From an uncultured Candidatus Saccharibacteria bacterium (lineage in GTDB: Bacteria; Patescibacteriota; Saccharimonadia; Saccharimonadales; Saccharimonadaceae): a stretch of 64,000 nucleotides of DNA. The notes beneath the pieces were generated by a model that saw nothing but the letters and a program-made list of their open reading frames with translations, had not been told where the DNA came from and did not search any database. A program made the translations under genes and the position numbers. This document shows, piece after piece, positions 1-64,000 of the stretch. The stretch is from the NCBI GenBank assembly GCA_947428935.1, contig CANENS010000003.1, positions 1-64,000 of the forward strand, written 5' to 3'. Numbering within the stretch: position 1 is the stretch's first letter; the number at the start of each line of letters is the position of its first letter.

Positions 1-61
1 AGCAGAAGCAGAAGCAGAAGCAGAAGCAGAAGCAGAAGCAGAAGCAGAAGCAGAAGCAGAA
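1..61. repeat. Hexanucleotide tandem repeat (AGCAGA)n
   Basis: About ten uninterrupted copies of AGCAGA start the window and probably continue upstream. On the plus strand in frame 2 they read as alternating Ala-Glu codons and run into the open frame that ends at 127. Perfect short repeats in a coding frame are prone to slippage. The unit is 6 bp, so slippage would change length without shifting the frame. Confidence 0.95.
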
Positions 62-127
62 TCTAAAGATTTTATATTTATAAAACTAGATAAAAACGGT
101 TTGCTTAGTCTCAGAATTATGGAATAA
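2..127 (+). CDS. C-terminal end of an unknown protein with an (Ala-Glu)n tail (partial)
   Basis: The frame entering the window reads (AE)n, then SKDFIFIKLDKNGLL, SLRIME and a TAA stop at 125-127. The last 14 codons lie inside a 128-bp sequence repeated at 7737-7864. The apparent C-terminus may therefore have been acquired by repeat insertion. The body of the gene is outside the window and no function can be given. The frame could also be fortuitous. Confidence 0.4.
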   Translation, partial: AEAEAEAEAEAEAEAEAEAESKDFIFIKLDKNGLLSLRIME

Positions 128-211
128 GCTCTAGAATTATAAAGCTAAAATTAGTGTCTTTTAGAATTATAAACTCTCAAACAGAATTAGTAGCGCAAAA
201 AATAGCATTTA
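84..211. repeat. 128-bp direct repeat, copy 1
   Basis: This stretch is repeated in the same orientation at 7737-7864 with one mismatch. It contains spaced copies of the short word AGAATTATAA, which also recurs a few times up to about 320. The two copies bracket 7.5 kb holding the recombinase, prepilin peptidase, pilin pair, three tRNAs and the structured RNA. It encodes nothing recognisable beyond the tail of the partial frame ending at 127. Confidence 0.9.
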
Positions 212-364
212 CAGAATCACAGAAAGTGTTTGGGAATTATAACTTGAAAATAATTCTTCTTAGAAGCACGATTCCTTACGGAAGATTAGAAAAAACTTAT
301 TCTAAATTTTGGAATTATCAACTGAAATCCAGCCGCCCAACAGCTTCTGATAAACTTCTTATGT

Positions 365-370
365 TATAAT
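365..370 (+). promoter_or_regulatory. -10 box of a leaderless promoter for the recombinase
   Basis: TATAAT ends 6 nt before the ATG at 377. Transcription would begin at or next to the start codon. No Shine-Dalgarno sequence fits in the gap. Confidence 0.6.
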
Positions 371-376
371 AAAAAC

Positions 377-1312
377 ATGAATTTTGCTGAACTAATCAAT
401 GATTATATCGAACATCTGGAAGTTGAACGTGGACGTTCGCAAAAGACCGCCGAAAATTATCGCCGTTACCTGAAGCGCTTTCTAGAAATTGCCGGAGAGA
501 TTACTAAAAAAGGCGCAAAACTGCAGCCATCCGACATTACGCTCGAGCTAGTACGTAAATTCCGCCTCCAGCTCAATCGCGAAGAAACCGCTAATGGCGA
601 AAATCTCGCAATCATTACACAATCTTATTTCCTGATCGCCCTGCGCGGTTTCTTGAAATATCTCGCCCAACGCGAAATTGAATCACTCGATCCGAGCCTA
701 ATCGAGCTTCCCCATGTCGTCCGTAAACAAGTCACTTTTCTACACTACGATGAAGTTGAGGAAATACTTAGTCAAATTCCAACCGATACCCAGAGCGGAC
801 TACGCGATCGTGCCATCATCGAACTACTCTATAGCGGTGGTTTGCGCGTTTCCGAGATCGTCAAGCTCAATCGCGATTCAATTAACTTCGAGCGACTTGA
901 GTTTATGGTGCGCGGGAAAGGCAGTAAAGATCGCCCAATTTTTATTTCCAAAGCCGCCGCCGAGCGAATCCAAGAATATCTCGAAACACGTACCGACAAT
1001 CTCGTTCCCCTCTTTCTTAGTAATAGCCGCTGTCAAAAACCCGACACTTCCGGCAACTTTCGCCGCCTAACTGCCCGTTCAATCGAGCGCATCGTTAGTA
1101 AATACGCTAAACTCGCCGGTATCACCAAGCACGTTTCACCGCATACTTTGCGTCACAGTTTCGCTACTGATCTGCTTATGAATGGCGCCGATTTGCGTTC
1201 TGTCCAGGCACTACTGGGCCATGCTGATATTTCGACTACCCAGATCTACACTCATGTTACCGATCAACATCTCAAAGAGGTACATGAACGCTTCCATACC
1301 GATACCGATTAG
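377..1312 (+). CDS. Tyrosine recombinase, XerC/XerD family
   Basis: A 311-residue site-specific recombinase. The N-terminal SAM-like core-binding domain covers about residues 1-100 and the catalytic domain about 120-305. The full catalytic set is visible: R157 (GGLRVSE), K181 (RGKGSKD), H256-x-x-R259 (HTLRH), H282 (LLGHADI) and the nucleophile Y291 (QIYTHV). Length and motifs fit chromosomal XerC/D proteins, which resolve dimers at dif; whether this is the housekeeping Xer or a dedicated recombinase cannot be told. It lies beside the pilin inversion candidate and in a genome with dif-like palindromes. The ATG at 377 follows a TATAAT box by 6 nt, so it is probably leaderless. Confidence 0.92.
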   Translation: MNFAELINDYIEHLEVERGRSQKTAENYRRYLKRFLEIAGEITKKGAKLQPSDITLELVRKFRLQLNREETANGENLAIITQSYFLIALRGFLKYLAQREIESLDPSLIELPHVVRKQVTFLHYDEVEEILSQIPTDTQSGLRDRAIIELLYSGGLRVSEIVKLNRDSINFERLEFMVRGKGSKDRPIFISKAAAERIQEYLETRTDNLVPLFLSNSRCQKPDTSGNFRRLTARSIERIVSKYAKLAGITKHVSPHTLRHSFATDLLMNGADLRSVQALLGHADISTTQIYTHVTDQHLKEVHERFHTDTD

Positions 1313-1445
1313 TTTTAACCACTAACTCTAATTATCATATATTTTTTCAAATTTTTTCCGTGCTGATACCGATTGACCACAAACAGCAACTCGGAATAAA
1401 ACCTCGCACAATACATGCGCCCGAAACAACGAATTCAATCGTCAG

Positions 1446-2309
1446 CTATTTCCAGGCTATCATGAGCAACGGCAAACAATTGCCCAAAATCAACACAATC
1501 ACAAAAGCGGTCACCAAGAATGGGCCAAAATAAACCACATGCTTCTTCTTCCCTAAAGCCTTCGGCAATGCCACCACATCCCCCAACAGATTAGCTAAGA
1601 AGATCGTCCAGAGCGAAAGCCACCAATCCGAAAGCGCCAATGCTAGCGCCAATGCCAAAATCCAATCCCCCCCCCCCATCAATCGCTCCCCCGAAGCTTT
1701 ATAAATTACAAAACAAGTCCCGGCTAAAATCAATACTCCACCCGCCAAGCTCAAAGCCCCGCCCTCGAAATCACCACTCTCCGACAAAGACAGAATATAC
1801 ATCTTCAAAACCGCCACCATTGCACCCACAATCACCGACAAAAACAGCAAAACCGTCGGCAATTCCCCCCACTTCGCATCATATACCGCCAAAACCGTCA
1901 ATATCACAAGCAGAATCAGCGTGATCACGAAAACCGCAACTTGCAAAGTCAGAAACAAAGGATGAAGCGCTAGTATATTCCAATTTTGCAAAATCGGCAC
2001 CAAATAGGCCCAAGAAAGCATAAAGAAAGCAATCGCCAAACCGATCTCAGAAGCAAAATCCGCTAAACCGATCTTGCCATGGCAATAACGGCAACGCCCA
2101 CGCAAAACCAGCCACGAGATAATCGGAACATTATCGTACCAATGCAGCCGTTTTTTACAATGCAAACACACCGACCATTGACCAAGATCATTTTCACCCT
2201 TCGCATGATAACGCCAACGCCAAGCCTGGCAACAAGCAAAAGATCCAAATACTGCGCCAAGAATAAACATCATTCCTAGAATTAGCGCCATAACTACACC
2301 ATCCAGCAT
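1446..2309 (-). CDS. pilD: Prepilin peptidase (type IV leader peptidase, A24 family)
   Basis: A 287-residue polytopic membrane protease that would cleave the pilin leader before the FTIIE motif and may N-methylate the new end. The cytoplasmic loop carries the zinc-type C-x2-C pairs C48/C51 and C73/C76. The two catalytic aspartates fit D144 (VYDAKWGELP) and D215 (GGGDW). About seven hydrophobic segments follow. It is a separate transcript from the pilus operon but lies near the pilin at 5413. An alternative start is the Met at residue 7; the first Met gives a short polar lead before the first membrane helix. Confidence 0.93.
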   Translation of the reverse strand: MLDGVVMALILGMMFILGAVFGSFACCQAWRWRYHAKGENDLGQWSVCLHCKKRLHWYDNVPIISWLVLRGRCRYCHGKIGLADFASEIGLAIAFFMLSWAYLVPILQNWNILALHPLFLTLQVAVFVITLILLVILTVLAVYDAKWGELPTVLLFLSVIVGAMVAVLKMYILSLSESGDFEGGALSLAGGVLILAGTCFVIYKASGERLMGGGDWILALALALALSDWWLSLWTIFLANLLGDVVALPKALGKKKHVVYFGPFLVTAFVIVLILGNCLPLLMIAWK

Positions 2310-2541
2310 ATACTACAGTATAACATGAAGTCTTAAATAAGCGTAGGCTTGTTTTTTCGAAAAAAAATGGAATTATACTTGCGCTTTAGCCAAACTTCAT
2401 ATATCCACAAAGAATTTGTTTTAATTAGTCGGGAGCCAACTTTTCTGAAAAAGCATTTTATTCATTTAAAAACACTTTAATTCTTAGGGCCTCTCAATAT
2501 AAATCTTGGATTGTTTTATCAATAATCGAGAGGGGCCCCTC

Positions 2542-2611
2542 GGGGCGTCGGTTCTAAAAAATTAAAACGAGTTCTTTTTTCACTCACCTCTTACCGAGGA
2601 CGAACCTATGC
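2542..2611 (-). ncRNA. Candidate structured RNA motif, copy 1
   Basis: Read on the minus strand, an outer stem GGTTC/GAACC encloses a CCTC...GAGG hairpin, a GTGAGTG segment and an A6...T6 hairpin. It is followed by GACGCCCCG. The element at about 34477-34543 shares the outer stem, the GGTA, the GTGAG and the trailing GACGCCCCG while its inner hairpin differs in sequence. That pattern fits a conserved RNA fold. Function and expression are unknown. Confidence 0.45.
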
Positions 2612-2664
2612 TGTTTTAATCCGCCTACAAAATAAAATAAAGTCCCAAAGGACTTATTTTATTT

Positions 2665-2682
2665 TGGTGAGTCGGGAGGGGC
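2665..2682 (-). repeat. Copy of the tRNA-Lys 3' end (att-like)
   Basis: Eighteen bases are identical to the last 18 bases of tRNA-Lys, including the encoded CCA, at 2849-2866. The copies are in direct orientation, exactly 184 bp apart. The rest of the tRNA is absent. Direct repeats of a tRNA 3' end are what integration of a mobile element into a tRNA gene leaves behind. Confidence 0.85.
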
Positions 2683-2807
2683 GCTAAAAAATCTAACGAT
2701 TTTTTATAAAAGCCTGCGTTTCCTTAAAAAAGAAAATAAATTTTCTTTTCACTCGGAAACTTGGCTTTGCGAACCACATGTTGATTCAGCCACCAAAGCA
2801 GCGAATA

Positions 2808-2848
2808 GAAATAAACAAACCTCCTGACGGAGGCTTCTTTATTTCTAT
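2808..2848 (-). terminator. Hairpin directly downstream of tRNA-Lys
   Basis: The arms AGAAATAAA/TTTATTTCT and CCTCC/GGAGG form a long hairpin ending at the CCA of the tRNA gene. It probably ends the tRNA transcript or guides 3' processing. Confidence 0.65.
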
Positions 2849-2924
2849 GGTGAGTCGGGAGGGGCTCGAACCCTCGACACCCTGCTTAAGAGGCAGGTGC
2901 TCTAACCAGCTGAGCTACCGACCC
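2849..2924 (-). tRNA. tRNA-Lys (CUU)
   Basis: A 76-nt cloverleaf with encoded CCA. The anticodon arm is CCTGC-CTCTTAA-GCAGG, giving anticodon CTT for AAG codons. The T arm (GGTTCGAGCC) and the 7-bp acceptor GGGTCGG/CCGACTC with one G-T pair are intact. Its 3' end is duplicated at 2665. Confidence 0.95.
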
Positions 2925-3116
2925 AAATTATTAAAACAAAAGCGCCGAAGCGCATATTCAAGACGAATACTCCTCCATTATACCATTTAGATACCGAAAA
3001 GAAAAGACCGAAATCGACTTTTTCCACCAGCACTTGCAAAATAGTTATATAAATGATAAAATGTATATGTCACTGGAAATAGGCATAATGACATATACAG
3101 AAAAGGGGGAATAAAA

Positions 3117-3536
3117 ATGGCCTATAGCACCAAACACATCACTACGGATTTTCACGATTTAGACGAGCAGGATTTGCAAAAATTCAAGATCGGTTGCGGA
3201 AAAATCAATGATTTTGCTGTTTTTCAAGCGCTCTATAATTACCAACCTAGCCCACGCGAACTTGAGGCCTTCAAAGCAGCCATGAAAAAAGCGCAAAAAG
3301 AGCTTACGCGCTGCCAAGTTGATCTTTTGACTGCGGAATTTGGCGAGGAGACCGCTCCCATCGGTAACGTAGTGACGCCGACTGATGCTTTGCTCTGCGA
3401 CCCACTTAGCGCGAATCTAAAGAAGCTCAACGCCGCTCTCAGTTTGATTCACGAAACGGCCAATCCAAGCCTCAAAACTGCGCGCCAAGCCGATGCGTTC
3501 TATGCACACATAGGAGAGCTAATCAATAAAGGTTAG
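3117..3536 (+). CDS. Hypothetical protein, 139 aa, soluble
   Basis: I do not recognise a family. The protein is largely helical and charged, with two Cys in the body, no membrane segment and no signal peptide. The ATG at 3117 follows a purine-rich ribosome site (AAAAGGGGGAATAAAA), and a rho-independent terminator follows at 3555, so it looks like a real single-gene transcript. A similar AAGGGGGAATA leader precedes the unrelated protein that starts at 36519, which could mean shared translational control. Confidence 0.75.
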   Translation: MAYSTKHITTDFHDLDEQDLQKFKIGCGKINDFAVFQALYNYQPSPRELEAFKAAMKKAQKELTRCQVDLLTAEFGEETAPIGNVVTPTDALLCDPLSANLKKLNAALSLIHETANPSLKTARQADAFYAHIGELINKG

Positions 3537-3554
3537 GAAAAGTAACTCTTTAAT

Positions 3555-3582
3555 CCCAGCCCCGATCTTTCGGGGCTTTTTC
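3555..3582 (+). terminator. Rho-independent terminator
   Basis: An AGCCCCGA/TCGGGGCT stem closed by TCTT is followed by a T-rich run. It ends the transcript of the 139-residue protein. Confidence 0.85.
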
Positions 3583-3657
3583 TTCTCGAGACTTCGCTCC
3601 ATCATAATAAACCTATGGCTAGTTGCATATTCAAGTCATCTATCCTAAAATCAAGCT

Positions 3658-4527
3658 ATGGCTCAGAAAAACCATTTTCTCTTCATTAACGAAGTTTATT
3701 TCGGTGCTACATATGATGGCAGTAAACCTGATAAAACTCGTGACTATCTAAGCAAAGATTTCGGAAGAGTCCTTTATGGTTTAATACAACATGATGTACT
3801 TACCCATGTGCTTTCTCATAATCCAGAAAAATATGCCACCTTAGCAAACATCAGAGAAACTTTTGATCATGGATTAGTGGTGAATTTAAGAAAACTAGTA
3901 AAAAAGGAACGTGCTGCTAAAAAAGGTTGTTTTGTTGGTGAACCAGGCAGTTGTACTGGTGGCGACTTCATAGAAGACCTATACAGGCTAAAAAAGGAAG
4001 ATCTAGACGAGATTATCATTAATACTAGAGAATTTGACGACAAGTTAGCAGACTTATTTTTTAGCAATGCCGATAAAACGTTTTTACAATTACAAGATAA
4101 GATTAGATCATTCAAGGATAAGAATTACTACGAACGATTAGTTAAGGCTAATGAGGGGATAGGTCTTCATAAAGACCACCAGCCAGTAAAACGAAAAGTG
4201 GTCAAGCGGGAAACTATATACGAGCCCAATTGCCCATTTCACATCAATAAGACAACTTATAGATCAAGGTTCAGTTTAGGGGTACAGGAAGTGGCAAAGT
4301 GTCTAAATGAACTAGCAGAGATTATTTATCTTTACCAATCGATTATGTTTAGTCGAGGTGTATGTTTTTTCGTATCGCATGATTGCCATCTTAAACCTTA
4401 TATAGAAAGGTGTTTTGCTATGTTCGGTAGTTTAGAAGACTTCACTTCAGAAATAAATACCACCGCTCAGTCCATTATTAAAAGTTTAGAACCTAGCCTA
4501 AAAGTTGGTCATTGGAGCTACGAATAA
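3658..4527 (+). CDS. Hypothetical protein, 289 aa, AT-rich
   Basis: No family recognised. The protein is soluble and mixed, with no signal or membrane segment, a CFVGEPGSCTGGDF stretch near residues 91-104, and scattered Cys and His in the C-terminal half (CPFH near 203, HDCH near 251). Its codon use is more AT-rich than the pilus or housekeeping genes nearby, which suggests later acquisition. There is no clear Shine-Dalgarno sequence and the ATG follows an A/T-rich stretch. tRNA-Arg lies convergent, immediately downstream. Confidence 0.7.
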   Translation: MAQKNHFLFINEVYFGATYDGSKPDKTRDYLSKDFGRVLYGLIQHDVLTHVLSHNPEKYATLANIRETFDHGLVVNLRKLVKKERAAKKGCFVGEPGSCTGGDFIEDLYRLKKEDLDEIIINTREFDDKLADLFFSNADKTFLQLQDKIRSFKDKNYYERLVKANEGIGLHKDHQPVKRKVVKRETIYEPNCPFHINKTTYRSRFSLGVQEVAKCLNELAEIIYLYQSIMFSRGVCFFVSHDCHLKPYIERCFAMFGSLEDFTSEINTTAQSIIKSLEPSLKVGHWSYE

Positions 4528-4539
4528 GCATAATTATTT

Positions 4540-4616
4540 TGGTACATCCGACAGGATTCGAACCTGCGACCTTCTGTTCCGAAGACAGACGCTCTAATCC
4601 ACTGAGCTACGGATGC
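4540..4616 (-). tRNA. tRNA-Arg (UCG)
   Basis: A 77-nt cloverleaf with encoded CCA. The anticodon arm is TCTGT-CTTCGGA-ACAGA with anticodon TCG, reading CGA and possibly other CGN codons. The acceptor GCATCCG/CGGATGT has a terminal G-T pair. Confidence 0.95.
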
Positions 4617-4850
4617 ACTCATATTGTACTATAAAAAACTGAAAAAATCTAGCCCACATGTCAAATTCCAATAATCGAAAAAACAAACACTATAACATGT
4701 TTCACAATACATATATTATAACATTTGAAACCACCATGCTATATAAAACACATAAAATAGCATTTCTGTAAAATCGAAATTTGCACCCACTTTCCCTGCC
4801 TCGCTCCGGAGCTCAAAACCTCCGCCCGCCTCTGCCTTTCCAGGCTAAAA

Positions 4851-4964
4851 TATGGTCTTCATTGCATTACCGGCATTGCAAAGGTCACAGCGGGATACGC
4901 AGAGGCGGGATGATATGGCGAGGCTGGCTACGGCGATAAATAACTATCAGACGAATAATAATGG
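4851..4964 (+). repeat. 114-bp perfect inverted repeat, left arm (pilin)
   Basis: Identical, in inverted orientation, to 5756-5869. Identity stops abruptly at both ends: A against T on the outer side and T against G on the inner side. The repeat encodes pilin residues from MVFIALPALQRSQ through INNYQTNNNG. The segment between the arms is 791 bp. Confidence 0.97.
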
Positions 4965-5343
4965 TAGATTGCCGGGCAATGGGGCAGCTACTGTGACACC
5001 ATGTGAACCTGGTGGACCTACTTTTGGTGATATCCCTACTGGAGATACTCAGGTGGCTTGTAATTTTATTAGACAATACATGAACTCCGCCACGGCTCAA
5101 GCTAGCGATGATAGTGAATTCTTAGATCCTAGCGGAGACCCATATAAACTCCATATTAGTAATTACGATAATGCCTCTAATGCCGCTAAAAGCGGAAATA
5201 TGACCTTTGCTGATAAGATTGTATATGTAGTTACAGGTGGACGTTGTAATGGTGAGAATATTGAAAAGTCTAACAATTCACGTGATTATGCTATTAGATA
5301 CAAAATGGAAGGATCTGGTACCTATTGTAAAGATAGCCAGTAG
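4852..5343 (+). pseudogene. Headless pilin copy (silent C-terminal cassette)
   Basis: This encodes 163 residues matching the pilin at 5413-5979 from MVFIALPALQ onward. It ends with the same type of C-terminus (RDYAIRYKMEGSGTYC). The leader, the cleavage site and the first part of the hydrophobic helix are missing, and an in-frame TAA lies 4 nt upstream of the ATG at 4852. It cannot be processed as a pilin here. After the 114-bp identical block the DNA diverges strongly while protein similarity remains, so this is an alternative C-terminus. Inversion or gene conversion could place it behind the intact pilin head. Confidence 0.85.
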
Positions 5344-5363
5344 TTTGTAAATTATCATAGCAT

Positions 5364-5393
5364 AAAAGTAGCCCCTAAGCGAGGCTACTTTTT
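5364..5393. terminator. Bidirectional terminator between the two pilin copies
   Basis: AAAAGTAGCC and GGCTACTTTT pair around CCTAAGCGA, with A and T runs on both sides. It serves both convergent pilin reading frames and lies near the middle of the invertible segment, so it would work in either orientation. Confidence 0.85.
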
Positions 5394-5412
5394 CTAAGTT
5401 TTTACAAGAGAT

Positions 5413-5979
5413 TTAGCGACTGTCTTTGCAATATGTGCCGCTACCTTCCATTTTATAAACTATAGCGTAGTCACGCCGGTTAGACGTTTTCTCCGCATTT
5501 TCGCCTTTACATTCTGCTTGAGTATAAACACGAACCACGTGATCAAAAGGAACAGGTTCAACGACTTCACCCACACCGGAACCCAAATCTATAATTTCAA
5601 CACCATACGCCCAACCATCCGGATCTAAGAACTCGTTATTGTTGCCAGCATTTACCGAATTAAGATAAGTCGTTACGAGTTTTATAGCATCGTTATTACC
5701 AGTAGGCATGTTTCCTGCATCATTTGCAGGCGATGTTCCGGCACCTGGTACTTTCCCATTATTATTCGTCTGATAGTTATTTATCGCCGTAGCCAGCCTC
5801 GCCATATCATCCCGCCTCTGCGTATCCCGCTGTGACCTTTGCAATGCCGGTAATGCAATGAAGACCATAAGGAAGATCAAACCCGCAATCGCGAGCACCA
5901 GGACAACCTCAATAATGGTAAAGCCGCCCGGATCCCCCGTTTTCATATTCATATTCTTTTTTGCTGCAGTTTTTGCCAC
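5413..5979 (-). CDS. Type IV pilin (major pilin candidate)
   Basis: A 188-residue prepilin with a class III leader: a basic lead, then GG|FTIIEVVLVLAIAGL, with Glu at position 5 of the mature protein and a hydrophobic N-terminal helix. A globular domain follows, with Cys near 156 and at the C-terminus (GTYCKDS). Start is GTG at 5979, preceded by AAAGGAT. The helix-encoding region carries the right arm of the 114-bp inverted repeat shared with the headless copy. Processing would be by the PilD homologue at 1446 and assembly by the operon at 8-16 kb. Confidence 0.9.
   Translation of the reverse strand: MAKTAAKKNMNMKTGDPGGFTIIEVVLVLAIAGLIFLMVFIALPALQRSQRDTQRRDDMARLATAINNYQTNNNGKVPGAGTSPANDAGNMPTGNNDAIKLVTTYLNSVNAGNNNEFLDPDGWAYGVEIIDLGSGVGEVVEPVPFDHVVRVYTQAECKGENAEKTSNRRDYAIVYKMEGSGTYCKDSR
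5756..5869 (-). repeat. 114-bp perfect inverted repeat, right arm (pilin)
   Basis: Exact inverted copy of 4851-4964, inside the intact pilin gene just after the codons for the membrane-spanning half of the N-terminal helix. Recombination between the arms would invert 4965-5755. Confidence 0.97.
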
Positions 5980-6204
5980 TGTTCATCCTTTCGTTTTCTG
6001 TTATTTAAACATTAGTTTAATGATGCTATTATACCACAAAAACCCAAAAATCTAGTACTTTTTTCAATTTTTCGCAAGCATACTGCAAAACAATTGAATT
6101 CGTTGCGTTTCCCTATTCGAACATAAAAACTCGACAACGCAAATATTATTACACGATAATTCTTCTTTTTTGCAAAATCCCCGCACTCTACTATACATTA
6201 TATA

Positions 6205-6398
6205 CTGTCTAGCTAGGCAGCGGAGGGGGAAACCGAAGTAGCGGTAATTGTCGTACGACAAATAGACATATCCTGGGCTAAGAGTTAGACTGTACGCATG
6301 GGTAGTATCGGAATTAATTGCTACTGACCACACAGAGCCATTAGCTCCAGTATAACCCAAAGGTCTTTCAACGTTAATAAAGATTCCTCCGCTGCGAA
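6205..6398 (-). repeat. Variable cassette C1 (RSG...GFPLRC domain end)
   Basis: Opens with TTCGCAGCGG and ends CCTAGCTAGACAG. The encoded end reads RSGGIFINVERPLGY ... YRYFGFPLRCLARQ. It is one of the more diverged copies: the middle differs in sequence, but ends and length are kept. No gene body is joined upstream; the sequence before it is AT-rich and gene-free. Confidence 0.9.
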
Positions 6399-6479
6399 CA
6401 TCAATAAATCCAACATAAATGCGCTAAAAATCTACCCTAAAACCGAGTTTTTCAGAATTGAAAAACCGAAACGTAATTT

Positions 6480-6650
6480 ATAATCAACAATCTCATCAGC
6501 CTGGTGGAAAATCCTGCTAAAATCTGGCAGGGAACATCTCTTGAAGTGCAACAATTATTGCAGCAGATGATTTTCCCTCATGGCATCAAGGTCGATTCGA
6601 GCACAGGAGAGCTTGAAAAAGTTGGAACGCAGAACTTGAGCCCACTCTAC
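6480..6650 (+). pseudogene. Remnant of a serine recombinase C-terminus
   Basis: An open stretch without a credible start encodes INNLISLVENPAKIWQ, then GTSLEVQQLLQQMIFPHGI, and ends near VGTQNLSPLYS. The order (FISNPxxIW, then LExxxxLxxLxFPxG, then a hydrophobic PLYS end) is that of the C-terminal tail of large serine recombinases. The catalytic domain is absent. It sits downstream of tRNA-Leu on the opposite strand, as left by a decayed integrated element. The match is from memory of the family and could be chance for so short a piece. Confidence 0.5.
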
Positions 6651-6665
6651 TCTTGTTTACCACCA

Positions 6666-6693
6666 AAAAAAATGACTCAAATGAGCCATCTTT
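6666..6693 (-). terminator. Terminator of tRNA-Leu
   Basis: On the minus strand ATGGCTCA/TGAGTCAT-like arms are followed by eight T. It lies just past the CCA of tRNA-Leu. Confidence 0.7.
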
Positions 6694-6701
6694 GTCTCCC
6701 C

Positions 6702-6786
6702 TGGTGCCCGAGACTGGACTTGAACCAGCACGCCTTGCGGCATATGCTCCTAAGGCATACGTGTATACCAATTTCACCACTCGGGC
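6702..6786 (-). tRNA. tRNA-Leu (UAG)
   Basis: An 85-nt class II tRNA with a long variable arm (ATGCCGCAAGGCGT region) and encoded CCA. Anticodon arm TATGC-CTTAGGA-GCATA gives anticodon TAG. The acceptor GCCCGAG pairs with CTCGGGC. Confidence 0.95.
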
Positions 6787-6914
6787 TTAGCCTAATTCAA
6801 ACGCCGAAACTTCTCTCGGCTCCCCACTATTATAACATACTTTTCTTAAATCATACCAAAAATCCTTCCACGTAGCTCCATATTTTGCCGCTTCCTTCCC
6901 CTCATCAACCATGC

Positions 6915-6920
6915 TAAAAT
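6915..6920 (+). promoter_or_regulatory. Putative -10 box for the structured RNA
   Basis: TAAAAT lies 7-10 nt before the likely 5' end of the structured RNA, in an otherwise gene-free stretch. No clear -35 is seen. Confidence 0.4.
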
Positions 6921-6924
6921 AGTC

Positions 6925-7325
6925 TTAGGATTGCTCCGCCCTACTATGATCGAAGAGGTCCATGCGCTGACTATCAGTCAGCAACTGAACAGTTAGGCAA
7001 CATTTTCGCCTTGTGTGGCAACCGGATCATAGACTCATAGCGCGAACGGAATACGCGATCCCGGGTCTTGCACGAAGCATCGAGGTCAAGCTCCAGCTCC
7101 GGACAATCCCCTACTGAAGATTGTGAATCCCTCTCTATCCCGAATCAATCGGGGCGAGACGATAGTTCAACCGAAGACCAAGGTCTAAGTTGGGAAAAAG
7201 TGGATTCGTTACCCAAAGCTATTGCAGGTGTGTCTTGCCCAGTTCACTTCAAACGCGCCCCTATTGGGCAATTAATTGTCATAAGCGCCTCGGATGGGTG
7301 ACCACGTCCAAAAGCGCTTATCCCC
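6925..7325 (+). ncRNA. Structured non-coding RNA, possibly RNase P RNA
   Basis: About 400 GC-richer bases with no good coding frame but many helices. There is a long-range CTATGATC/GGATCATAG stem around two hairpins (GCTGACT/AGTCAGC and AACTG/CAGTT), plus CCCGA/TCGGG, TTGCCC/GGGCAA and TAAGCGC/GCGCTTA. The end (CCACGTCC, AAAAGCGCTTATC) resembles the conserved 3' part of bacterial RNase P RNA, and GAAGAGGTCC could be the P4 strand. However, the near-universal GGAAA-type P4 sequence is missing, and the last stem pairs locally rather than with the 5' end. RNase P RNA is a candidate, not an identification. A cassette begins 8 nt downstream. Confidence 0.45.
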
Positions 7326-7332
7326 CATTTCG

Positions 7333-7522
7333 TTCGCAGCGGGAACATTAATATCAATAACGGTCGTTTGAGGAACTCTGGCATCAACGGTTACGGATGG
7401 TCTACGCGAGCTAATTCTTCTGATCTTCGTTATGCATACAACCTCAACTTCAATGCGTCTGGCGTCAACCCGTCCAACAACAACAATCGCTGGAACGGCT
7501 TTCCCCTCCGCTGCCTAGCTAG
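7333..7522 (+). repeat. Variable cassette C2, asparagine-rich (template-like)
   Basis: The encoded end reads RSGNININNGRLRNSG ... YNLNFNASGVNPSNNNNRWN. Nearly every position that varies among the other copies is AAC or AAT here. Its 3' end departs from the family right after CCTAGCTAG: it lacks ACAGTAATAAT and has TTTCCCC where nearly all others have TTCCCCC. A DGR template repeat is expected to be adenine-rich at the variable codons and to differ from targets at the 3' end. It lies between the structured RNA and a strong terminator, so it may be transcribed as RNA. No reverse transcriptase is nearby. Confidence 0.9.
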
Positions 7523-7556
7523 TTCCAGTCCCAATCTTCACACATTTTACATAATT

Positions 7557-7598
7557 TTTTGGGTGTCGAAAATTCGACACCCAAAAAATTTTCACTTC
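7557..7598 (+). terminator. Strong terminator after cassette C2
   Basis: AATTTTTTGGGTGTCG and CGACACCCAAAAAATT form a long near-perfect stem around AAAATT, with A and T flanks. It would end transcripts from the structured RNA through C2 and could act in both directions. Confidence 0.85.
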
Positions 7599-8019
7599 CC
7601 TATCTCATCCAAACACACTAAGAAATCTTACACCGTTCTATCTTTCCGTATTAAAATTTCCTAACCCTCTAATCAAGGTGCTCGTTCATATATACTCCAA
7701 ATCAAAGCTCATTTTACATAACCCGAACAAAACCCGAACTAGATAAAAACGGTTTGCTTAGTCTCAGAATTATGGAATAAGCTCTAGAATTATAAAGCTA
7801 AAATTAGTGTCTTTTAGAATTATAAACTCTCAAACAGAATTAGTAGCGCAAAAAGTAGCATTTATGGAATTATAATCAAAGCGGCAAAATCATAAAGTCA
7901 AAATCACATTTTATAGAAATAAATTCAAAGAAAAGAATCCTTTTTTTCGAAACTAAACTCCTAGACAAAATACGAACCCTGATTACTCAAAGTCCGTATT
8001 TCCCTGATTCTCCGCTATT
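7599..8019. other. Gene-free stretch containing the second 128-bp repeat
   Basis: AT-rich, with no coding frame. It holds the 7737-7864 repeat preceded by tandem CCCGAAC words, and lies downstream of pilC, which ends at 8020. Confidence 0.6.
7737..7864. repeat. 128-bp direct repeat, copy 2
   Basis: Matches 84-211 with a single mismatch in the same orientation, 7653 bp away. Both borders are sharp. Confidence 0.9.
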
Positions 8020-9234
8020 CTATCCGCCTGCGCTAATCTTGCCTACTAGCGCATAGATTGGGAAGAGTACTGCGCCGACGATTCCGCCCGCCACTAGCGC
8101 CAGTAACACCATCAAGACCGGCTCGATCGCCGTAGAAAGCGCCGCGATCTTTTCATCCAATTCATCTTCATAAACTTTCGCCGCTTTACCCAGCATTTCG
8201 TCAATCTTACCAGATTGTTCGCCAGTCGCCGCCATTTGCGGCACCAAAGGTAGAATATAATCACGCTGCTTGATTGCCACGCTGAGCGGTTTACCGCTAC
8301 GCACCATAGTCGCCGCTTCGGAAATCTGATCTTCCATGACCACGTTATTCATCGCCTCAGCCGAAATTTTCATAGTATCAAGCATCGGCACACCTGCAGA
8401 CAACAACATTTGCGCCGTCCTCGCAAACCGTGCATTATACAAACGCAAGAATAAACCCTTAAACAGCGGTGCATTCAGTTTGACCCTTGCTATCCAACGC
8501 TGACCCGTTGTAGTTTTACGGAACTGCAGGAAGAACCAAACCAGAGCCGCCACGATAATCAAAATCAACCACCAAAAATGCGTCACGAAATTCGACATCG
8601 CTACCAAGATCAAAGTCAAAACTGGCAATTCCTCGCCCAAATCGTCATACAGGTTCTCAACTTGCGGCACCACCGAAACCATCATAAAGATAATCACCGC
8701 GATAATAACCGCAAGCACGATCAACGGATACATCATCGCACCCCGAATTTTCGAAATCATAGCGGCATCTTTTTCCTGTTGGTCTGCCAAACGCTTCAGA
8801 GATTCGTCAAGCGTACCCGAAGCTTCACCAGCCGCAATCAGGGACAAATACAATTTATTGAAAACATCCGGATGCTGAGCAAAAGCATCGTGCAAAGTTT
8901 TACCACCTTCAACCTGCGCTAAAATATCCTCAACCAAGGCCTTAGTTGGCTTATCCTCGGTCTGTTCAGCCAACATTCTCAAAGCCGTCGAAAGCGGCAA
9001 ACCTGCACCAATCAGAGTCGCAAACTGACGCGTAAAGATAATGCGCTGTTTACTGGAGACTCGATTAGTAAACTTCGATAGAAAACCGCCGTCAGTCGTA
9101 TCGGACAATTTTTCCGGCACATAACCCTGCTCAACCAAGATCTTCCCCGCCGCTCGCTCGTTCTCGGCCTGTACATTCCCAGTTACAATTTTACCAGTAT
9201 TTTTATCTTTTGCTCTATATTTATATCGTCGCAT
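8020..9234 (-). CDS. pilC: Type IV pilus inner-membrane platform protein PilC
   Basis: A 404-residue T2SF/GspF-family protein that couples the assembly and retraction ATPases to the pilin helix. A short lead (RRYKYRAKDKNTGKIVTGNV) precedes two repeated helical domains, each with the family pattern (FTRQFATLIGAGLPL; FARTAQMLLSAGVPML). Three membrane segments lie near residues 165-190, 215-235 and 370-395. Length is normal. It is last in the pilM-to-pilC operon, 3 bp after pilT. Confidence 0.95.
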   Translation of the reverse strand: MRRYKYRAKDKNTGKIVTGNVQAENERAAGKILVEQGYVPEKLSDTTDGGFLSKFTNRVSSKQRIIFTRQFATLIGAGLPLSTALRMLAEQTEDKPTKALVEDILAQVEGGKTLHDAFAQHPDVFNKLYLSLIAAGEASGTLDESLKRLADQQEKDAAMISKIRGAMMYPLIVLAVIIAVIIFMMVSVVPQVENLYDDLGEELPVLTLILVAMSNFVTHFWWLILIIVAALVWFFLQFRKTTTGQRWIARVKLNAPLFKGLFLRLYNARFARTAQMLLSAGVPMLDTMKISAEAMNNVVMEDQISEAATMVRSGKPLSVAIKQRDYILPLVPQMAATGEQSGKIDEMLGKAAKVYEDELDEKIAALSTAIEPVLMVLLALVAGGIVGAVLFPIYALVGKISAGG

Positions 9235-9237
9235 TTT

Positions 9238-10680
9238 TTATCCCCTTGCTAATCGATCAAATTCCGTTACGTCCACGGCATAATCTCGCGCCACATCAAA
9301 CGCAATATTTCCCATCTTCACCATCTTCGCAAGTTCTCGATCCATCGTTTGCATTCCTTGATCCGCACCAGTTTGAATCGTCATATCAAGCTGATGGGTT
9401 TTCCCTTCACGGATAATACTGCGTACCGCCGGATTCGCAATCATCACTTCAGCCACAACTATACGCCCGCCTGCTAGCGCCGGCACCAAACGCTGCGAAC
9501 AAATGCCAACCAGCATATTCGCAAGTTGCGTCCGCACCTGCGGTTGTTGATGCGCCGGAAACACGTCGATCATGCGATCGATACTCTGCGCCGCGGAATT
9601 AGTATGCAAAGTCGCAAAGACCAAGTGCCCAGTCTCCGCCACCGTAATTGCCGCCTGGATAGTCTCCAAATCACGCATCTCACCAATCAAAACCACATCC
9701 GGATCTTCGCGCAAAACGCTTCGCAAAGCCGCCGCGAAAGAATAAGTATCATAATGAACTTCGCGCTGCGCCACTACCGCTCGCTTCGACTGATGTGTAA
9801 ATTCAATCGGATCTTCAATCGTAATAATATGCACTGCTCGTTCGGAATTAATCTTATCAATTAAAGCCGCCAAAGTCGTAGTTTTTCCCGAACCAGTTGG
9901 ACCAGTCACCAAAACTAAACCATTCTGATGATCGGCAAAAGACTCAATCACGCCTGGCAAGCCTAAATCGCTAATACTCTGAATCACATTCGGAATCAAC
10001 CGGAAGGCCGCCGCCATATTTCCCTTTTCATGGAAAGCATTTACGCGAAAACGACCAATATCACCGAAAGCAAAAGAATAATCAAATTCTTTATCCTTCA
10101 TCAAAATCTTTTGCTGATCTTCGTCCAAAGTCGAAAAAACCAGTTCTTTCACCGTCATTGGATCGAGCACCGGATAAGTTGTCAACGGCACGAGCACGCC
10201 ATCCAAACGCAAAACCGGCGGCAAACCCGTTCCCAAATGTAAATCCGAAGCATTGCGCGTCACGCATTCTTCTAATAATGCCTCGATCGTCACGCCAGTC
10301 GAAGGCGTTGAAGCGATCGTCGGCGCCGGCACCAAATTCGCCGCTGCCACCGTCACGTCCGCAACTTTCGGTTGCGCTGGTACTGAAGCAGTAGCGCCGT
10401 TACTCACCGGATCATTTTGCGACGAAGACATACCTTGTCCCGCATTCGGCTTCGCATCTGCGCTAGGTGCCGGCGCCGCATGGGTAGACTGCACCTGCGG
10501 AGCGACCAGACGCGAACCAGCTTCATGCTGAGCAGAGTTAGTATTCGCCGTTTGCGCACCACTCGCACCCATTGGCGGCATCGCCGATCCCGCCGCCACA
10601 TTATTAATGTTCGGCAAATCCATAGCTGCGCCCTGCGCTGAATTTTGAGCCGTCTTAGTTAAATTTTCTTTTTCATCCAT
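9238..10680 (-). CDS. pilT: Pilus ATPase PilT-like, with long N-terminal extension
   Basis: A 480-residue secretion ATPase. Residues 1-128 are a low-complexity Ala/Pro/Asn/Gln-rich extension not found in typical PilT (about 340-370 aa). The RecA-like core follows, with Walker A GPTGSGKTT at 260-268, an acidic Asp box (TIEDPIEF), Walker B (DVVLIGEMRD) and a His box (GHLVFATLHTNSAAQ). Sequence and order favour the retraction motor PilT over a second PilB. Start is ATG at 10680; a TAAAAT box close upstream may give an internal promoter in the 39-bp gap after pilB. Confidence 0.93.
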   Translation of the reverse strand: MDEKENLTKTAQNSAQGAAMDLPNINNVAAGSAMPPMGASGAQTANTNSAQHEAGSRLVAPQVQSTHAAPAPSADAKPNAGQGMSSSQNDPVSNGATASVPAQPKVADVTVAAANLVPAPTIASTPSTGVTIEALLEECVTRNASDLHLGTGLPPVLRLDGVLVPLTTYPVLDPMTVKELVFSTLDEDQQKILMKDKEFDYSFAFGDIGRFRVNAFHEKGNMAAAFRLIPNVIQSISDLGLPGVIESFADHQNGLVLVTGPTGSGKTTTLAALIDKINSERAVHIITIEDPIEFTHQSKRAVVAQREVHYDTYSFAAALRSVLREDPDVVLIGEMRDLETIQAAITVAETGHLVFATLHTNSAAQSIDRMIDVFPAHQQPQVRTQLANMLVGICSQRLVPALAGGRIVVAEVMIANPAVRSIIREGKTHQLDMTIQTGADQGMQTMDRELAKMVKMGNIAFDVARDYAVDVTEFDRLARG

Positions 10681-10719
10681 ATTATTATTTTACCATAATT
10701 ATTTTCACTTACGAAACTT

Positions 10720-12486
10720 TTATGTTAAATCACTAGCTACGCGGTTCACTTCTTCAATCGTAGTAATTCCCGAAACCGCCTTTAGCATACCATCCTGACG
10801 CATCGTCACCGTACCCTTTTCTTTCGCCATATGCATCACTTCCGCCGAAGTAGCACGCGAAACAATCAACTTTTGAATATCCTCGTCTACTTCAATTGCT
10901 TCATAAAGCCCAGCTCGCCCCGAATAACCACCTGGGGAATCCTGTTCTTCAACACCCTTCGACAATACATAAGACTGCTGACCAGCAACCGGCAAATTCG
11001 GATAGCCTAAATCTTCGCTCACCGAAGCCACTTCTTGCGGAGATTGCGGTAACAAACCACCAATCACCTCATTAACTTCCTGTGTCTCCATCTCACTACT
11101 TTGGTGCGTGATGCGCTTTTCCGCCACCCGCCGTACTAAACGCTGGCCAATCACCGTATTCAGAGTCGAAGCCAACAAGAACGGCTCAATCCCCATATCC
11201 AGCAAGCGCGGTAAAATCCCGGCTGCTGAGTTAGTGTGCAAAGTACTAAACACCAAGTGCCCCGTCAACGCCGCCTGCACCGCCAGATTTGCCGTCTCCG
11301 AATCGCGAATCTCCCCCACCATCACCACATCCGGATCTTGACGCAAAATACTACGCAACCCAGACGCAAAAGTCAAACCAGCATCCACATTCACTTGGAT
11401 CTGGTTCACACCGTCGATCTTATACTCAACCGGATCCTCCAGTGTCACAATATTGATCTTCTCGCTTTTAATCTTTTTAATCATAGCATAAAGCGTGGTC
11501 GACTTACCTGAACCAGTCGGACCAGAAGTCAAGATCATACCATTAGGACGGCTAATGCCCGCCATCACCGTACGCAAAGCTCGCCCGGTCATCCCCATCT
11601 TTTCAATTTCGATCGCCGTACCGGATTTATCAAGCAAGCGAATCACTACCTGTTCACCCCAAACTACCGGCGAAATCGCAATACGCAAGTCAATTTCCTG
11701 CCCCCCCACCAAAACTGCAAACTGACCATCCTGCGGAATTCGATGTTCGTCAATTTTCAGATTAGAAAGGATCTTAATACGCGAAACCAACGCTGGTTCA
11801 ATCGCCTTTGGCAACTCCATGACCTTACGCAAAACACCATCAATCCGGCAACGAATAATCAAACTATTTTCCAGAGGTTCAATATGCACATCCGACGCCT
11901 TCGATTTAGCTGCAAATTCCAAAATCGAAGTCAAAGCTTTCGAGATCGGCGAGTCCTGTGTAATTGTCTTTACATTTGCGCTAGCCTGTCGCTGCGCCAC
12001 CTCGCGGTTGGTGGTTTTTACAGCTTGCTTAACGCTCGAGAAGTCGCCACGATACTGCCGCAAAACTGCCCGGATGCCTTCGTTCGACGCCATCACCGCA
12101 CGCACCGAACGATCGGTCAAAGTCGAAAGATAATCTACCGCCTGGATGTTGCCAACATCCAACATCGCCACCACCAGCTGACCACCACTAATCCCTAGCG
12201 GTACCTCCATCGAACGCTCTGCCACTTCAAATGGCAAAAGCCCGAGCACTTCTTGCTCCATTTCGACGTATTTCAAGTCAACATACGGCACGCCCATCAC
12301 CACCGCTGTAGCATGCGCAATCTGCTCATCAGTTGTTACTTTTTGCGCTTGCAGAGTCGCAAGTAAAGGCTGCTTAGTCTGCATCACCTCATTCTGTACC
12401 CGCGCCACTTCATTCGCATCCACCAAACCTTCCGCCACCAGCAGCTTGATCACCTTGTCCAGACTATCTCTCGTCAAAAGCGCCAC
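10720..12486 (-). CDS. pilB: Pilus assembly ATPase PilB
   Basis: A 588-residue extension ATPase with an N-terminal MshEN/GspE_N-type domain at about 1-150. The ATPase core has Walker A GPTGSGKSTT, TLEDPVEY, Walker B DVVMVGEIRD and the His box GHLVFSTLHTNSAAG. The tetracysteine zinc site usual after this core in PilB/GspE is missing: that stretch reads RLVRRVAEKRITHQ, without Cys, and an acidic insert follows. Start is GTG at 12486, 2 bp after the stop of the preceding gene, implying coupled translation. Confidence 0.95.
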   Translation of the reverse strand: MALLTRDSLDKVIKLLVAEGLVDANEVARVQNEVMQTKQPLLATLQAQKVTTDEQIAHATAVVMGVPYVDLKYVEMEQEVLGLLPFEVAERSMEVPLGISGGQLVVAMLDVGNIQAVDYLSTLTDRSVRAVMASNEGIRAVLRQYRGDFSSVKQAVKTTNREVAQRQASANVKTITQDSPISKALTSILEFAAKSKASDVHIEPLENSLIIRCRIDGVLRKVMELPKAIEPALVSRIKILSNLKIDEHRIPQDGQFAVLVGGQEIDLRIAISPVVWGEQVVIRLLDKSGTAIEIEKMGMTGRALRTVMAGISRPNGMILTSGPTGSGKSTTLYAMIKKIKSEKINIVTLEDPVEYKIDGVNQIQVNVDAGLTFASGLRSILRQDPDVVMVGEIRDSETANLAVQAALTGHLVFSTLHTNSAAGILPRLLDMGIEPFLLASTLNTVIGQRLVRRVAEKRITHQSSEMETQEVNEVIGGLLPQSPQEVASVSEDLGYPNLPVAGQQSYVLSKGVEEQDSPGGYSGRAGLYEAIEVDEDIQKLIVSRATSAEVMHMAKEKGTVTMRQDGMLKAVSGITTIEEVNRVASDLT

Positions 12487-12488
12487 TT

Positions 12489-12842
12489 CTATGCTCCTTC
12501 GTTTTGATCCTCATTAGCTTCCGAATCATTCTCGCTCGATTCCTCACCAGTCCCCTCTTCTACTTCCCGGCCGCAAGCCTTCAGCTCTTCATTATCCAGC
12601 ACGCCGTTCTGATCCGTATCTTCGCAATCACCGACGTAAACTTCAATCGTTGGATTGATCGCCGCAACATTAAAAACTTCCGGATCTGGCTCTGCCACTG
12701 AATTCGAAATCGTCTCGACCGGCCGTTTGAAGCTAACCGACTTTTCGTCTGGATTACCCATAATCGCATTACAAGCAAAGAAAGAAGCTATCACACCAAT
12801 CATCGCGATTAGAATTAATGTAAAAATATCCGATTGTTTCAT
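12489..12842 (-). CDS. Small anchored pilus-operon protein with a calcium-loop motif
   Basis: A 117-residue protein with one N-terminal membrane helix (residues 7-28) and an acidic tail. The loop DTDQNGVLDNEE has the D-x-D-x-N-G-x-x-D-x-x-E spacing of an EF-hand or dockerin Ca2+ site and is flanked by two Cys. Its place between the pilO-like gene and pilB suggests a PilP-like or accessory role, but there is no sequence similarity to PilP that I can see. The acidic C-terminus is low complexity. Confidence 0.8.
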   Translation of the reverse strand: MKQSDIFTLILIAMIGVIASFFACNAIMGNPDEKSVSFKRPVETISNSVAEPDPEVFNVAAINPTIEVYVGDCEDTDQNGVLDNEELKACGREVEEGTGEESSENDSEANEDQNEGA

Positions 12843-12844
12843 TA

Positions 12845-13723
12845 TTATTTTGCCTTTCTCGCTTTGTCCGAAGCGTAAACCGTTTCCGTAGTCTCGAAAG
12901 AAGTATTATCTGTCAGATAATAAGCATCCGCTGAAGCTTGCAAACTAATCCCCGAATTTGTCCATTCCACATTTGCCGTATTGATATCAAACTCACGAAT
13001 CGATTTTTCAATATTATCAAGTGTGGTTAGTACCACCGGCGCCGAACCTTCCATTCGCAAATTAACCGGAATGACACCCAAACCTGCAATATCAGAAGTC
13101 ACGGTATCATCCCGCGGCTGTAAAGTTTCTGGCTCCCAACCCGAAAGAATGAAAATCTGGTTCAAGCTCGCCATCAAAGCCTCGGTATTCTTTTGCGCCG
13201 GCAGAGCATCCGGGATCACGCGTAAAGCCGAACAAATCTTTCGCATCTGCGAATTCTTTTGCCGCTCCGCATCGCTTCGAGAAGAATTATATAACTTCGC
13301 AAAATCAATCCGCTTACCTTGATCGTCATAACAATCACCTGTTCGTTTCCTAGCAACCGATTCCAAATCTTCATTTACCGCAATCTTCTCCAAAACATTA
13401 AACCGCAAACTATTCTGCACGTCATTTAGTGACGTAGTATTTGGATCACAATCCTTTAACTCTTTGTCGCTCAAACGTCCGTTCTCATCCTTATCGCCAC
13501 AAATCCCAACATTCAAGATTGACTGGCTATAGCTAGAAATCGCCTCATTCTTTGCGCCAATGATTTTTGTATTAAATTTAATATACTTTATCAGGAAAAT
13601 CGATATTACGATGCAAGTACCAAGGATCAAGGACGCACCTAAAACCTCCAACATGGTCAACTGCTGCGCTTTGGAAATTTGCAACCTCTTTCCCTTCGCG
13701 GGCTTTTCATTAGTTGTTGCCAT
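12845..13723 (-). CDS. PilO-like pilus alignment protein
   Basis: About 292 residues: a basic cytoplasmic N-terminus, one membrane helix near 25-50, a coiled region and a C-terminal alpha/beta domain. Position after the PilN-like gene and topology fit PilO. The periplasmic-side part holds an EF-hand-like loop (DKDENGRLSDKE) followed by a Cys pair. I place the start at ATG 13723 (MATTNEKPAKG) because AGGAGGGAG precedes it. A longer frame to 13783 lacks a ribosome site and overlaps pilN. With this start it still overlaps the pilN end by 14 bp. Confidence 0.8.
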   Translation of the reverse strand: MATTNEKPAKGKRLQISKAQQLTMLEVLGASLILGTCIVISIFLIKYIKFNTKIIGAKNEAISSYSQSILNVGICGDKDENGRLSDKELKDCDPNTTSLNDVQNSLRFNVLEKIAVNEDLESVARKRTGDCYDDQGKRIDFAKLYNSSRSDAERQKNSQMRKICSALRVIPDALPAQKNTEALMASLNQIFILSGWEPETLQPRDDTVTSDIAGLGVIPVNLRMEGSAPVVLTTLDNIEKSIREFDINTANVEWTNSGISLQASADAYYLTDNTSFETTETVYASDKARKAK

Positions 13724-15248
13724 TCGAGCTCCCTCCTGTGTTATTTGAATCCTTATCGCTGTTTGAAGTACTACCTGAACCACTCGAAGAGTTCTCGGTA
13801 TTATTCAAACATTCCAAATCATTCTCATCACATTCTTTTGCACCCTGTGTAAACATTCCGCCGATCTGAACATAAGAATCAGTTACGTTCTGGCCCAAAG
13901 GACCAATCGCAATCATATGTTTATTACGAAAATCAAAGAACTCTGACTTGATTGTGGTGTTTGCTACAAATCGCAAAACCAAACCATTACTTTCATTTCG
14001 GCCATTAGAAGATTCAGTCACATCCAACCCATCCGGCGCCAGCATACAATCATTGCTAGAGGACCACTTAATATTCGACTTTTTATTCGAATTGCTAGAA
14101 TCATCAGAATTCGTATTACTTGACGAATTATTCGAATCTCCGTTTGAAGTTCCACTATATTTAATACACTGACTCTGGAAGTGTTCAATTCCCTCAATTT
14201 CGCCATTCTCGGTCATATTCCCCGCCAAATACCATTTATCAAACTGCGGTGTTCGCCAAATTTTTACTCGCGCAACTATTTCCTCTGTCCCAACTTCGCC
14301 TCCTCCATCTTCGACGCCCTGATCGTCAGATGCATCTTCTGATTCATCTGCGTTCACCTCAACCTGCGCCTTCTCTACTTCCGCATCAGCCGCATAGACA
14401 AACTCCGCTTCAGACTTTTTCGAGGCATCGGACTCAGAATTTTGATCTTCGCTTTGGCTGCTATTATTATTTTGATTATTGTTTTTATCACCATCATTAT
14501 TCTTATTGGAATTCGACGAAGAACCTTTCGGTCGAGCTTCGCATCCATCCATAGTTAAATCCCACCATGCATAGTAACTTTCACCGTCCCGATAAGCTAC
14601 CCCATCTGCATCAGCCTCACGGATACACTGCGATGGAATCTCTTTCCCGTCCGCATCGACATAACGTCCGTAATCGTATTTCGTCAAGGCCACGCCCTTT
14701 TTGAACGATTCCAAAACACGATAGTCAATGAACGGGGCCACACCAGCGTCAGCCTGCCCTTCCATACGCAATGAACTATTGCTCATATCAACCCGTAAAT
14801 TCGAAAGCGAAACCGAATCGCCTCCTCTCGGTAGCATCACGCCAAGCGCACCAAAAACTCGCGAGAGCATTTTTTTCTGATCGGCAATCTTTGACAAATT
14901 GTCAAGCTGGCCTTGAATCGAAACTAAGTCAGTCAACTCATCGTAACCCAAAAGCTTCGACGACAAATTTTCAAGCTTATTATCTTGACTCGTCATCGCG
15001 ATGTCTTGACCGCTTTTAATCCCGAAAAGCACAACCACTGCGCCAACCGCCGCCGCCGAAACCACGATACAGATGAACAAAACTAAATTGCGAATTTTCT
15101 GAGTCTTGATCATTTCGGCCTTTACCGCCGGAACCAAATTGATCTCATAATCTGTACTTACGGTAGTCAACAACTGCTGAGGAGCAGAAGCGCCAGCCGC
15201 AGTTTTTCCGGTTACTTTTGCTTTTACCCTGTCCAACCATTCACTCAT
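13710..15248 (-). CDS. pilN: PilN-like pilus assembly protein with Asn/Ser-rich linkers
   Basis: 512 residues, far longer than usual PilN (about 180-220). The N-terminus has the PilN signature: a cytoplasmic INLVP motif (residues 36-40) that docks on PilM, then a membrane helix at about 50-75. Two long low-complexity blocks rich in Asn, Ser and Asp (near 245-280 and 370-395) and an Asn/Ser-rich tail separate globular parts. A DADADGVAYRDGE segment may bind Ca2+. The linkers suggest an expanded extracytoplasmic region. It overlaps pilM by 4 bp. Confidence 0.85.
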   Translation of the reverse strand: MSEWLDRVKAKVTGKTAAGASAPQQLLTTVSTDYEINLVPAVKAEMIKTQKIRNLVLFICIVVSAAAVGAVVVLFGIKSGQDIAMTSQDNKLENLSSKLLGYDELTDLVSIQGQLDNLSKIADQKKMLSRVFGALGVMLPRGGDSVSLSNLRVDMSNSSLRMEGQADAGVAPFIDYRVLESFKKGVALTKYDYGRYVDADGKEIPSQCIREADADGVAYRDGESYYAWWDLTMDGCEARPKGSSSNSNKNNDGDKNNNQNNNSSQSEDQNSESDASKKSEAEFVYAADAEVEKAQVEVNADESEDASDDQGVEDGGGEVGTEEIVARVKIWRTPQFDKWYLAGNMTENGEIEGIEHFQSQCIKYSGTSNGDSNNSSSNTNSDDSSNSNKKSNIKWSSSNDCMLAPDGLDVTESSNGRNESNGLVLRFVANTTIKSEFFDFRNKHMIAIGPLGQNVTDSYVQIGGMFTQGAKECDENDLECLNNTENSSSGSGSTSNSDKDSNNTGGSSNGNN

Positions 15249-16294
15249 CGGTCGTTACTCCTTTCCGCTAGACCAATCGCTACTGCAAATTCACTCGCCA
15301 CCGGCTGCAAAACTTGCTGCTGCTCTGGCGAAACTCGCACCAATTGCCAAGGGTTACCTTGCTTAGTAGGTACGCCAGTCTTCGCCTCAAGATATTCAGC
15401 GATAAACGGAATCGTCCCCGCGAAACCAGAAAGAATGATCCCGCCAACTTCCGTGTTCATATACTCAGATTTAAAGAAGCGAATCGACTTCGACATTTCC
15501 GAAGCAAAATTTTCCAAATTCGAATCCAACGCATTGAACACCTGCCCCTCAACTTTGTCTTGCGCCAAACCAAATTTCAGAATAAATTGTCGCGCTTGCT
15601 CTTCTTTCACGGAAAGAGACGAAGATACAGTTTTTACAAGCATCGAAAAACCGCCCGGAATCGAACGCACCAACCGCGGCGCACCCCGATACATAATCAC
15701 CAGATCAGTCGAATGTTCACCAAGGTCAATAATCAACCTTGCATCCTGCACTCCGACCGGCATCAAAGCGCGCGCCATCGCCAACGACTCCGGCTCCTGT
15801 GCAATGATATTCAGCCCAAACGACTCGATCAGTTCCATTCTCGACTCAGCGAAATCCATCGACGATGACGAAACCAAAACTTCTGCCTTCGTCGGATCGT
15901 TCGGACAAACGCCCAGAGAAACATAATCAACCGTCGCCTCATCAACCGGCATCGGGATATATTTGTCTAATTGATATTTAATAGTATTTATTAGTTCTTT
16001 TTCGGGCTGATTGTCTACACGCACAATCGAGGTAAAAGTTTTTCCTGCTGGCATACCTACCGCCACATTCTTGGTCGTAATACCAGCTTGCTTCATCGCT
16101 CCGAGAATCGTTTCGCCCAAGTGCCTTTGCCCCGCGGATGAACCGTCTTCGACTACCTTACGGTCCACCGGCACATAAGCAAACTTTTGCAACACCCATC
16201 CGTGCTGCGCCTCCCCGGACAACTGAATCAACCGTATCGCGGTTGTTCCCATATCTAGTGCGAAGAAATCGCCCACTCCGTGAATTAAGCTCAT
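15245..16294 (-). CDS. pilM: Pilus assembly protein PilM (actin-like ATPase)
   Basis: About 349 residues with the actin-fold signature of PilM: DMGTTAIRLIQL at the N-terminus, a second phosphate motif (IIDLGEHSTDLVIM), and a C-terminal GGIILSGFAGTIP. It forms a cytoplasmic ring binding the PilN INLVP peptide. Start is set at ATG 16294 (MSLIHGVGDFF). A TATAAT box at 16301-16306 puts transcription start at this codon, so the longer upstream frame to 16456 is rejected. First gene of the operon. Confidence 0.93.
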   Translation of the reverse strand: MSLIHGVGDFFALDMGTTAIRLIQLSGEAQHGWVLQKFAYVPVDRKVVEDGSSAGQRHLGETILGAMKQAGITTKNVAVGMPAGKTFTSIVRVDNQPEKELINTIKYQLDKYIPMPVDEATVDYVSLGVCPNDPTKAEVLVSSSSMDFAESRMELIESFGLNIIAQEPESLAMARALMPVGVQDARLIIDLGEHSTDLVIMYRGAPRLVRSIPGGFSMLVKTVSSSLSVKEEQARQFILKFGLAQDKVEGQVFNALDSNLENFASEMSKSIRFFKSEYMNTEVGGIILSGFAGTIPFIAEYLEAKTGVPTKQGNPWQLVRVSPEQQQVLQPVASEFAVAIGLAERSNDR

Positions 16295-16300
16295 ACTAAC

Positions 16301-16306
16301 ATTATA
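16301..16306 (-). promoter_or_regulatory. -10 box of the pilus operon
   Basis: TATAAT on the minus strand lies 6 nt before the pilM ATG, with no Shine-Dalgarno sequence between. It is the only obvious promoter ahead of pilM-N-O-x-B. Confidence 0.6.
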
Positions 16307-16767
16307 ACCATAGTTATTATGAAAAGCAACAGCATTTTTCGTAATCAGCCTTGTTTCACAATTCACAACCTTACGCCCAATGAACATCCCAAAGACGTTG
16401 TATTTTTTATAACATTCTTCTCCAAGAGAACGAATCATATGACAATATTTTCGCAATCTCCGTCCTTTTTAAAAATTGGTTGGTTCACCTTTCACTCTCT
16501 TTGGCTACGAAAAGTCGTATTTATGCAAGGTCAAGCCCGACAATTCGCATCCAATCCCACCTCGTTTTACATTAAGCACTCCTCGGCCATCATAGACATT
16601 GTTCACCAGTCTTCATCCAGACTCACTTAGTCTATCCCAGACGCTCCCTCAATATCTTTCGATCTTACGGCCAAATATTTCAAATATTAAATTTATGTTA
16701 GATCCTACTCGCATATTATTACTACCTAGCTAAACACCAATAATAAAACAGGAGCAAAATTGTTCCG
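16307..16767. other. Intergenic region without recognisable genes
   Basis: Short frames here have no ribosome site or recognisable content. I see no RNA gene or strong hairpin. Cassette C3 begins at 16768. Confidence 0.5.
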
Positions 16768-16959
16768 TTCGCAGCGGGTTTATCTATATCAGTAGTGGTC
16801 GTTTGGGAAACTCTGGCGTCGTCGGCGACGGATAGTCGTCCCGGGCTGATTCTTCTGATGTCACTCGAGCATACTACCTCAGCTTCAATGCATCCAGCGT
16901 CAACTCGTCCAACCCCGTCAGTCGTTGGTTCGGCTTCCCCCTCCGCTGCTCGAGTATAG
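16768..16959 (+). repeat. Variable cassette C3 (with in-frame TAG)
   Basis: Starts TTCGCAGCGGG and ends with the second tail type, TGCTCGAGTATAG. It encodes RSGFIYISSGRLGNSG ... SSNPVSRWFGFPLRC. The conserved Trp codon after GDG is TAG, so the frame is broken and this copy could not be expressed as is. The change is G to A, which is not the adenine-targeted pattern. Confidence 0.9.
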
Positions 16960-17166
16960 ATATTAATAATATATAATAAAAGTTTGCCTTTACTCTATTC
17001 CGAAGCAACGCAGCTATTACTGAAATGAAATTTCAGATAATATATGGTAAAAGATATAAAGATTTCTATTATAATTAGCACTAAGTATAATTATTTTTGC
17101 ATAACGAACTACCGCCCTAACCATTTTCTATTGAAACCAGTTGCTCTTTTCAGAAATCAATTAATG

Positions 17167-17589
17167 TTATTGTGGCAATTCCTCGCCGACACGAGCCCGA
17201 TTGGCCCAACGATCCGCCAATTCATTATACTCATTCCCTACATGGCCCCGCACCCAAATAATCTTAACATCATTAGCACAATACAACGCATACAATTTTT
17301 GTACTATATCAAGATTTTTAATGGCACCGGTCTTCTTCTTCCAACCACTCTTTTCCCATCCCGGCGCCCACTTTTCCAGAACATCTTTCCAAAATTGCGA
17401 ATCGCTATGAATTTCACAACCTTCTTCCCCTGCATACTCAATCGCGGCCACCATCGCCAACCCTTCCATCCGAATATTAGTGGAATCCTTCTCTCGGCCC
17501 AAAACCACCGGCTTCCCATCTTCGATTACGGCAAAACCACCAGGGCCCGGATTAGGGCTAGCGCTACCATCAGTCCATAAAATCTTCAT
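17167..17589 (-). CDS. rnhA: Ribonuclease HI
   Basis: About 140 residues. Degrades the RNA strand of RNA-DNA hybrids. The four acidic active-site residues fit D in WTDGS, E in RMEGLAM, D in IHSDSQFW and D in ELADRWAN, with the HVG histidine loop before the last. Start is set at ATG 17589 (MKILWTDGS), where AGGAGGG lies at good spacing; the frame extends to 17616 without a ribosome site. Single gene, flanked by cassettes on both sides. Confidence 0.95.
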   Translation of the reverse strand: MKILWTDGSASPNPGPGGFAVIEDGKPVVLGREKDSTNIRMEGLAMVAAIEYAGEEGCEIHSDSQFWKDVLEKWAPGWEKSGWKKKTGAIKNLDIVQKLYALYCANDVKIIWVRGHVGNEYNELADRWANRARVGEELPQ

Positions 17590-17674
17590 AATTCCCTCCT
17601 GCCTATTATAACCCATTTTTATCGATACTGAATTATTTAACTTTCATATCATACCCCTTTCTATTATATTATTG

Positions 17675-17871
17675 CCGTCTAGCTAGGCAGCGGAGGGGGA
17701 AGGCGTACCAGCGATTGCCGTAGTAGCTGGACGGGTAGACGCCAGACGCATCGAAGCGGAGGTTGTACGCATAACGAAGATCAGAAGAATTAGCCCGCGA
17801 CGACCATCCGTAACCGTTGATGCTAGAGTAACTCAAACGACCGTCATTGATAACGACGTACCCGCTGCGAA
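17675..17871 (-). repeat. Variable cassette C4
   Basis: Intact ends (TTCGCAGCGGG, CCTAGCTAG). It encodes RSGYVVINDGRLSYSS ... YNLRFDASGVYPSSYY, then GNRWYAFPLRC. Relative to C2, AAC codons have become TAC, GAC, CGC, AGC and GGC while third bases stay C. It forms a tandem pair with C5, 31 bp apart. Confidence 0.93.
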
Positions 17872-17902
17872 GCGCTGCTACTTTTGCTTACGGCTATTAT
17901 TA

Positions 17903-18093
17903 CTGTCTAGCTAGGCAGCGGAGGGGGAAAGCGTTATAGCGATTGCCGTTGAGGGCCGGGTAGACACCAGACGTATCGAAAGCGAGGTAGTATGCAGAAC
18001 GAACACCAGAACTAGCCCGTGATGACCAGTCATAATCGAAAATGCCGGAATTCCTCAAACGGCTCATGTTGATATTGATGAACCCGCTGCGAA
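17903..18093 (-). repeat. Variable cassette C5
   Basis: Intact ends. It encodes RSGFININMSRLRNSG ... YYLAFDTSGVYPALNG, then NRYNAFPLRC. In tandem upstream of C4 in the same orientation. It is open from RSG to the stop, with no upstream gene body. Confidence 0.93.
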
Positions 18094-18353
18094 AACTGGA
18101 GAAATCGAGAAAAAAGAAAGTTTACTTTCTTTTTTGAGGCGACGCTCAGTTTTCTAGATTTTTCTTTCAGAAAAATTTAGAGCAAAGAAGTAGCTGTAGA
18201 ACTTTCAAACGTTACAACGTCGAGAATAACACAAGCCATGATAGTAGTATCCTTCGTTATAACTTTTTGAAGAAAGACAAACCTGCGGCACGAAGCAGTC
18301 ACGTCTCCGGGGCAGAACTCCGAAAGACAAAACCCGAACAATAATTCAACACA
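18094..18353. other. Intergenic region with a long AT-rich hairpin
   Basis: AAAAAAGAAAGT/ACTTTCTTTTTT at 18112-18137 is a terminator-like hairpin able to act on both strands. The rest shows no gene. It separates cassette C5 from the end of the tlyA-like gene. Confidence 0.55.
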
Positions 18354-18941
18354 TCATCGTCCAGAATTCCGAACCCTTCGCAACCAATAGAACTTCTCTC
18401 GATTACCGCCACGCTTCCCCACCAACTCATTATCGCGCTTTCCTAAAATCACAAAATTATTTCTTCGCAACCAATGTTCAAAATCGTGTATAATCTCCCG
18501 ACGCATTTTTTCGTTTTTGACAACACCATTCATTAATTGCCTTGAATTGGCCTCAAACTGTGGCTTCAACATCACCAAAAAATCCGCCCGCTTTCCAACC
18601 AAACTTTTTGCTTTTAGTAAAACTTCCCTTAAACTCACAAAAGATACATCCGCCAATACCACATCAATATACGGCAAATCCTTCGCTCTAACCGAAAAAA
18701 TATCCGTTTTCTCGCGCAAATCAATTCTAGAATCAAATCGCAACGGTACTTTCATTTGCCCAGTACCCTTCTCGATCGCTACCACTTTCTTTGCGCCTAA
18801 CCGTAAAGTCAACTCAGTAAAACCACCAGTCGAAGAACCGATATCAAGCACCGTCTTTCCGCCAAACTCAAAACCAAACGCTCGCACCGCCTCATAAAGC
18901 TTCAATTCTGCTCGACCAACAACGTCCCCATCTTTCACCAT
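18354..18941 (-). CDS. TlyA-like rRNA 2'-O-methyltransferase, S4-less form
   Basis: 195 residues with the FtsJ/RrmJ Rossmann core: SAM motif VLDIGSSTGGFTE (about 34-46), then the K-D-K type residues in VLADVSFVSL and MLKPQFEAN. It probably methylates rRNA ribose. TlyA proteins normally carry an N-terminal S4 RNA-binding domain. Here the frame opens at MVKDGDVVGRAELKL, only the linker, so the S4 domain is absent. The preceding efp lies 39 bp upstream on the same strand. Confidence 0.8.
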   Translation of the reverse strand: MVKDGDVVGRAELKLYEAVRAFGFEFGGKTVLDIGSSTGGFTELTLRLGAKKVVAIEKGTGQMKVPLRFDSRIDLREKTDIFSVRAKDLPYIDVVLADVSFVSLREVLLKAKSLVGKRADFLVMLKPQFEANSRQLMNGVVKNEKMRREIIHDFEHWLRRNNFVILGKRDNELVGKRGGNREKFYWLRRVRNSGR

Positions 18942-18980
18942 ACTATTAGCATAGCATTAATTGAAAGTAAAATCAAATCT

Positions 18981-19541
18981 CTACTTTTGGCGCTCGCGGT
19001 AGGCCCGCGTTTCTGTATCAACACTCACGACATCGCCCTCCTTAATAAAGGCTGGCACTTTGATCACTACACCAGTTTCAAGCGTCGCATCCTTCTGCAC
19101 TGAACTGGTCGTATCCCCCTTTACCGCATTCTCCGTATAAGTCACCTTCAACCAGATATTTTTCGGTAAAACTAGGTTAATCGGCATGCCATTATAAAAC
19201 TGGATCTCCATCTCGTCACCATCACGCATAAAATCCTTGGCCTCACCCACCAAATCAACACCCAACTCATACTGCTCAAAACTTTCCGGATCCATGAAAT
19301 AAAATTTCTCATCATCACGATAAAGATACTGAACTTTTTTCGTATTCACTTCCGCCGGTTCAATTTTTTCCTGGCCTTTAAAAGTCTTTGGTAAAAGCGC
19401 GCCGGTAATCAAATTTTTTACTTTCACGTTCACAATCGATCCCCCACGCCCCATCACTTTCTGCGAATATTCAACTACCTTATACGGCTGCCCATCTAGT
19501 GTAATCAACACATTCTTTTTTAAATCGGTTGGTCCATACAC
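18981..19541 (-). CDS. efp: Translation elongation factor P
   Basis: 186 residues, the full three-domain length. EF-P relieves ribosomes stalled on proline runs. The tip of the first KOW-like domain reads VMGRGGSIVNVK, with Arg at position 32 where most bacteria have Lys. Arg32 is typical of EF-P rhamnosylated by EarP in some Proteobacteria; no EarP gene is in this window. The C-terminal OB domains (TLETGVVIKVPAFI; IKEGDVVSVDTETRAYRER) are intact. Confidence 0.96.
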   Translation of the reverse strand: MYGPTDLKKNVLITLDGQPYKVVEYSQKVMGRGGSIVNVKVKNLITGALLPKTFKGQEKIEPAEVNTKKVQYLYRDDEKFYFMDPESFEQYELGVDLVGEAKDFMRDGDEMEIQFYNGMPINLVLPKNIWLKVTYTENAVKGDTTSSVQKDATLETGVVIKVPAFIKEGDVVSVDTETRAYRERQK

Positions 19542-19722
19542 AATATTTTCTCCTCTTATACTATCCCCTTACTCCCCCACCGCTAGAACCCTTTGTTTCA
19601 TGTGGACTGCTGCAAAACGACAGAGCAAAAGAATGAGCCATACTTAGACACGGTAAGCAAGTAACACATCCGTCATATACAGTAGGAGCCGCTCAACAAA
19701 GGCGTCTTAGCTAACAGATCCT

Positions 19723-19920
19723 CTATCGCTCGGCCACAAACGGCAAAAGCGCCAAATGTCGAGCGCGCTTCACTGCCACCGCTAGCTGCCTCTGCTGCTT
19801 AGCAGTCAGACCAGTCTTCGAAATCGGCTCAATCCGCCCATACACATCAATGTAACGCTGTAAAGCCTTAACATCGCGATAATCAAAATACAATCCTGGA
19901 TTACTCTTAATTTTTCTCAT
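19723..19920 (-). CDS. rpsR: 30S ribosomal protein S18
   Basis: 65 residues with the S18 core ([44 protein letters not shown]). It lacks the N-terminal extension and any zinc-type Cys. Third gene of rpsF-ssb-rpsR, the standard bacterial order, 25 bp after ssb. Confidence 0.97.
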
Positions 19921-19945
19921 TTTTAACTCTCCCTATATTTTTCCT

Positions 19946-20416
19946 TTAGAATGGAATATCATCCAAATTAATTTGATCCTCTGGCATATCATCAGGTACG
20001 ATGTCATCAACTCCATCCGACGGCGCAGTATCTACCGTATCCGCCTTAGAAGGTGCGGAATTAGCGCCACCGCCCCCACCATTACCACTACCAATGAACG
20101 AAAAATCTTCTACCACAATCTCGGTACGCGAGCGACGCTGACCAGTATTTTTATCTTCCCAACTGCGCTGTTCTAATCTGCCAGAAACCAAAATGCCCGA
20201 ACCTTTTCGCACATATTGCGAGATAATCTCACCAGAACGCCCCCAAGCCACGCATTCGATAAACGAAACCTGCTCTTGCTGATTCCCGCTACCATCTTTG
20301 TAACTTCGGTTCACCGCAATCGAAAAGCTACAAACTTGCGTCCCACTTGCCGTAGATCGCAACTCTGGATCGCGCGTTACGTTCCCTGCTACAATCGCTT
20401 TAGAAAAGCCCCGCAT
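19946..20416 (-). CDS. ssb: Single-stranded DNA-binding protein
   Basis: 156 residues. The OB fold at 1-105 has the usual landmarks (VAGNVTRDPELR; VSFIECVAWGR; GILVSGRLEQRSWEDK). A Gly-rich linker and the acidic tip DDIPF, which recruits partner proteins, follow. The start overlaps the rpsF stop by 1 bp. Confidence 0.97.
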   Translation of the reverse strand: MRGFSKAIVAGNVTRDPELRSTASGTQVCSFSIAVNRSYKDGSGNQQEQVSFIECVAWGRSGEIISQYVRKGSGILVSGRLEQRSWEDKNTGQRRSRTEIVVEDFSFIGSGNGGGGGANSAPSKADTVDTAPSDGVDDIVPDDMPEDQINLDDIPF

Positions 20417-20784
20417 TATTTCTCCTCCTCTTTTTCCGCTGTAGCTTCTTGCTCACGCCGAGCTTCCCAAGCTGCCTTCTGCGCCTCATACTTCAACTTT
20501 CGTTCATCAACCGTCACCAACAAGAAACGCAAAACCTCGTCCGTAATATTAAGAACATTTTGAATCTTCGCAGGAGCCTCTGGCGGCAAAGACAACTCAT
20601 AAAAATAATAAACCGCAAAATCCTGCTTCTTAATAGGATAAGCCAAACGCTTCTTCCCGTCATTAGTGACTTTCGTAATCGTACCACCGTTCTTTTCGAT
20701 CAATTCTTTGATTTTATTCGTGGCAGGCTCTATGTCCATCTCCAAATCTGGATGAATCAGAACCGATAGTTCGTAATTTTTCAT
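20416..20784 (-). CDS. rpsF: 30S ribosomal protein S6
   Basis: 122 residues with the S6 pattern (YELSVLIHPDLE; KKRLAYPIKKQDFAVYYFYEL) and a charged C-terminal extension rich in Glu and Lys. First gene of rpsF-ssb-rpsR. Confidence 0.96.
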   Translation of the reverse strand: MKNYELSVLIHPDLEMDIEPATNKIKELIEKNGGTITKVTNDGKKRLAYPIKKQDFAVYYFYELSLPPEAPAKIQNVLNITDEVLRFLLVTVDERKLKYEAQKAAWEARREQEATAEKEEEK

Positions 20785-20975
20785 TACATCAACTCCTTTG
20801 GTTTAATAGCGAGCACGTTTCTCTCCATACTTCTCCTGCTCGCTGAGCTAATAACATTTTCATTTTAGCATAGCTAAATCAAGTTTACAAGCGTTTTCTA
20901 CAATATTTTTGCATATCATAAATTCTCGAATATTCTACTAGACAAAACCAAAATTCAATATATTAGTCCCGTCAA

Positions 20976-21003
20976 AAAACCGAACATAAGTCCGGTTTTT
21001 TGT
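20976..21003. terminator. Terminator-like hairpin upstream of rpsF
   Basis: AAAAAACCG(A)AC...GTCCGGTTTTTT pairs with A and T flanks. It separates the 84-residue gene from the rpsF transcript on the minus strand. Confidence 0.7.
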
Positions 21004-21076
21004 TATTTTTACATGGGTTTTCCTTACATTATATTTTTATAATTTCGAAAATTCTCAATGATTGTTAGATTAAAGA

Positions 21077-21331
21077 TTAGCTAACTAGCGTTAACATTCG
21101 TTTACGCACATATTTTCCTCTTAACAGTTTTTGCATCGTTACTGAGGTTTGCTTACTGCGCCCCCGCTTACGCCTACTCTCATCTTTATTCGAAGATCCA
21201 ATCAGCTGAAAGTCGCGCCAATCCACTGTTCGATTCGCCCGAGCGTATTTCGCATTACTAATATCGAGAACTTTCGCGCCAGTCATCACATAGGCATACT
21301 CCTCTCGTCTTTTTTGATGTTTTTTGTTCAT
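21077..21331 (-). CDS. Small basic hypothetical protein, 84 aa
   Basis: Rich in Arg and Lys at both ends (MNKKHQKRREE; RRKRGRSKQ; GKYVRKR). The composition suggests nucleic acid or ribosome binding. No family recognised; it is not bS21. The ATG follows AAGGGACA with good spacing. It lies upstream of rpsF but is separated by a hairpin. Confidence 0.6.
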   Translation of the reverse strand: MNKKHQKRREEYAYVMTGAKVLDISNAKYARANRTVDWRDFQLIGSSNKDESRRKRGRSKQTSVTMQKLLRGKYVRKRMLTLVS

Positions 21332-21379
21332 TTTTTGTCCCTTTATTTTTATTTTTGTTTTACTCTGGTCTACCCCAAA

Positions 21380-22285
21380 GGATATAACTGAGGTCTACTG
21401 AAATAGGAACTGTAGAATAGAGTATTATGATGATTTTTGCGATCCCGCGCTCGCAAATTTTCGTCCGATCTTTCCACTTATGCTTTATAGCATACTTTCA
21501 CGTTCACTTAGACCGTGTCATTAAGCGGAATTACGACGCCTATTTATATCCCGAATAATTTGCCTCTAGCACTTAACCACCTCGGACAGTATATTGGACA
21601 ATTTTCCTGGCCAGTTCGAATGCAAGTTATCCGCAAATCAAATAGGTTTTTATTCTGACTTCCCCATGTCATGGTGTCTATTTTCGCTAAGTTACTCCTT
21701 TCTTTGCCACCCTTTTGTTGTTTACATTCCATTTTTGGGTATTTTTATGTTTTAATATTGTTTGTTAGATGTTTTTATTTATTCTCTAACTACTTCCCAT
21801 GTTAGCACACATCACCAAAAAAGTCAATACCTTTTATGATAAATAATTCAAAAAAGTCAACTTTACAGAGATAAAAACCAAGAAAATCTTCTAGAATCTC
21901 TAGAATATATCAACGAACGACTTTAAAAAAGCTGTTAACAAATCCTCTGGCCTAATCAAAAACTTTTAGACCACTAGAAACCGCCCTCACGAGAGGACGG
22001 CCCAGTACATTAATCGTAACAGGCTCCCAAAAACATTCCCTTTTCCAAACAAAATCTATACCGCCAAAGTAACACAAGACATCTAAACACACAGATCACA
22101 TACCTAGATATAGAGTTGCAGAAAAGCTAACCCCGCGAACATCAAACTGTTCTGAATATTCAAACCCAAAACCTCATTAGCAAACGAAGCGCTAACAGTC
22201 ACCATCTATTTTCCCAATTCTACTTTGACCTGCCCAGAGATAATACATCTTCTCTCTGGGTTTCCAACAGATGTCGCTAAATTGG
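21380..22285. other. 900-bp stretch without a supported gene
   Basis: A 62-codon frame at 21544-21732 (minus) has no ribosome site and unconvincing composition. Two hairpins are visible: CCGCCCTC/GAGAGGACGG near 21982-22002 and CCCAGAGA/TCTCTGGG at 22232-22262, the latter just past the end of ftsK. No RNA gene recognised. Confidence 0.5.
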
Positions 22286-24676
22286 CTAAACTTGAGTATC
22301 CTCACCGCCCGCGCTAGTCAGTTGTTCAAACTCCTCCATGGAAGAAATTAAAACTTCCCGCGGCTTATGCCCATTGGCTGGCCCAATCACGCCAATCTCT
22401 TCCAGCCAAATCGCCAACCCAGAGACAAAGCCATGTCCCTTTCCCAGCCATGTTTGCAAGGATGCCGTCGAAAATTTACCATTTTTCAATGTAATTTCAA
22501 TCGCCCGCCGCACAATTGGGTCATTAGGATTGTACCTGCGCCCCAAATCGCCGATCGCACCGCCAGCAGCTGGCCCCACACCCTTCACCGAAACCGGCTG
22601 TGCAATCACCTCCTTATTATAATCGGGACCACGCTGCGCACGTAAGAAGTCCGCCACCGCTGCAATCTCCTTATCATCCACATAAGCGCTTTGCACCCGC
22701 CTGGGTTTACCACCCATCTCCGTTGTCAGCATAATCATATCACCCATACCCAGAAGCTTCTCCGCACCACTCATGCCCAACGCTACCGAAGATTCCGTAA
22801 AGTTCGTCACCTTACAAACAATGCGCGAAGGCACATTACTCTTAATCAAACCAGTAATCACCTGCACTTTCGGACTCTGAGTCGCCAAAACCAAATGCAC
22901 ACCAGCCGCACGACCTTTCTGCGCAATTCGCACAATCGGCATTTCAAGATCCTTTCCAGCCTGCATCATCAAATCAGCCATCTCATCGATAATTACAACA
23001 ATATATGGCATCTTCCCGCCAGCATCAGGCTTTTTCTCCTTGTCTTCACCTTCGCTATTAGCATCCGTCACCGCAATTTTTTTCGCCGCATTTGCCATTT
23101 TGGCATTATAATCATCAATTTTCTTCACCCGTTCTTTCGCGAACAAAGAGTAACGCCGCTCCATCTCATTCACCGCCCAATTCATGGCCGAAAGCGACTT
23201 TTCCACCGTCGTGATCACGGGTGTCAAAAGATGCGGAATATCCTCATATGGCGCCATCTCGACCTGTTTCGGATCGATCATGATCAACTTTAAATCACTG
23301 GGCGAGTTTCGATATAGCAGCGACATAATCAATGCATTCGACATCACCGATTTACCGGAACCAGTGGTACCAGCGACTAAAAGATGTGGCATTTTCGCAA
23401 GATCCGCCACTACGCCCTTACCAGAAATGTCCTTCCCCACCACAAACGAAAGCGGTGATTTTGCATTTGTCCATTCCTTACTTTCCAAAATCCCGCGCAA
23501 GCCAACACTGGCCGCCCGCGCATTCGGCACTTCTACACCAACCAACCGCGTCCCAGGGATCGGTGCTTCTATACGAATTTGCCCATCCACCGCCAAATTC
23601 AAAGCTAACTCCTTATCATGCGAGGTAATTTTCGTCAACGAAACCCCCGAAGGCGGTCGCATCGTGTACTGCGTAATCCTCGGGCCAACATTGGCTCCTT
23701 CCATCTCTACATTCACCCCAAAATCCGCCAAAGTCTCCTGAATAATGTGTGCATTTTGCTTGCAATCTCCCGGATCCGCCGAAGATTGCTTCTTGCTCAG
23801 AATCGAAAGTGATGGTAATTTCCAATTCTCGTCCGTCGCCGAGATCAAAGCCTGCGGTTCAGACGGCGCAGCTGTTTCAGCCGCACTAGCAGCAACCTTC
23901 TCGGCAGCTACATCTGGAGTAGGCTTCATCGTATGTACCTTCAAATCCTTCAAACCTCGACGACCCAATCGTGCACCTAATTTCGGTTTAGCCTTCTCGC
24001 CTTCACCCTCGACAGCACCCATGTTGATCTTCAATTCCTTTTCGTCGTCGTCGGCTTTCAGTTCTTTTTTGACGCGAGCCGGCGCTTTCTTGGTATTTTT
24101 CGCATCCTCCTCATCTTTCTCCGTAGTGCAAAACATCGCCGCAATCGCCTTGAACACCGTCACTGGATTCGTCTGCAATATAAAAGTGCCTGTCACAAAG
24201 ATCAAGGCTACGTAAATCACTATTACTACGCTCGGATCCAAAATCTGCGTCGCCACTTCGTTCATCCAAGCTCCGACCGCCCCACCAGTCGCTTCCTCCG
24301 CCCCGATCGACGGGATCCCGGCAATCCCCGCAATCCAAAAAATCATCAAAAACGACGACAGCCACATCGCCCCCGGCAAACGATTATTCTCACTCTGCAG
24401 AATCTTCACCGCTAACCAAACTAACAATACTGGAAAAGTATATTCAGCGTAGCCAATCGCCTGATACATGAAATCGTTAATAGTATTTAAAACTGGACCA
24501 CCGTCGCCCAGCCAACCGAAAATCAGAATCACAGCCAGCACTAACATTAAAATCGCCTTCATCTGGCGCCAAAAACCGCCCGGCAATTCATGCTCCGGCA
24601 CCTTATTCTTACGCGTACTCTTTTTTCTCGCCGACGTGCTCTTTTTCTTCGCCGGGGTTGACCTCCGATTTGCCAT
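22286..24676 (-). CDS. ftsK: DNA translocase FtsK/SpoIIIE
   Basis: About 796 residues. A basic N-terminus (MANRRSTPAKKK) and four membrane segments in the first 185 residues are followed by a charged linker and the motor: Walker A AGTTGSGKSVMS, Walker B VVIIDEMADLMM and the FtsK signature QRPS-like ATQSPKVQVITGLIK. The C-terminal gamma winged helix (NDPIVRRAIEITLKNGKFS) would read polar KOPS sites. It segregates chromosomes at division together with Xer. Start is set at 24676, 9 nt after a TATAAT box; the frame to 24724 lies across that promoter. Confidence 0.96.
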   Translation of the reverse strand: MANRRSTPAKKKSTSARKKSTRKNKVPEHELPGGFWRQMKAILMLVLAVILIFGWLGDGGPVLNTINDFMYQAIGYAEYTFPVLLVWLAVKILQSENNRLPGAMWLSSFLMIFWIAGIAGIPSIGAEEATGGAVGAWMNEVATQILDPSVVIVIYVALIFVTGTFILQTNPVTVFKAIAAMFCTTEKDEEDAKNTKKAPARVKKELKADDDEKELKINMGAVEGEGEKAKPKLGARLGRRGLKDLKVHTMKPTPDVAAEKVAASAAETAAPSEPQALISATDENWKLPSLSILSKKQSSADPGDCKQNAHIIQETLADFGVNVEMEGANVGPRITQYTMRPPSGVSLTKITSHDKELALNLAVDGQIRIEAPIPGTRLVGVEVPNARAASVGLRGILESKEWTNAKSPLSFVVGKDISGKGVVADLAKMPHLLVAGTTGSGKSVMSNALIMSLLYRNSPSDLKLIMIDPKQVEMAPYEDIPHLLTPVITTVEKSLSAMNWAVNEMERRYSLFAKERVKKIDDYNAKMANAAKKIAVTDANSEGEDKEKKPDAGGKMPYIVVIIDEMADLMMQAGKDLEMPIVRIAQKGRAAGVHLVLATQSPKVQVITGLIKSNVPSRIVCKVTNFTESSVALGMSGAEKLLGMGDMIMLTTEMGGKPRRVQSAYVDDKEIAAVADFLRAQRGPDYNKEVIAQPVSVKGVGPAAGGAIGDLGRRYNPNDPIVRRAIEITLKNGKFSTASLQTWLGKGHGFVSGLAIWLEEIGVIGPANGHKPREVLISSMEEFEQLTSAGGEDTQV

Positions 24677-24685
24677 ATATTCTAT

Positions 24686-24691
24686 ATTATA
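24686..24691 (-). promoter_or_regulatory. -10 box for ftsK
   Basis: TATAAT on the minus strand, 9 nt before the chosen ATG. No Shine-Dalgarno sequence is present. Confidence 0.55.
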
Positions 24692-24774
24692 CACATTTTC
24701 CATTTTCTGCCAAGGACAGCTCAAATTTTCAAACCTACTATTATACGATTGTAATTATAGCAAAAAACCAAGAG

Positions 24775-25551
24775 CTAAATCGCGGCACCATCACATACAT
24801 TCTCGACCTTAATTTGGTATCGATCAAGATCAATCATCGTTTCATTCTCCAACCATTCTCTACCCATTTTTTCATATTCTTTTGCCAAATCTTGATCATC
24901 GCAGGTCCAGAGTGTCAAAACAATCGTTTCATCACCGTCCTGTCTCACTACAAAAGTCGCACCCCCTTCTTCAGTACGATCCGTATAAGGCAGGTAATTC
25001 TCCGCCTTCGCCGCCTGTTCTGAACTCAGCGGTGTCGGTTCCTTACAGTCAAAATTCTCATAGATCTTTTGATCATCCTTCACGCACTTTAGCGCCACAA
25101 AATTCTCGAATTCCGCCTCACTATCAATCCCTCCCCAAACCAAATAGACTTCATAACTCTGCTGGACCTCGGCAATATCCACAATAAACCGGCTAGTGTA
25201 TTGATTCGGCGCCAACGTACTCTGTTCATAACTTCCCTCGCGAATCAAACCCCCAAAATACGGCGGCTTTTTTACTCCATTCTCGCGCATCGCCGAATTG
25301 AGTGCCGTGTACATTTCTTCGCGTGCACCAAAATCCATGTAAGAAGCATAGTCCGAAACATTGTCGACATAGGTCATATTTTTGTCGTAATGATAGCCTT
25401 GATTACGAATTACGGTAGCACTGACAATAACAATAACTACTAAAGCAATGGCACCAATGATGGTAATAAAGAGGATATTTAGGCGACCGTAATTATCGCG
25501 CAAGCGGAAGAAATTACGCAGGTTTGGGGGTGTTTTAGTCCTGGGGTTCAT
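24775..25551 (-). CDS. Anchored hypothetical protein, 258 aa
   Basis: A short basic lead, one membrane helix at about 27-50 and an extracytoplasmic domain of mixed content with two Cys-containing segments (CVKDDQ; FDCKEPT; WTCDDQD; VENVCDG). No family recognised. It starts 1 bp after the preceding gene and probably forms one operon with the 331-residue protein and the large wall hydrolase. Confidence 0.8.
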   Translation of the reverse strand: MNPRTKTPPNLRNFFRLRDNYGRLNILFITIIGAIALVVIVIVSATVIRNQGYHYDKNMTYVDNVSDYASYMDFGAREEMYTALNSAMRENGVKKPPYFGGLIREGSYEQSTLAPNQYTSRFIVDIAEVQQSYEVYLVWGGIDSEAEFENFVALKCVKDDQKIYENFDCKEPTPLSSEQAAKAENYLPYTDRTEEGGATFVVRQDGDETIVLTLWTCDDQDLAKEYEKMGREWLENETMIDLDRYQIKVENVCDGAAI

Positions 25552-25552
25552 T

Positions 25553-26548
25553 TTAAATTCCGTATGCTCCTGGCGTTATAGTGGGTGTTGGTGGATTCAT
25601 CTCATTCAGACTATTAAGAATATCGAGTGGGACATCCGGCGTATTATAAATAGTAGCAATTGGGGCTGGTGCGCCAACGAGTTTCCAAGAGTCACCATTT
25701 GCTTTCAGGACTACGCGATAAGTAGTGCCCACGGTGTATTCTGTTGCGTTAACCGATAAAATTGTATAGTAGTGGCCATCTTTTTCTTGACCCGGTCGTA
25801 TAATTAGATTTGGTATCGTAGAATACCCCTTTTTGAGAAAAAGTTCGGGATTTTTTTCATTATTGTCTTGCCAGACATCTTTGAACGGATCAGAAAAATT
25901 TTCGGATATAAATAAATCTATGCGATATTCCGCCAATGGTTTGTTAGTTTCTTCTGCGAAAGTTTTAAGTTTTTCTACTGCACTGTCATATATGCTTGGA
26001 ATAAGGACTTTTACAGTTAACGTATAATCTCTTTCCCCAGAATTAATTAGATAGCCCAAAGTGTACAATGAATTTTTATACGGTAACTTCTGTAAAATCG
26101 GATACTCCGCATTGATTTTTTCCCCCTCCTCTGCAAGAACTTGCCCCGCAATTCCTTCGATTTCCAGAAATTGCTGCTGGAGATCACCATTCATCAGCTC
26201 TTCCCCCTTAGCAGTCGCCGGATTTAGCGAGCCATATATATATTTCGTATTTTCATCTACCTGTACCTTGGTCGAAAATTCCTCAAATTCTGGCGCCCAA
26301 ACTCTCACTTCATACTCTCCCGGCTCCAAATAACGCGTCGAGGGATTCTTCACCTTCTTTCCATTCAACTCCACCTCTGCATAATGCGGCGCATAAACCA
26401 CCTCAACTTTTACCTTCCCAGCGTGCAAAATCGCGGGAATTATAACAGCTGTTATTATAACAAGCGTTATAATAACAGCTGTTATAATTCCCGCCTTCAC
26501 CACCGTACGCCTTTTCTGATTGTAGTCTGGATAATAATCCGGTTTCAT
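25553..26548 (-). CDS. Anchored protein with a PEGA-like domain, 331 aa
   Basis: An N-terminal membrane helix of Ile/Val/Thr/Ala repeats (residues 19-41) precedes a beta domain at about 45-105 (AEVELNGKKVKNPSTRYLEPGEYEVRVWAPEF). The x-V-x-LNGK...L-x-PGEY-x-V-x-V pattern is that of PEGA domains, which are surface modules. The C-terminal part is unrecognised. The membrane helix is encoded by a perfect 62-bp hairpin (26433-26494). It sits directly between the wall hydrolase and the 258-residue protein. Confidence 0.75.
   Translation of the reverse strand: MKPDYYPDYNQKRRTVVKAGIITAVIITLVIITAVIIPAILHAGKVKVEVVYAPHYAEVELNGKKVKNPSTRYLEPGEYEVRVWAPEFEEFSTKVQVDENTKYIYGSLNPATAKGEELMNGDLQQQFLEIEGIAGQVLAEEGEKINAEYPILQKLPYKNSLYTLGYLINSGERDYTLTVKVLIPSIYDSAVEKLKTFAEETNKPLAEYRIDLFISENFSDPFKDVWQDNNEKNPELFLKKGYSTIPNLIIRPGQEKDGHYYTILSVNATEYTVGTTYRVVLKANGDSWKLVGAPAPIATIYNTPDVPLDILNSLNEMNPPTPTITPGAYGI
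26433..26494. repeat. Perfect 29-bp inverted repeat inside a coding region
   Basis: Two arms of 29 bp, each running GCGGGAATTATAAC, AGCTG, TTATTATAAC, are exact reverse complements around a 4-base AAGC loop. Each arm itself contains the palindrome AACAGCTGTT. It lies wholly inside the gene starting at 26548 and encodes the Ile/Val/Thr/Ala membrane helix. Confidence 0.95.
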
Positions 26549-29410
26549 CTATTGTCCTTTCTTTCTAAACCATATCTCGCCATCATAGTTTAGTCCTGTA
26601 TCTGTCGCTGATGGAACTCTTCCACCCCAAGATGCGTCGGCAAATTGCGACTCAAATCCTGGTATGTCGCCCACAAAAACCCAAGTATGATTACTATTTA
26701 CTGCAACATCTCCAGGCTGCAACTGACTAGCGTCAGTCGGAGTAATTTTTTCCCAGCCATTAGCGGGGTTTTGAAGCCATGTTAACATCGCATCGGTGGC
26801 CCCGATACCATAAAAATTCGGGTCCCACCCACTATCATGTATAAGAACCTGCACAAACGCTCCACAATCAGTATATCCATCACCGAGTTCATAGGCGCCT
26901 TTATACGGTGCTCTGTCGAGCGCTTCTTTATAATCTGGCATAGGGTCGAACTTAGCATGCGCTGCACCATCTGCTATCTTGGGCCATGCATATTTCAAAA
27001 CATATTCTTGCAATGCGCTTACACTGCCACTTTTCGGCTTCGTAGTGGTATTAGTAATATTTCCACAAATATCAGTATCGCTCACCATACAATACTCTCC
27101 TCCACCCGCACGGTCAATCGCCGCTTTGACTTGATTCCAGATATTACCAGGATCACATTTATCCGACTGATTATGCATGTGCCCCATAACACCATTGAAG
27201 CTTTGCCAATTTGGCACAACATTCGCACGAGACCAATCCAAATTTGATTCAAGAGGTACTCCAGTATAGTGCGAAATAGCTAACATATATTGAGCTAAAT
27301 AGTCCCACTCCTCATCAGTAAAGTTAGCCGTATCCCATTGAGGATCCGTACCGCCAACAATACAATTTATCGTACTATTTCCATACGAAATAATCTCAAT
27401 TTGTACGCCATAATCATCAGCATATTTTGTAGCAAGCGATGGACGATTCATCGGAAAATGCTGCCATCCCTTCTTTTCTTTCAAGTTAATTGTGAAATGG
27501 GGCGGATACAAGTTGCCACCATAACAAGCCAGCCCATTACAAGGACCGCCTGCAGTATGGTGGAGAATAATAGTTTGCGCCTTACCATCACTCGTCGTAA
27601 ATTTTGGATGACTAGCTGGAGATTCGGACAAAGGAATATTCAAGGCGCTCTCCTTCACTAACCCCTCAATCCCACCAGTAATCCAGCCTTCATTATCAAT
27701 CTGAGCAGAGGAACTACCCATTACGCAATCATCGTCTAAGCTGTCACCATTCATATAATCCCCCTCGTAGTTAGTAAAACCTTTTACGATCTTTTGTCCC
27801 TCATCAGAATCAATATATTTCTGCAGAGCGTCAAGTGAGTTTTTCATTCCTTCGATATCATGATAACCCTCTCCATCTTTTTTGCCTTGTACCCAAGTCG
27901 GACCCAGTTTTTCAAGATACTCCTTTGAATCGCTAATTCCAATTGCTTGATCGTGGTTCCCATTATGCACTTTTTCACCATAAGCCTTAAAGCCTTCACC
28001 AAGATTATCATAGGCAGGAGCGTTAGCGCCTGCACCAACTGGACAACCAATCCCCCAAAAATTATTTGGCCTATGTACCGGGTTGTCATTGGCATCTCCA
28101 CAAGTTGCATCTTTACTTTCGTAACGCATTTGCACTAAAATTGCCTGCCAAGGAAGATCATATGCTCGACCAGTTTGGTAAGCAAGGTCTCCATACGCTT
28201 CCAATAGTCGCTTCATTTCGGCATTATTACCATCATTCCAATGATTGGCCTCTGGAAAATCGGTATCTTGTTTGTTTGCGTTTTTCGCTTTAGCAATTGA
28301 ATTCTTGTTTCCGGCACTATTTCCAGGAACGTCAGCAACAACATCGTCTTTTTGATTGCTAGCCACCAGCTTGTCTGAAAAGTCATCATCCTTTGAGGAA
28401 ATTATATTTAATTTATCAGCTTTTTTAGCAATGTTTTTCGCACCGTTTTGACCGAACTTTTCGTAAATTTCATCTGCTGCATTTCGACGCGCCTCACCAC
28501 CTTGCCAAGTTGCATATTTAGCAATACTTGCAACTCCTGGATCCTCTATGGTTGAATTACCATTGTAACAATTCTCAAATGTCACCATAAAGAGTTCGGC
28601 GTAACTACGTGGAGATTTATTTGTTATAACCCCTAAATTACTCATAAAGTTAGCCCAAGATGAAACGCCTGGTTCTGCATCAGTAGTTGCGTAATCTAAG
28701 GTTGCAGCAATAGCCTTGTCATTTGCATCTTCTGGAATATTTGGTGGGTTACCAGGCCAGAGCCACCAATAACTTCCTCCTGCTGCTTTTTCAATTGTGG
28801 GCGGAAAATTGGGAAAATATTTCCCCATCATGAAAAGACCGTAATATGTTCCACCTCCACCACCTCTAATAAACGGATCGAAGGTACCCGCACTTTCTAC
28901 TGAAATATTCCCCATAATGCCTGCAATAGCCATTGGGCTATCCGAAACTCCGTCGATCCCTGCATTGACGAACCAATTCCAGATTTTCGCTTGATTGTCG
29001 CTACCTTCTACTTCATTTGCTCCGCCCCCTCCGCCACTTTCTCCACCCCCTCCACCCGAACTTCCCCCTGCACACGGATCCCAATACGGAATATCATTCG
29101 CGTTAAACATATCCAGCGTCCCGCCTGGAATACCACTTGGCTCGCGCGCGATCGTCGGAAAAACCAAAAGCCCACAACCGAAAATACTCAAAACCAAGGC
29201 CGAGAGCGTCGCCACTTTTCGCCGATAAAGCCTAGCCAGACTCTCCCGCCACAAATTCGGGCTTTGGGCATAGTATTTCTCAACGCGCCACCGCATTCGA
29301 TCGCGCGCTCGTAATCGCCGCCGAAACCAAAAATGCTTCAGCGCCATTTTGAGACGCAAAAGAATCTGACCGACTTCCCCTTTCGCTACGGGTTGTTTTT
29401 GCTTATACAT
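26549..29410 (-). CDS. Multidomain cell-wall hydrolase, 953 aa
   Basis: A single-pass protein (helix near 67-89) carrying four wall-active modules. (1) A phage tail-lysozyme-like domain, about 140-290 (MGNISVESAGTFDPF). (2) A glucosaminidase-like domain, about 410-540 (ILVQMRYESKDATCG; NNFWGIGC). (3) An N-acetylmuramoyl-L-alanine amidase of the zinc Amidase_2 type, about 600-740 (TIILHHTAGG; HFTINL; MGHMHNQSDKCDPG). (4) An NlpC/P60- or CHAP-like cysteine peptidase, about 800-953 (DCGAFVQVLI; HTWVFVGD). Linkers are Gly- and Ser-rich. In an epibiont it may open the host wall or serve its own wall growth. ATG follows GAAGGT. Confidence 0.85.
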   Translation of the reverse strand: MYKQKQPVAKGEVGQILLRLKMALKHFWFRRRLRARDRMRWRVEKYYAQSPNLWRESLARLYRRKVATLSALVLSIFGCGLLVFPTIAREPSGIPGGTLDMFNANDIPYWDPCAGGSSGGGGGESGGGGGANEVEGSDNQAKIWNWFVNAGIDGVSDSPMAIAGIMGNISVESAGTFDPFIRGGGGGTYYGLFMMGKYFPNFPPTIEKAAGGSYWWLWPGNPPNIPEDANDKAIAATLDYATTDAEPGVSSWANFMSNLGVITNKSPRSYAELFMVTFENCYNGNSTIEDPGVASIAKYATWQGGEARRNAADEIYEKFGQNGAKNIAKKADKLNIISSKDDDFSDKLVASNQKDDVVADVPGNSAGNKNSIAKAKNANKQDTDFPEANHWNDGNNAEMKRLLEAYGDLAYQTGRAYDLPWQAILVQMRYESKDATCGDANDNPVHRPNNFWGIGCPVGAGANAPAYDNLGEGFKAYGEKVHNGNHDQAIGISDSKEYLEKLGPTWVQGKKDGEGYHDIEGMKNSLDALQKYIDSDEGQKIVKGFTNYEGDYMNGDSLDDDCVMGSSSAQIDNEGWITGGIEGLVKESALNIPLSESPASHPKFTTSDGKAQTIILHHTAGGPCNGLACYGGNLYPPHFTINLKEKKGWQHFPMNRPSLATKYADDYGVQIEIISYGNSTINCIVGGTDPQWDTANFTDEEWDYLAQYMLAISHYTGVPLESNLDWSRANVVPNWQSFNGVMGHMHNQSDKCDPGNIWNQVKAAIDRAGGGEYCMVSDTDICGNITNTTTKPKSGSVSALQEYVLKYAWPKIADGAAHAKFDPMPDYKEALDRAPYKGAYELGDGYTDCGAFVQVLIHDSGWDPNFYGIGATDAMLTWLQNPANGWEKITPTDASQLQPGDVAVNSNHTWVFVGDIPGFESQFADASWGGRVPSATDTGLNYDGEIWFRKKGQ

Positions 29411-29910
29411 ACCTTCTGATACTGTTTAATCACTAAACATAAACAATATCTTCATTATAGCATCAAGACACCACATTGCAAAACATTTCGCCGCTACATC
29501 TTATGTCTTAAAGTAATAAAAATAACATAGAATGTCATCCCCAAAACCCGAACAAACTCAACATATTTTATCTAAATATGAAGTAGAAAGCATCGTTAGA
29601 ATATGTTGTAAACTAAATAGGGGTTCGCGTTACTCTTTAACAAGTCGTCTTAACTCTATAGAAGTGAATACAAAAAAGAGATAATTTTGATTGCGAAAAA
29701 ATAAATGGACAAAAAAACGGTTACTTTTTAATTTTACAATGTAAACCAAGGTCCTCGGAGTAAACCCCAGCAGATAGCGATAATACTCTGTACTAATTTT
29801 CACAAAGCAGAGCCCCGAAAAATAAACCCAAATGAAGATTAAACACAAAACCCTCACCCCGCTACGAGAGCGGGGTTTCAAACAAACACTCGATCACCCC
29901 CGATCTTTTT
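29411..29910. other. Intergenic region with the pnp terminator
   Basis: AT-rich with no supported gene. A hairpin ACCCCGCT(C)/AGAGCGGGGT at 29850-29880 with a T-rich flank on the minus strand ends pnp. An 83-codon frame (29630-29881, minus) overlaps this hairpin and is not credible. Confidence 0.6.
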
Positions 29911-32085
29911 CTACTGTTCAATTCCCCGCATCGAAAGTGACAATCTACCACGGTCATCAATCGCCACCAACTTCACTTTCACCTTTTGTCCTACACTCAA
30001 AACATCACTCACGTTCTCAACTCGCTTATCCGAGATTTGCGAAACATGCAACATGCCATCAATACCCGGCAAAATTGCCACAAAGGCTCCAAAATCCTTA
30101 ATCGTCGCTACTGTACCCTCATAAATTTTACCAACTTCTGGTTCTTCAACTAACGATTTCACCCAATTAAGAGCCTTTTCAATCGCCTCCGTTTCGCCTG
30201 AAATTGTTACGAGGCCCGACTCCTCAATATCAACCGTCGCCCCCGTCTCCGCCGTAATTTTATTAATCGTTTCCCCACCCTTACCAATAATCGCACCAAT
30301 TTTGTCCTGCTCAACCATCAATTTCTCAATCCGTGGTGCATATTTCGAAATTTCCGGACGCGGCTGAGAAATCACGCCAAGCATATGTTCAAGAATAAAG
30401 TGTCGACCAGCCCGCGATTGCTCAATCGCTTTCTCCAACACCTCGACTGGCAACCCATGCACTTTCATGTCCATTTGCAGAGCGGTCACTCCTTCCGTCG
30501 TACCAGTTACCTTGAAATCCATATCGCCCGCAAAATCTTCCGCATCCATCAAATCCGTCAAAACATAAGCTTTATCAACATCTTCCGCCATAATTTCCTG
30601 CCCCTTTGGCACATCCATCATTAAGCCCATCGCTACTCCCGAAACCGGTCGTTTAATCGGCACCCCAGCATCCATCAACGCCATACAGCTCGAGCACGTC
30701 GCTGCCATCGAGGTCGAACCATTCTGCGACATAATTTCCGTCACACTCCGAATCGCATACGGAAATTCTTCTTCATCTGGCAAAACTGGCACCAAAGCCC
30801 GTTCCGCTAGATAACCATGTCCAATCTCACGCCGCCCCGGCGAACCAATCCGCCCTGGTTCACCCACCGTCCAACTTGGCGCATTATAATGATGCATGTA
30901 ACGTCGCTTACCATCATTCACTTCCATAGTATCAACTACTTGCGCAAATGAAAGTGGCGCTAAAGTCACGATATTCATGGCCTGCGTCAAACCGCGCGTA
31001 AAAAGTGATGACCCATGCACTCGCGGCAAAACTCCCACTTGACTCGAAAGCGGACGCACTTCATCCAGCTTTCGGCCATCTGGACGCACACCGTCTTCCA
31101 CGATTCCTCGACGCACTTCCTTGTGCACTGCCAAATCGAAAGCCTGATCATACTCACCCTGCAAACGCTCAGTATAATCGGCGATTTTCTCTTCTTCAGT
31201 CTCGCCCTCACCATATTGTGCAGCAAATTCCGCGTTCATCTCATCTTTCAACTGATCGACAATCTTCTGCCGTTCCAACACATTTCCTCGTACTTGCTCA
31301 CCCAGTTTCCCCGCGCACCATGTGTCGACTCGCGCTTGAATCTCCTCATCCGGCAAGACCAACTCGTATTCCTGCATCTCCACGCCGACTTTTTCCGCCA
31401 GTTCTCTCTGCGAATCTAGAACCGGCTGCACATTCTTCACTGCCCAGTGCATCGCTTCGATAATCATGGCTTCAGGAACTTCTTTCATACCTGCTTCCAC
31501 CATCACGACTTTTCCATCTTTACAGGCCACTACTAAGTCCATGATTGACTGCTCGCGCTCTTCGGGACTCAAAAAGGCTCTAAATTCACCGTTCAGTCGA
31601 CCAATCCGTAGCCCTGCAATCGGTCCATCAAACGGCACACCAGTCAACATCAATGCACTCGACGCCGCTAACATCGCGATCACATCCGGTCGAAAGCTCG
31701 GATCCATCGAGAGCACCGTCGTTACTACTTGCACTTCCTGCCGATAACCCTTCGGGAATAGCGGACGAATCGGCCGATCAATCAACCGCCCAACTAGAAC
31801 CGCCTCATCCGCCGGCTTACCTTCGCGCTTGATAAATTTCGACCCCGAAATCTTCCCCGCCGCATAAAACTTTTCTTCATAATCAATCGTCAGCGGAAAG
31901 AAATCCTGCACCACAGGCTTCTTCCCCACCACTACAGAACCGAGCACTACCGTATCACCATAGCTCACTAAAACCGAAGCTGTCGACCGAAAACCTACTC
32001 GATTCACTTCCAAAGTCAACTCGCGTCCACACCATTCCGTCGACACACGTACTGTTTCTACACCTTTAGGATTAATAATCTCCAT
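29911..32085 (-). CDS. pnp: Polyribonucleotide nucleotidyltransferase
   Basis: 724 residues, normal length. A phosphorolytic 3'-5' exoribonuclease, trimeric. Two RNase PH domains (first: YGDTVVLGSVVV; second: RPDGRKLDEVRPL, FTRGLTQAM, SSMAATCSSCMALMDAGVP) flank a helical linker. KH (KIGAIIGKGGETINKI) and S1 (GKIYEGTVATIKDFGAFVAILPG) domains follow. The ATG follows GGAAAGGAAAA. Confidence 0.97.
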   Translation of the reverse strand: MEIINPKGVETVRVSTEWCGRELTLEVNRVGFRSTASVLVSYGDTVVLGSVVVGKKPVVQDFFPLTIDYEEKFYAAGKISGSKFIKREGKPADEAVLVGRLIDRPIRPLFPKGYRQEVQVVTTVLSMDPSFRPDVIAMLAASSALMLTGVPFDGPIAGLRIGRLNGEFRAFLSPEEREQSIMDLVVACKDGKVVMVEAGMKEVPEAMIIEAMHWAVKNVQPVLDSQRELAEKVGVEMQEYELVLPDEEIQARVDTWCAGKLGEQVRGNVLERQKIVDQLKDEMNAEFAAQYGEGETEEEKIADYTERLQGEYDQAFDLAVHKEVRRGIVEDGVRPDGRKLDEVRPLSSQVGVLPRVHGSSLFTRGLTQAMNIVTLAPLSFAQVVDTMEVNDGKRRYMHHYNAPSWTVGEPGRIGSPGRREIGHGYLAERALVPVLPDEEEFPYAIRSVTEIMSQNGSTSMAATCSSCMALMDAGVPIKRPVSGVAMGLMMDVPKGQEIMAEDVDKAYVLTDLMDAEDFAGDMDFKVTGTTEGVTALQMDMKVHGLPVEVLEKAIEQSRAGRHFILEHMLGVISQPRPEISKYAPRIEKLMVEQDKIGAIIGKGGETINKITAETGATVDIEESGLVTISGETEAIEKALNWVKSLVEEPEVGKIYEGTVATIKDFGAFVAILPGIDGMLHVSQISDKRVENVSDVLSVGQKVKVKLVAIDDRGRLSLSMRGIEQ

Positions 32086-32323
32086 TTTTTCCTTTCCGGG
32101 AAAACCTCAGATACCAGTTTTTTATCACCACCAAATACCAATGACTTCTAAAAAACTTCTATCTGCCGTCTTCCCTATTTTACAAACTACTCCCCCAAGC
32201 CATTATAACATACTTTATAGCAATAATCGCCACCTATATCGCATCATCATCAAAATAAACGTTCGGACGCTTCGCGTCCGAGAAGAAATAGCTTTCTTCT
32301 CGTCCTACAGCCACTTCCACAGG

Positions 32324-32510
32324 TCGCAGCGGGAACGTCTCTATCAGTAACGGTCGTTTGAGGGGCTCTGGCATCTTCGGTTACGGGTGATCGTCGAGGG
32401 CTAATTTCTCTAATGTCGCTCGAGCATACTTCCTCTACTTCCATGCGTCTGGCGTCGGCCCGTCCAGCAACAACGGTCGCTGGAACGGCTTCCCCCTCCG
32501 CTGCTCGAGC
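32324..32510 (+). repeat. Variable cassette C6 (with in-frame TGA)
   Basis: Starts TCGCAGCGGG and ends with tail TGCTCGAGC, which merges directly into a purB fragment on the other strand. It encodes [16 protein letters not shown] ... [16 protein letters not shown]. The conserved Trp codon is TGA, as in C17. Its leader (CTACAGCCACTTCCACAG) resembles that of C8. Confidence 0.92.
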
Positions 32511-32747
32511 AACATCATAATTAATATCATCAATATGCGCCTCCAGCTCTTTAATCTGCTCATCCGTAATCAGTTCTCCGCCTACTTTCAGACCCAACTG
32601 CTGTTCCGCCTTCGCCAGCGCCACCCAGAGCCTTCGCCATGTACTAAATTTCCGGTCGTCCGAAAAAATCCTCTGCATTTCCAGACTGGCATAGCGACCC
32701 GCTAAGGGTGATTGATAAACATCAGTTCTCACGTTCACATTACTCAT
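32511..32747 (-). pseudogene. purB: Adenylosuccinate lyase N-terminal fragment cut by a cassette
   Basis: The minus strand encodes about 80 residues that read as the start of PurB ([56 protein letters not shown]). Homology stops at GCTCGAGCA, exactly where cassette C6 ends, and the frame continues through antisense cassette sequence. None of the catalytic regions of PurB is present and I find the rest nowhere in this window. A TM7-type genome may not need purB. Confidence 0.85.
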
Positions 32748-32905
32748 GTTTCGTCCTCCGATCTGTTAAGATACAATAAGCTTCCGAGCGACATCTGCGC
32801 TCTCGTCTCCAATATATCATAAAATTGCTATTAAGTAAAATCAGCAGTAGTATTTGCTTTATTAAGCATCAAATTCACTTTCTTACCCCTGGAATTTAAT
32901 ACCCC

Positions 32906-32929
32906 AACTTGTAAAGCCTGTACAAGTTC
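32906..32929. repeat. 27-bp-type palindrome, copy 1
   Basis: AACTTGTA(A) and GTACAAGTT arms around AGCCT, with one arm mismatch. The preceding CCCCTGGAATTT is shared with the copy at 58530. No cassette follows here. Confidence 0.8.
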
Positions 32930-32978
32930 AACTACATTTTAACTATCATGCTCACATTTTTCATTAGAATTCTCATGA

Positions 32979-32984
32979 TATAAT
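32979..32984 (+). promoter_or_regulatory. -10 box of the NUDIX gene
   Basis: TATAAT ends 6 nt before the ATG at 32991, with no ribosome site. Probably leaderless. Confidence 0.6.
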
Positions 32985-32990
32985 TCAGAT

Positions 32991-33425
32991 ATGCCAAAAA
33001 ACTTCGTCCTCATCCTGCTTTTTAATCAAAAATATAACCGGATTTTACTCATGCAGCGCCATAAACCACCTTTTGCGAATTGTTGGAATGGGTTAGGCGG
33101 CAAAATCGAGCCTGGCGAAACACCGCTCACCGCCATCAAACGCGAATGCGTCGAAGAAACTGCTCTGACAATCGGAAAACCCAAACTACTTTTAACCTGC
33201 ATTTATCCAAAATCAAACAGCATCAATAACCAAGTTACGCTCCACGTTTTTTACGACTCCATCGCCGAACTTTCCGTCAAGCCTAATTCCGAAGGTTGCT
33301 ACGCGTGGAAAGATCTCGATTTCGCCATGGATGCAAACAATAAATCAATCGCTGGTTTTTCTAATTTACATCAATTTATTAAAGAAATTCTCGATCTCGA
33401 AAATATTCAGAAATTTTACAATTAA
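32991..33425 (+). CDS. NUDIX hydrolase (MutT/8-oxo-dGTPase-like)
   Basis: 144 residues with a complete NUDIX box GKIEPGETPLTAIKRECVEET (G-x5-E-x7-RE-x2-EE, about 38-58) and the WNGLGGK lead typical of MutT/MTH1-like enzymes. Probable role: hydrolysis of oxidised nucleotides. The substrate cannot be fixed from sequence. It begins a short run of nucleotide-related genes on the plus strand (DUF1653, HD hydrolase). Confidence 0.92.
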   Translation: MPKNFVLILLFNQKYNRILLMQRHKPPFANCWNGLGGKIEPGETPLTAIKRECVEETALTIGKPKLLLTCIYPKSNSINNQVTLHVFYDSIAELSVKPNSEGCYAWKDLDFAMDANNKSIAGFSNLHQFIKEILDLENIQKFYN

Positions 33426-33462
33426 ATGATTTATAATAATCATAGAATTAAAAAGGAGGAAT

Positions 33463-33717
33463 ATGGATCGAGAAGTAACACCTTTTAGCGTCTGGCAACA
33501 TTTCAAAGGCCCCGAAGCTTTCGTAATCGCCATCGCCGAACATAGCGAAACCGGGGAAAAATTAGTCGTTTACCGTTGCACTGGTAATAATGGCCAAACT
33601 AATCACGGCGATGGAATTTACGCGCGGCCTTTAGCAATGTTTTTGTCCGAAGTTGATCGCAAAAAATACCCCAACGCCACCCAAAAATATCGTTTAGAAA
33701 AAATAATTGCGAAATAA
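33463..33717 (+). CDS. DUF1653 family protein
   Basis: 84 residues matching DUF1653 (WQHFKGPEAFVIAIAEH; VVYRCTG; GIYARPLAMFLSEVDRKKYP). Function unknown; these small proteins often neighbour NUDIX and nucleotide genes. The strongest Shine-Dalgarno in the window (AAGGAGG) precedes the ATG. Confidence 0.93.
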   Translation: MDREVTPFSVWQHFKGPEAFVIAIAEHSETGEKLVVYRCTGNNGQTNHGDGIYARPLAMFLSEVDRKKYPNATQKYRLEKIIAK

Positions 33718-33793
33718 TATTTGTAAAAATATTTTTATTTCCAAAAACCGCAAAATACTACGCTTTTCTAATACAACCCAAAAAGGAAATTTA

Positions 33794-34444
33794 ATGAAAA
33801 AAGCAGCCAACGTTATTAATTATTATTGTCTTTGCAATCAACTGAAAAACCTCATTCGTACAGGTTGGAAAATTTGGCATGTCCAAGCAGACCGTCTGGA
33901 AAGCGTAGCTGAACATATCTTTAGCGCTCAAATGCTTGCTATCGCTATGCAATCAGAATACCAATATCAAATCGATCTCGAAAAAGTTATTTTGATGCTA
34001 GCCATCCACGACCTCGGCGAAATTATCATTGACGATTTAACTCAATTTGATATCTCTAAAACCGAAAAAACCAAAATCGAACATGTAGCAGTACATCAAA
34101 TTTTGCAAAATTTGTTAAATCAAGAAAAACTAGAAAAATTATTTTTGGAATACGATGCTCACGAAACCGCAGAGTCAAAATTCGCCTATCAATGCGACAA
34201 ACTAGACGGCGATCTCCAAAGTAAAATTTATTACGAAAATCATTATATCGACTTAGAACAGCAAGAAGGCAACCGAGTACTGAAAGATCCACAGGTAAGC
34301 AAATTATTTAATGCCGGCTACTCTTTCCCTGAAGCTTGGTTCAAATTCTCACAAAATAGCTATCATTACAACAAAAATTTTCTTTCCGTCTCGAATTACG
34401 CTATGACACACCAAATTTTATCACAAAATGGAGCCGTTGACTGA
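33794..34444 (+). CDS. HD-domain hydrolase (YfbR/HDDC2-like)
   Basis: About 216 residues. The metal site pattern is visible: H in RLESVAEHIFSA, HD in LAIHDLGE and a downstream D in YQCDKLDGD, as in 5'-deoxynucleotidases of the YfbR/HDDC2 group. Start is set at ATG 33794 (MKKAANVINYY) after AAGGAAA; the upstream frame to 33707 has no ribosome site. The last five codons (NGAVD, stop) are made of a copied tRNA-Thr 3' end (34429-34443), so the native C-terminus was probably replaced. Confidence 0.85.
   Translation: MKKAANVINYYCLCNQLKNLIRTGWKIWHVQADRLESVAEHIFSAQMLAIAMQSEYQYQIDLEKVILMLAIHDLGEIIIDDLTQFDISKTEKTKIEHVAVHQILQNLLNQEKLEKLFLEYDAHETAESKFAYQCDKLDGDLQSKIYYENHYIDLEQQEGNRVLKDPQVSKLFNAGYSFPEAWFKFSQNSYHYNKNFLSVSNYAMTHQILSQNGAVD
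34429..34443 (-). repeat. Copy of the tRNA-Thr 3' end (att-like)
   Basis: Fifteen bases identical to the 3' end of tRNA-Thr at 34613-34627, in direct orientation and exactly 184 bp apart, the same spacing as at tRNA-Lys. It forms the end of the HD-hydrolase gene. Confidence 0.85.
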
Positions 34445-34476
34445 AAACTTCGGCTCACTGCGTTCGCCTCAGCGAC

Positions 34477-34543
34477 GGGGCGTCGGTTCAAAAATTCTAA
34501 AATGAACTTTAGAATTTTCTCACACTCCTACCGTCTACGAACC
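34477..34543 (-). ncRNA. Candidate structured RNA motif, copy 2
   Basis: On the minus strand: GGTTCGTAGACGGTAGGAG, GTGAG, hairpin AAAATTCTAAA/TTTTAGAATTTT, GAACC, then GACGCCCCG. The outer stem and trailing sequence match the element at 2542-2611; the inner hairpin is different but preserved as a hairpin. Located downstream of tRNA-Thr inside the 184-bp unit. Confidence 0.45.
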
Positions 34544-34577
34544 AAAAACGATTCACGTTCGTTCCAAGAGGCAATCA

Positions 34578-34612
34578 TAAAACCCAACTTCTTAGAAGCT
34601 GGGTTTTATGAT
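34578..34612 (-). terminator. Hairpin directly downstream of tRNA-Thr
   Basis: CATAAAACCCA/TGGGTTTTATG arms with a short loop, ending at the CCA of the tRNA gene. Confidence 0.7.
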
Positions 34613-34688
34613 TGGAGCCGTTGACTGGGGTCGAACCAGCGACCTGCTCGTTACGAATGAGCTGCTCTGCCAACTGAGCTACAACGGC
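34613..34688 (-). tRNA. tRNA-Thr (CGU)
   Basis: A 76-nt cloverleaf with encoded CCA. The anticodon loop TTCGTAA gives anticodon CGT. The anticodon stem has an A-C mismatch at its loop-closing pair. Acceptor GCCGTTG/CAACGGC is perfect. Confidence 0.93.
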
Positions 34689-34748
34689 ATACAGCAATTA
34701 TAACATACTCTCTCCACCTTGATAATCCCTTTTTAACTATACCCCATC

Positions 34749-34780
34749 AAAAATCCCCACGCCTTACCAAACGCAGGGAT
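34749..34780 (-). terminator. Terminator of the HdeD-like gene
   Basis: AATCCC/GGGGATT arms with internal GCG pairs and a TTTTTG flank on the minus strand. Confidence 0.6.
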
Positions 34781-34800
34781 TCTATACAAAGCAAAATTTT

Positions 34801-35514
34801 TTACTTCATGATTTCGTCAATATGTTGGATCAAAACCAAATCGTCAACAATACCGACTACGGCCGCTGCCACCATAATCCAGCCAATCACCATCACTACC
34901 GCCGTGAAGCTCACCACGAGGTAAATACCAAGCGCAAGCATGACCAGAGAAAGCAACAGAACGTAAAACCATTCCTTCACACCCGCCGCATGCATCTTGA
35001 TCGCTGTATTCATTCGCACAAGTGCGCTATAAATCATCCATGCTCCAACGATGATCCCGATTACGCTACTGAGCTGCTGCCACATAACCACCGACAAAAT
35101 ACCAAAAATCAACGCCACGATGCCGTAAAGTAAATCATTGTTATAAAAATCATACTTCCCGTGCATGGCGAAATAATTCAGAATCTTATACACGCCCTTC
35201 ACCATGAGGAAAATTCCCAAAACATAGAAAATAATCTTCGTCATACCTTGCGGTTCAATTACGAGAATCAAACCAAGCGCCCCCACAATCAGCGATTCGA
35301 GCACTGCCAGCCAGCTCGTGCTCTTTACCCGCTTCGCAATCGGTGCGAACATTTCCGCCGCTTCGTTCATCATATTTTGCGCACCGCTATTCTTCGTCTT
35401 TTTATTCGTGCGCGTTGATTTCGCTCTTGATGTTGATGTTTTTGAAGATTTTGCCGTTTTACCGGCTTTCGCAGAAGTCTTTTTCTGCGTGGCCTTCTTC
35501 GAAGTAGTTGCCAT
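34801..35514 (-). CDS. HdeD/DUF308 family membrane protein
   Basis: 237 residues. A Lys/Thr/Ser-rich N-terminus of about 60 residues is followed by six membrane segments with the DUF308 repeat (ESLIVGALGLILVIEP; LLYGIVALIFGILSVVM; LSLVMLALGIYLVV). HdeD in E. coli is linked to acid resistance; the role here is unknown. The ATG follows AGGAGG. Confidence 0.85.
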   Translation of the reverse strand: MATTSKKATQKKTSAKAGKTAKSSKTSTSRAKSTRTNKKTKNSGAQNMMNEAAEMFAPIAKRVKSTSWLAVLESLIVGALGLILVIEPQGMTKIIFYVLGIFLMVKGVYKILNYFAMHGKYDFYNNDLLYGIVALIFGILSVVMWQQLSSVIGIIVGAWMIYSALVRMNTAIKMHAAGVKEWFYVLLLSLVMLALGIYLVVSFTAVVMVIGWIMVAAAVVGIVDDLVLIQHIDEIMK

Positions 35515-35657
35515 GTTGCCTCCTAATTTATACTAGCAAAAAACTAGATTTTACTTATGTTTATCATTGTACTACAACTCATTCAAAAAGCAAAATCCTT
35601 TTCTCATCCAACATCCCGGAATAAAGCCTTAGAATAAAGCCGAACAAAAAATAAAAA

Positions 35658-35684
35658 AAGGGCCTACTACTAAGAGCAAGCCCA
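35658..35684 (-). terminator. Terminator of the HExxH protein gene
   Basis: GGGC/GCCC arms with a weak inner stem and seven T on the minus strand. Confidence 0.6.
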
Positions 35685-35697
35685 TACACAAAATCAA

Positions 35698-36519
35698 CTA
35701 GCACAAAAAACGCCCAATACGGCAAGAGATCAACCGTTTAACTTCTTCTGCCTCCCTTTCGACTAATTGATGATCGTAAAAAAACTTATTGACGCCCTTT
35801 TGAACATAGACCGCAAAATTAACTAAATAAAGCATCGCCTGTAGGCAATCTGTGGGGAACATTTCGCCATGAGTTTCCGAAAGTTTTTCCCGTATTCTAA
35901 AACCCCGAACGGCTTGATATGCATGCCATACTTCATGTGCCAACCCCCCTAACGATGCACCGAAACATTTTTCGACACCATACGTAGATATTGAAGCCAA
36001 AATCCCCTCAAGTTCATTTCTTAACATCCGGATTTCCAAATTTTTAAAAGCTTTCTCAGCTGGAGACCACTCATAATGAAGATATCTGCCATAATCATTT
36101 TTCTCTAACACGTCATTGGGTTGACAAATTACAAACCTAATCTTATGTCCGACACAGAACGCCTCTGCCAGAATATCAACTATAGCCTGTAAACTTTCAA
36201 CGGGGCATTTAACAAATTCTGGAACAAAAACTTCATACAACTGCGCAACATCCACCCGATCAACCGCTTGATTAATTGCGTGCGTATCCAGACCACGCCC
36301 ATGCCGAAAAATCGCTTCAAACCAATCGCGCGCTTCAGCCTCATTCACCTCAAAAGTCTCCTGAATCTTCTTAATTACTATTTCAGCATATTCAGAAGCC
36401 CCTTCTTCTTGTTCTATCTGCGCTAAGTACGCCTTAAAATCAAATTTGTCTGTCAATTGCGCTCCCTCCGTCATTTCCGCTGCTTCTGACTGTTCTTTCG
36501 TAATTTTCGTTTCAAGCAT
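35698..36519 (-). CDS. Putative zinc metallopeptidase-like protein (HEVWH), 273 aa
   Basis: No full family match. The motif GLAHEVWHAYQ (about residues 194-204) fits the HExxH zinc-binding site of metallopeptidases, and ETHGEMFPTDC follows at a distance where a third ligand could lie. No signal peptide, so probably cytoplasmic. The N-terminal half is acidic and helical. The leader AAGGGGGAATA resembles that of the protein at 3117. Confidence 0.7.
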   Translation of the reverse strand: MLETKITKEQSEAAEMTEGAQLTDKFDFKAYLAQIEQEEGASEYAEIVIKKIQETFEVNEAEARDWFEAIFRHGRGLDTHAINQAVDRVDVAQLYEVFVPEFVKCPVESLQAIVDILAEAFCVGHKIRFVICQPNDVLEKNDYGRYLHYEWSPAEKAFKNLEIRMLRNELEGILASISTYGVEKCFGASLGGLAHEVWHAYQAVRGFRIREKLSETHGEMFPTDCLQAMLYLVNFAVYVQKGVNKFFYDHQLVEREAEEVKRLISCRIGRFLC

Positions 36520-36653
36520 TGCATATTCCCCCTTCTTATACTAATCGTATTCTTAAGGTTCATCGATGAAATATTATTTCTCACCAAAAACAACCCCTCC
36601 ACTCCTATACTAGCACAAAATTATAAATAAGTCAATAGCAAAATCATCATATT

Positions 36654-37106
36654 TTACCAAGACAATCTTAACATGCTAGTCGTCACTAAGCTTACAATCA
36701 CAATGATCACTAGAATTGTGCCAAGCCCTAGCCAAACTAAGTCGTTCCTTCCAAGATTAGACGAACTTGTTTTATGCAAAGTCTTATAACTCTTCAATAT
36801 ATAAACCCAGCTTACCAGGCTAACAAAAATCATAATCACGGCAAAAATCAATGCCATAATCTCTACAAAAATGACCCAAGACATATCACCATAATGGAAT
36901 CTGAGCCGCTCTCCTGGAATTATATGACATAGCCATGCCATAATTAGTAACATAATCGATGCTATGATGTCCAAAAATGCAAACAGCCGCAACTGGTGCC
37001 CCAGTTCTTTCGACTTTTGCAGGTGACGCCAAATCGGAAACGCCGCAAACAATATTAGCCCCACAATAATCAGAATTATCAATAAACTTCCTATCACACC
37101 CTTCAT
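36654..37106 (-). CDS. Small membrane protein, 150 aa
   Basis: Four predicted membrane segments, with short charged loops (RHLQKSKEL; KSYKTLHK). No family recognised. It lies 34 bp downstream of the C39-like peptidase gene on the same strand and may share its transcript. Confidence 0.7.
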   Translation of the reverse strand: MKGVIGSLLIILIIVGLILFAAFPIWRHLQKSKELGHQLRLFAFLDIIASIMLLIMAWLCHIIPGERLRFHYGDMSWVIFVEIMALIFAVIMIFVSLVSWVYILKSYKTLHKTSSSNLGRNDLVWLGLGTILVIIVIVSLVTTSMLRLSW

Positions 37107-37139
37107 CTATTTTTCTCCATATATTATATTTTTAATCGC

Positions 37140-38924
37140 CTACCGAATCACCACCGCTCTCTGCCCAGTCGCATTATAAATCGACTCCACCGTCGCTTTC
37201 GACAAAGTCCAAGTCGTCGCGCCGTTCGCCTGCGTCCAAGGATCGGTCATAATTTGCGCGCCTGTAATCGAATTATATCCCGTCAGCAACATAACGTGCA
37301 GATTCCGCGGTGCTCCTTCCACCCACTCTTTCGGCGCTACATAGTTAAAAGTCAAATAGATAATTACTGGATTTCCCACCGCAATCTCCGCATCCAATTG
37401 GTCCAAACTCGCGCCCGTAATATCGACCACATCCGCACCCGAACTATCACGCCCAAATTGCGCGAGCGGCGCTGGCGCAATCCAATGCGCGGCATGTTTT
37501 GGCTCCAAATCCCAAATCGAATACGTAAAACCTTGAAACGGATCAGTACTCTTCGGAATCATCTCGGCGTAGGTTCGCAAGTCCATTCCCGGCAAATAGC
37601 CCTTAAATTGCAAGCCCATGAGCAAAGACGCCGTTTCGCAACCATTATAAATCGCCTGCAAGTTTTGACTATGATACGGCACATTCAGAACATGCCAAGC
37701 TGCCGCAATCTCTTCCTCTCGCCGACGTTGTTCCTCCGCCGCAATCCGCCGCGCTTCTTGTAGCTTGCGCCAAGCTTCTTCGGCCCGTCGCCGTGCTTCT
37801 TCCTCGCGGATACCCAATTCCTTATCAACCGCCTCCAATTTCTCACGCCACTTTTCCTTCACATCCGCCTGCGGTAGCACGTTATACTGCTCCATCACTG
37901 CGTTATAATTCTCACGCACAATGTCGCCGCGCACCTGCGTCATACTTTCGTCGGCAAACAATCCCGCGACCGCTGCCGCCAACTCACCAATTTTCGTATA
38001 CTGCGTCTGCATTTCTCCAAATCGTTCTTGTAGAACTCCTCGATAGCCTTCCGGCAAATCTTGCAACTTCTGCGCCAATTCTTCAATTTCTTCCGCTGTA
38101 GTAGCCGACCTCAAAACCCCTTCTTCAAATTTTCCATCCAGCTCCTCACGTACTTTAATAAAACCGCGCAACGTGTCCAGCTTCGCCTTATGTTCATCCC
38201 TTTCCGCCTGATAATCCTCAAAGGTCACCTCATCAAGACGACTTTCAACCTCACCAATCTGCTCTTCAGTTACCGCTCGCACCGGAATTTCCTGTTGCTC
38301 ATCCTGGAATAATTCCGCCATTTTCGTCTTCGCGTCTTCTAGAATCGTCGTCTGCTCAGCGCGATATGCTTCGAAATTATTTTTCTGCACAGTATAAATC
38401 GTCACGCCAGCTCCACCCGCCACCAGCAAAAGCGCCAAGATGATCAAAATAATGCGGTATTTGCGCAACCACGTACCGAAACCAGCTTTTTTCTTTGCAG
38501 GCTGAACCTTTTTTGCATCATTCACGCCGTGTCTTTGATTTTTAATCTCTCGAGTCAACTCACCCTTCGAAATCTTTTTCTTCGCCGCCGAGTTCTTCAT
38601 ATCCGGCTTCACGGCCGGAACTAAATCTGCCCCTTCGCTTCGCTGTGCAGTCTGATCGAAAGATGAGGGCTTCCGTTCCCCGCTTTTGGTATTTTCCGAA
38701 TCCGCTTCTGGATTCCCCTTCTTCTCCGAGTCGACTTTTTCCGCTCTCGCCTTCACCAACACATTTTTCTGCCCAATAAACTCCGTCAATGCGAGTTTAC
38801 GCACTTTCTCACTCGAATTCACCTTTAGCTTCGTATCTTGTTTTGGTAAACTTTGTTTTTTCTTACCTGGCTTCATCATAGCCTTCTGCGCTTCTTTCAA
38901 GACGCGTTTTTTCTTTTTACTCAT
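37140..38924 (-). CDS. Anchored coiled-coil protein with C39-like peptidase domain
   Basis: About 594 residues from the chosen start. A basic charged N-terminus of about 160 residues is followed by one membrane helix (RIILIILALLLVAGGAGV), a long Glu/Arg/Gln coiled coil and a C-terminal papain-like domain. That domain resembles Peptidase_C39_2: Cys in YNGCETASLLM, His in NLHVMLLTGY, Asp in IMTDPW. It would act outside the membrane. TATAAT at 38949-38954 lies immediately before one ATG (38948), so I prefer the ATG at 38924 (MSKKKKR) after GGGCAGG. The frame extends far upstream through a palindrome and a cassette fragment, which is not coding. Confidence 0.8.
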   Translation of the reverse strand: MSKKKKRVLKEAQKAMMKPGKKKQSLPKQDTKLKVNSSEKVRKLALTEFIGQKNVLVKARAEKVDSEKKGNPEADSENTKSGERKPSSFDQTAQRSEGADLVPAVKPDMKNSAAKKKISKGELTREIKNQRHGVNDAKKVQPAKKKAGFGTWLRKYRIILIILALLLVAGGAGVTIYTVQKNNFEAYRAEQTTILEDAKTKMAELFQDEQQEIPVRAVTEEQIGEVESRLDEVTFEDYQAERDEHKAKLDTLRGFIKVREELDGKFEEGVLRSATTAEEIEELAQKLQDLPEGYRGVLQERFGEMQTQYTKIGELAAAVAGLFADESMTQVRGDIVRENYNAVMEQYNVLPQADVKEKWREKLEAVDKELGIREEEARRRAEEAWRKLQEARRIAAEEQRRREEEIAAAWHVLNVPYHSQNLQAIYNGCETASLLMGLQFKGYLPGMDLRTYAEMIPKSTDPFQGFTYSIWDLEPKHAAHWIAPAPLAQFGRDSSGADVVDITGASLDQLDAEIAVGNPVIIYLTFNYVAPKEWVEGAPRNLHVMLLTGYNSITGAQIMTDPWTQANGATTWTLSKATVESIYNATGQRAVVIR

Positions 38925-39024
38925 CCTGCCCAACCATTTATTCCCCATATTATACCCCACTTTCTTCATAAATACAAATAAAATATACGTATATAGGGTT
39001 CTTCGATGTTTGAACTTATGTTTG

Positions 39025-39047
39025 AACTTGTACAGCCTGTACAAGTT
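39025..39047. repeat. 27-bp-type palindrome, copy 2
   Basis: AACTTGTAC and GTACAAGTT arms around AGCCT, extended by TG and CA. It is followed by the second palindrome TTTTTTACAGAAGTAA and a truncated cassette at 39104. Confidence 0.9.
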
Positions 39048-39103
39048 CAACTTATTTTTTACAGAAGTAAGAACAAGAGCTTTTTGGGTTAATAAAACAA
39101 GGG

Positions 39104-39145
39104 TCGCAGCGAGAGCGTCAATGTTAACACTAGTCATTCGGGCGC
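39104..39145 (+). repeat. Truncated cassette, 5' end only
   Basis: TCGCAGCGAGAGCGTC, then AATGTTAACACTAG matches the first 40 or so bases of a cassette (RS-x-x-V-N-V-N). It has the same palindrome-plus-AT leader as complete units. The rest is missing. Confidence 0.6.
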
Positions 39146-39162
39146 AGTCCATACAAACATAT

Positions 39163-39184
39163 ACCCACAGCCAAAACTGTGGGT
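39163..39184 (-). terminator. Hairpin after the 152-residue protein gene
   Basis: ACCCACAG/CTGTGGGT around CCAAAA, downstream of the gene ending at 39219. Confidence 0.6.
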
Positions 39185-39218
39185 ATTATTGTTAAAATAG
39201 CGTACCGCCCAAAAGCCA

Positions 39219-39677
39219 CTATCCTCGGTTATGATTCCAATAGACAATTGCACTGATCAGGCTCGCGATCGTCAGCATCGACCCAACCACACACAACACA
39301 ATTTCCAATTGTATTGATTCGACAGTGGCAGCGAAACTTATACGATCGTTCAGAAACATCGTATAGCCATCAACGTCCGTCACTCGCACGAATTCATCAT
39401 TTTCATCAATCTCCGTCGTGCAAACATAAGCCCCCTCACGAGTAGTAGGAAGTCCATTTTCGTAATCCGACTCCTTCTCAAAACATATACCCGGACTATC
39501 CGATGCGATATATGCCTGGTGGTTGCGACCATACGCTATAATTCTCAACGAACCACACCATGTCAAAACGCCAAAAATCACCGCCATCAAAAATAGCAAA
39601 ATACTATTTACTACCACTCGCGAGCTAGTTTTATGATTCTCTCGATCCCGTTTGTTATTTTGATTTGTTTTAGCCAT
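39219..39677 (-). CDS. Small membrane protein, 152 aa
   Basis: A polar N-terminus, a membrane helix at about 22-45, an external region with two Cys (GICFEKE; YVCTTEI) and a second helix at about 122-148. No family recognised. Followed by a terminator-like hairpin. Confidence 0.7.
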   Translation of the reverse strand: MAKTNQNNKRDRENHKTSSRVVVNSILLFLMAVIFGVLTWCGSLRIIAYGRNHQAYIASDSPGICFEKESDYENGLPTTREGAYVCTTEIDENDEFVRVTDVDGYTMFLNDRISFAATVESIQLEIVLCVVGSMLTIASLISAIVYWNHNRG

Positions 39678-39794
39678 TTTATTTCCCTAACTTTTTATGT
39701 TTATATAATGAATATTTTAGCAAAAAAATGATTAAAAAACTATTATTTATCGCAATAATAAAAAGATGTGTAACAAATCAAAAGCACGCCCTTC

Positions 39795-39810
39795 CCGGCT
39801 CTAGCCGGGA
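39795..39810 (-). terminator. Hairpin after the P-type ATPase gene
   Basis: CCCGGCT/AGCCGGG stem downstream of the ATPase; the T-run is weak, so this is tentative. Confidence 0.45.
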
Positions 39811-39898
39811 CTTTTCAACTATAAACATATATGAAAGGTTTCATAGCTAACCCAAACGAACAACTATTATTTTTTATATCTATTTTTATAGTACATTA

Positions 39899-42397
39899 TC
39901 AATTTCTCCGCTTCTTCCCATTAATCTTCAAAACATCAAAACTAACCGTTGCTAATAACGCCAAAGCTGCAGCTATCGCCCATTGTGTCAAACTTAAAGG
40001 CGCTGTACCTACCAAATTTTGGAGAAATGGAACGTAAATCAAAAGAATCAATACAACTAGGATAGCTGTATTGATCAATACAATAATCTTATCACGAAGA
40101 TCCATGATAAAGTTCTTTAGGGCGGAATCATCCGACTGCAAGACATAAACCAGCAAAACGTTAGCGAAAACTAAAGTGGCAAAACCAAAAGCCACAGCTT
40201 CCGTCTGTGGTACCCCATTCTTTATTAAATAAAAATAGCTCACGAATACTACTGCAAAAATCGCTACGCCTTGTGCAACACTGCGCACCACCATCTCCCA
40301 ATGCAGCAAAGCCTCATTCAAACCTCGCGGCTTTCCTTCCGTCACCTCACGATCAGGCGCCAACCGCTGAAAAATGATTGAGGAAGTTGGGTCGATAATT
40401 AGCTCAAGCAATACCACATGAATCGGCAAAAGAAAAGCAGGCAAATTCAATAATGGTACAAATAGTGAAAGCAAAATAATCGGAATATGAATGGCCAAAA
40501 TATACATAATCGCCTTCTGAATATTATGGTAAATCGTCCGGCCATTTTTAATCGCCTCCACAATCGTGTTAAAATTATCATCCATCAAAATCATATCCGC
40601 CGCTTCTTTCGCTACATTCGTCCCGCGCTGTCCCATCGCAATACCGATCTCCGCCTTTTTCAGCGCTGGCGCATCGTTCACTCCGTCCCCAGTCATCGCC
40701 ACTACTTCACCATTTTTCTGCAAGGCTTTCACAATCCGCATTTTATGGCTAGGATAAACCCGCGCAAAAATATTCGTATCTTCGACCCGCTTCTCCAGCT
40801 CTTGGTCACTCATTTTCTCGAGTTCTTGACCAGTAATCACTTTTTCGCTCGCATTCATACCGATTTGTCGCGCAATTCCCTTTGCCGTTTCGCCATTATC
40901 TCCCGTGATCATAATCACACGCACACCCGCACGATGGCAAAACTCCAGAGACTCTTCCACTCCCTTGCGCGGCGGGTCAACCAAAGCCACTAAACCTACA
41001 AACTGCAATTTATTGTCAGTTAAATGCTCGGGGATTTTTTGCAAATTATCATTCTTCGCCACCGCCAGCACCCGATAGCCCTTCTCTGCATAATCTTCAA
41101 CTTGCTTTTCAATTTGCTGACGTTCAGCCTTACTCAGATCACAAAGCGCTACCACATTCTCATAAGCACCCTTAACTGCCAAAAGGTTCTTGCCACCAAT
41201 CGTCCAAACTTCCCCCATCATTTTATCCTCGTTATTGAAAACGTATTCGTAAGCTAAATCATGATCATACAGAGTTTTATCATAACCAAGATCAAAAGCA
41301 TACTTCTGCAAAGCAATTTCCATCGAATCATAAGGATCCTTTGCCGAAGCCAACGCCGCTAGCCGCGCCAATTCTTTTTCATCTTTGCCAAAATAAACTT
41401 CGCGTACCGTCATTTCGTTCTGGGTCAAGGTCCCGGTCTTGTCGGTACAAAGCACCGTCACCGCCCCCAAAGTCTCCACCGCTTTCATATTTCGAGTCAA
41501 AGTATTATGTTTCGCCAAACGCCAAGCGCCCATCGCCAGAAACACCGTCAAGACCACCGGAATTTCTTCCGGGATCGTCGCCATCGCCAGCGTAATCCCC
41601 GCCAAAATCGACTGCGCAAGCCGATCACCAAAAGCCAAATGCTGATTATGCCAGAAATTTACCACCACTACCAAGAGACAAAACACAAAGCTAATCACTG
41701 CACAAATCATAATCAATTGACGAATTTGTTTTTCAAGCGGCGTTTTTTCCTTCTTAATTTCACTAATAGTTCGGCCAATTTTACCAATCTCAGTATTTAC
41801 GCCTACTGCCGTCACTCGAATCACCGCCGAGCCATTGGTTACATCGCAACCAGAGTAGCACATGTTAAGTTTGAAATGTTCGTCTGAATCGTCCTCAGTC
41901 TTTTTATAAACCACCGCCGACTCACCGGTCAGAGTCGATTCATTCACGCCCAAACCTTGTGACTCCAGAATCACTCCATCCGCTGGAATTTTATCGCCCT
42001 CCTCCAGAAACAAGATATCGCCCACCACTACATCGCGACTATCGATTACTTCCTTTTTTCCATTACGCAAAACATCAACATTCAGAGCTGACAAGGCATT
42101 CAATTCATCTAGCGCTCGATCAATCTTACGCCCCTGCATAAATTCGATACCACTAATAAATAGTACTGAACAAAGCATAATAATACCATCGACCACTTCA
42201 CCTAAAAGAAAGTATATACTCGCCGTCACGAACAAAAAAATAAACATCGGCTCAGCCAAAACCTTCGCAATTCTCTTCAACAAACCGTCTTTTTTTCGTT
42301 TACCGATCTCGTTTGGACCATACTTTGCCCGCGCAGCCTCCACCTCCGCCGTCGAAAGCCCAGTCTGTTTTGTTTTTTGCATTTTACTCACCACCAT
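39899..42397 (-). CDS. Cation-transporting P-type ATPase (Ca2+-ATPase-like, type II)
   Basis: 832 residues. Landmarks in order: N-terminal cation ATPase domain, TGES actuator loop (LTGESAVV), M4 PEEIP (ATIPEEIPVVLTVF), phosphorylation motif DKTGTLTQNE, nucleotide-binding segment shorter than in SERCA, hinge TGDGVNDAPALKKAEIGIAMG, and six C-terminal membrane helices. The PEEIP and overall layout favour a Ca2+ or Mn2+ pump of the bacterial LMCA1/PMR1 type. The EF-hand loops in the pilus operon make Ca2+ handling of interest. Confidence 0.92.
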   Translation of the reverse strand: MVVSKMQKTKQTGLSTAEVEAARAKYGPNEIGKRKKDGLLKRIAKVLAEPMFIFLFVTASIYFLLGEVVDGIIMLCSVLFISGIEFMQGRKIDRALDELNALSALNVDVLRNGKKEVIDSRDVVVGDILFLEEGDKIPADGVILESQGLGVNESTLTGESAVVYKKTEDDSDEHFKLNMCYSGCDVTNGSAVIRVTAVGVNTEIGKIGRTISEIKKEKTPLEKQIRQLIMICAVISFVFCLLVVVVNFWHNQHLAFGDRLAQSILAGITLAMATIPEEIPVVLTVFLAMGAWRLAKHNTLTRNMKAVETLGAVTVLCTDKTGTLTQNEMTVREVYFGKDEKELARLAALASAKDPYDSMEIALQKYAFDLGYDKTLYDHDLAYEYVFNNEDKMMGEVWTIGGKNLLAVKGAYENVVALCDLSKAERQQIEKQVEDYAEKGYRVLAVAKNDNLQKIPEHLTDNKLQFVGLVALVDPPRKGVEESLEFCHRAGVRVIMITGDNGETAKGIARQIGMNASEKVITGQELEKMSDQELEKRVEDTNIFARVYPSHKMRIVKALQKNGEVVAMTGDGVNDAPALKKAEIGIAMGQRGTNVAKEAADMILMDDNFNTIVEAIKNGRTIYHNIQKAIMYILAIHIPIILLSLFVPLLNLPAFLLPIHVVLLELIIDPTSSIIFQRLAPDREVTEGKPRGLNEALLHWEMVVRSVAQGVAIFAVVFVSYFYLIKNGVPQTEAVAFGFATLVFANVLLVYVLQSDDSALKNFIMDLRDKIIVLINTAILVVLILLIYVPFLQNLVGTAPLSLTQWAIAAALALLATVSFDVLKINGKKRRN

Positions 42398-42510
42398 TCC
42401 CTAAATTTTACAAATTAGTATCTCCAAAAATTATATTACGTTTCTCAAACTTTTTCCAGGCTGATCCACAACAATCTTCTAACATCAACATCGAGTACGA
42501 TACATTTTCG

Positions 42511-42706
42511 TTCGCAGCGGACTTGTTAATATCGATCTCGGTCGCTTGAGATACTCTGGCATCTTCGGTTACGGGTGGTCGTCGAGGGCTAATTTCTCTA
42601 ATGTCGCTCGAGCATACTTCCTCTACTTCCATGCGTCTGACGTCCTCCCGTCCAACGGTATCAATCGCTGGTACGGCTTCCCCCTCCGCTGCTCAAGCAT
42701 AGACAG
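42511..42706 (+). repeat. Variable cassette C7
   Basis: Encodes RSGLVNIDLGRLRYSG ... [16 protein letters not shown], then NRWYGFPLRC. Ends TGCTCAAGCATAGACAG (second tail type). The coding part is identical to C10 at 47136 until its last 10-15 bases. Downstream lies the family hairpin TCATAAA/TTTATGA and GAGTTTTAGGTTGTG, but only the beginning of the inverted-repeat element. Confidence 0.93.
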
Positions 42707-42818
42707 TATATAATATATAGAATAATCATAAACTGATAAACTGTTTTTTATGATTGAGTTTTAGGTTGTGATGTGGGTGCAGACATCCAAAATCAAAAAA
42801 TACCCAATGAAAAATTAC

Positions 42819-44075
42819 TCAATCACTATATACTTTTTCAAAAGCAGTATAACCGTTTTTCTCCATCGTTTCAATTTGGTATTTTAAATTTCTGCTCATC
42901 GTCACAACGCTCACGATTTCGCCTATCGCACGTAGCTCATCTGCGCGCTTAAGCACTTCCTCCAGCTTTTCGGACACAAGCTTTTTATCCACCAAAATCG
43001 CCCTGCGCACAACCGCTTCACTCGGCCGAAACTGAGCATCTTCCAGAATCGCCACAATGCGTTCGAATCCAATAGAAAAACCACAAGCAGGCACATTATT
43101 TCCACCGCTAATCTTACCAATCATTTTATCGTACCGCCCACCACCAGCCACCGACGAGCTAAAGCCTCCCGCCGTGCACTCAAAAATCGGCCCTGTATAA
43201 TACCCCATGCCCCGCACTAGTGTTGGATCAAAAACGATTTTACCGGTCGAACCGAGCGAAGAACTAGCAACCGAAGAAATTTTTTCCAAATCCCTAATTA
43301 CGCCACCATCAGGTGCAGAATCACCAAGCATACCGCAAAACGCCCTGACATCAATCCCTTCCGCCGCTTGCTCAAACAGCGAGATAAACTTCTCTACCTT
43401 TTCCGCTTCGTAGCCGGACTGCAACAAATCATCCTTAACGCCAGCAAATCCAATCTTATCATTTTTATCAAGAGATATCAAAACCGATCCGCAATCACCC
43501 TCCTCAAATCCTGCATAAGCCACTGCCGCAGTAAGAATTCGTCGATCATTCAAATGAATAGTCAAGTCTTCAATTTTGGCTTCCCGAAATATTCGAGTAA
43601 GGATCTTCGCCGTAGTGGTAATCGTATCAATCTCCGCCAAGACTGAACCTTCGCCCAATATATCCATATCGCACTGCAAAAATTGGCGGAAACGGCCCTT
43701 TTGCGGACGATCTGCTCGCCAAACTGAGCCAATTTGCAAAGATTTAAACGGTAACGGAAGATCCTTCTGATTATTCACAAAATACCGCGCCAAAGGAACG
43801 GTCAAATCATAACGCAAACCACTATCCGCCAACTCCTCACCTTTTTCTTGAGCCGAAACGAGCGACTGACCACGTTTCAACACCTTAAAAATCAAGCTTT
43901 CATTCTCACCGCCTTCTTTGCTGGTCAAATTCTCGAGAGGCTCCATGGCTGGAGTTTCAATTTTTTGATAACCAGCAAGCGTCGCCTCCTCCGTTATGAG
44001 GTGCAGAATATAATCCCGCAAAATCATTTGAGACGGAGTTAAATCGCGCATACCGCGAACAGGCGTTTTGATCAT
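42819..44075 (-). CDS. hisS: Histidyl-tRNA synthetase
   Basis: About 418 residues, class II aaRS. Visible: GMRDLTPSQM start, motif 2 (SVWRADRPQKGRFRQFLQCDMDILG), histidine-binding loop (LVRGMGYYTGPIFE) and motif 3 (GFSIGFERI), then an anticodon-binding domain. Start is set at ATG 44075 (MIKTPVRGMRD) after GGAAGGAAG; the longer frame to 44150 lacks support. Normal length. Confidence 0.96.
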   Translation of the reverse strand: MIKTPVRGMRDLTPSQMILRDYILHLITEEATLAGYQKIETPAMEPLENLTSKEGGENESLIFKVLKRGQSLVSAQEKGEELADSGLRYDLTVPLARYFVNNQKDLPLPFKSLQIGSVWRADRPQKGRFRQFLQCDMDILGEGSVLAEIDTITTTAKILTRIFREAKIEDLTIHLNDRRILTAAVAYAGFEEGDCGSVLISLDKNDKIGFAGVKDDLLQSGYEAEKVEKFISLFEQAAEGIDVRAFCGMLGDSAPDGGVIRDLEKISSVASSSLGSTGKIVFDPTLVRGMGYYTGPIFECTAGGFSSSVAGGGRYDKMIGKISGGNNVPACGFSIGFERIVAILEDAQFRPSEAVVRRAILVDKKLVSEKLEEVLKRADELRAIGEIVSVVTMSRNLKYQIETMEKNGYTAFEKVYSD

Positions 44076-44183
44076 CAGCTTCCTTCCTTTCTTAACTAAA
44101 TTATACCAAAAAAGGCCACGATTGAAAAGGGCGGCGTACTGGCTCGCCACTTCACTCCATCATCTTCACCCCATCATGCATAT

Positions 44184-44219
44184 AAAATATTCTAGACGCA
44201 AAGTCTAAAATATTTTATA
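44184..44219 (-). terminator. Hairpin directly downstream of tRNA-Gly
   Basis: TAAAATATT(C)TAGAC / GTCTA(A)AATATTTTA arms around GCAAA, abutting the CCA end. Confidence 0.7.
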
Positions 44220-44294
44220 TGGTGCGGGTGGAGAGAGTCGAACTCTCGTCTCATCCTTGGGAAGGATACATAATAGCCGTTATACGACACCCGC
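44220..44294 (-). tRNA. tRNA-Gly (CCC)
   Basis: A 75-nt cloverleaf with encoded CCA. The anticodon loop TTCCCAA gives anticodon CCC. Acceptor GCGGGTG/CACCCGC is perfect. Confidence 0.93.
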
Positions 44295-44350
44295 AACACT
44301 TATATCTTACCACACCCGAGCCCAAAAGAGAACCCCTATTCCCCAGTTTC

Positions 44351-45400
44351 CTAAGTTGATTCCTCAGCCTCCGGAGCTACTGCTTCAATTGCGGCCGGCT
44401 CACTTTGCAAATTCAAATCAATAAATACCTTCACCTTATTATCCATATATAATTTCATTACCTGCTCATCAAACTCAGAAAAATTTATTTTCAGAGAAGC
44501 ATAATTAACTTGATCATCGCTCTTATCAACCAATCTTACGTAATAATAGCCATCGCCATTATTTGACAAAAATCGCTCACTCACTTGTCCCGGCTCAAGC
44601 GTCATCGCCATGCTCGATCGCCCACCGTCAATATTCATATTGTCAACCAGCTGCTCAGTTTTCTGGTATTCTACACTCTCCCCCAGAGCCTCCGCCACTG
44701 CCGCAAAATCCTGATCATGCTCAGTCAAAATCTGCTCCACTTGCGTCGATATCTCATTAGCCTTTTCGTCCACTACCTGCGAGACCTTCGCCTTAATCAA
44801 AGTCAAATAAAGCATACGCTTATACTCGGACTTGCTCATACCAAAATTATCGTTAATGATCCGCAAAAAACTCTCTTCCGGCCGCTCAACTCCGCCCACC
44901 TTGCGGTGCTCATCAAACGCTTCATCGACTTCTTGATCCGAAACCGTAATCCCCCGTTCTTTCGCCAACTTTAAAGCATAAGTATATTCAACGGCCGAAC
45001 GCAAGGCTGCCTCTTTATAACCATTACGGACTATTTCCGCATCCTCACCTCCACCGAGCTGACCACCCTGTTGCTCCGCCGTAATCAAATTACTACGGTA
45101 AATCATAAGATAATCACTATATCGCACCGGCTCCCCTTCGACCTCCGCCACCGGCACTGGAACAATCTGCGTCACACGATAAAACATATCGCCCGTACTC
45201 TGAATTTTATAAAGCGCCGCCCAAGCACCAACCACCATCAAGACGATCACAAAAATCGCCACGATCACCGTGTTAATAATTAGCTTATGTTTCGCATACT
45301 GCAGAGGATACTTGAACTTCCGTCCCTTGGCTAGAACTTCCTCGCGACGCTCTTCGACTTTTTCTCGCTCAGTCTTCGGCTTCTGCTTCAAAAGCGCCAT
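44351..45400 (-). CDS. SurA-N/PPIC-type foldase, membrane anchored
   Basis: 349 residues. A charged cytoplasmic lead, one membrane helix at about 44-66, a SurA-N-like helical region (VAEVEGEPVRYSDYL; AEIVRNGYKEAALRSAVEY) and a parvulin-like segment (EPGQVSERFLSNNGDGYYYVRLVDK). It probably folds secreted proteins such as pilins or wall enzymes. Some parvulin core residues are not evident, so isomerase activity is uncertain. It overlaps the bPH2 gene by 32 bp. Confidence 0.8.
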   Translation of the reverse strand: MALLKQKPKTEREKVEERREEVLAKGRKFKYPLQYAKHKLIINTVIVAIFVIVLMVVGAWAALYKIQSTGDMFYRVTQIVPVPVAEVEGEPVRYSDYLMIYRSNLITAEQQGGQLGGGEDAEIVRNGYKEAALRSAVEYTYALKLAKERGITVSDQEVDEAFDEHRKVGGVERPEESFLRIINDNFGMSKSEYKRMLYLTLIKAKVSQVVDEKANEISTQVEQILTEHDQDFAAVAEALGESVEYQKTEQLVDNMNIDGGRSSMAMTLEPGQVSERFLSNNGDGYYYVRLVDKSDDQVNYASLKINFSEFDEQVMKLYMDNKVKVFIDLNLQSEPAAIEAVAPEAEEST

Positions 45401-45893
45401 CCACTACTCCATTATCCATCAAATCCAATAAGACATTATAAGTTTCCTCTGGCTTACGCACCATAGTTATCTTCATATCGCCAACTTGGCTGCGAATCAG
45501 TAACGTACCATAACCAAACATACCACCAAAAATCCCCGGCACCTCATAACTCGCACTCTGAATTTTATCCAAACCCAAATCGACCACTGCCTTGCGGAAC
45601 AGACCTTGCTGCACCACTTGCCGCACGCGCTGGTTGGTTAGAAGATAATAAGAGTAATACCAACGCATATACACTCGCCACAAGCCAAGGCAGCCAAAAA
45701 TGAAACAGCCCAACCAAACCCAATACAGCCATTTCTCACCCGACCAAATCAAAATCGGCACAAATCCCACAATTGTCAAGAAAACCAAAAACACAAATCC
45801 CGACCACATCGTAATCGAATGCTGACGAAAAACCAGCTCAACCTTCTCGCCCTTACGCTGTCCGTCAAAAGATGTTTTATTCTGCTTTTTCAT
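45369..45893 (-). CDS. Bacterial PH (bPH2/YdbT-type) membrane protein
   Basis: 174 residues. Two membrane helices near 30-50 and 56-76 are followed by the bPH2 domain (YYLLTNQRVRQVVQQGLF; DLGLDKIQSASYEVPGIFG; GYGTLLIRS). Function unknown; the family is membrane associated. The last codons overlap the next gene, implying coupling. Confidence 0.85.
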   Translation of the reverse strand: MKKQNKTSFDGQRKGEKVELVFRQHSITMWSGFVFLVFLTIVGFVPILIWSGEKWLYWVWLGCFIFGCLGLWRVYMRWYYSYYLLTNQRVRQVVQQGLFRKAVVDLGLDKIQSASYEVPGIFGGMFGYGTLLIRSQVGDMKITMVRKPEETYNVLLDLMDNGVVDGAFEAEAED

Positions 45894-45927
45894 AATTCAC
45901 CCTTTAACCCCCCAAAAAATTTTACTA

Positions 45928-46443
45928 CTAGCGCGTATACTTTTCGTTTAAATCTGAATAATCGTACAACTCGCCTTCCTTAAACCAAAGCTTGATCTCC
46001 TTCTTCGCCTCTTCCTTACTACCACTTGCGTGCACCAAATTCGGCACCCCCATACCCTTCGCGTCCGAATAACCAAAACTCATGTGTGAATAATCGCCGC
46101 GAATCGTACCCATTTCTGCTGATTTTGGCTCGGTTGGTCCCACAATCTTGCGTACCAAAGGCACCGCTTCAACACCTTCCAGCACCATTGCAATCACCGG
46201 CCCCGTCATCATATAGCTCAAATTATACCGAAAAGCCTGCTCACCACGGCGCGTGATCATCTGTCCAATTTCCTCATAATGAGCCCGGTAATGATCTTCA
46301 TCCGGCATAACCATTTTGATACCAACGATCTTCAAACCAACGCGCTCAAACCGCGTAATGATTTCTCCAACAATTCCACGCTGAATCGAATCCGGCTTCA
46401 AAACCACCAAGCTACGCTCAACTAAATCTTTTTCTTTACCCAT
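45928..46443 (-). CDS. ndk: Nucleoside diphosphate kinase
   Basis: 171 residues against the usual 130-150; the extra length is an insert near the active site and a C-terminal tail. Visible: ERSLVVLKPDSIQRG, FRYNLSYMMTGPVIAMVLEG, and the phosphohistidine in NLVHASGS. It equilibrates NTP pools, important in genomes lacking nucleotide synthesis. Confidence 0.94.
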   Translation of the reverse strand: MGKEKDLVERSLVVLKPDSIQRGIVGEIITRFERVGLKIVGIKMVMPDEDHYRAHYEEIGQMITRRGEQAFRYNLSYMMTGPVIAMVLEGVEAVPLVRKIVGPTEPKSAEMGTIRGDYSHMSFGYSDAKGMGVPNLVHASGSKEEAKKEIKLWFKEGELYDYSDLNEKYTR

Positions 46444-46509
46444 AAATAACTCCTTTTCCTCATTATATCATACTCTCTATTGTTTTCCTAAAATATCTGG
46501 AAGCATAAT

Positions 46510-46536
46510 CCAACTTGTACGTCACGTACAAGTTGG
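46510..46536. repeat. 27-bp-type palindrome, copy 3
   Basis: CCAACTTGTACGT and ACGTACAAGTTGG around a single C. It is followed by the CAGAGGTAAAAT half of the second palindrome and AATAAAGCC, then cassette C8. Confidence 0.9.
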
Positions 46537-46679
46537 ATTATAAATTCTCAGAGGTAAAATTGATGGTTATTAACTCAATAAAGCCAATTTCGCTCCAATT
46601 TCTTCGAACGCCTCGCGTCCTTGACTACATCGTAGCGTCCAAAAAAACTCATCTTTTGTCTTACAGTCACTTCCACAGC

Positions 46680-46872
46680 TCGCAGCGGGGCCACTAATAT
46701 CGAAACTGGACGCTTGGTCTGGCCTGGTGAACGTGGCTATGATTGGTCATCCCATGCTAAAACGTCCAGTATTACCCATGCATACCTCTTTAGCCTCACC
46801 GTTTCTAGCGTCGGTCCATCTAATGATAGCGTACGCTGGTACGCCTTCCCCCTCCGCTGCCTAGCTAGACAG
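46680..46872 (+). repeat. Variable cassette C8
   Basis: Encodes RSGATNIETGRLVWPG ... RWYAFPLRCLARQ. The middle is among the more diverged. The leader TTACAGTCACTTCCACAG resembles that of C6. Followed 31 bp later by C9 in the same orientation. Confidence 0.92.
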
Positions 46873-47091
46873 TAATAATATATGGTAAAACTAAATCGCC
46901 GAGTTCGCAGCGGGTACATTAACATTAATAATGGTCGATTGAGATATTCTGGCAATAGCGGCGGCAAATGGTCATCACAAACTTCCGATACGGCTCATGC
47001 ATATCGGTTAAATTTCAATGCATCCACTATCTACTCTGCCGCTGGTGATTCCCGTGATCATGCTGTCCCCCTCCGCTGCCTAGCTAGACAG
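46843..47091 (+). repeat. About 200-250-bp duplication, copy 1 (with 62487-62735)
   Basis: From the 3' end of C8 through cassette C9 the sequence matches 62487-62735 on the other strand almost base for base. This includes the spacer encoding MVKLNRRV. The cassettes further upstream (C8 here, C20 there) are unrelated in their variable parts. Confidence 0.9.
46904..47091 (+). repeat. Variable cassette C9
   Basis: Encodes RSGYININNGRLRYSG ... RLNFNASTIYSAAGDS, then AVPLRCLARQ. It uniquely has AVPLRC in place of GFPLRC. A short frame with its own ATG (MVKLNRRVRSG, 46882) runs through it, but there is no ribosome site and no domain upstream. Confidence 0.93.
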
Positions 47092-47135
47092 TAATAATGT
47101 ATGGTAGAAAATTGTTTGTTTATAATTCTAATTTC

Positions 47136-47308
47136 TTCGCAGCGGACTTGTTAATATCGATCTCGGTCGCTTGAGATACTCTGGCATCTTCGGTTACGGG
47201 TGGTCGTCGAGGGCTAATTTCTCTAATGTCGCTCGAGCATACTTCCTCTACTTCCATGCGTCTGACGTCCTCCCGTCCAACGGTATCAATCGCTGGTACG
47301 GCTTCCCA
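47136..47308 (+). repeat. Variable cassette C10, alternative 3' end
   Basis: Identical to C7 from TTCGCAGCGGAC through GGCTTCCC, then switches to ACCTACAATCT instead of CCTCCGCTGC. C17 switches in the same way and to the same words. It lies just downstream of rpsO (opposite strand). Confidence 0.92.
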
Positions 47309-47406
47309 CCTACAATCTTAACGAGAATATCTACTCACATAGCTATCATACGTACCAAAAACAAGAACCCCACTCAATCAAAACCCAAAACCAGCCTCAC
47401 GACGAA

Positions 47407-47673
47407 CTATTTGCGAAGTCCAAGCTCACCAATCGTCTTCTTGTATAAGTCGAAGTTCGTCCGCTCGAGATATTTCAGCAACTTCTTGCGTCGTCCAACC
47501 ATCTGCATCAACCCACGCTTTGCCATATAGTCATGCTTATTTTCTTTCACATGCTCCGTAACTTCTTTGATTCGGGCTGTTAAAACCGCCACCTGCACCT
47601 CTGGCGACCCTACGTCCTTCTCGCTACGAGCCATCTTCTTGATAGTTTCCGTCTTCTTCTCTTTTGTAATCAT
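47407..47673 (-). CDS. rpsO: 30S ribosomal protein S15
   Basis: About 88 residues with the S15 pattern (DVGSPEVQVAVLTARI; HVKENKHDYMAKRGL; RRKKLLKYL). Start is set at ATG 47673 (MITKEKK); TATAAT lies 10 nt upstream, inside the longer frame to 47712. Cassettes C10 and C11 lie on either side. Confidence 0.96.
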   Translation of the reverse strand: MITKEKKTETIKKMARSEKDVGSPEVQVAVLTARIKEVTEHVKENKHDYMAKRGLMQMVGRRKKLLKYLERTNFDLYKKTIGELGLRK

Positions 47674-47734
47674 ATTACCTGTGATTATAGCACAAGTTTT
47701 CCACATCCACAACCCCTATTTTTAAGCAATTTCG

Positions 47735-47928
47735 TTCGCAGCGGGCTAATTAATATCGAAGTCGGTTATTTAAAACTTTCTGGCCTCGTCGGTTATGGAT
47801 GGTCATCACGGGCTCATTCTTCTGATGTTCGTTATGCATTCTACCTCGACTTCGATGCGTCTGGCGTCTACCCGTCCCTCAACGGCAATCGCTACTACGG
47901 CTTCCCCCTCCGCTGCCTAGCTAGATAG
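47735..47928 (+). repeat. Variable cassette C11
   Basis: Encodes RSGLINIEVGYLKLSG ... FYLDFDASGVYPSLNG, then NRYYGFPLRCLAR. Intact ends. Upstream it abuts the rpsO promoter region. Confidence 0.93.
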
Positions 47929-48041
47929 TAATAATATATAAATATAACATCAGTCAAAAAATCTCTCAGTACACAAATAAAGCCTACCCCACGTCCACAA
48001 AAACACAACACCTCATATGTTACAATAAATACATAGAAAAT

Positions 48042-48329
48042 ATGAACAAAGAGAATCTAAAACAAACCCCCGAAAGCCCAAAATACCCCAAAAGCTTTAT
48101 TATTATTATAGGAATCATCTCAGCACTAAACATTGCGACAGGAGTAATCATCTTTTTGTTTATGCTGCTTGCTCTTCTAGACGGCATATCTAGTCAAAGA
48201 GACACAACGACAGCTATTATTTTTATGGGATGCCTAGCATTACTAATCGGTTTACCCTGTGATACTATTATGCTCGTCCAGCCTTTATCGCAAAGAAGTT
48301 TTTCGGGCTTAGTCTCCAAGGCAAACTGA
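48042..48329 (+). CDS. Small membrane protein, 95 aa
   Basis: Two membrane helices (about 19-50 and 58-82) after a polar lead, and a short polar tail. No family recognised. A TACAAT box lies 15 nt before the ATG. Single gene. Confidence 0.6.
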   Translation: MNKENLKQTPESPKYPKSFIIIIGIISALNIATGVIIFLFMLLALLDGISSQRDTTTAIIFMGCLALLIGLPCDTIMLVQPLSQRSFSGLVSKAN

Positions 48330-48443
48330 AAAGATATATTATAGTCGCCCCCATACTTTCCATATTGCCAGCGTGTTTTTGGTGCTAAAATATTTGTTTA
48401 ACTAAATTCCTCATAAAGCATTTAAGCTAAAACAATCCTACAA

Positions 48444-48466
48444 AAACCACCCTCCAAAGAGGGTAA
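48444..48466 (-). terminator. Terminator of the hsp20 gene
   Basis: ACCCTC/GAGGGT around TTTG, then GGTTTTT on the minus strand. Confidence 0.75.
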
Positions 48467-48515
48467 TTCTTGCTGTGTGATTCCCGCAATTCCCCCACCC
48501 GGTCGAACGACGAAA

Positions 48516-49013
48516 TTATTGAATAGCGATCTTGATCGGAGCTTCAACTTTTTCCTTCTCGAAAGTAATCGTCAAAACACCATCCTTCAATTCCGCCTTC
48601 ACCGTACCTTCTTCTTCCTTCACCTGCACCGGCAAAGCAATAGTGCGTGAAAACTCTCCCCAATAGCACTCCTGGATATGCCAAGCTGTAGTATTTTCAT
48701 CCTCACCACCGCTCAGAATCCCCGAAATAGTCAAAATATTGTCCGAGATCGTCACATTTAAATCCGATTTCGAAATGCCCGCAGTACGCGCTTTGACCAC
48801 CAATTTGTCAGCAGTCTCATAAACGTCAACCGCCAGCTGTCCTGGAAAATCGTCAGTATTATCCCACCCATCGTCGCTGATGCTAGATGGCTCATCAATA
48901 TTATTGAGGGCGCCTTTTTCAGTTCGATCGGCGACTGGTGCCGGTTCATCATCGAGGAAAGCGGCTGCTAATTCATCTTCCATCAGCATGTCATCGTTAT
49001 TAGTACGAGCCAT
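48516..49013 (-). CDS. Small heat-shock protein (Hsp20/alpha-crystallin)
   Basis: 165 residues. An acidic disordered N-terminus (about 1-55) is followed by the alpha-crystallin domain (QLAVDVYETADKLVVKART; ISKSDLNVTISDNILTISG; EEGTVKAELKDGVLTITF) and the C-terminal I-x-I motif (IKIAIQ). It is an ATP-independent holdase. A strong AAAGGAGG precedes the ATG; a TATAAT-bearing GCTTTATAATAAAGC palindrome lies upstream and could be a control site. Confidence 0.95.
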   Translation of the reverse strand: MARTNNDDMLMEDELAAAFLDDEPAPVADRTEKGALNNIDEPSSISDDGWDNTDDFPGQLAVDVYETADKLVVKARTAGISKSDLNVTISDNILTISGILSGGEDENTTAWHIQECYWGEFSRTIALPVQVKEEEGTVKAELKDGVLTITFEKEKVEAPIKIAIQ

Positions 49014-49085
49014 TGCTTGGTTTACCTCCTTTAGATATTGTTATGCTTTATTATAAAGCCTTTCCGTAGTAAAATCAATACTATT

Positions 49086-49850
49086 ATGCATTTCGTTGTA
49101 AAAAACACAACAAAATTCGGGCTTCTCGACCTGCTCTGTCCGCACTCTTGTAGAGGTTGCGGATGCCTGGGAACGGTTCTTTGCGATTGTTGTAAAAATT
49201 ACATCATGGAGCAACATTCAGACTTGTGTCCCATCTGCCAACAAACTTTTTCAACTCAAAACCCTAACAACAAACAAAAACCCTTTCGTTGTCAAAATTG
49301 CGAATCACCTTTCCTTGGTACCTTCGTGGTAGGTTATCGCACAGGCGCGCTTGCGGATTTAATCAAAAATTTCAAATATCATTCCGTGCGCGCCGCCGCT
49401 CCGATCTTGACCGATCTGCTAGACGCTACGATTCCGCCCGATCTAGAAAAAATGCTCGTGCCTTCTAGTCCTATCGACGTCAAAATCGTCGTTGTCCCTC
49501 TACCGACCATCGGCAAACACGTCCGCGCGCGTGGGCTCGATCATACCAAAATTCTGGCTCAGAGATTAGCTCGCCGTCGCGGATGGCAATATCGCCCACT
49601 ATTGTCACGTGCTCAAGACACCGTACAAGTCGGTACTAAAGCCTCCGAGCGCCAAGCGCAAGCTAAAACCGCTTATCGCATCAACATTAACCCCGATCCT
49701 AACGTGTATTACCTCCTACTGGACGACATTTGGACCACCGGCGCAACCATGCTCGCCGCAGCCAAACTCTTACAAGACGCCGGCGCGAAACATCTGCTCG
49801 CCGCCTTGCTTGCCACTGGCCAACCCCAAAAAGAAAACGTCAGAAAATAA
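49086..49850 (+). CDS. comF: ComF family phosphoribosyltransferase-like protein
   Basis: About 254 residues. An N-terminal zinc region with three CxxC-type pairs (CPHSCRGCGC; CDCC; CPIC...CQNC) precedes a PRTase fold with PRPP loop LLLDDIWTTGATM. ComF is needed for DNA uptake during transformation, which also uses type IV pili in many bacteria. Start is taken at ATG 49086 (MHFVV), since a -10-like TAAAAT lies upstream; a frame to 49038 overlaps the divergent hsp20 promoter. Confidence 0.9.
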   Translation: MHFVVKNTTKFGLLDLLCPHSCRGCGCLGTVLCDCCKNYIMEQHSDLCPICQQTFSTQNPNNKQKPFRCQNCESPFLGTFVVGYRTGALADLIKNFKYHSVRAAAPILTDLLDATIPPDLEKMLVPSSPIDVKIVVVPLPTIGKHVRARGLDHTKILAQRLARRRGWQYRPLLSRAQDTVQVGTKASERQAQAKTAYRININPDPNVYYLLLDDIWTTGATMLAAAKLLQDAGAKHLLAALLATGQPQKENVRK

Positions 49851-49904
49851 CTTCACGGCCCACCTCCTCCATCATATTTCTCAAAAACACCCCGGTTTAT
49901 TTCG

Positions 49905-50101
49905 TTCGCAGCGGGCGCCTCAATATCGATAACGGTCGTTTGTGGAGCTCTGGCGTCAACGGTTACGGGCGGTCGTCCCGGGCTAATTCTTCTAGTATTA
50001 ATAATGCATACTTCCTTTTCTTCAATGCGTCTAGCGTCGACCCGTCCAGCAACGGCAACGCTCGCTGGGTCGGCTTCCCCCTCCGCTGCCTAGCTAGACA
50101 G
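49905..50101 (+). repeat. Variable cassette C12
   Basis: Encodes RSGRLNIDNGRLWSSG ... FLFFNASSVDPSSNGN, then ARWVGFPLRCLARQ. It has one extra codon in the Asn run. Followed by the GCATAAA/TTTATGC hairpin and a complete inverted-repeat element at 50167. Confidence 0.94.
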
Positions 50102-50166
50102 TAATAATGTATGGAATAAGCATAAATTGATAAATTGTTTTTTATGCTTGAGTTTTAGGTTGTGCT

Positions 50167-50282
50167 GTGGGGGATAATAATAGAAGACAGTGACTAAAAG
50201 AAACGTATATTAATGAGTGAAAGCTTAATGTTTATCATAATTAATCACTTAGTGTGTCACTGTCTTCTATTATTATCCCCAC
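50167..50282. mobile_element. 116-bp inverted-repeat element (MITE-like), copy 1
   Basis: Terminal repeats of about 27 bp (GTGGGGGATAATAATAG, AAGACAGTGAC) face each other around about 60 bp of AT-rich sequence with AAACGTATA. It codes for nothing. It is directly preceded by GAGTTTTAGGTTGTG, as at 58809. It could be a transposon-like element or a cruciform or RNA hairpin belonging to the cassette unit. Confidence 0.85.
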
Positions 50283-50380
50283 ATATATAAAAACTAAACA
50301 CTATCTTTTAGGTCAAATATAACCAAAAACTAGCTTTATTAACTTAAAGACCATCAATTTTACTTCTGGAAATTTATAGT

Positions 50381-50407
50381 TGAACTTGTACGTGATGTAC
50401 AAGTTCA
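50381..50407. repeat. 27-bp-type palindrome, copy 4
   Basis: TGAACTTGTAC and GTACAAGTTCA around GTGAT. Preceded by the second palindrome (TTTTACTTCTGGAAAT). It lies between the inverted-repeat element and the truB end. Confidence 0.9.
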
Positions 50408-50430
50408 AATAGCATGAAATATCAAAAAAA

Positions 50431-51180
50431 TCACACCTTAACCGCCTCTTCAACCCGATACGGGCCCACCATAGTCCGCCGTAGTGCCGTCAAATATCCG
50501 CCCACTCCCAGCGCCGCGCCAATATCTTCTCCCAAGGCACGGATATAAGTGCCGCTAGAAACCTTCGACCGCAACTCAAGCTCTGGCCACTGATAACGCA
50601 AAATTTCCAGTTCATCAATCCGCACTTTCCGCACCGGCATGTCGACCTGCTTACTCTCTCGCGCCAGCTTATAAGCTCTTTGCCCATTGATCTTTACCGC
50701 CGAATATTGCGGCACTCGCTGCTCAATCTCGCCCAAAAAGCTGGCCAGAACCTGCTCAATCTCCTCTTGTGTCGGCACTTTACTCTCATCCATATGTGCA
50801 AAATCAGAAATCTCGCCCTCCAGATCTCCCGTAGTCGACACCTTCCCCAGTCGAATAGTCGCGACATATTCCTTATCCAATTTCAAGAATTTATTTGCCC
50901 GCTTAGTCTCCTTCCCCGTCAACAATATCAGCAACCCCGTAGCAAAAGGATCCAACGTTCCGGTATGCCCTACTTTCACCTTCTTACGCTTCCGACGAAA
51001 AGCCCCGTCCTTCCCTTTAACCTCCACAAAACCAGCTTCTTCCGAAAGCATTCTACGCACCTTCGCCACCACACCAAACGAACTAATCCCAGCCGGCTTA
51101 TCAACCAATAAAATTCCACCCTCCAGCAACCTCTTCGTCTGCTCTGTTATTAATTTTAACTTTCCTTCCGCCATGCTCAT
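50431..51180 (-). CDS. truB: tRNA pseudouridine-55 synthase TruB
   Basis: 249 residues. The catalytic Asp lies in GHTGTLDPFATGLL; other family blocks are LLVDKPAGISSF, YVATIRLGKVSTTGD, and SKVSGTYIRALGEDIG. It makes the universal psi-55 in the T loop. It has a charged insert after VEVKGKDGAFRRKRKK. It lacks the C-terminal PUA domain. TATAAT lies 7 nt before the ATG, so it is probably leaderless. Confidence 0.96.
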   Translation of the reverse strand: MSMAEGKLKLITEQTKRLLEGGILLVDKPAGISSFGVVAKVRRMLSEEAGFVEVKGKDGAFRRKRKKVKVGHTGTLDPFATGLLILLTGKETKRANKFLKLDKEYVATIRLGKVSTTGDLEGEISDFAHMDESKVPTQEEIEQVLASFLGEIEQRVPQYSAVKINGQRAYKLARESKQVDMPVRKVRIDELEILRYQWPELELRSKVSSGTYIRALGEDIGAALGVGGYLTALRRTMVGPYRVEEAVKV

Positions 51181-51247
51181 TACCCATATTATAACACATT
51201 CTTCAGCTCAGAACCATTTTGACAAATTTCATTCACAAACACCAACC

Positions 51248-51270
51248 AACTTGTACAGCGTGTACAAGTT
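51248..51270. repeat. 27-bp-type palindrome, copy 5
   Basis: AACTTGTAC and GTACAAGTT around AGCGT, followed by CTTTACCTCTGTAAAATG and TTAATAAACC, then cassette C13, 60 bp on. Confidence 0.92.
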
Positions 51271-51330
51271 CAACTCACTTTACCTCTGTAAAATGCACTA
51301 ATTCTGCCATTAATAAACCTTAATGTATGC

Positions 51331-51526
51331 TTCGCAGCGGGTTCGTTGATATCAATAACAGCCACTTGGGGTATTCTGGCATCTATGGTTACGGATGGTC
51401 GTCATTGGTCGATTCATCCGATGCCGCTCGAGCATACTATCTCACCTTCCATGCGTCTGACATCTACCCGTCCCTCAGTAATAATCGCTGGAACGCCTTC
51501 CCCCTCCGCTGCTCGAGCATAGATAG
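51331..51526 (+). repeat. Variable cassette C13
   Basis: Encodes RSGFVDINNSHLGYSG ... YYLTFHASDIYPSLSN, then NRWNAFPLRC. Ends TGCTCGAGCATAGATAG (second tail type). It has the full palindrome leader upstream. Confidence 0.94.
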
Positions 51527-51626
51527 TAATAATATATGATTCCAAAAAGGAATAATACCGCCAACAAAATTAATGGCCGCATCCGTCTTTCAAAAAAGAA
51601 TCATCAAATCAACACAAAACAACCAA

Positions 51627-51659
51627 GACAAAACCTCCACAAAAGTGAAGGCCTTGTCT
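51627..51659 (-). terminator. Hairpin directly downstream of tRNA-Asp
   Basis: AAGACAA and TTGTCTT outer arms with CCTCCAC/GTGAAGG inside, abutting the CCA end. Confidence 0.7.
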
Positions 51660-51736
51660 TGGCGGACCCGACGAGACTCGAACTCGCGACCTCTGCCGTG
51701 ACAGGGCAGCGCTCTAACCAACTGAGCTACGAGTCC
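51660..51736 (-). tRNA. tRNA-Asp (GUC)
   Basis: A 77-nt cloverleaf with encoded CCA. Anticodon arm CTGCC-CTGTCAC-GGCAG gives anticodon GTC. It lies between cassettes C13 and C14. Confidence 0.95.
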
Positions 51737-51814
51737 ACCACCTACATTATAGCGCATTTCCCCATTTTCTACAAGCCCGTTTTTCATCAAATCACAAAAC
51801 AAATACGCCCCATG

Positions 51815-52011
51815 TTCGCAGCGGGTTTATCCATATCAATTCCGGTCACATAAATCTTTCCGGCATTTACGGTTACGACTGGTCGTCCCGAGCCAATTCT
51901 TCTGACGCTCATTATGTACACTTCCTCAGCTTTAATAAGACAGAGATCTACCCATCTAACGGCCAAAATTCTCGCTGGAATGGCTTCCCCCTCCGCTGCC
52001 TAGCTAGACAG
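51815..52011 (+). repeat. Variable cassette C14
   Basis: Encodes RSGFIHINSGHINLSG ... FLSFNKTEIYPSNGQN, then [14 protein letters not shown]. Intact ends with the first tail type. Confidence 0.93.
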
Positions 52012-52053
52012 TAATAATGTCAAGCCCTGAAGCTGCCCAAAATCCCCAACCCC

Positions 52054-52281
52054 CTATTCAATTCGCACTTCGACCATCAATAATCGATATAATGACCAAT
52101 GCACTACGCCGCGCAGCAACACAATATTTCGCTCATAAAACGCATGTAATGGCATGAAATCCGCACCCAAAGCGACGTGCCCCATCACCATCACCGGCAA
52201 ATCAATCCACCAATGATGCTTCCCAAATTCCCCCTTAATCGTAACTTTTGTATAAATAGTTTTCTTTTTTACTTTACTCAT
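52054..52281 (-). CDS. Hypothetical protein, 75 aa
   Basis: Basic N-terminus and a Trp/His-rich middle (GKHHWWIDLPVMVMGH). No family recognised and no clear ribosome site; a TAAAAT box lies 5 nt before the ATG. It may be a real leaderless gene or the end of an older gene. Confidence 0.4.
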   Translation of the reverse strand: MSKVKKKTIYTKVTIKGEFGKHHWWIDLPVMVMGHVALGADFMPLHAFYERNIVLLRGVVHWSLYRLLMVEVRIE

Positions 52282-52426
52282 GCATTTTACATCTACCCAC
52301 CTAGATCTCTATGCTCATTTGCTCCAATTTAGTCGGCCCCTATCACAAGATATGAACATCCCCCTGTGCATCCGAAGATGCATTTCCTTTCTTTACTTTA
52401 ATCTTTATTTTTTACTTTCTCACTCG

Positions 52427-54070
52427 CTAGGCTGGCGGCATCATTTCTCCGCCCATAGAAGGAATTGGCGGCGGCGGCAAAACTACAGAATTCGGATTCT
52501 CAACCGGCGCACCTGGCAAATTCATTGGCGGCATTTCCAGAGATGCACCCGCAGCAACAGGCGATTGCGACACTGGAGCAGCCTGCGTATTATCTAAAGG
52601 CGCAATAGGCGCCCCTAAACCAGCATCCGGCTGCAAATTTCCCACCGACGCGACCATATTCGAATCTGGTGCACCCAAACCCTGTCCCGCCAATGGCGCC
52701 TGCGGGGCTTGCATCGGTTGTGAATTCCCAACCTGCTCATTCGCGACCGCTCCAGTCTCCAGATTCACGTTCGACGCCGACTCGGGCACCACAGGCTGCG
52801 CGCCAACATTACCAGAAACTACCGCTCCAACCTGCACCGGCGCAACTCCCCCTGGCTCCGCCAAAGCTTCATCAATCATCTTCGCATAATCTTTCGGAGG
52901 CTGAGGTGGCTCTGGGTTCGCCGGCGGCACAATTGCATTCCCCACTGAACCAGAGCTCGGATTCGTCACTACTGGAGCAGGCGCAACTGACGTCGCCGGA
53001 GTAGCTTCGGCAGTGATGCCGGACATCGCCTCCTGGACAGCTTGCGAAGCTGCCGAAGCCATTGCCGCTCGCGCTTGATTTTCTGCCGTTACTTGGTCTT
53101 GATTACTAGGCGCAGCCGCGTCCAGATGCTCCTCATCGTGCTCAACCATTAAATTCGTAGCATCTTCCTTCGGTTTCACGGTCGCCGACTCGGCTTTACC
53201 ATCAATCCGCAAATGATTATCCATAACATGCGAAGAAATCAGCTGCTGATCCGCTCCCATCGACATCAATCTCGAAGCCAGTTCCAGCGTATCCGAAGTC
53301 GTCCGATCATTCGAAAAACGTCCCGTCGCCGCCACAATCCCAGTCAAAAGCGCAGTCGCGATATCTTTATTCACTCGCGCTTGCTCCTCGTCCATAGCAA
53401 AAATCAGCTTCGTCACCATCTCCGAGACCGAACTAGCCATCGGGTTACTCCACTCAATTTCGCCAAAGCGCCCCGGAGCACCAATCGTAATATCGACCGT
53501 CACCGCATTGTGCATAATCCGACCATATTCGCTCAAGGCTTCGTCCAAATCTCCAGCCGACGGCACACCCAGCGCAATCACCAGATCAACATTATAATCC
53601 CCACGCGAGAACTGCAAATCCTTCTCCGTAATCACGGTCTTATACGGCGTAATATAAATCTTGACAAAATCACCTTCCAGCTTATAGCGCAAATGGTCAG
53701 CTTTTTCCTTGTTTAAGGCAATAATAAAATCTTGTAAGCTATCAGTATTGCTTTCAAAAGTATTCTGCGGACGCAAAAAATTCAAAGCATTCGGCGTTTC
53801 ACCAGAATAAATTGCCGTGGTATGCTTTTGCAAATCATCCAAAAACATCGTCAGGCCAATCGCCGCCACCATCTCATCTACCGACGGATTACGCGATAAA
53901 GTCACTAAAATATTATCGGAACGATCAACTTTCTCGCTAATTTTGCGAATAAAATTGTCATTCATAGCAGCCGTATCCTGCGGAGTTCCCACCGCCGCAT
54001 CTTGCGCCTGCTCCGCTAAGGAAGTCGCCACCAGATTTTGATTGAGTTGTGTTTGTGTTTGTTCTTGCAT
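52427..54070 (-). CDS. DHH-superfamily-like protein with a long Pro/Ala-rich tail
   Basis: 547 residues. The N-terminal 300 resemble DHH/NrnA phosphoesterases in layout (NILVTLSRNPSVDEMVAAIG; DLVIALGVPSAGD; TALLTGIVAATGRFSND). The metal-binding DHH triad is missing: where the motif should be, the sequence reads VTVDITIGAPGRFGE. It is probably not an active phosphoesterase. Residues about 310-547 are low complexity, rich in Pro, Ala, Asn and Gln. Role unknown. Confidence 0.75.
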   Translation of the reverse strand: MQEQTQTQLNQNLVATSLAEQAQDAAVGTPQDTAAMNDNFIRKISEKVDRSDNILVTLSRNPSVDEMVAAIGLTMFLDDLQKHTTAIYSGETPNALNFLRPQNTFESNTDSLQDFIIALNKEKADHLRYKLEGDFVKIYITPYKTVITEKDLQFSRGDYNVDLVIALGVPSAGDLDEALSEYGRIMHNAVTVDITIGAPGRFGEIEWSNPMASSVSEMVTKLIFAMDEEQARVNKDIATALLTGIVAATGRFSNDRTTSDTLELASRLMSMGADQQLISSHVMDNHLRIDGKAESATVKPKEDATNLMVEHDEEHLDAAAPSNQDQVTAENQARAAMASAASQAVQEAMSGITAEATPATSVAPAPVVTNPSSGSVGNAIVPPANPEPPQPPKDYAKMIDEALAEPGGVAPVQVGAVVSGNVGAQPVVPESASNVNLETGAVANEQVGNSQPMQAPQAPLAGQGLGAPDSNMVASVGNLQPDAGLGAPIAPLDNTQAAPVSQSPVAAGASLEMPPMNLPGAPVENPNSVVLPPPPIPSMGGEMMPPA

Positions 54071-54295
54071 AACTTACATCCAATATAGCACTGATGGCCC
54101 AAAAAGTCAATGCTTATTTTTAAAATTCAGATATTATCTAAAAATCGAGATATCTTTCGGCGTGGTACTTAAAGAACTATCACGATTAACCTGGTTCACC
54201 CTGAGAATTTTGCCAGTCTTTTGTATCCTGCACGCTAGCAGATTCGACGGATTTTGTCCATTTAGTATATTTAGCATATTTGCTTATGTTTACAT

Positions 54296-54736
54296 TCATA
54301 TTTCCGCCCGCCTTAACCGCATCACTCGCGCCGCACCCAGAGCGTCCATACGCCCGTCCATATTATCTACGCTACTACCAAAATCCCCCTGCGCCGTAAT
54401 AATCCCCTTCTTGGCTAAGCCCGCATCACCTTGCAATAGAGTCATCACCCCACTAATGAACCCCCGGAGCGCATTTCTAACTGCTATTATAAGCGATAAC
54501 GTGATATAAATCTTATACGATCCAAGAGCGACCGAAGTAGAATCCGCAAAAAGCGTGCTTGTAGTCTCCACCTTTGTAGACAAAACCGCTGCAGCTACTA
54601 GAAAAATCGTCCCCAGCCCTATGAGCGCTAAGTGCGCCATTCCCTGCTTTTTCTGACCAAGATACCAATTATGCAACCCAAAAGAACCCCAGAAAACCCC
54701 CAGCAACCCCGCCATCTGCGCTTGCGTAGCCCAAAG
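54296..54736 (-). pseudogene. TM2-domain protein, 5' end lost at a cassette remnant
   Basis: The minus strand encodes WATQAQMAGLLGVFWGSFG, LHNWYLGQKKQGM, the TM2 signature (hydrophobic helix, short turn, second helix), and a polar tail to 54296. Immediately upstream the frame runs into antisense cassette 3'-end sequence (54737-54767), so the native start is gone. A Met inside the first helix (MAGLLG) could still start a shortened protein. Confidence 0.65.
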
Positions 54737-54767
54737 CGTTTCCCCTCCGCTGCTCGAGCATAGACAG
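54737..54767 (+). repeat. Cassette C15, 3' end only
   Basis: CGTTTCCCCTCCGC, TGCTCGAGCATAGACAG matches the last 30 bases of cassettes with the second tail type. Everything 5' of it is replaced by the TM2 gene. A right half of the inverted-repeat element follows. Confidence 0.85.
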
Positions 54768-54782
54768 TATATAATAAAATGT

Positions 54783-54837
54783 AATGTTTTTGATAAGCGT
54801 AACTTAGTGTATCGCTGTCTTCCATTATTACCCCCAC
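54783..54837. mobile_element. Right half of the inverted-repeat element
   Basis: AATG-TTTTTGATAA ... CGCTGTCTTCCATTATTA, CCCCCAC matches the right half of the elements at 50167 and 58809. The left half is missing. Confidence 0.8.
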
Positions 54838-55006
54838 AAACTTTGCCAGAAGCAAGAATAACTTGTTCTAACTTTCTCTCAGAAAAATCAATTCGGAAAA
54901 TGAGACATTTCGTTATCTGTAAAATGCTGTGCATTATAGATCAGGAACAAAAGTCCTTGCCCTTAAGTCTGCATGGAAAGTTACAGTGATTTTATTCATA
55001 CAAAAA

Positions 55007-55858
55007 TCATGAACCTTGATGATTCTTGGCCACCAAATATCCTGCAACGACTCCAACTGTGTAAATCGCGAGGTCGATAATCACAACCGAACCCAAATCC
55101 GCATCCACAGATTCACAAGCCGCTATGTCCTCCTGCGCAAAGCAGTTAGCGTTCCGATAATCACTAAATTGCCAAAAACTAAACAAAATCATACTCAAAA
55201 TCAAAGCCAAAATCATAATCCAAACCAAAAAAACCGGCAAAGGCTTTTTTCGAAACGATAATACCGCCGCAACCAAGCAAGCCACCACCTCAACTACCAA
55301 CATAGTCGCCAAAATCATCGAGCAAATCGCCAAAAAAGTGCTCTGCCCCATCGGAAAACCGACAAAATCAACATACACAGAAGCGTTATAATACATTAAT
55401 CCGCTCAAACTTGCCAACGCTAGAAAAAGCAAACCGCGCCAATAACTAGGTACCTCACGTTGAAAGACCAAAAGCCCGCCAACTAAAAAACTCGCCGCCG
55501 CCGTAAAAAGATAGATAATCGCCGCCATCACCGTCACAACTCGACCATCCGGAGACGAGAACAATACGAACGCCCGCCAGCCGAACACCAGCCCTAGGGT
55601 CAACAGCACCACTCCACCCAAAAGCTTGCCGAAAAATCGCGGCCCACCTTGAATCCGTTCGAACTCAGATTTCGAGGATTTCGAGCTGCTTCGCGCGTGG
55701 GAATGAGCCTTCACAGCCGCTTTCTCGTTTCGTTTTCTCTTAGCAACTGTCGCAGATACTGCTTTCGACTTTTTGTTGTCAACCGGACCAGCCGAGTCTA
55801 ATTTGCTTTTTGACCTAGTCTTCACACTCTTCGCTTCCACCGTTCCCGTTCCGCCCAT
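55007..55858 (-). CDS. Multi-pass membrane protein, 283 aa
   Basis: A Lys/Ser/Ala-rich N-terminus of about 70 residues precedes six membrane segments; a loop with two Cys (NANCFAQEDIAACES) lies before the last. No family recognised. Single gene, with a palindrome unit upstream. Confidence 0.75.
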   Translation of the reverse strand: MGGTGTVEAKSVKTRSKSKLDSAGPVDNKKSKAVSATVAKRKRNEKAAVKAHSHARSSSKSSKSEFERIQGGPRFFGKLLGGVVLLTLGLVFGWRAFVLFSSPDGRVVTVMAAIIYLFTAAASFLVGGLLVFQREVPSYWRGLLFLALASLSGLMYYNASVYVDFVGFPMGQSTFLAICSMILATMLVVEVVACLVAAVLSFRKKPLPVFLVWIMILALILSMILFSFWQFSDYRNANCFAQEDIAACESVDADLGSVVIIDLAIYTVGVVAGYLVAKNHQGS

Positions 55859-55934
55859 TCTTATCTCCCATTAAGCTTTCGTTTATTATATCACACGCTA
55901 AATCCTCTAAAAAACTATATCCATTTTCGTAGGC

Positions 55935-55957
55935 AACTTGTACAGTATGTACAAGTT
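55935..55957. repeat. 27-bp-type palindrome, copy 6
   Basis: AACTTGTAC and GTACAAGTT around AGTAT, then TTTTTACCTCTGTAAAAAT and TTAATAAAGCC, then cassette C16. Confidence 0.92.
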
Positions 55958-56027
55958 CAACGCGTTTTTACCTCTGTAAAAATAGCTAATTTTAACGTTA
56001 ATAAAGCCTAAGACATACTATTTTTCG

Positions 56028-56221
56028 TTCGCAGCGGGTTTGTCGATATCAGCGTCGGCCGGTTGTGGGATTCTGGCGTCATCGGCTATGGATGGTCTAC
56101 GCGAGCTAATTCTTCTAATGTCAATGGTGCATACTATTTCCGCTTCGATGTGTCTGGGGTTACTCTGTCCAACGTCCGCAGTCGCTGGGCTGGCTTCTCC
56201 CTCCGCTGCCTAGCTAGACAG
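56028..56221 (+). repeat. Variable cassette C16
   Basis: Encodes RSGFVDISVGRLWDSG ... YYFRFDVSGVTLSNVR, then SRWAGFSLRCLARQ. Pro of FPLRC is Ser here (CCC to TCC). Followed 34 bp later by C17. Confidence 0.93.
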
Positions 56222-56255
56222 TAATAATAAAACAGAAGCTTAATTAGAAATATTT

Positions 56256-56427
56256 TTCGCAGCGGACTTGTTAATATCGATCTCGGTCGTTTGAGATACT
56301 CTGGCATCTTCGGTTACGGGTGATCGTCGAGGGCTAATTTCTCTAATGTCGCTCGAGCATACTTCCTCTACTTCCATGCGTCTGGCGTCGGCCCGTCCAG
56401 CAACAACGGTCGCTGGAACGGCTTTCC
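56256..56427 (+). repeat. Variable cassette C17, mosaic
   Basis: The first 60-70 bases match C7/C10 (CGGACTTGTTAATATCG; GATCTCGG; AGATACTCTGG). The remainder matches C6, including the in-frame TGA and the end GGCCCGTCCAGCAACAAC. The 3' end switches to CCACCTACAATCT as in C10. It looks like a recombinant of two cassettes. Confidence 0.92.
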
Positions 56428-56507
56428 ACCTACAATCTCGTCAGGGTTAGCCTACTACTGGATAGATGATAATAACTAAGAATAGCAACAAAGGCTAGAA
56501 GACTCAA

Positions 56508-57665
56508 TTATATTTTCGCCAAAGCCTTTTTCACTCGTGCAATATCGCTCTCGCGCGTCGCATAACTGAGCGAAAATCGCACCAAAGGTGGATATTTACA
56601 AACCTTATCCAAATAATAATGCGCGCAGAAATATCCTGTTCGCGCCATAATTCCTTCTTTCCCGAGCGCCGCCCCCAGTAAATGCGAATCCATACCTTCG
56701 ACGTAAAAACTCATAGTCGGATTCGGCTCGTTGCCGACCATCCGCACTTTCTCTTTGCCACGCAAAAACTCATCCAGCTCCGCAGTATATTCAAGCAGAC
56801 GCTTCTTCTCCACTTTGCTCCGCTTCTCCAGCCAATCAATCGCTTCCCCAAACGCCACAATTTCCCCCCAAGCCTGCAATCCTGCCTCAAAAATCGTATG
56901 CGTCAGTTCCTTCTTTTCTGCACTGAGAAGATAGTGATCAGAAAACACATCATCCACCATTCCACCACCGATAAAACTGAGTTTCAACTTCGGCACCAAA
57001 TCGCGCCGCACCACCATCACACCCAGAGACGGCGCATACATCTTATGTGCCGAAAAACAAATCGCATCCGCCTCAGTTTTTTCTAAAATCTCATGATAAT
57101 GCGCCATGGCCTGCGCCGCGTCGATAATAATTATTCCCCCGTCTTTATGCACCCTTTTCACCACTTCTTTCAAATTCGCACACCGCCGACCGTCAAAATT
57201 CGCCGCGCAATTGATCACCACTACTGCCCCCACAAAATCTTCATCCTCCATCAACAAACTTCCATCTTCCGCCCGTTTTAAGACTACGCGCGGAATCCCC
57301 AGCCGTTGGCTCATCGCCATAGTCGCGAGGAACGGCGAATTATGTTCAATCTCGCTCGTAACTACTTTTTGCACACATTTTTGATCAATCTCATTCAAAA
57401 GCAAATTAACCCCATAGGTCGTATTCAGCGTGAAACTCACAAAATAATCCTTCCCCTTCAACTTCAAAAGTTTCAAAACCTTTTTGCGCGCGTCTTCAAC
57501 CAAAACATCCGTTTTTTCACCCCAAGGATATTTCACTCTTTCTCCACAAGAGTTGTGCTCATAATAATATTTATGCAAAGTCTCAACCACAAGCCTCGGA
57601 CGCAAACTCTGACACGCCGCATCAAGATAAACCGTTTTTTCATCTAAATAATCAAAATCTGCCAT
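56508..57665 (-). CDS. Class V aminotransferase (cysteine desulfurase-like)
   Basis: About 385 residues, PLP-dependent fold type I. Visible: VYLDAACQSLRP start, DAAQAMAHY (Asp for the pyridine N, His stacking nearby), the PLP lysine in CFSAHKMYAPS, and a late Cys in RTGYFCAHYY where SufS/CsdA has its catalytic Cys. Sulfur donation for tRNA thiolation or Fe-S is plausible. No SufU or other scaffold is adjacent. Start is set at 57665, 6 nt after TATAAT, so probably leaderless. Confidence 0.88.
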   Translation of the reverse strand: MADFDYLDEKTVYLDAACQSLRPRLVVETLHKYYYEHNSCGERVKYPWGEKTDVLVEDARKKVLKLLKLKGKDYFVSFTLNTTYGVNLLLNEIDQKCVQKVVTSEIEHNSPFLATMAMSQRLGIPRVVLKRAEDGSLLMEDEDFVGAVVVINCAANFDGRRCANLKEVVKRVHKDGGIIIIDAAQAMAHYHEILEKTEADAICFSAHKMYAPSLGVMVVRRDLVPKLKLSFIGGGMVDDVFSDHYLLSAEKKELTHTIFEAGLQAWGEIVAFGEAIDWLEKRSKVEKKRLLEYTAELDEFLRGKEKVRMVGNEPNPTMSFYVEGMDSHLLGAALGKEGIMARTGYFCAHYYLDKVCKYPPLVRFSLSYATRESDIARVKKALAKI

Positions 57666-57935
57666 ATTGCAATTATAGCATGGATTTGGGGCAAGCCTAG
57701 CTTGCCCCAAGTTTATTCGTGCTGTCATACGTTAATACGAAGGCTAGCGATATTCTTCTTCCTAATCTGGAAGACGCCACGAATTAAAATATCTAAAGCA
57801 AACCTCGGCCGTTCACATCAAAATCCATAACGCTAAAACCGCTGTTTTTTCGTCTTGCCTTCCCACGACAACACACATGTTTATTTTCGTCAATACATAG
57901 AATTCGGCACTTTCACCAACCTCCACCCTAACGAT

Positions 57936-58442
57936 TTATCTTTCAGCAATATCGCTTTTCAAAGACAAAGTCGAAAGAAGAGCGATAAAAAGGCACAAGC
58001 AATTTACCGTCAAAGCAAAAGGCGCCGAAATCGGCATGATAAAACAGGATATTATAGCGCCGACTAATCCCAACAACGCTAACATCCGCGTGTTAGTTCG
58101 ATATAACTCGGTAACCCGCCCAGAGCCCACTAACGAAACTATTGACAGCACCAGAATAACTACCGACAAAGGATACAGTAATAATACGCCAAGTATCCGC
58201 GTCGAAAAACCAGGAATTATGAGTAATGCCGTAACAGTCGCCTCGATCGCTAAAGCCACAATCGCCAAGGTTCGCGGATAAGTTACCGACTGAAATGAAT
58301 TCTGAACAACTCGCACTTCGGAAACTTGCTTTTTCGGAGACTGCTTCTTCCGCATCTGTGTCGTAGTCTTCGCATTACTCCTTCCCTTTTGCGTCGAATT
58401 CGTTTTAGTTGATTTTGATTTTGTCGAAGTCCTTGTTACCAT
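57936..58442 (-). CDS. Small membrane protein, 168 aa
   Basis: A basic Thr/Ser/Lys-rich N-terminus (about 1-55) and four membrane segments. No family recognised. The architecture (charged disordered lead plus helices) is shared with the proteins at 34801 and 55007. Confidence 0.7.
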   Translation of the reverse strand: MVTRTSTKSKSTKTNSTQKGRSNAKTTTQMRKKQSPKKQVSEVRVVQNSFQSVTYPRTLAIVALAIEATVTALLIIPGFSTRILGVLLLYPLSVVILVLSIVSLVGSGRVTELYRTNTRMLALLGLVGAIISCFIMPISAPFALTVNCLCLFIALLSTLSLKSDIAER

Positions 58443-58529
58443 ACTATCATCATACCATACATCACAGCTAACAAGATTACTTTATTAAACTCAATATCAC
58501 TCATTCTCTCCCCTGGAATTTCTCATTTG

Positions 58530-58552
58530 AACTTGTACAGACTGTACAAGTT
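58530..58552. repeat. 27-bp-type palindrome, copy 7, fused to a cassette
   Basis: AACTTGTAC and GTACAAGTT around AGACT. The last TT is also the start of TTCGCAGCGGG of cassette C18, so the palindrome abuts the cassette with no spacer. Confidence 0.93.
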
Positions 58553-58744
58553 CGCAGCGGGCTCGTCAGTATCAACAGTGGCGCAATACGATATTCCAAT
58601 GTTGGTGGATACGCCTGGACTTCGCGAACTATCTCATACGGTACTCAACTTGCATATAGGCTCAGCTTCGATGCCTCAGTTACTGACCCAGCCAATGGTA
58701 GCAATCGCTGGAACGGCTTCCCCCTCCGCTGCCTAGCTAGACAG
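58551..58744 (+). repeat. Variable cassette C18
   Basis: Encodes RSGLVSINSGAIRYSN ... YRLSFDASVTDPANGS, then [14 protein letters not shown]. With palindrome 7 before it and hairpin plus inverted-repeat element after it (to 58924) it is the most complete unit in the window. Confidence 0.94.
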
Positions 58745-58808
58745 TAATAATGTATGTTTCAAACATAAGCATAAATTGTTTTTATGCTTGAGTTTTAGGT
58801 TGTGATGT

Positions 58809-58924
58809 GTGGGGGGGTAATAATAGAAGACAGTGACTAGAAGAAACGTATACTAATGAGTTAATTTACAATGCTTTTGATAACTATTGCTCAGTGTGTC
58901 ACTGTCTTCTATTATTACCCCCAC
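58809..58924. mobile_element. 116-bp inverted-repeat element (MITE-like), copy 2
   Basis: Terminal repeats GTGGGGGGGTAATAAT, AGAAGACAGTGAC and reverse complement, same length as copy 1; the centre has diverged but keeps AGAAACGTATA. Confidence 0.88.
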
Positions 58925-59016
58925 TCGGCGTTAAAAATCTAAAGCGTAAAATCCAAAAAGAGCCAAACTAAACTCTCCCTCTATCAATCAACCTCAACCT
59001 ATGCTATAATTAATAT

Positions 59017-60108
59017 ATGTTTGAGTTGATTGATATGTTGATCGTTCGCCCGATCACGAATATTCTTTTCGTCGTCTATGGTTTCGTCGGAGATTTTGGA
59101 CTGGCGATTATCCTATTCACTATTTTGGTCAAAATCTGTATGTGGCCTTTAATTAAGCGTCAGCTGCATCAAACTCGCCTCATGCGTAAAATCCAGCCCG
59201 AGCTAGCCGAAATTAAAAAACGTTGTAATGGCAATCGTCAACTTGAGTCCTTGCAGATGATGGACCTCTATAAACGCAATAACATTAAGCCTTTTCGTTC
59301 AATTTTGACTTTAATTATTCAGCTGCCGATCTTCATTGCACTGTACACTGCCGTGCGCGTGATGGTCTTACCAACTACGACCGACAATCTCGGCCTGCGT
59401 GCTTATCCGATCATCCGCGACCTCGACAATATCCAAGACGTAATTGAAAAACAAGACACCTATCTGAACGCCGTCTCCGAGTGGAACGAGCAAAAAGATG
59501 AAGATAAAACCAACCAAACTCCTCCCACTTACGATTTCCACCCCAAACTTTTCGGTCTAATCGATCTCGACCCTCGCCCCGGGTTCACCTCTGCTAGTAG
59601 CGTAGTTTTATTGATTTTTGCAGTAGCTTCTGCCTTTACCCAATACTGGGTTTCCAATCAACAACTCCCCTCGAAAAAATCTACCAAATCACGCACTTTC
59701 CGCCAGATTATCCAAGAGACTGCCGCTTCCGGCAAAGAACCTGATCAAGCTGAACTTAACGCTATCATGACTCGCCAAATGTCCAGAATCACTCCGATAA
59801 TGATGCTCATGATTATGCTTAATCTCCCCGGCGCCCTGGTTTTTTACTATCTGATTAGTAATGCTATGACCTTATTCCAACAAAAATATATCTTCAATAA
59901 AGACCAAGACGAAATGGAAATTGTTGCCGACAAAAAACTGATTAAGGATCTCAAGAGAATTGAAGAAGGCGAAGTGGTTGAACAAAAACCGACTAAAAAC
60001 CGTACCGCCCGAGGAGGACAAGATGGATCATCGAGTGCCAATATTACCCGTATTTCTGCAAAGAGTAAACATGGACACGGAAAAAGTAAGAAAAGGAGTT
60101 CGAAATGA
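59017..60108 (+). CDS. yidC: Membrane protein insertase YidC/Oxa1
   Basis: 363 residues. An N-terminal membrane helix, a cytoplasmic hairpin rich in Arg/Lys (KRQLHQTRLMRKIQPELAEIKKRC) and further helices (SILTLIIQLPIFIALYTAV; LMIMLNLPGALVFYYLISN) give the YidC/Oxa1 pattern. The loop between helices is long and acidic, and the C-terminal tail is basic, suited to ribosome contact. TATAAT lies 6 nt before the ATG. Overlaps khpB by 4 bp. Confidence 0.94.
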   Translation: MFELIDMLIVRPITNILFVVYGFVGDFGLAIILFTILVKICMWPLIKRQLHQTRLMRKIQPELAEIKKRCNGNRQLESLQMMDLYKRNNIKPFRSILTLIIQLPIFIALYTAVRVMVLPTTTDNLGLRAYPIIRDLDNIQDVIEKQDTYLNAVSEWNEQKDEDKTNQTPPTYDFHPKLFGLIDLDPRPGFTSASSVVLLIFAVASAFTQYWVSNQQLPSKKSTKSRTFRQIIQETAASGKEPDQAELNAIMTRQMSRITPIMMLMIMLNLPGALVFYYLISNAMTLFQQKYIFNKDQDEMEIVADKKLIKDLKRIEEGEVVEQKPTKNRTARGGQDGSSSANITRISAKSKHGHGKSKKRSSK

Positions 60109-60572
60109 ATAAAGATGAATCAATTCGCTTTGCAACTAAATTTTTAGAGGATCTACTTTCGTTTTTTGGTATTAACGTAGCTGTGGATTCGACGATTGAT
60201 GACGAGGTGATTCAACTTTCAATTCCTTCGACCTCCATGAACTCACTCCTGATTGGCAAAGAAGCCAACAATTTGCGTGCTTTACAGCACATTGTGTCAC
60301 AAGCCTTGATTAATCGTAGCGCTAGCATTACACGCGTTAATGTCGATGTTGCTGACTACAAACGCCAACGCGCCGACCACATTGCTCGCCAAGCCGAAGA
60401 TTGGATTCGCGAAGTTCGCACCACCGGGCATTCCAAACGCCTCAACCTTAACGCCGCTGATCGCCGCATTGTACATAAAGTTGCCGCCGATTATTCCGAC
60501 GTCTCGACTCACTCCGAAGGCGAAGGTCGCGAACGCCAATTAATTATCGAAAAATCACAACTTAATCTATAG
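60105..60572 (+). CDS. khpB: KH/R3H RNA-binding protein KhpB (Jag)
   Basis: 155 residues. A KH-type region (SLLIGKEANNLRALQHIVS) is followed by an R3H domain (LNAADRRIVHKVAADY; SEGEGRERQLII). Jag/KhpB genes usually follow yidC, as here, with a 4-bp stop-start overlap. The N-terminal Jag-N domain is absent. Confidence 0.92.
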   Translation: MNKDESIRFATKFLEDLLSFFGINVAVDSTIDDEVIQLSIPSTSMNSLLIGKEANNLRALQHIVSQALINRSASITRVNVDVADYKRQRADHIARQAEDWIREVRTTGHSKRLNLNAADRRIVHKVAADYSDVSTHSEGEGRERQLIIEKSQLNL

Positions 60573-60968
60573 CGCAAAGAATTCTATCGCCGGAGACTGA
60601 AGGCTGTCATCCGTAGGTTGCAATTTTACTTCTGTCGGATGAATCTTGTTCAATTCCTGTGCCAAAAGCAGCGCATCTTTCATCTCAGCCCGCAAATTAT
60701 TTCGTCGCTCCAACTTCTGTACCGCCCGTTTAATCGCTTCAGGATCCAAAGTTGGATTATCCATAGTATTCCGAAAAATCCGTATTACCATTTCGTTAGC
60801 AGTATTCAATGACCAAGTTACCACATTCTGATCAACCGTAACATTGAGTCAATAATCAGCATTTTGCAAATAGCGCTCCTTAATTCTCCGCGAAAGGGTC
60901 TCAAAAATCACATAAGCATGAATATGTGCATAATTGGCAAACTTCGCCGTTGTGTATCGAACTATCAT
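60567..60968 (-). pseudogene. Hypothetical protein gene with an in-frame TGA
   Basis: From ATG 60968 the frame reads MIVRYTTAKFANYAHIHAYV ... YLQNADY, then TGA at 60849-60851. It continues in the same frame as LNVTVDQNVVTWSLNTANEM ... down to 60567. Both parts are open and charged, so this looks like one 133-residue gene with a nonsense mutation. The downstream part could restart at the GTG of NVVTW. The 3' end overlaps khpB by 6 bp, convergent. Confidence 0.6.
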
Positions 60969-61043
60969 ACCGACATCTTACCATACAACCGAACTTAAGC
61001 AAAAAATAAATCGAGAATTATATTCTATGTTACAATAAACAAT

Positions 61044-61934
61044 ATGAAAATTGTCTTTCCTGAGTACCAAAATCCCATCATTCAATCCGCAATTCATTTC
61101 TATCAAGCCGCAAATCCAGATTTCGAAGCGCTCGAATCTGATAACTTAGAAACGGCTTGTCTCGCAGTAAAAAACGGTGAGGTCGAAGCTATGATTGCGG
61201 GGATCGATTACCCTTCGCGCGAGGTGATTCTGGCCTGTCGCGAGCATTTCGGCATGGGAACTTACCCCCCAGAAATCTCATCCCATCTAAAAGCAGGTCA
61301 TGGGAGCGAAACTCCCATGCTAAACCTCGGGGGTTTAGCGGATCATAAAAACGAACGATATAGCACTTTCTCTGGTCTTGCGGTTATGCAGCAACCGAAT
61401 GATAGTAAAAAATCTTCTGGTCCAGCCAAAACCTACCTGCTCGCCGATATGGCGGCTTGTAAGCATCCATCCAGAGAACAGCTAATCGAAATTACGCTTC
61501 AAACTTACCATAGCGCTCAAAAAATCCTCAGCGAACCACCTCGCATCGCGCTGCTTTCCTTCTCTACCTTTGGCAGCGGCGGACATGACGAAACGATCAC
61601 ACTGCTGCAAGATGTTAAAAATACCATCCAGTCGTTCGGGATCGACTGTATCGACGGCGAAATGCAACTCGACGCCGCCGTCAATCCGCGAGTGGCACAG
61701 AAAAAATCCCCCAATTCCCCGGTCGCTGGACAAGCCAACGTCCTGATCACCCCCGATCTCAATTCTGGGAACCTGCTCTACAAAGCATTTGAGCAAATTG
61801 CCGGCTACACCGTGGCCGGGCCGATTCTGCAAGGCTTTGCCTTCCCTGTCTCCGACCTCTCGCGTGGCAGCAATCAGGAAGATGTTATTCTCACCCTCGA
61901 CGCTTTATCAAAATTAGTAGACCAATCCAGCTAA
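61044..61934 (+). CDS. pta: Phosphate acetyltransferase/butyryltransferase-family enzyme
   Basis: About 296 residues of the PTA_PTB fold (GIDYPSREVI; LADMAACKHPSREQL; ALLSFSTFGSG; DGEMQLDAAV; NVLITPDLNSGNLLYKAFEQIAGY; GPILQGFAFPVSDLSRGS). It would convert acetyl-CoA and acetyl phosphate; acetate kinase is not in the window. Residues about 87-102 (AGHGSETPMLNLGGLADH) are encoded by two hairpins and look like an in-frame insertion. A TACAAT box lies 7 nt before the ATG. Confidence 0.88.
   Translation: MKIVFPEYQNPIIQSAIHFYQAANPDFEALESDNLETACLAVKNGEVEAMIAGIDYPSREVILACREHFGMGTYPPEISSHLKAGHGSETPMLNLGGLADHKNERYSTFSGLAVMQQPNDSKKSSGPAKTYLLADMAACKHPSREQLIEITLQTYHSAQKILSEPPRIALLSFSTFGSGGHDETITLLQDVKNTIQSFGIDCIDGEMQLDAAVNPRVAQKKSPNSPVAGQANVLITPDLNSGNLLYKAFEQIAGYTVAGPILQGFAFPVSDLSRGSNQEDVILTLDALSKLVDQSS
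61298..61340. repeat. Palindromic insert within pta
   Basis: TCATGGGAG/CTCCCATG around CGAAA is directly followed by CTAAACC/GGGTTTAG around TCGG. Both hairpins sit in frame in the coding sequence and encode residues that interrupt the usual enzyme pattern. Confidence 0.75.
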
Positions 61935-61974
61935 AACAGCTGTCTTGAAATTTAAACATAAGCACTATAGCATG

Positions 61975-62003
61975 ACGAAGACCTCACGAGGAGGTCTTTT
62001 TGG
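61975..62003 (+). terminator. Terminator of pta
   Basis: AAGACCTC/GAGGTCTT around ACGAG, then TTTTT. Confidence 0.85.
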
Positions 62004-62298
62004 GGCAATCGACAAGATCATTGATCGAATGATACGCAAACAAAGTCGGTATCGCAAAAAACATAACCATGAAGAACGCAATCACAACAATTATGACCAA
62101 CGCGGAACGCACTTGACAATGAAAAATCAACATCACAGTCAAAATCGTTTTCGCCAGCATATCACCTTGTAAATCCGCCATCAGTGGCATTGATCTCAAA
62201 AACGCGTATTGATCAAGTAATGTGTCAAAAGCCACTGCGTAGTAACAAAGCAAAAATGCCAAAGTGCAATATAACACAACCCGGCAAACACCTCTCAT
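61984..62298 (-). CDS. Small membrane protein, 104 aa
   Basis: Three membrane segments (about 5-25, 45-60, 62-90). No family recognised. A good AGGGAGGTG lies before the ATG at 62298, so I take it as real. Its 3' end overlaps the pta terminator. Confidence 0.65.
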   Translation of the reverse strand: MRGVCRVVLYCTLAFLLCYYAVAFDTLLDQYAFLRSMPLMADLQGDMLAKTILTVMLIFHCQVRSALVIIVVIAFFMVMFFAIPTLFAYHSINDLVDCPKKTSS

Positions 62299-62486
62299 TT
62301 TTTCTCACCTCCCTTTCCCCAGAGGATACACACCAACAGTTAAAATAGCAACTCAATAAAAAAAGGTGTACTCTCAATCGCGCCTGTCTTCGCCCAAAAT
62401 TTAAGATGCGCCGCCCTATTTCCCTTATTATAACACATATTTTGCGCAGCACCTCCAAATTCCCCACCCTACTATATGATTATATA

Positions 62487-62674
62487 CAGTCTAACTAGGC
62501 AGCGGAGGGGGACAGCATGATCACGGGAATCACCAGCGGCAGAGTAGATAGTGGATGCATTGAAATTTAACCGATATGCATGAGCCGTATCGGAAGTTTG
62601 TGATGACCATTTGCCGCCGCTATTGCCAGAATATCTCAATCGACCATTATTAATGTTAATGTACCCGCTGCGAA
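62487..62674 (-). repeat. Variable cassette C19, near-identical to C9
   Basis: Encodes the same protein end as C9, including AVPLRC, and the same MVKLNRRV spacer upstream. The tail differs by two bases (CTAGTTAGACTG). Confidence 0.93.
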
Positions 62675-62735
62675 CTCGGCGATTTAGTTTTACCATATAT
62701 TATTACTGTCTAGCTAAGCAGCGGAGGGGGAAGGC
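62487..62735 (-). repeat. About 200-250-bp duplication, copy 2 (with 46843-47091)
   Basis: Inverted copy of 46843-47091, covering cassette C19, the spacer and the 3' end of C20. The identity fades inside C20. Confidence 0.88.
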
Positions 62736-62899
62736 GTTAAAACAATCGCTATAATATGACGGATAAGTACCGGATGCGCCGAAGTATAGGTTATACGCAT
62801 AACTAACATTATCAGTATCTGTTCGATTTGACCAGCTGTAGTTTGCTATACCAGTTTCATTTAGATGCCCAGTCTTAGTAATAATACGCCCGCTGCGAA
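62706..62899 (-). repeat. Variable cassette C20
   Basis: Encodes RSGRIITKTGHLNETG ... YNLYFGASGTYPSYYS, then DCFNAFPLRCLARQ. One of the more diverged copies, AT-richer in its middle. Its leader runs to palindrome copy 8 at 62970. Confidence 0.92.
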
Positions 62900-62969
62900 C
62901 CGTGAATAATGTATCTTAGGTTTTATTAACTTAAGACTTTATTATTTTTACAGAAGTAAAAATCATTTG

Positions 62970-62992
62970 AACTTGTACATGCTGTACAAGTT
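62970..62992. repeat. 27-bp-type palindrome, copy 8
   Basis: AACTTGTAC and GTACAAGTT around ATGCT. On its left lies the second palindrome TTTTTACAGAAGTAAAAA and TTAATAAAACC in reverse, then cassette C20, so the unit is the mirror image of copies 5 and 6. Confidence 0.92.
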
Positions 62993-63130
62993 CAACTTTT
63001 CAAAGCCAAAATATCAAAAGAAACAACTTACCGAATCATCAATACAAAAACGAAAATTTTATGGTGTAATAAGAAGTATGAGCAAAAAACATCATTTAAT
63101 AATTCTTCCAAACCGATGTAATTATACAAC

Positions 63131-63148
63131 CATATTGGAAATATGGTA
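63131..63148. promoter_or_regulatory. Inverted repeat overlapping the tsaD promoter
   Basis: ACCATATT/AATATGGT around GGA lies between the expected -35 and the TATAAT at 63147-63152, which ends 7 nt before the tsaD ATG. It could be an operator. No regulator is identifiable. Confidence 0.4.
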
Positions 63149-63159
63149 TAATATAGATT

Positions 63160-64000
63160 ATGAAAATTCTTGCTATCGAAACTTCTTGCGACGAAACCGC
63201 CGCTGCAATTCTGGAAGGACCCGAACCAGGTACAATGTCACAAAACCCCTGTTTGCAGCTGCTCAGCAATGTGGTAGTTTCTCAGGTTGATATTTTCGCG
63301 GCTTATGGCGGCGTCATTCCCGAAATCGCCGCACGTTCGCATCTCGAAGCCATCCTACCCGTCATTCATCAAGCACTCAACGATGCGCATCTCCATCCGC
63401 AAGATCTCGACGCTATCGCCGTCACGCATGCCCCCGGTTTGCTCGGCTCACTCCTCATCGGTACTCTCACAGCCCGAACTCTCGCCATCCTTTGGCAAAA
63501 GCCGCTTTTCGCCGTTCACCACCTCAAAAGCCACATCTACGCTAATTGGCTTCCGACCGCTTCCAAATCGTCACTTGAAAAAGTGCCGGCTTTTCCGCTA
63601 CTCGCCCTAGTAATTTCCGGCGGACACACCCAGATTATCTATATGCCCGAGCACAATCATTTCGAAATCATCGGTACTACTCGTGATGACGCTATCGGCG
63701 AATGTTTCGATAAAGTCGCAAAAATCCTCGGCCTTCCCTACCCTGGCGGCCCCTCAATCGCTCAGTGCGCCAAGAAAGGCAACCAGCGAAAATATCCTTT
63801 GCCTCATCCGAAGGTTGACGACCTTGATTTCTCATTCTCTGGACTCAAAACCGCAGTGTTGCGCAGCGTGCAAAATGCTTGCGATCTCGACATCACCACG
63901 CCTTCATACGAACTCAAAAAGCACCTTTCCGCGCAACAAAAGGCCGACTTCGCCGCCTCTTTCCAAGCTACAGCCTGCGACATTCTAATTGAGAAACTGG
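63160..64000 (+). CDS. tsaD: tRNA N6-threonylcarbamoyladenosine transferase TsaD (partial)
   Basis: The frame opens MKILAIETSCDETAAAIL, the N-terminal signature of TsaD/Gcp, and runs off the window end after about 280 residues without a stop. The metal-binding H-x3-H fits HHLKSHIYA, and ALVISGGHTQI is the phosphate-binding loop. With TsaB, TsaC and TsaE it makes t6A37 in ANN-decoding tRNAs. Leaderless from TATAAT at 63147. Confidence 0.95.
   Translation, partial: MKILAIETSCDETAAAILEGPEPGTMSQNPCLQLLSNVVVSQVDIFAAYGGVIPEIAARSHLEAILPVIHQALNDAHLHPQDLDAIAVTHAPGLLGSLLIGTLTARTLAILWQKPLFAVHHLKSHIYANWLPTASKSSLEKVPAFPLLALVISGGHTQIIYMPEHNHFEIIGTTRDDAIGECFDKVAKILGLPYPGGPSIAQCAKKGNQRKYPLPHPKVDDLDFSFSGLKTAVLRSVQNACDLDITTPSYELKKHLSAQQKADFAASFQATACDILIEKL

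Follow-up and report, generated by a model that had tools for sequence, protein, structure and literature searches.

The cassette that we call C2 raises the question of whether an asparagine-rich repeat in a Saccharibacteria genome is the template repeat (TR) of a diversity-generating retroelement (DGR), as an earlier note on this DNA had proposed, and of what the many similar cassettes of the same genome are for. DGRs are normally seen as systems that overwrite their target, such that earlier variants are lost. Antigenic variation by means of silent cassettes recalls stored variants, and the source of the donor diversity is usually unclear. The window, by which we mean the whole stretch of 64,000 nucleotides that was analysed, belongs to an assembly that we designate G000. 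Positions that carry a contig name refer to this assembly (G000:C2 is its contig C2); cassette C2 itself sits on contig C3, and positions without a contig name are those of the window. The cassette family to which C2 belongs has a unit of ~190 bp, and a motif scan found 16 of its 3′ ends in the 64-kb window, where 0.7 are expected.

Cassette C2 consists of ATTTCGTT, followed by CGCAGCGG...CCGCTGC and CTAGCTAG, and it has this region in common with the variable repeats (VRs). The features in and around it are the following:

7327..7522, plus strand: probable template repeat C2 (~190 bases), with Asn codons, variable sites that map to its adenines, and ATTTCGTT, which is also present in the expressed VR
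7497..7522, plus strand: IMH*-like 3′ end of the TR, GGCTTTCCCCTCCGCTGCCTAGCTAG in C2 as compared to GGCTTCCCCCTCCGCTGCCTAGCTAGACAGTAATAAT in the VRs
7553..7590, plus strand: very stable 17-bp hairpin 30 nt past the TR, without a clean U-tract
6930..7326, plus strand: stretch that may belong to the 5′ portion of the template RNA, specific to this genome and of ordinary structure

A 134-nt direct repeat (98% identical; window positions 84-217 and 7737-7870) brackets the 7.6-kb segment that holds C2.

The earlier note had been struck by the Asn codons of C2 and by its deviation from the other cassettes at the very 3′ end, and both observations proved correct. C2 contains 16 AAC or AAT codons, while the mean of 141 cassettes from its own genome is ~4.8 (z = 6.5) and the next highest number is 10. 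At position 168, it has a T where 57 of 59 close cassettes have a C, and after CTAGCTAG it continues with TTCC, where the cassettes have ACAGTAATAAT. The T/C difference at position 168 and the divergence past CTAGCTAG are of the kind that distinguishes the IMH of a VR from the IMH* of a TR in DGRs. Also the expectation that the bases that vary in other cassettes map to an A in C2 was confirmed: of the 40 columns with the highest variability, 28 correspond to an A in C2 (hypergeometric P = 3e-12). Among the 40 closest cassettes, a share of 0.62 of the differences from C2 is found at its adenines, whereas 25% is expected, and none of 20,000 column permutations reached this share. The pattern extends to the level of single codons. 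At the AAC and AAT codons, the 60 closest cassettes display all four bases at the A's, and the following C or T is nearly fixed; A133 of C2, for example, corresponds to T in 21, G in 14, A in 12 and C in 12 of them, and the next C of the same codon varies by 5%.

With C2 as the template, variation is 0.44 at A's versus ~0.09 elsewhere, and among 132 cassettes, C2 has the highest A/non-A ratio of variation. We furthermore used a template test, in which a cassette is accounted for by a template if no fewer than 10 of its differences, making up two thirds or more of the total, are located at A. When applied to 141 cassettes, C2 accounts for 11, and each of the other 140 accounts for 0. From the adenine mapping and from its position as the only cassette to pass this test, we conclude that C2 very probably is the TR of the DGR of this genome. 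The differences are strongly enriched at the adenines of C2, with drift at non-A sites, and they are near-exclusive to TR adenines in relatives. No perfect derivative of C2 is present among the cassettes, the minimum being 5 non-A differences, often at positions 15 and 168. Hence, C2 may have undergone drift, or the genome may have, or have had, a sister TR.

The surroundings of C2 agree less well with the earlier description. A structured RNA had been placed ahead of it, but the leader (6930-7333) has no more structure than shuffled sequences (z = -0.66), no Rfam match and no DNA relative among 60 genomes of the genus, and we have discarded it as a known or unusually structured RNA on these grounds. 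The promoter-like box that had been reported in front of C2 likewise has no counterpart in our search for promoter-like sites. As to the strong terminator said to follow C2, there is indeed a very stable hairpin of 17 bp at 7553-7590, but it has no clean U-tract, and terminator scoring did not call it. It is possible that this hairpin forms the 3′ end of the template RNA and is not a canonical U-tract terminator.

The genome encodes an intact DGR-type reverse transcriptase (RT) of 392 aa at G000:C2:96888-98066 (minus strand), which was found with a profile of 15 RTs of the genus (E = 1e-177). The best PDB match of the RT family is 8ub7 (E = 1.5e-40), which we take to be the RT of the Bordetella phage DGR. 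The RT carries the motifs IGNLTSQ and YVDD, which place it in the DGR clade; the sequence (I/V/L)GxxxSQ is a hallmark of DGR RTs (PMC3521204). A genome scan with Pfam PF00078 had indicated a genome without an RT, which was a false negative, since the genus-specific profile detects the RT; PF00078 exceeds its cut-off on the isolated RT protein. Upstream of the RT is a 344-aa ORF without a Pfam or NCBIfam match; 12 DGR loci of the genus have a homologous gene in the corresponding position.

Two cassettes adjoin the RT, and both are diversified and not Asn-rich. The earlier note had considered a more A-rich copy next to an RT as a competitor of C2, and no copy richer in Asn codons is located beside the RT of this assembly. 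In most relatives, the TR adjoins the RT, whereas C2 is far from its RT, being on contig C3 while the RT is on contig C2; such linkage is usual in DGRs, but not required. C2 would therefore act in trans, which is in line with the earlier suggestion of a trans-acting RNA template. For Thiohalocapsa, it has been argued that DGR parts can act in trans (PMC10907252), and for cyanobacteria a case has been made for remote targets (PMC7517822).

In relatives of the same genus, 13 loci harbor a homologous repeat pair near the RT, of which one repeat is Asn-rich (TR) and the other is not (VR). The TR and VR differ only or mostly at TR adenines (29/29, 22/22, 20/20 and 20/20 in the clearest cases), and the TRs encode Asn at positions that match those in C2. 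One of the relatives, G013, provides a positive control: its RT-adjacent TR passes the template test for 31 dispersed silent cassettes, all others for 0, and variation is 0.41 at the A's of this TR as compared to 0.07 elsewhere. The template in G013 is known independently, and the silent cassettes of that genome bear the DGR signature; C2 shows the same behavior as this template. Another relative, G024, has four Asn-rich TR-like copies (L140, L147, L145 and L148) with the common 3′ sequence GTCGCGGTTCGGTGCCGATCTTT, none of them beside any RT that was found, and this genome possibly carries several trans templates.

A profile made from 14 cassettes of the window gave at least 150 matches in the 1.10-Mb assembly. 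Only one of the 150 matches listed lies in a long ORF, where the cassette forms the C-terminus of a 560-aa protein (G000:C2:77913-79594), such that the VR is located at the 3′ end of a protein-coding target, as in DGRs. The N-terminus of the protein contains a hydrophobic helix, and a FISUMP domain is recognized as well (NCBIfam TIGR02145, above cut-off). Structure models of its VR domain, in which a C-type lectin fold was sought, were of low to middling confidence (low for the VR) and showed no PDB match. The remaining cassettes are short open stretches on both strands that lie in no long ORF and have no start codon. A single expression site, or two, next to many silent copies is also what is seen in the relatives, with 1 of 127 cassettes in a long ORF in G024 and 2 of 93 in G013.

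Of the sites that are A in C2, 26 of 42 are different in the expressed VR, and of the non-A sites 56 of 129; this VR is therefore an old variant and no fresh product of the DGR. One silent cassette (G000:C4:11270) matches it without a single difference for 199 bp (100% identity), from a point 5 nt ahead of CGCAGCGG as far as ACAGTAATAATA, though the flanks differ, as would be expected of a silent donor. G024 also has one silent cassette that closely matches the VR of its single long ORF (99.5% identity for 221 bp), and the identity is bounded at the cassette ends; in G013, no silent twin of the expressed VR was found among 81 cassettes. An old expressed VR with an exact silent twin favours recall from the archive, a direction of copying that we infer here. 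The expression VR is followed at a distance of 33 nt by a 12-bp GC hairpin that is common to only two other cassettes. It resembles the target hairpin of BPP-1 (PMC3240598), and most relatives are without a perfect one. At G000:C11:27881-28069 (L053), there is a 5′-truncated copy of the expression site, which shares ~146 nt of upstream sequence and the downstream hairpin with it and contains another cassette; the latter is 99.5% identical to the silent cassette at contig position C2:30771.

In the window, the silent cassettes are distributed as follows:

6208..6396, minus strand: silent VR-type cassette C1
16770..16949, plus strand: silent cassette with an in-frame stop and a type-B 3′ end
17678..17869, minus strand: silent cassette with 17 A and 6 non-A differences from C2
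17906..18091, minus strand: silent cassette in tandem with the one at 17678..17869
32325..32504, plus strand: silent cassette inside a purB-like fragment
42513..42692, plus strand: silent cassette with an identical copy at 47138-47308
46681..47308, plus strand: three tandem silent cassettes (46681-46869, 46906-47088 and 47138-47308)
47737..47925, plus strand: silent cassette
49907..50098, plus strand: silent cassette
51333..51512, plus strand: silent cassette with a type-B 3′ end
51817..52008, plus strand: silent cassette
56030..56428, plus strand: two silent cassettes (56030-56218 and 56258-56428)
58553..58741, plus strand: silent cassette, 98.4% identical to G000:C6:31273
62490..62897, minus strand: two silent cassettes in tandem

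At 32250-32747 (minus strand), a fragment that resembles the start of adenylosuccinate lyase (purB) runs into the silent cassette, as if this had landed in a gene copy. Furthermore, the window contains two convergent pilin-like ORFs (4852-5343, plus strand, and 5413-5979, minus strand) that have the stretch FIALPALQRSQRDTQRRDDMARLATAINNYQTNNNG identical and then diverge. The first of them is without an N-terminal signal, and the two are possibly a silent/expressed pilin pair.

Nearly all cassettes of the genome are open, and a few are truncated or have stops. Their 5′ end is sharp, with the border between TT and CGCAGCGGG in 98% of them, and at the 3′ end CCCTCCGCTGC is followed by CTAGCTAGACAGTAATAAT (102 cassettes) or TCGAGCATAGACAGTAATAAT (27 cassettes). 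Beyond these ends, the flanks are mostly unrelated. Two types of 3′ end occur in G000, CTAGCTAG... and TCGAGCATAG..., the second of which is 2 nt longer and thus would shift the stop frame. The cassettes of G013 have borders unlike those of G000, and several of them (L112-L131) are arranged in convergent pairs with their 3′ ends close to each other. The inverted repeat GCAGCGG...CCGCTGC at the cassette ends was considered as a recombinase site, but G013 lacks it (CGTGGCGGG...ACGGTCC) and G024 has retained only a part of it, and we therefore attribute it to conservation of the coding sequence.

The same core can be found between different flanks, the same flanks can enclose different cores, and some cassettes are mosaics. 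Pure in-place retrohoming into the silent cassettes does not explain this, since the cores at sites with identical flanks differ at A as well as at non-A positions. The silent cassettes also hold a VR-specific flank that is absent from the TR (ACAGTAATAAT on the 3′ side in G000, TATATATCTAACT on the 5′ side in G013), and thus they would be descended from VRs and not directly from TR cDNA.

With moderate confidence, we propose that Saccharibacteria of this genus have a two-layer system: a DGR produces new variants by reverse transcription from a remote template, ~100-150 of these are kept in the genome as silent VR cassettes, and gene conversion brings them back to the one expression site. C2 would be transcribed, and its transcript would be reverse transcribed with A-to-N errors by the RT on the other contig, with help from the putative 344-aa accessory protein. 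The cDNA would then rewrite the C-terminal VR of the surface-type FISUMP-domain protein, with the GC-rich CCCTCCGCTGC end serving as the IMH. The VRs made in this way would be copied, flank included, to the ~150 start-codon-less sites in the genome, and these silent cassettes would constitute an archive that is exchanged with the expression site and among its own members through copying that resembles gene conversion and has the short conserved ends as its limits. The sequence itself speaks for the identity of the TR (by adenine mapping), the RT with its putative accessory gene, the one full target and the silent cassettes, and for two species it points to copying events that involve the archive and the expression site. 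We infer from it that the DGR is currently active and that switching takes place, and the enzymology of cassette dispersal would be as outlined here. The biological role presumably lies in changing a binding surface.

A possible objection, though in our view an improbable one, is that C2 is a retired or sister TR, and that the active TR is unassembled or lost. The assembly is a draft in 27 contigs with a completeness of 96%, and therefore another TR could be missing; G024 has its four TR-like copies, and C2 shows consistent non-A differences from most cassettes at positions 15, 69, 91 and 168. However, position 168 falls in the IMH, where a difference between TR and VR is expected, and some cassettes carry the TCTACG of C2 (67-72) and its other non-A bases bar about five. 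Also, no other cassette among the ~150 is Asn-rich, and it is C2 alone that passes the template test. The two-layer system would furthermore be called into question if mutagenised TR cDNA inserted directly at many sites by ectopic retrohoming, such that the cassettes were by-products and no archive. Integration in BPP-1 needs just short 5′ homology (at least 8 bp) and the IMH (PMC3240598), the cassettes bear the A-to-N signature, and many of them are unique. Still, we consider this unlikely, because the TR does not contain the VR-specific flank of the cassettes in G000 and G013, a flank that is also common to near-identical cassette pairs, and because the hairpin downstream of the expression VR recurs in only two other cassettes.

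The few truncated or interrupted cassettes, and the large distance of many from C2 at non-A sites, might suggest that we are looking at decaying debris of old VR duplications that never returns to the expression site. This appears quite improbable to us given that nearly all cassettes are open, that flanks and cores have been reshuffled, and that the expression VR has its silent counterpart in two species (100% in G000 and 99.5% in G024). Least probable by far is that no DGR is involved, and that the genome displays plain silent-cassette gene conversion of the pilS/vls type, with C2 as a consensus look-alike whose Asn codons are selected. One expression site and many silent copies, one of them exactly identical to it, would be accommodated by such a scenario. 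It is nonetheless largely refuted already by the four bases at C2 adenines next to a nearly fixed C or T in the same codons, by the intact DGR RT and putative accessory gene, and by the canonical DGRs with homologous TRs in relatives.

If the two-layer system is true, a genome of ~1 Mb links the writing of a DGR with the recall of stored variants and gives ~3% of its length to the latter (~150 cassettes of ~220 bp). Whether a heritable library can be fed by reverse transcription would thereby become testable, and there would be a candidate route by which epibiotic Saccharibacteria change a surface protein.

With respect to known systems, there is a clear likeness to the cis DGRs of Patescibacteria (DGR clade 2, Roux et al. 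2021, PMC8144416) and of the genus, namely in the SQ-motif RT, the putative accessory gene upstream of it, the Asn-rich TR, the VR at the 3′ end and the A-only differences between TR and VR. Unlike in these, TR and RT here are on separate contigs, and ~150 gene-less silent VR cassettes are dispersed. Separate loci for TR, RT and targets, as well as dispersed variable sequences, are known from the remote or trans DGRs of cyanobacteria (PMC7517822) and Thiohalocapsa (PMC10907252). In the accessible parts of these two reports, the remote targets are genes with CLec domains, whereas we find cassettes without a start codon, and an expression site that is identical to an archived copy is not described there. 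One TR with many VR copies also corresponds to the highly repetitive TRs of the MetaCSST survey (PMC6642488), though the accessible part of that paper mainly covers multiple target genes or repeats within a target and has no silent archive tied to an expression site. What appears to be new is that, in three genomes, a DGR occurs together with one or two complete target genes and a set of 90-150 silent VR cassettes, and the sequences suggest an archive that is written by a DGR and exchanged with the expression site. In the open-access part of the literature that we searched, there was no report of a DGR that is tied to a silent archive.

The arrangement of one expression site and many silent partial copies resembles that of Neisseria pilE/pilS (PMC3547852), Borrelia vls (PMC9159922) and Anaplasma msp2 (PMC2789410). 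As in these systems, copying into the expressed gene would be tract-wise. To our knowledge, the donor diversity in pilE/pilS, vls and msp2 is not made by a mutagenic reverse transcriptase, whereas the donors described here carry the signature of a DGR.

What the first reader, a model, noticed from the sequence alone, without database searches (positions are those of the whole stretch)
34429..34627. tRNA-Thr 3' end also repeated exactly 184 bp away and forming a gene end
Fifteen bases of the tRNA 3' end recur at the same 184-bp spacing as at tRNA-Lys, 32 kb away, and supply the last codons and stop of the HD-hydrolase gene. Equal spacing at two unrelated tRNAs suggests one family of tiny elements using different tRNA targets.
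Basis: partly seen in the sequence, partly recalled or inferred. Interest (0 to 1): 0.7.

Follow-up and report, generated by a model that had tools for sequence, protein, structure and literature searches.

The report
tRNA-end mini-cassettes of Saccharibacteria
Behind many tRNA genes of small parasitic gut bacteria (Saccharibacteria) sit tiny, mostly gene-free DNA units that duplicate the last 17-18 bases of the tRNA they sit behind and carry a mirror copy of part of it, which looks like a so far undescribed family of mobile DNA that inserts without breaking the tRNA.

Summary
A 15-bp copy of the tRNA-Thr(CGU) 3' end lies 184 bp behind the gene and supplies the last codons of the HD gene. The Lys spacing is 183, not 184. 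It is one member of a family: 9 of 44 tRNAs of this genome and 6 of 44 of a second, near-finished genome have such a host-specific copy (at least 15 of 17) downstream, none upstream. Unit anatomy: hairpin right after CCA; inverted copy of the host T-arm; usually a covarying ~60-nt folded core; another hairpin; the tRNA tail copy. The duplication is sharp, tRNA positions 59-76. Near-identical units behind two tRNA-Val genes with different acceptor stems (185/188; body differs at 1) each carry the tail of their own host, so the tail looks target-derived. Units occur as near-exact tandem copies; some apparently carry genes (SbcCD, NERD). No Rfam family and no paper found by my searches describes them. 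Most likely: non-autonomous mobile cassettes aimed at the tRNA T-loop, mobilised in trans by an unidentified enzyme. Spacing is roughly constant (mostly 168-193) because the anatomy is.

The parts
34613..34688 (-). tRNA-Thr(CGT), target gene; its 3' end (34613-34627) is the proximal repeat copy
   Evidence: ARAGORN, Rfam tRNA 60.7 bits
34429..34612 (-). the whole unit (184 bp), read in tRNA direction
   Evidence: repeat borders, comparison with other units
34574..34612 (-). near-perfect hairpin directly after CCA, probable tRNA terminator supplied by the unit
   Evidence: fold of the unit, sequence
34537..34562 (-). hairpin H1 ending in GGTTCG (T-arm 5' half); the inverted T-arm copy is degenerate in this unit
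   Evidence: fold; this unit scores no clear left arm
34474..34535 (-). folded core of the family
   Evidence: model R1 match E 1.7e-7 at 34473-34536; family covariation
34444..34473 (-). third hairpin region between core and tail
   Evidence: sequence and fold
34429..34443 (-). distal copy of the tRNA-Thr 3' end (tail); read on + it gives the end of the HD gene
   Evidence: exact 15-bp match; C-terminus
33791..34444 (+). HD-domain hydrolase gene whose last codons and stop come from the tail copy (ORF open from 33707)
   Evidence: Pfam HD_3
2848..2924 (-). tRNA-Lys(CTT), second target in the window
2665..2847 (-). inner unit behind tRNA-Lys (183 bp), tail copy 2665-2682
   Evidence: partial R1 match 2716-2757
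2518..2664 (-). outer, older unit behind tRNA-Lys with degenerate tail (approximate outer border); core 2538-2599
   Evidence: R1 match E 7.3e-19
18093..18152 (+). copy of the folded core that is not behind a tRNA, next to a promoterless protein-module fragment
   Evidence: R1 E 2.4e-13, sequence

Best explanation
The 184-bp segment is one copy of a family of non-autonomous mobile cassettes that insert at tRNA genes, at the T-loop, and duplicate tRNA positions 59-76 (17-18 bp, through CCA) taken from the target. SHOWN by sequence: fixed anatomy, host-specific tail copies with sharp borders, host-specific inverted T-arm, tails that follow the host in near-identical units, tandem copies. INFERRED: the hairpin after CCA is the tRNA's new terminator; the inverted T-arm copy pairs with tRNA bases 51-56 and from 59 on, leaving 57-58 unpaired beside the 58|59 border, and so picks the target; one strand folds (arms, core, third hairpin) into the form that an enzyme acting in trans recognises; new units enter next to the tRNA and push older ones outward, where their tails decay; some cassettes carry genes. 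The enzyme is unknown. In the window the insertion also gave the neighbouring HD gene a new C-terminus as a by-product. Confidence by part: real family 0.97; mobile with target-derived duplication 0.75; guide-like folded arm 0.4.
For: Tail copies in 9 of 44 own tRNAs and 6 of 44 in G195, upstream 0 in both. Border: match 0.93-1.00 at -17..-1, 0.75 at -18, 0.18 at -19 in 28 core units. G006/G018 Val units 185/188, body 1 difference, tail differences exactly those of the host acceptor stems, flanks unrelated; Lys(TTT)/Val(TAC) 94% over 175 bp. Inverted T-arm: 17 of 35 own vs 18 of 1066 cross at 12 or more of 16, 0 of 5000 permutations; unpaired 57-58: 0 of 26 complementary. Near-identical tandem units. 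Core covariation. Empty site in G001.
Against: No enzyme found that fits all carriers. G010 tRNA-Val carries a tail of the G018 type behind a G006-type tRNA. The LysT tail has one mismatch. In the window's own Thr unit the inverted arm is degenerate and the tail match is only 15 bp. 24 of 50 units did not fit the simple H1 rule. No excised circle, donor molecule or within-species polymorphism was seen; gene conversion between tail copies could mimic target-derived tails.
Confidence: 0.6

Rival explanations
1. Site-specific recombination by a tyrosine recombinase at the T-loop with a folded single-stranded site (as in integron cassettes or CTX phage). The unit is a circle that carries its own tRNA 3' end; crossover in the T-loop gives the tRNA a new tail and moves the old one outward.
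For: Two inverted target-like arms around a bulged hairpin resemble the forked attP(+) of CTX phage (PMC3089051 passages) and folded attC (PMC4792948 passages). A Xer-like recombinase is present in 37 of 40 genus genomes. Strong strand folding, z -7.7 and -8.6 for the L159 unit as DNA.
Against: G006/G018 and Lys/Val units keep the host's tail on both sides. G028 and G006 have perfect units but no Phage_integrase match. Extra integrases do not lie in tail-flanked tRNA insertions in 20 loci.
Confidence: 0.2
2. Casposase/Cas1-like integration: a Cas1-type enzyme reads the tRNA T-loop as a leader and inserts donor DNA at the tRNA 3' end with a target duplication, so arrays grow from the tRNA outward like CRISPR arrays.
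For: The A. boonei casposase recognises TCAAATC 8 bp upstream of a 14-bp duplication (PMC6614799 section 11); that this motif is T-loop sequence is my reading. Here a 17-18-bp duplication begins in the T-loop. Array polarity. The own genome has a Cas1.
Against: Cas1 in only 6 of 40 genus genomes, not in G006, G018, G028. No terminal inverted repeats at unit ends: the first base after CCA varies. The inverted T-arm and core are not explained.
Confidence: 0.12
3. A functional structured RNA downstream of tRNA genes (trailer or regulator), kept by selection rather than mobile.
For: Covarying core; a unit is shared by Leu(GAG) of two species at 94% over 141 bp.
Against: G.U only 11 of 665 pairs against 39 of 527 in tRNA stems; a terminator-like hairpin stands before the unit; different tRNAs are occupied in different genomes; the core also lies upstream of promoters and beside gene fragments; no Rfam match over the unit.
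Confidence: 0.1
4. No dedicated system: remnants of ordinary tRNA-integrated islands, or palindrome-driven replication errors at tRNA 3' ends.
For: Core-less short units (75-109 bp) are little more than direct plus inverted T-arm copies; palindromes invite template switching (recalled).
Against: Similar length and the same core behind many tRNAs and species; 185/188 identity between species with unrelated flanks; near-identical tandem copies.
Confidence: 0.05

Closest known systems
Casposons (Aciduliprofundum boonei type; PMC6614799)
   Same: tRNA 3' end as target, short target duplication, T-loop region matters
   Different: Duplication 17-18 bp, not 14; no Cas1 or terminal inverted repeats in the unit; inverted T-arm and folded core
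Integron gene cassettes (folded attC)
   Same: Small cassettes in tandem, some with one or two genes, ended by a folded imperfect palindrome
   Different: Anchor is a tRNA gene; no attC sequence seen; host-derived duplication; most units carry no gene
CTX-phage attP(+) / Xer-exploiting elements (PMC3089051)
   Same: Two inverted target-like arms around a forked hairpin on one strand
   Different: Target is the tRNA T-arm, not dif; target-like tail duplication; no phage genes
Tyrosine-integrase islands and satellites in tRNA genes
   Same: Identity block through the tRNA 3' end and CCA; tandem accretion
   Different: No integrase in the unit; ~180 bp; border at T-loop 58|59; tail appears target-derived
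REP/RAYT, MITE-like and Rickettsia palindromic elements (recalled)
   Same: Short, palindromic, non-autonomous, dispersed; can alter gene ends
   Different: tRNA 3'-end targeting with host-specific arms; Y1 transposase matches in only 2 of 40 genus genomes

Membership tests
Tyrosine-integrase tRNA island | integrase gene in the element | tested here: not met
   units of about 75-358 bp are too short for one; gene-bearing stretches show no integrase Pfam hit; 20 extra-integrase loci show no tail-flanked tRNA insertion
Tyrosine-integrase tRNA island | identity block through the tRNA 3' end | tested here: met
   17-18 bp through CCA
Tyrosine-integrase tRNA island | element-borne tail replaces the tRNA tail | tested here: inconclusive
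   G006/G018 and Lys/Val speak against; G010 is mixed
Casposon | Cas1 (casposase) gene | tested here: not met
   not in units; Cas1 in 6 of 40 genus genomes
Casposon | target duplication at a tRNA 3' end | tested here: met
Casposon | terminal inverted repeats | tested here: not met
   the inverted arm is internal and pairs with the tail; unit start bases vary
Integron cassette | attC R boxes (RYYYAAC/GTTRRRY, recalled) | not tested
   none noticed by eye; no systematic search
Integron cassette | IntI integrase in the genome | not tested
   Phage_integrase members were counted but not typed as IntI
IS200/IS605 or REP/RAYT | Y1 transposase present and no target duplication | tested here: not met
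   Y1 in 2 of 40 genus genomes; duplication present
Retroelement or group II intron | reverse transcriptase | tested here: not met
   RVT_1 0 in this genome; not searched in relatives
Known RNA family | match to an Rfam model at its gathering score over the unit | tested here: not met
   only tRNAs in the window at gathering score; in nine loci only weak sub-threshold matches besides tRNAs

The most novel reading that the evidence does not exclude
A new kind of mobile system: tRNA genes serve as anchors for arrays of cassettes, empty or gene-bearing, whose built-in arm is a guide complementary to the T-arm on both sides of the insertion point, with a fixed 2-nt mismatch at 57-58. Changing the arm changes the tRNA attacked. 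The arm pairs either with the unit's own copy (donor) or with the tRNA (target), an unknown enzyme cuts at 58|59 and after CCA, and repair duplicates 59-76 so the tRNA survives.
Probability: 0.3. Interest if true: 0.9.

Novelty: new variant of a known kind. Interest (0 to 1): 0.75.

Why it matters
If right, Saccharibacteria carry a widespread, previously unlisted class of tRNA-seeking DNA that can build gene arrays behind tRNA genes without harming them. The units give sharp, testable predictions (border at T-loop 58|59, arm-target match, target-derived tail), could show how these reduced genomes gain genes, and the missing enzyme would be an integrase aimed at tRNA genes by sequence carried in its substrate.

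Tried and rejected
Chance repeat: rejected by the upstream and cross-tRNA controls. Exact constant spacing: rejected; Lys is 183 and the range is wide. Known RNA: Rfam at gathering score and at E up to 5 on nine loci gave nothing over the units at a family's own threshold. Retroelement: no RVT_1 in the genome. Y1 transposase: 2 of 40. Cas1: 6 of 40. Extra integrases as carriers: 20 loci fetched, none with a tail-flanked tRNA insertion. Viral carriers: 4 pattern matches in viral contigs, GC 0.60-0.72 and without the core context by eye, taken as chance; a second, stricter pattern gave 0. Plasmids: in the 20 rows listed only the tRNA part of the query matched. A first left-arm test with a 10-nt window (14 of 30 own at 8 or more vs 44 of 748 cross) was replaced by the 16-nt test. 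One alignment (A1) misplaced the Thr core, so the model was built without it; the Gly(tcc) and Tyr cores were also left out of the model. In one search the 34 units with good tails were reduced to 28 by dropping six that are core-less or of another core type.

Full report
WHAT IS THERE. The 15-bp repeat is real and exact: 34429-34443 and 34613-34627, offset 184; it ends at the encoded CCA of tRNA-Thr(CGT). At tRNA-Lys(CTT) the repeat is 18 bp and the offset 183. Behind Lys there is a second, older unit in tandem. The HD-domain gene (Pfam HD_3) ends inside the copy (ILSQNGAVD*). In 60 genus genomes seven relatives have a close homologue of it, and none has this end. In G001 the same gene is followed 62 bp on by tRNA-Thr(CGT) with an ordinary terminator and no unit, an empty site.

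GENOME CENSUS. The genome (1.10 Mb, 27 contigs) has 45 tRNA matches, 44 distinct by ARAGORN. At least 15 of the last 17 tRNA bases recur 40-420 bp downstream in 9 of 44, 13 or more in 11 of 44, never upstream; cross-tRNA pairings give 9 of 1886 at the 15-base level. Hosts: Ser(CGA), Ser(TGA), Ser(GGA), Lys(CTT), Lys(TTT), Val(TAC), Gln(TTG), Arg(GCG), Thr(CGT). A second genome of the same taxonomic family, G195 (3 contigs, 99% complete), gives 6 of 44 at that level, 9 of 44 at 13 or more, upstream 0. In a pooled, non-random set of loci 31 of 156 distinct tRNAs have one.

ANATOMY. Read in tRNA direction: CCA; a hairpin of about 35-40 nt that looks like a terminator; an inverted copy of the tRNA T-arm; GTA or a similar loop; the T-arm 5' half (GGTTCG); a ~60-nt core; a third hairpin; the tail copy; then the old terminator or the next unit. 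The core (stem1-TAGGA-stem2-GAGN-stem3-...-GACGCC-stem1') was modelled from six own-genome copies. On 48 distinct sequences from other genomes all 15 pairs show changes on both sides, 94.9% of cells pair, and 0 of 500 shuffles reach the covariation score (that alignment is fitted to the model, a bias in its favour). G.T/G.U pairs are 11 of 665 there against 39 of 527 in the acceptor and T stems of this genome's tRNAs (sequences are related, so the P value is only indicative). That points to DNA-level folding rather than an RNA.

BORDERS. In 28 core units with good tails the copy matches the tRNA at 0.93-1.00 for positions -17 to -1, 0.75 at -18, and 0.18 at -19, although the tRNA base at -19 was A in all 35 units of the earlier tally. 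So 17-18 bp are duplicated, tRNA 59-76, with one border inside the T-loop. The inverted arm matches its own host better than other hosts: 12 or more of 16 in 17 of 35, against 18 of 1066 cross pairings; 0 of 5000 permutations reach the observed mean. In the 26 of 50 units where the GAAC..GTTC hairpin was found by a simple rule, the dinucleotide opposite tRNA 57-58 is never complementary (GA in 15 of 26), just beside the border; 24 units did not fit the rule, among them most own-genome units including Thr, and are not counted.

MOVEMENT. Two near-identical units behind tRNA-Val in G006 and G018 (185/188) differ at one body position and at two tail positions, the very two at which the hosts' acceptor stems differ (GGGTGAT/ATCACCC and GGGTTGT/ACAACCC); 300-bp flanks align at 53-54%, as unrelated DNA does. 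Own Lys(TTT) and Val(TAC) units are 94% identical, tails following the hosts but for one mismatch. This favours a target-derived duplication. Against it: G010 tRNA-Val has the G018-type tail behind a G006-type tRNA, which needs a later change of the tRNA gene. Units stand in near-identical tandem at Ser(CGA) (118 bp x2) and Ser(GGA) (136 bp, about 3 copies) of G195; outer tails of the own Ser(GGA) and Lys(CTT) arrays are degenerate. A short-core class in G195 has similar bodies behind four tRNAs (Ser, Ser, Gln, Gln).

GENES. Three loci have gene-bearing stretches between tail copies: L095, 912 bp with a 142-aa ORF without Pfam match; L159, 2252 bp with NERD and G5 domain proteins and a tRNA-Arg, then 4272 bp with SbcC and SbcD; L307, 1197 bp with a 323-aa ORF and a 15/17 tail. 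That these stretches moved as cassettes is inferred from the flanking copies only.

DISTRIBUTION. R1 matches: 30 of 36 genomes of the genus at E <= 0.1, and 7 of 24 other-family genomes of the order, only one of these better than 1e-4. In 197 genomes of the order 23 have a match at 1e-4: 12 same genus, 10 same family, 1 other. Named hits in GTDB contigs that I take as real are Candidatus Saccharibacteria (L175, titled 'uncultured bacterium', was counted with them), and L081 of the genus equals a named Saccharibacteria record (L157) over the printed stretch. Of 20 further R1 hits fetched from relatives, 14 lie near a tRNA gene and 11 tRNAs in 10 loci have a tail copy of at least 15 of 17. The core also occurs without a tRNA: 22 own-genome places were read, beside promoterless protein-module fragments and in other intergenic places, and upstream of dnaK-like genes in relatives (gene and promoter names by eye).

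ENZYME. Not found. RVT_1 0 in this genome; Y1 in 2 of 40; Cas1 in 6 of 40 including this genome; a Xer-like recombinase in 37 of 40, but G028 and G006 have perfect units and no Phage_integrase match (drafts, 97% and 79% complete). So no searched family fits all carriers.

LITERATURE. Searches of the open PMC library. None of the listings names such an element; this is not proof of absence, since most subscription papers are missing. Read: PMC6614799 abstract and section 11; passages only of PMC3089051 and PMC4792948. Recalled, from no call: att sublocations in tRNA genes, IS200/605 guides, IS110 bridge RNA, Rickettsia palindromic elements, REP elements, the attC consensus.

VERDICT. The best-supported account is a set of non-autonomous, T-loop-targeted cassettes with a target-derived 17-18-bp duplication. 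The guide role of the inverted arm and the strand form of the intermediate are inference.

Noticed in passing
window 7335, 16770, 32325, 46681, 46906, 47737, 49907, 51333, 51817, 56030, 58553 (+) and 62897, 62672, 18091, 17869 (-): Fifteen dispersed promoterless fragments beginning RSG and most ending FPLRCLARQ (two run into an early end) look like variant C-terminal modules (FISUMP-like by eye) of a protein; some are N-rich like a diversity-generating template, yet the genome has no RVT_1 match.
   Followed up: partly
L081, L082, L083, L087, L091: The core with its third hairpin sits just upstream of promoter-like TTGACA boxes, three of the loci before dnaK-like or CIRCE-like sequences (names by eye).
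   Followed up: no
L097, L100 (G033, G013): The core lies inside longer inverted repeats; G013 has several similar-scoring copies, so a MITE-like subtype may exist.
   Followed up: no
L088, L203, L302, L313, L321, L375: A variant in which the core starts directly at the tRNA CCA, with CCA forming part of stem1 in some.
   Followed up: no
L159:2519-6790: SbcC and SbcD, a nuclease pair known (recalled) to cut hairpins and palindromes, lie between two tail copies of a tRNA-anchored array.
   Followed up: partly
G000:C9:43447-44049 (L330) and G000:C8:52024-52364 (L273, L276): A Cas1 match in this genome, and a broken Y1 transposase with an in-frame TAG.
   Followed up: no
G000:C21 and the end of C4 (L112, L113, L114): Small tyrosine recombinases with neighbours that look Firmicutes-like, perhaps contaminant or recently acquired DNA (by eye).
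   Followed up: no
G000:C13:5939-6442 (L111, L277): A 364-aa Phage_integrase protein with an unusual N-terminus; no tRNA in the 11 kb around it.
   Followed up: partly

Follow-up and report, generated by a model that had tools for sequence, protein, structure and literature searches.

In the usual view of diversity-generating retroelements (DGRs), the target sequence is overwritten and each new variant is made at the cost of the previous one. The variable repeats (VRs) of the DGRs described lie inside coding target genes (PMC8144416), and those of the Treponema denticola DGR number two to seven, all of them within target genes (PMC4891356). Silent donors are the basis of Borrelia vls, Neisseria pilE/pilS and Treponema pallidum tprK, the last with 53 chromosomal donor cassettes that feed one expression site, and no reverse transcriptase (RT) belongs to those systems as summarised in the sources cited (PMC11499132, PMC3899283, PMC10063172). 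A paper joining a DGR with a silent archive was not found in the open-access literature searched.

Here we compare with these systems a Saccharibacteria genome (G000; a draft of 27 contigs, ~96% complete, with several contigs ending in cassettes) and in particular one 64,000-nucleotide stretch of it, called the window below. We consider it likely that a DGR here maintains an archive of silent VRs throughout the genome, which recombination reshuffles and from which it supplies the expressed gene. As in the DGRs of Bordetella phage BPP-1 and Patescibacteria clade 2 (Roux et al. 2021, PMC8144416), there is an 8ub7-related RT, a template repeat and adenine-specific variation of C-terminal VRs; unlike in the DGRs described, ~150 VRs are silent and scattered and serve one full-length target, the accessory gene has no match in the families searched, and template and RT occupy separate loci. 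Several remote VRs with one common template are also known from T. denticola (PMC4891356), whereas here there are ~155 mostly non-coding cassettes. With Borrelia vls (PMC11499132) and Neisseria pilE/pilS (PMC3899283) the genome has in common an expression site, silent promoterless cassettes, segmental exchange and common edges; vls cassettes, however, form contiguous arrays, while those found here are scattered genome-wide, and a reverse-transcriptase footprint marks their variants. Chromosomal donor cassettes and one expression site likewise recall tprK (PMC10063172), although that system, as described there, includes no retroelement and about three times as many cassettes are present here.

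The ~155 cassettes of the genome, counted by reading the stretches around cassettes, occupy more than 20 contigs and both strands and are not clustered beside the expression site. Each is a C-terminal fragment of one secreted FISUMP surface protein, made up of ~60 codons, a stop codon and ~15 nt, and the silent ones have no start codon. Their edges are sharp, with TTCGCAGCGGG on the 5' side and, on the 3' side, CCCTCCGCTGC followed by the stop codon and the ~15 nt, and cassette bodies are exchanged between these fixed edges. Both edges hold a 7-bp inverted repeat (GCAGCGG/CCGCTGC), which may merely reflect the RSG and LRC codons. A long form (L044, L069, L075, L085, L184 and L186) carries an additional 155 nt of the expression gene upstream, beginning at an identical base; where this form was read, the upstream AAGGGGCGCTT is an inverted copy of the pre-cassette AAGCGCCCCTT. 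An exact search of viral contigs with the cassette 3' tail gave no match.

The window contains 19 full cassettes, the template repeat at 7333-7522 being counted among them, and almost all are intergenic. On the plus strand, silent cassettes lie at 16768-16970 (with an in-frame TAG), 46679-46879, 46904-47098, 47735-47935, 49905-50108, 51331-51533, 51815-52018, 56028-56228 (C16, in tandem with and upstream of C17) and 58551-58751 (with a near twin at G000:C6:31271), and on the minus strand at 6198-6398, 17668-17871 (close to the template repeat in sequence), 17896-18093, 62480-62674 (identical to 46904-47098) and 62699-62899. The four that concern us most, all on the plus strand, are C6 (32323-32507, overlapping an unannotated 165-aa frame on the opposite strand), C7 (42511-42714), C10 (47136-47307) and C17 (56256-56427). 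Other repeats in the window are an array of the hexamer AGCAGA at its very start (1-60) and a 134-nt repeat at 84-217 and 7737-7870 (98% identical), seen also at G000:C10 near 14.8-15.2 kb (L062), whose sequence is unrelated to the cassettes. An Rfam search of the window returned tRNAs only.

Variation among the cassettes is concentrated at adenines in AAC/AAT codons. Among the 50 cassettes closest in sequence to 7333-7522, both A positions of these codons vary and the third base is kept. Such adenine-centred variation is the signature of a DGR. When the plus-strand sequence at 7333-7522 was taken as template and compared with its 15 nearest cassettes, mismatches fell at 284 of 675 A sites and, among the remaining sites, at 119 of 1950 (odds ratio 11.2, p=1e-96); in this role it ranked first of the 140 cassettes tested. 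It is adenine-rich (AAC/AAT), has Asn codons at nearly every variable position, and its homology to the cassettes stops before their stop codon. Its surroundings, too, are those of a template repeat (TR): two upstream elements are common to this locus and to the TR loci of three relatives (G013, G067 and G121), and an element at 7079-7098 (plus strand) has a position conserved in related TRs. A long-range RNA helix with arms at 7115-7123 and 7532-7540 (plus strand) would enclose the TR, with compensatory changes in 3 of 9 pairs across four genomes; taken alone, no single long-range helix at the template does better than shuffles, and the weight lies in the common position and the compensatory changes. 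Downstream, a terminator-like hairpin at 7555-7588 (plus strand) was missed by a simple terminator scan. That 7333 is a mere Asn-rich cassette was considered and rejected on the strength of its top rank among the 140 as template and of flanks matching the TR loci of the three relatives. Two or three fixed non-A positions (T16C, T70G, T169C) separate 7333 from most cassettes, so it is not an exact template for every one of them; at offset 169, where a difference of the IMH/IMH* kind was sought at the 3' end, the template has T and all 12 of the 12 closest cassettes have C.

An intact DGR-type RT of 392 aa, with the motifs IGNLTSQ and YVDD, is encoded at C2:96888-98066 of the same genome, next to an intact accessory gene of 344 aa. 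It was found with a profile built from the RTs of relatives, which showed the earlier failure of PF00078 to match anything in this genome to be a false negative. The best PDB match of the RT is 8ub7 (E=1.6e-22), which we take to be the Bordetella phage BPP-1 DGR RT complex. The accessory ORF, searched in its own version and in that of G013, matched no Pfam, NCBIfam or PHROG family, nor did the Avd model match it, the sole signal of that model coming from G024 (L154), in an unrelated protein; Avd, though frequent in DGRs, is not regarded as obligatory in all of them. The RT's own neighbour is a VR-like cassette and not the template, which lies elsewhere. The cassettes' main source of diversity is thus a DGR, as given by adenine-specific substitution relative to the template in the window and by the intact RT and accessory gene.

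Related genomes carry the same footprint. In G013, G067 and G121 an Asn-rich repeat stands directly downstream of the RT, and this RT-adjacent template ranked first in each of the three; mismatches of the cassettes to it numbered 167 at A and 24 at non-A sites in G013, 348 and 165 in G067, and 165 and 107 in G121. Three cassettes of G013 have 13-16 changes, every one at A, and two of these cassettes lie at contig ends. Libraries of about 100 cassettes occur in only six of the 114 genomes of the genus (88-160 candidates at first look, with no more than 58 in any other genome), and the same six have the strongest accessory hits; they may form one clade and hence would not represent six independent events. 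The opposite layout is seen in G014, G065, G088, G089 and G092, with ~29-33 surface-protein matches, many full-length frames and few silent cassettes. Among individual loci, L192:999-1354 of G013 has two cassettes that meet tail to tail at a near-perfect palindrome, and L153 (G013:C12) has a different kind of RT whose neighbours, as read from the ORFs, are terminase-like and portal-like phage genes. L154 (G024:C22) holds a second type of DGR, with an Avd-like protein, an Lcl_C-like repeat in the RT frame and adjoining tail-like genes, and is possibly contamination, G024 being ~7% contaminated.

C17 illustrates exchange among the dispersed cassettes. It had been described in the earlier note as a mosaic whose first third matches C7 and C10 exactly at diagnostic bases and whose remainder matches C6, including a private nonsense TGA, and the mosaic itself was confirmed. 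At the 28 sites that separate C6 from C7, C17 agrees with C7 twelve times, with C6 once, with C7 three times and with C6 twelve times (0000000000001000111111111111), a pattern reached in 1 of 200,000 shuffles in a maximum-breakpoint permutation. C17 is thus C7-like up to 56298 and C6-like from 56323, and the breakpoint lies in 56299-56322. Exactness of the first third held at 15 of the 16 diagnostic sites in 56256-56298, the sole exception being 56290 (offset 34), where C17 has T as do C6 and the template; identity with C7 and C10, which do not differ from each other across 172 nt, extends over offsets 0-33 and 35-66. Agreement with C6 is complete over the 126 nt at offsets 43-168 (56299-56424) and stops short of the end of the cassette: the extreme 3' end (GGCTTTCC and then ACCTACAATCT, from 56428 on) is that of C10 and not of C6, and CCACCTACAATCT, at the 3' edge of C17 (56426-56438), occurs elsewhere in the window only at C10 (47306-47318). 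C17 therefore consists of C10-like ends flanking a C6-like centre. The TGA (56321-56323) is indeed private, being found in C6 and C17 alone among 140 near-full cassettes. None of the ~155 cassettes contains the whole of C17, the best whole-length match being 92%, in an assembly whose ~96% completeness and cassette-bearing contig ends leave room for an unassembled copy.

The earlier note had taken this mosaic as direct evidence of recombination or gene conversion between dispersed cassettes. Such exchange is supported more widely: a second pair (C18_7516/C22_240) has 126 nt in common in the same manner as C17, and tracts of at least 45 nt in dissimilar cassette pairs number six, against 0-1 when columns are shuffled. 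C17 itself is not proven to be its product, because no outside donor was found for the first 43 nt of C6 (best match 88% among the cassettes of the assembly) or the last 40 nt of C7 (92.5% at best when C10 is set aside). A C17-like parent could have given rise by recombination to each of C6 and C7, and we regard it as a serious possibility, slightly on the unfavoured side, that C17 came first and that C6 and C7/C10 derive from it by recombination. Besides the missing donors, the two segments differ from the template mostly at A, as fresh retrohoming tracts laid on a C17-like cassette would; against it, C17 also bears the 3' edge of C10, and the base at 56290 is compatible with either order. 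The question concerns the order of events and is compatible with an archive maintained by a DGR.

Exchange also reaches the full-length gene. In the whole genome only one cassette (C2:79412-79582) lies within a long frame. The frame encodes a protein of 560 aa whose N-terminus resembles a signal peptide and whose C-terminal end is the cassette; we call this gene expressed as the sole full-length gene in the genome. The protein passes the FISUMP (TIGR02145) cut-off (49.7 bits against 41.65), and PF09603 gave a weak, partial match that was nevertheless enough to expose the gene. A sequence search of the protein against the PDB gave no match, and its closest named relative, from a Candidatus Saccharibacteria assembly, matches it at 43% and is encoded on a contig that ends just before the cassette. 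A variable repeat thus stands at the C-terminus of a coding gene, as in the target of a DGR, and exchange tracts run among the cassettes and the expressed gene, as in silent-cassette systems. The expressed cassette is identical to silent cassette C4_11268 over 199 nt, with unrelated flanks on both sides, and the same holds in G024, whose own expressed cassette is identical to one silent cassette over 212 nt, the next best match there being 81% over 98 nt. Copies of the flank of the expression gene are joined to differing bodies at the same edges. The expressed cassette has a non-A identity to the template of 0.55, a divergence too great for a newly made copy. The silent-locus model after pilS or vlsE proposed in the earlier note accordingly stands in part, with one full-length gene carrying a cassette, its exact silent twin and unrelated flanks, and falls short in that the diversity comes mainly from a DGR.

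The cassettes could instead be a graveyard of the DGR, inert by-products of stray retrohoming or of variable-repeat duplication with no role as an archive, their exchange with the expressed gene being incidental homologous recombination. Dispersal on both strands would suit such an origin, as would the truncation of some cassettes and the strong divergence of many. We nevertheless think it unlikely, given that in two species one silent cassette is an exact twin of the expressed one and that in-frame stops occur in just 5 of 140 cassettes, where substitution at random from the template would predict 73%, an expectation that is inflated because mutated AAY codons never give stops.

That C17 is an artefact of mixed-strain assembly is very improbable. 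The draft state of the genome (27 contigs, probably from a metagenome, several of them ending in cassettes) would make such errors conceivable, but C17 is internal to a contig of 94 kb, there is another mosaic of 126 nt, and an adenine footprint cannot arise from assembly. Gene conversion of the pilS/vls type without any DGR, the proposal of the earlier note, would explain the silent cassettes, the one full-length gene and the exchanged tracts with common edges, yet is hardly credible and as a complete account is refuted by the adenine-specific footprint in four genomes; an intact RT with accessory gene and template also speaks against it.

The genome shows diversification specific to adenines, an intact DGR, a library of silent cassettes and the exchange of bodies between fixed edges, and the archive maintained by a DGR remains our preferred reading. 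In its fuller form, towards which we lean with somewhat less assurance, the system would have two stages: the DGR would write variants into a library that is silent, dispersed and heritable, and recombination would transfer its entries singly to the one expressed surface gene, so that mutation is kept separate from expression and old variants are remembered. RNA of the template would be reverse-transcribed with errors at adenines, and the mutated cDNA would home into silent cassettes. Recombination at the DNA level would then shuffle the cassettes, as C17, C6, C7 and C10 suggest, and one cassette would be copied into the single expressed gene, a step whose direction, like the expression itself, we infer. 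The outcome would be a surface protein with a switchable tip.

If this holds, an ultra-small bacterium that depends on a host would gain, through its DGR-written silent archive, memory in addition to mutation, and two mechanisms of diversity that have so far been described apart would be united. The Saccharibacteria would then offer a clear target to watch, with one surface gene, ~150 stored tips and one template.
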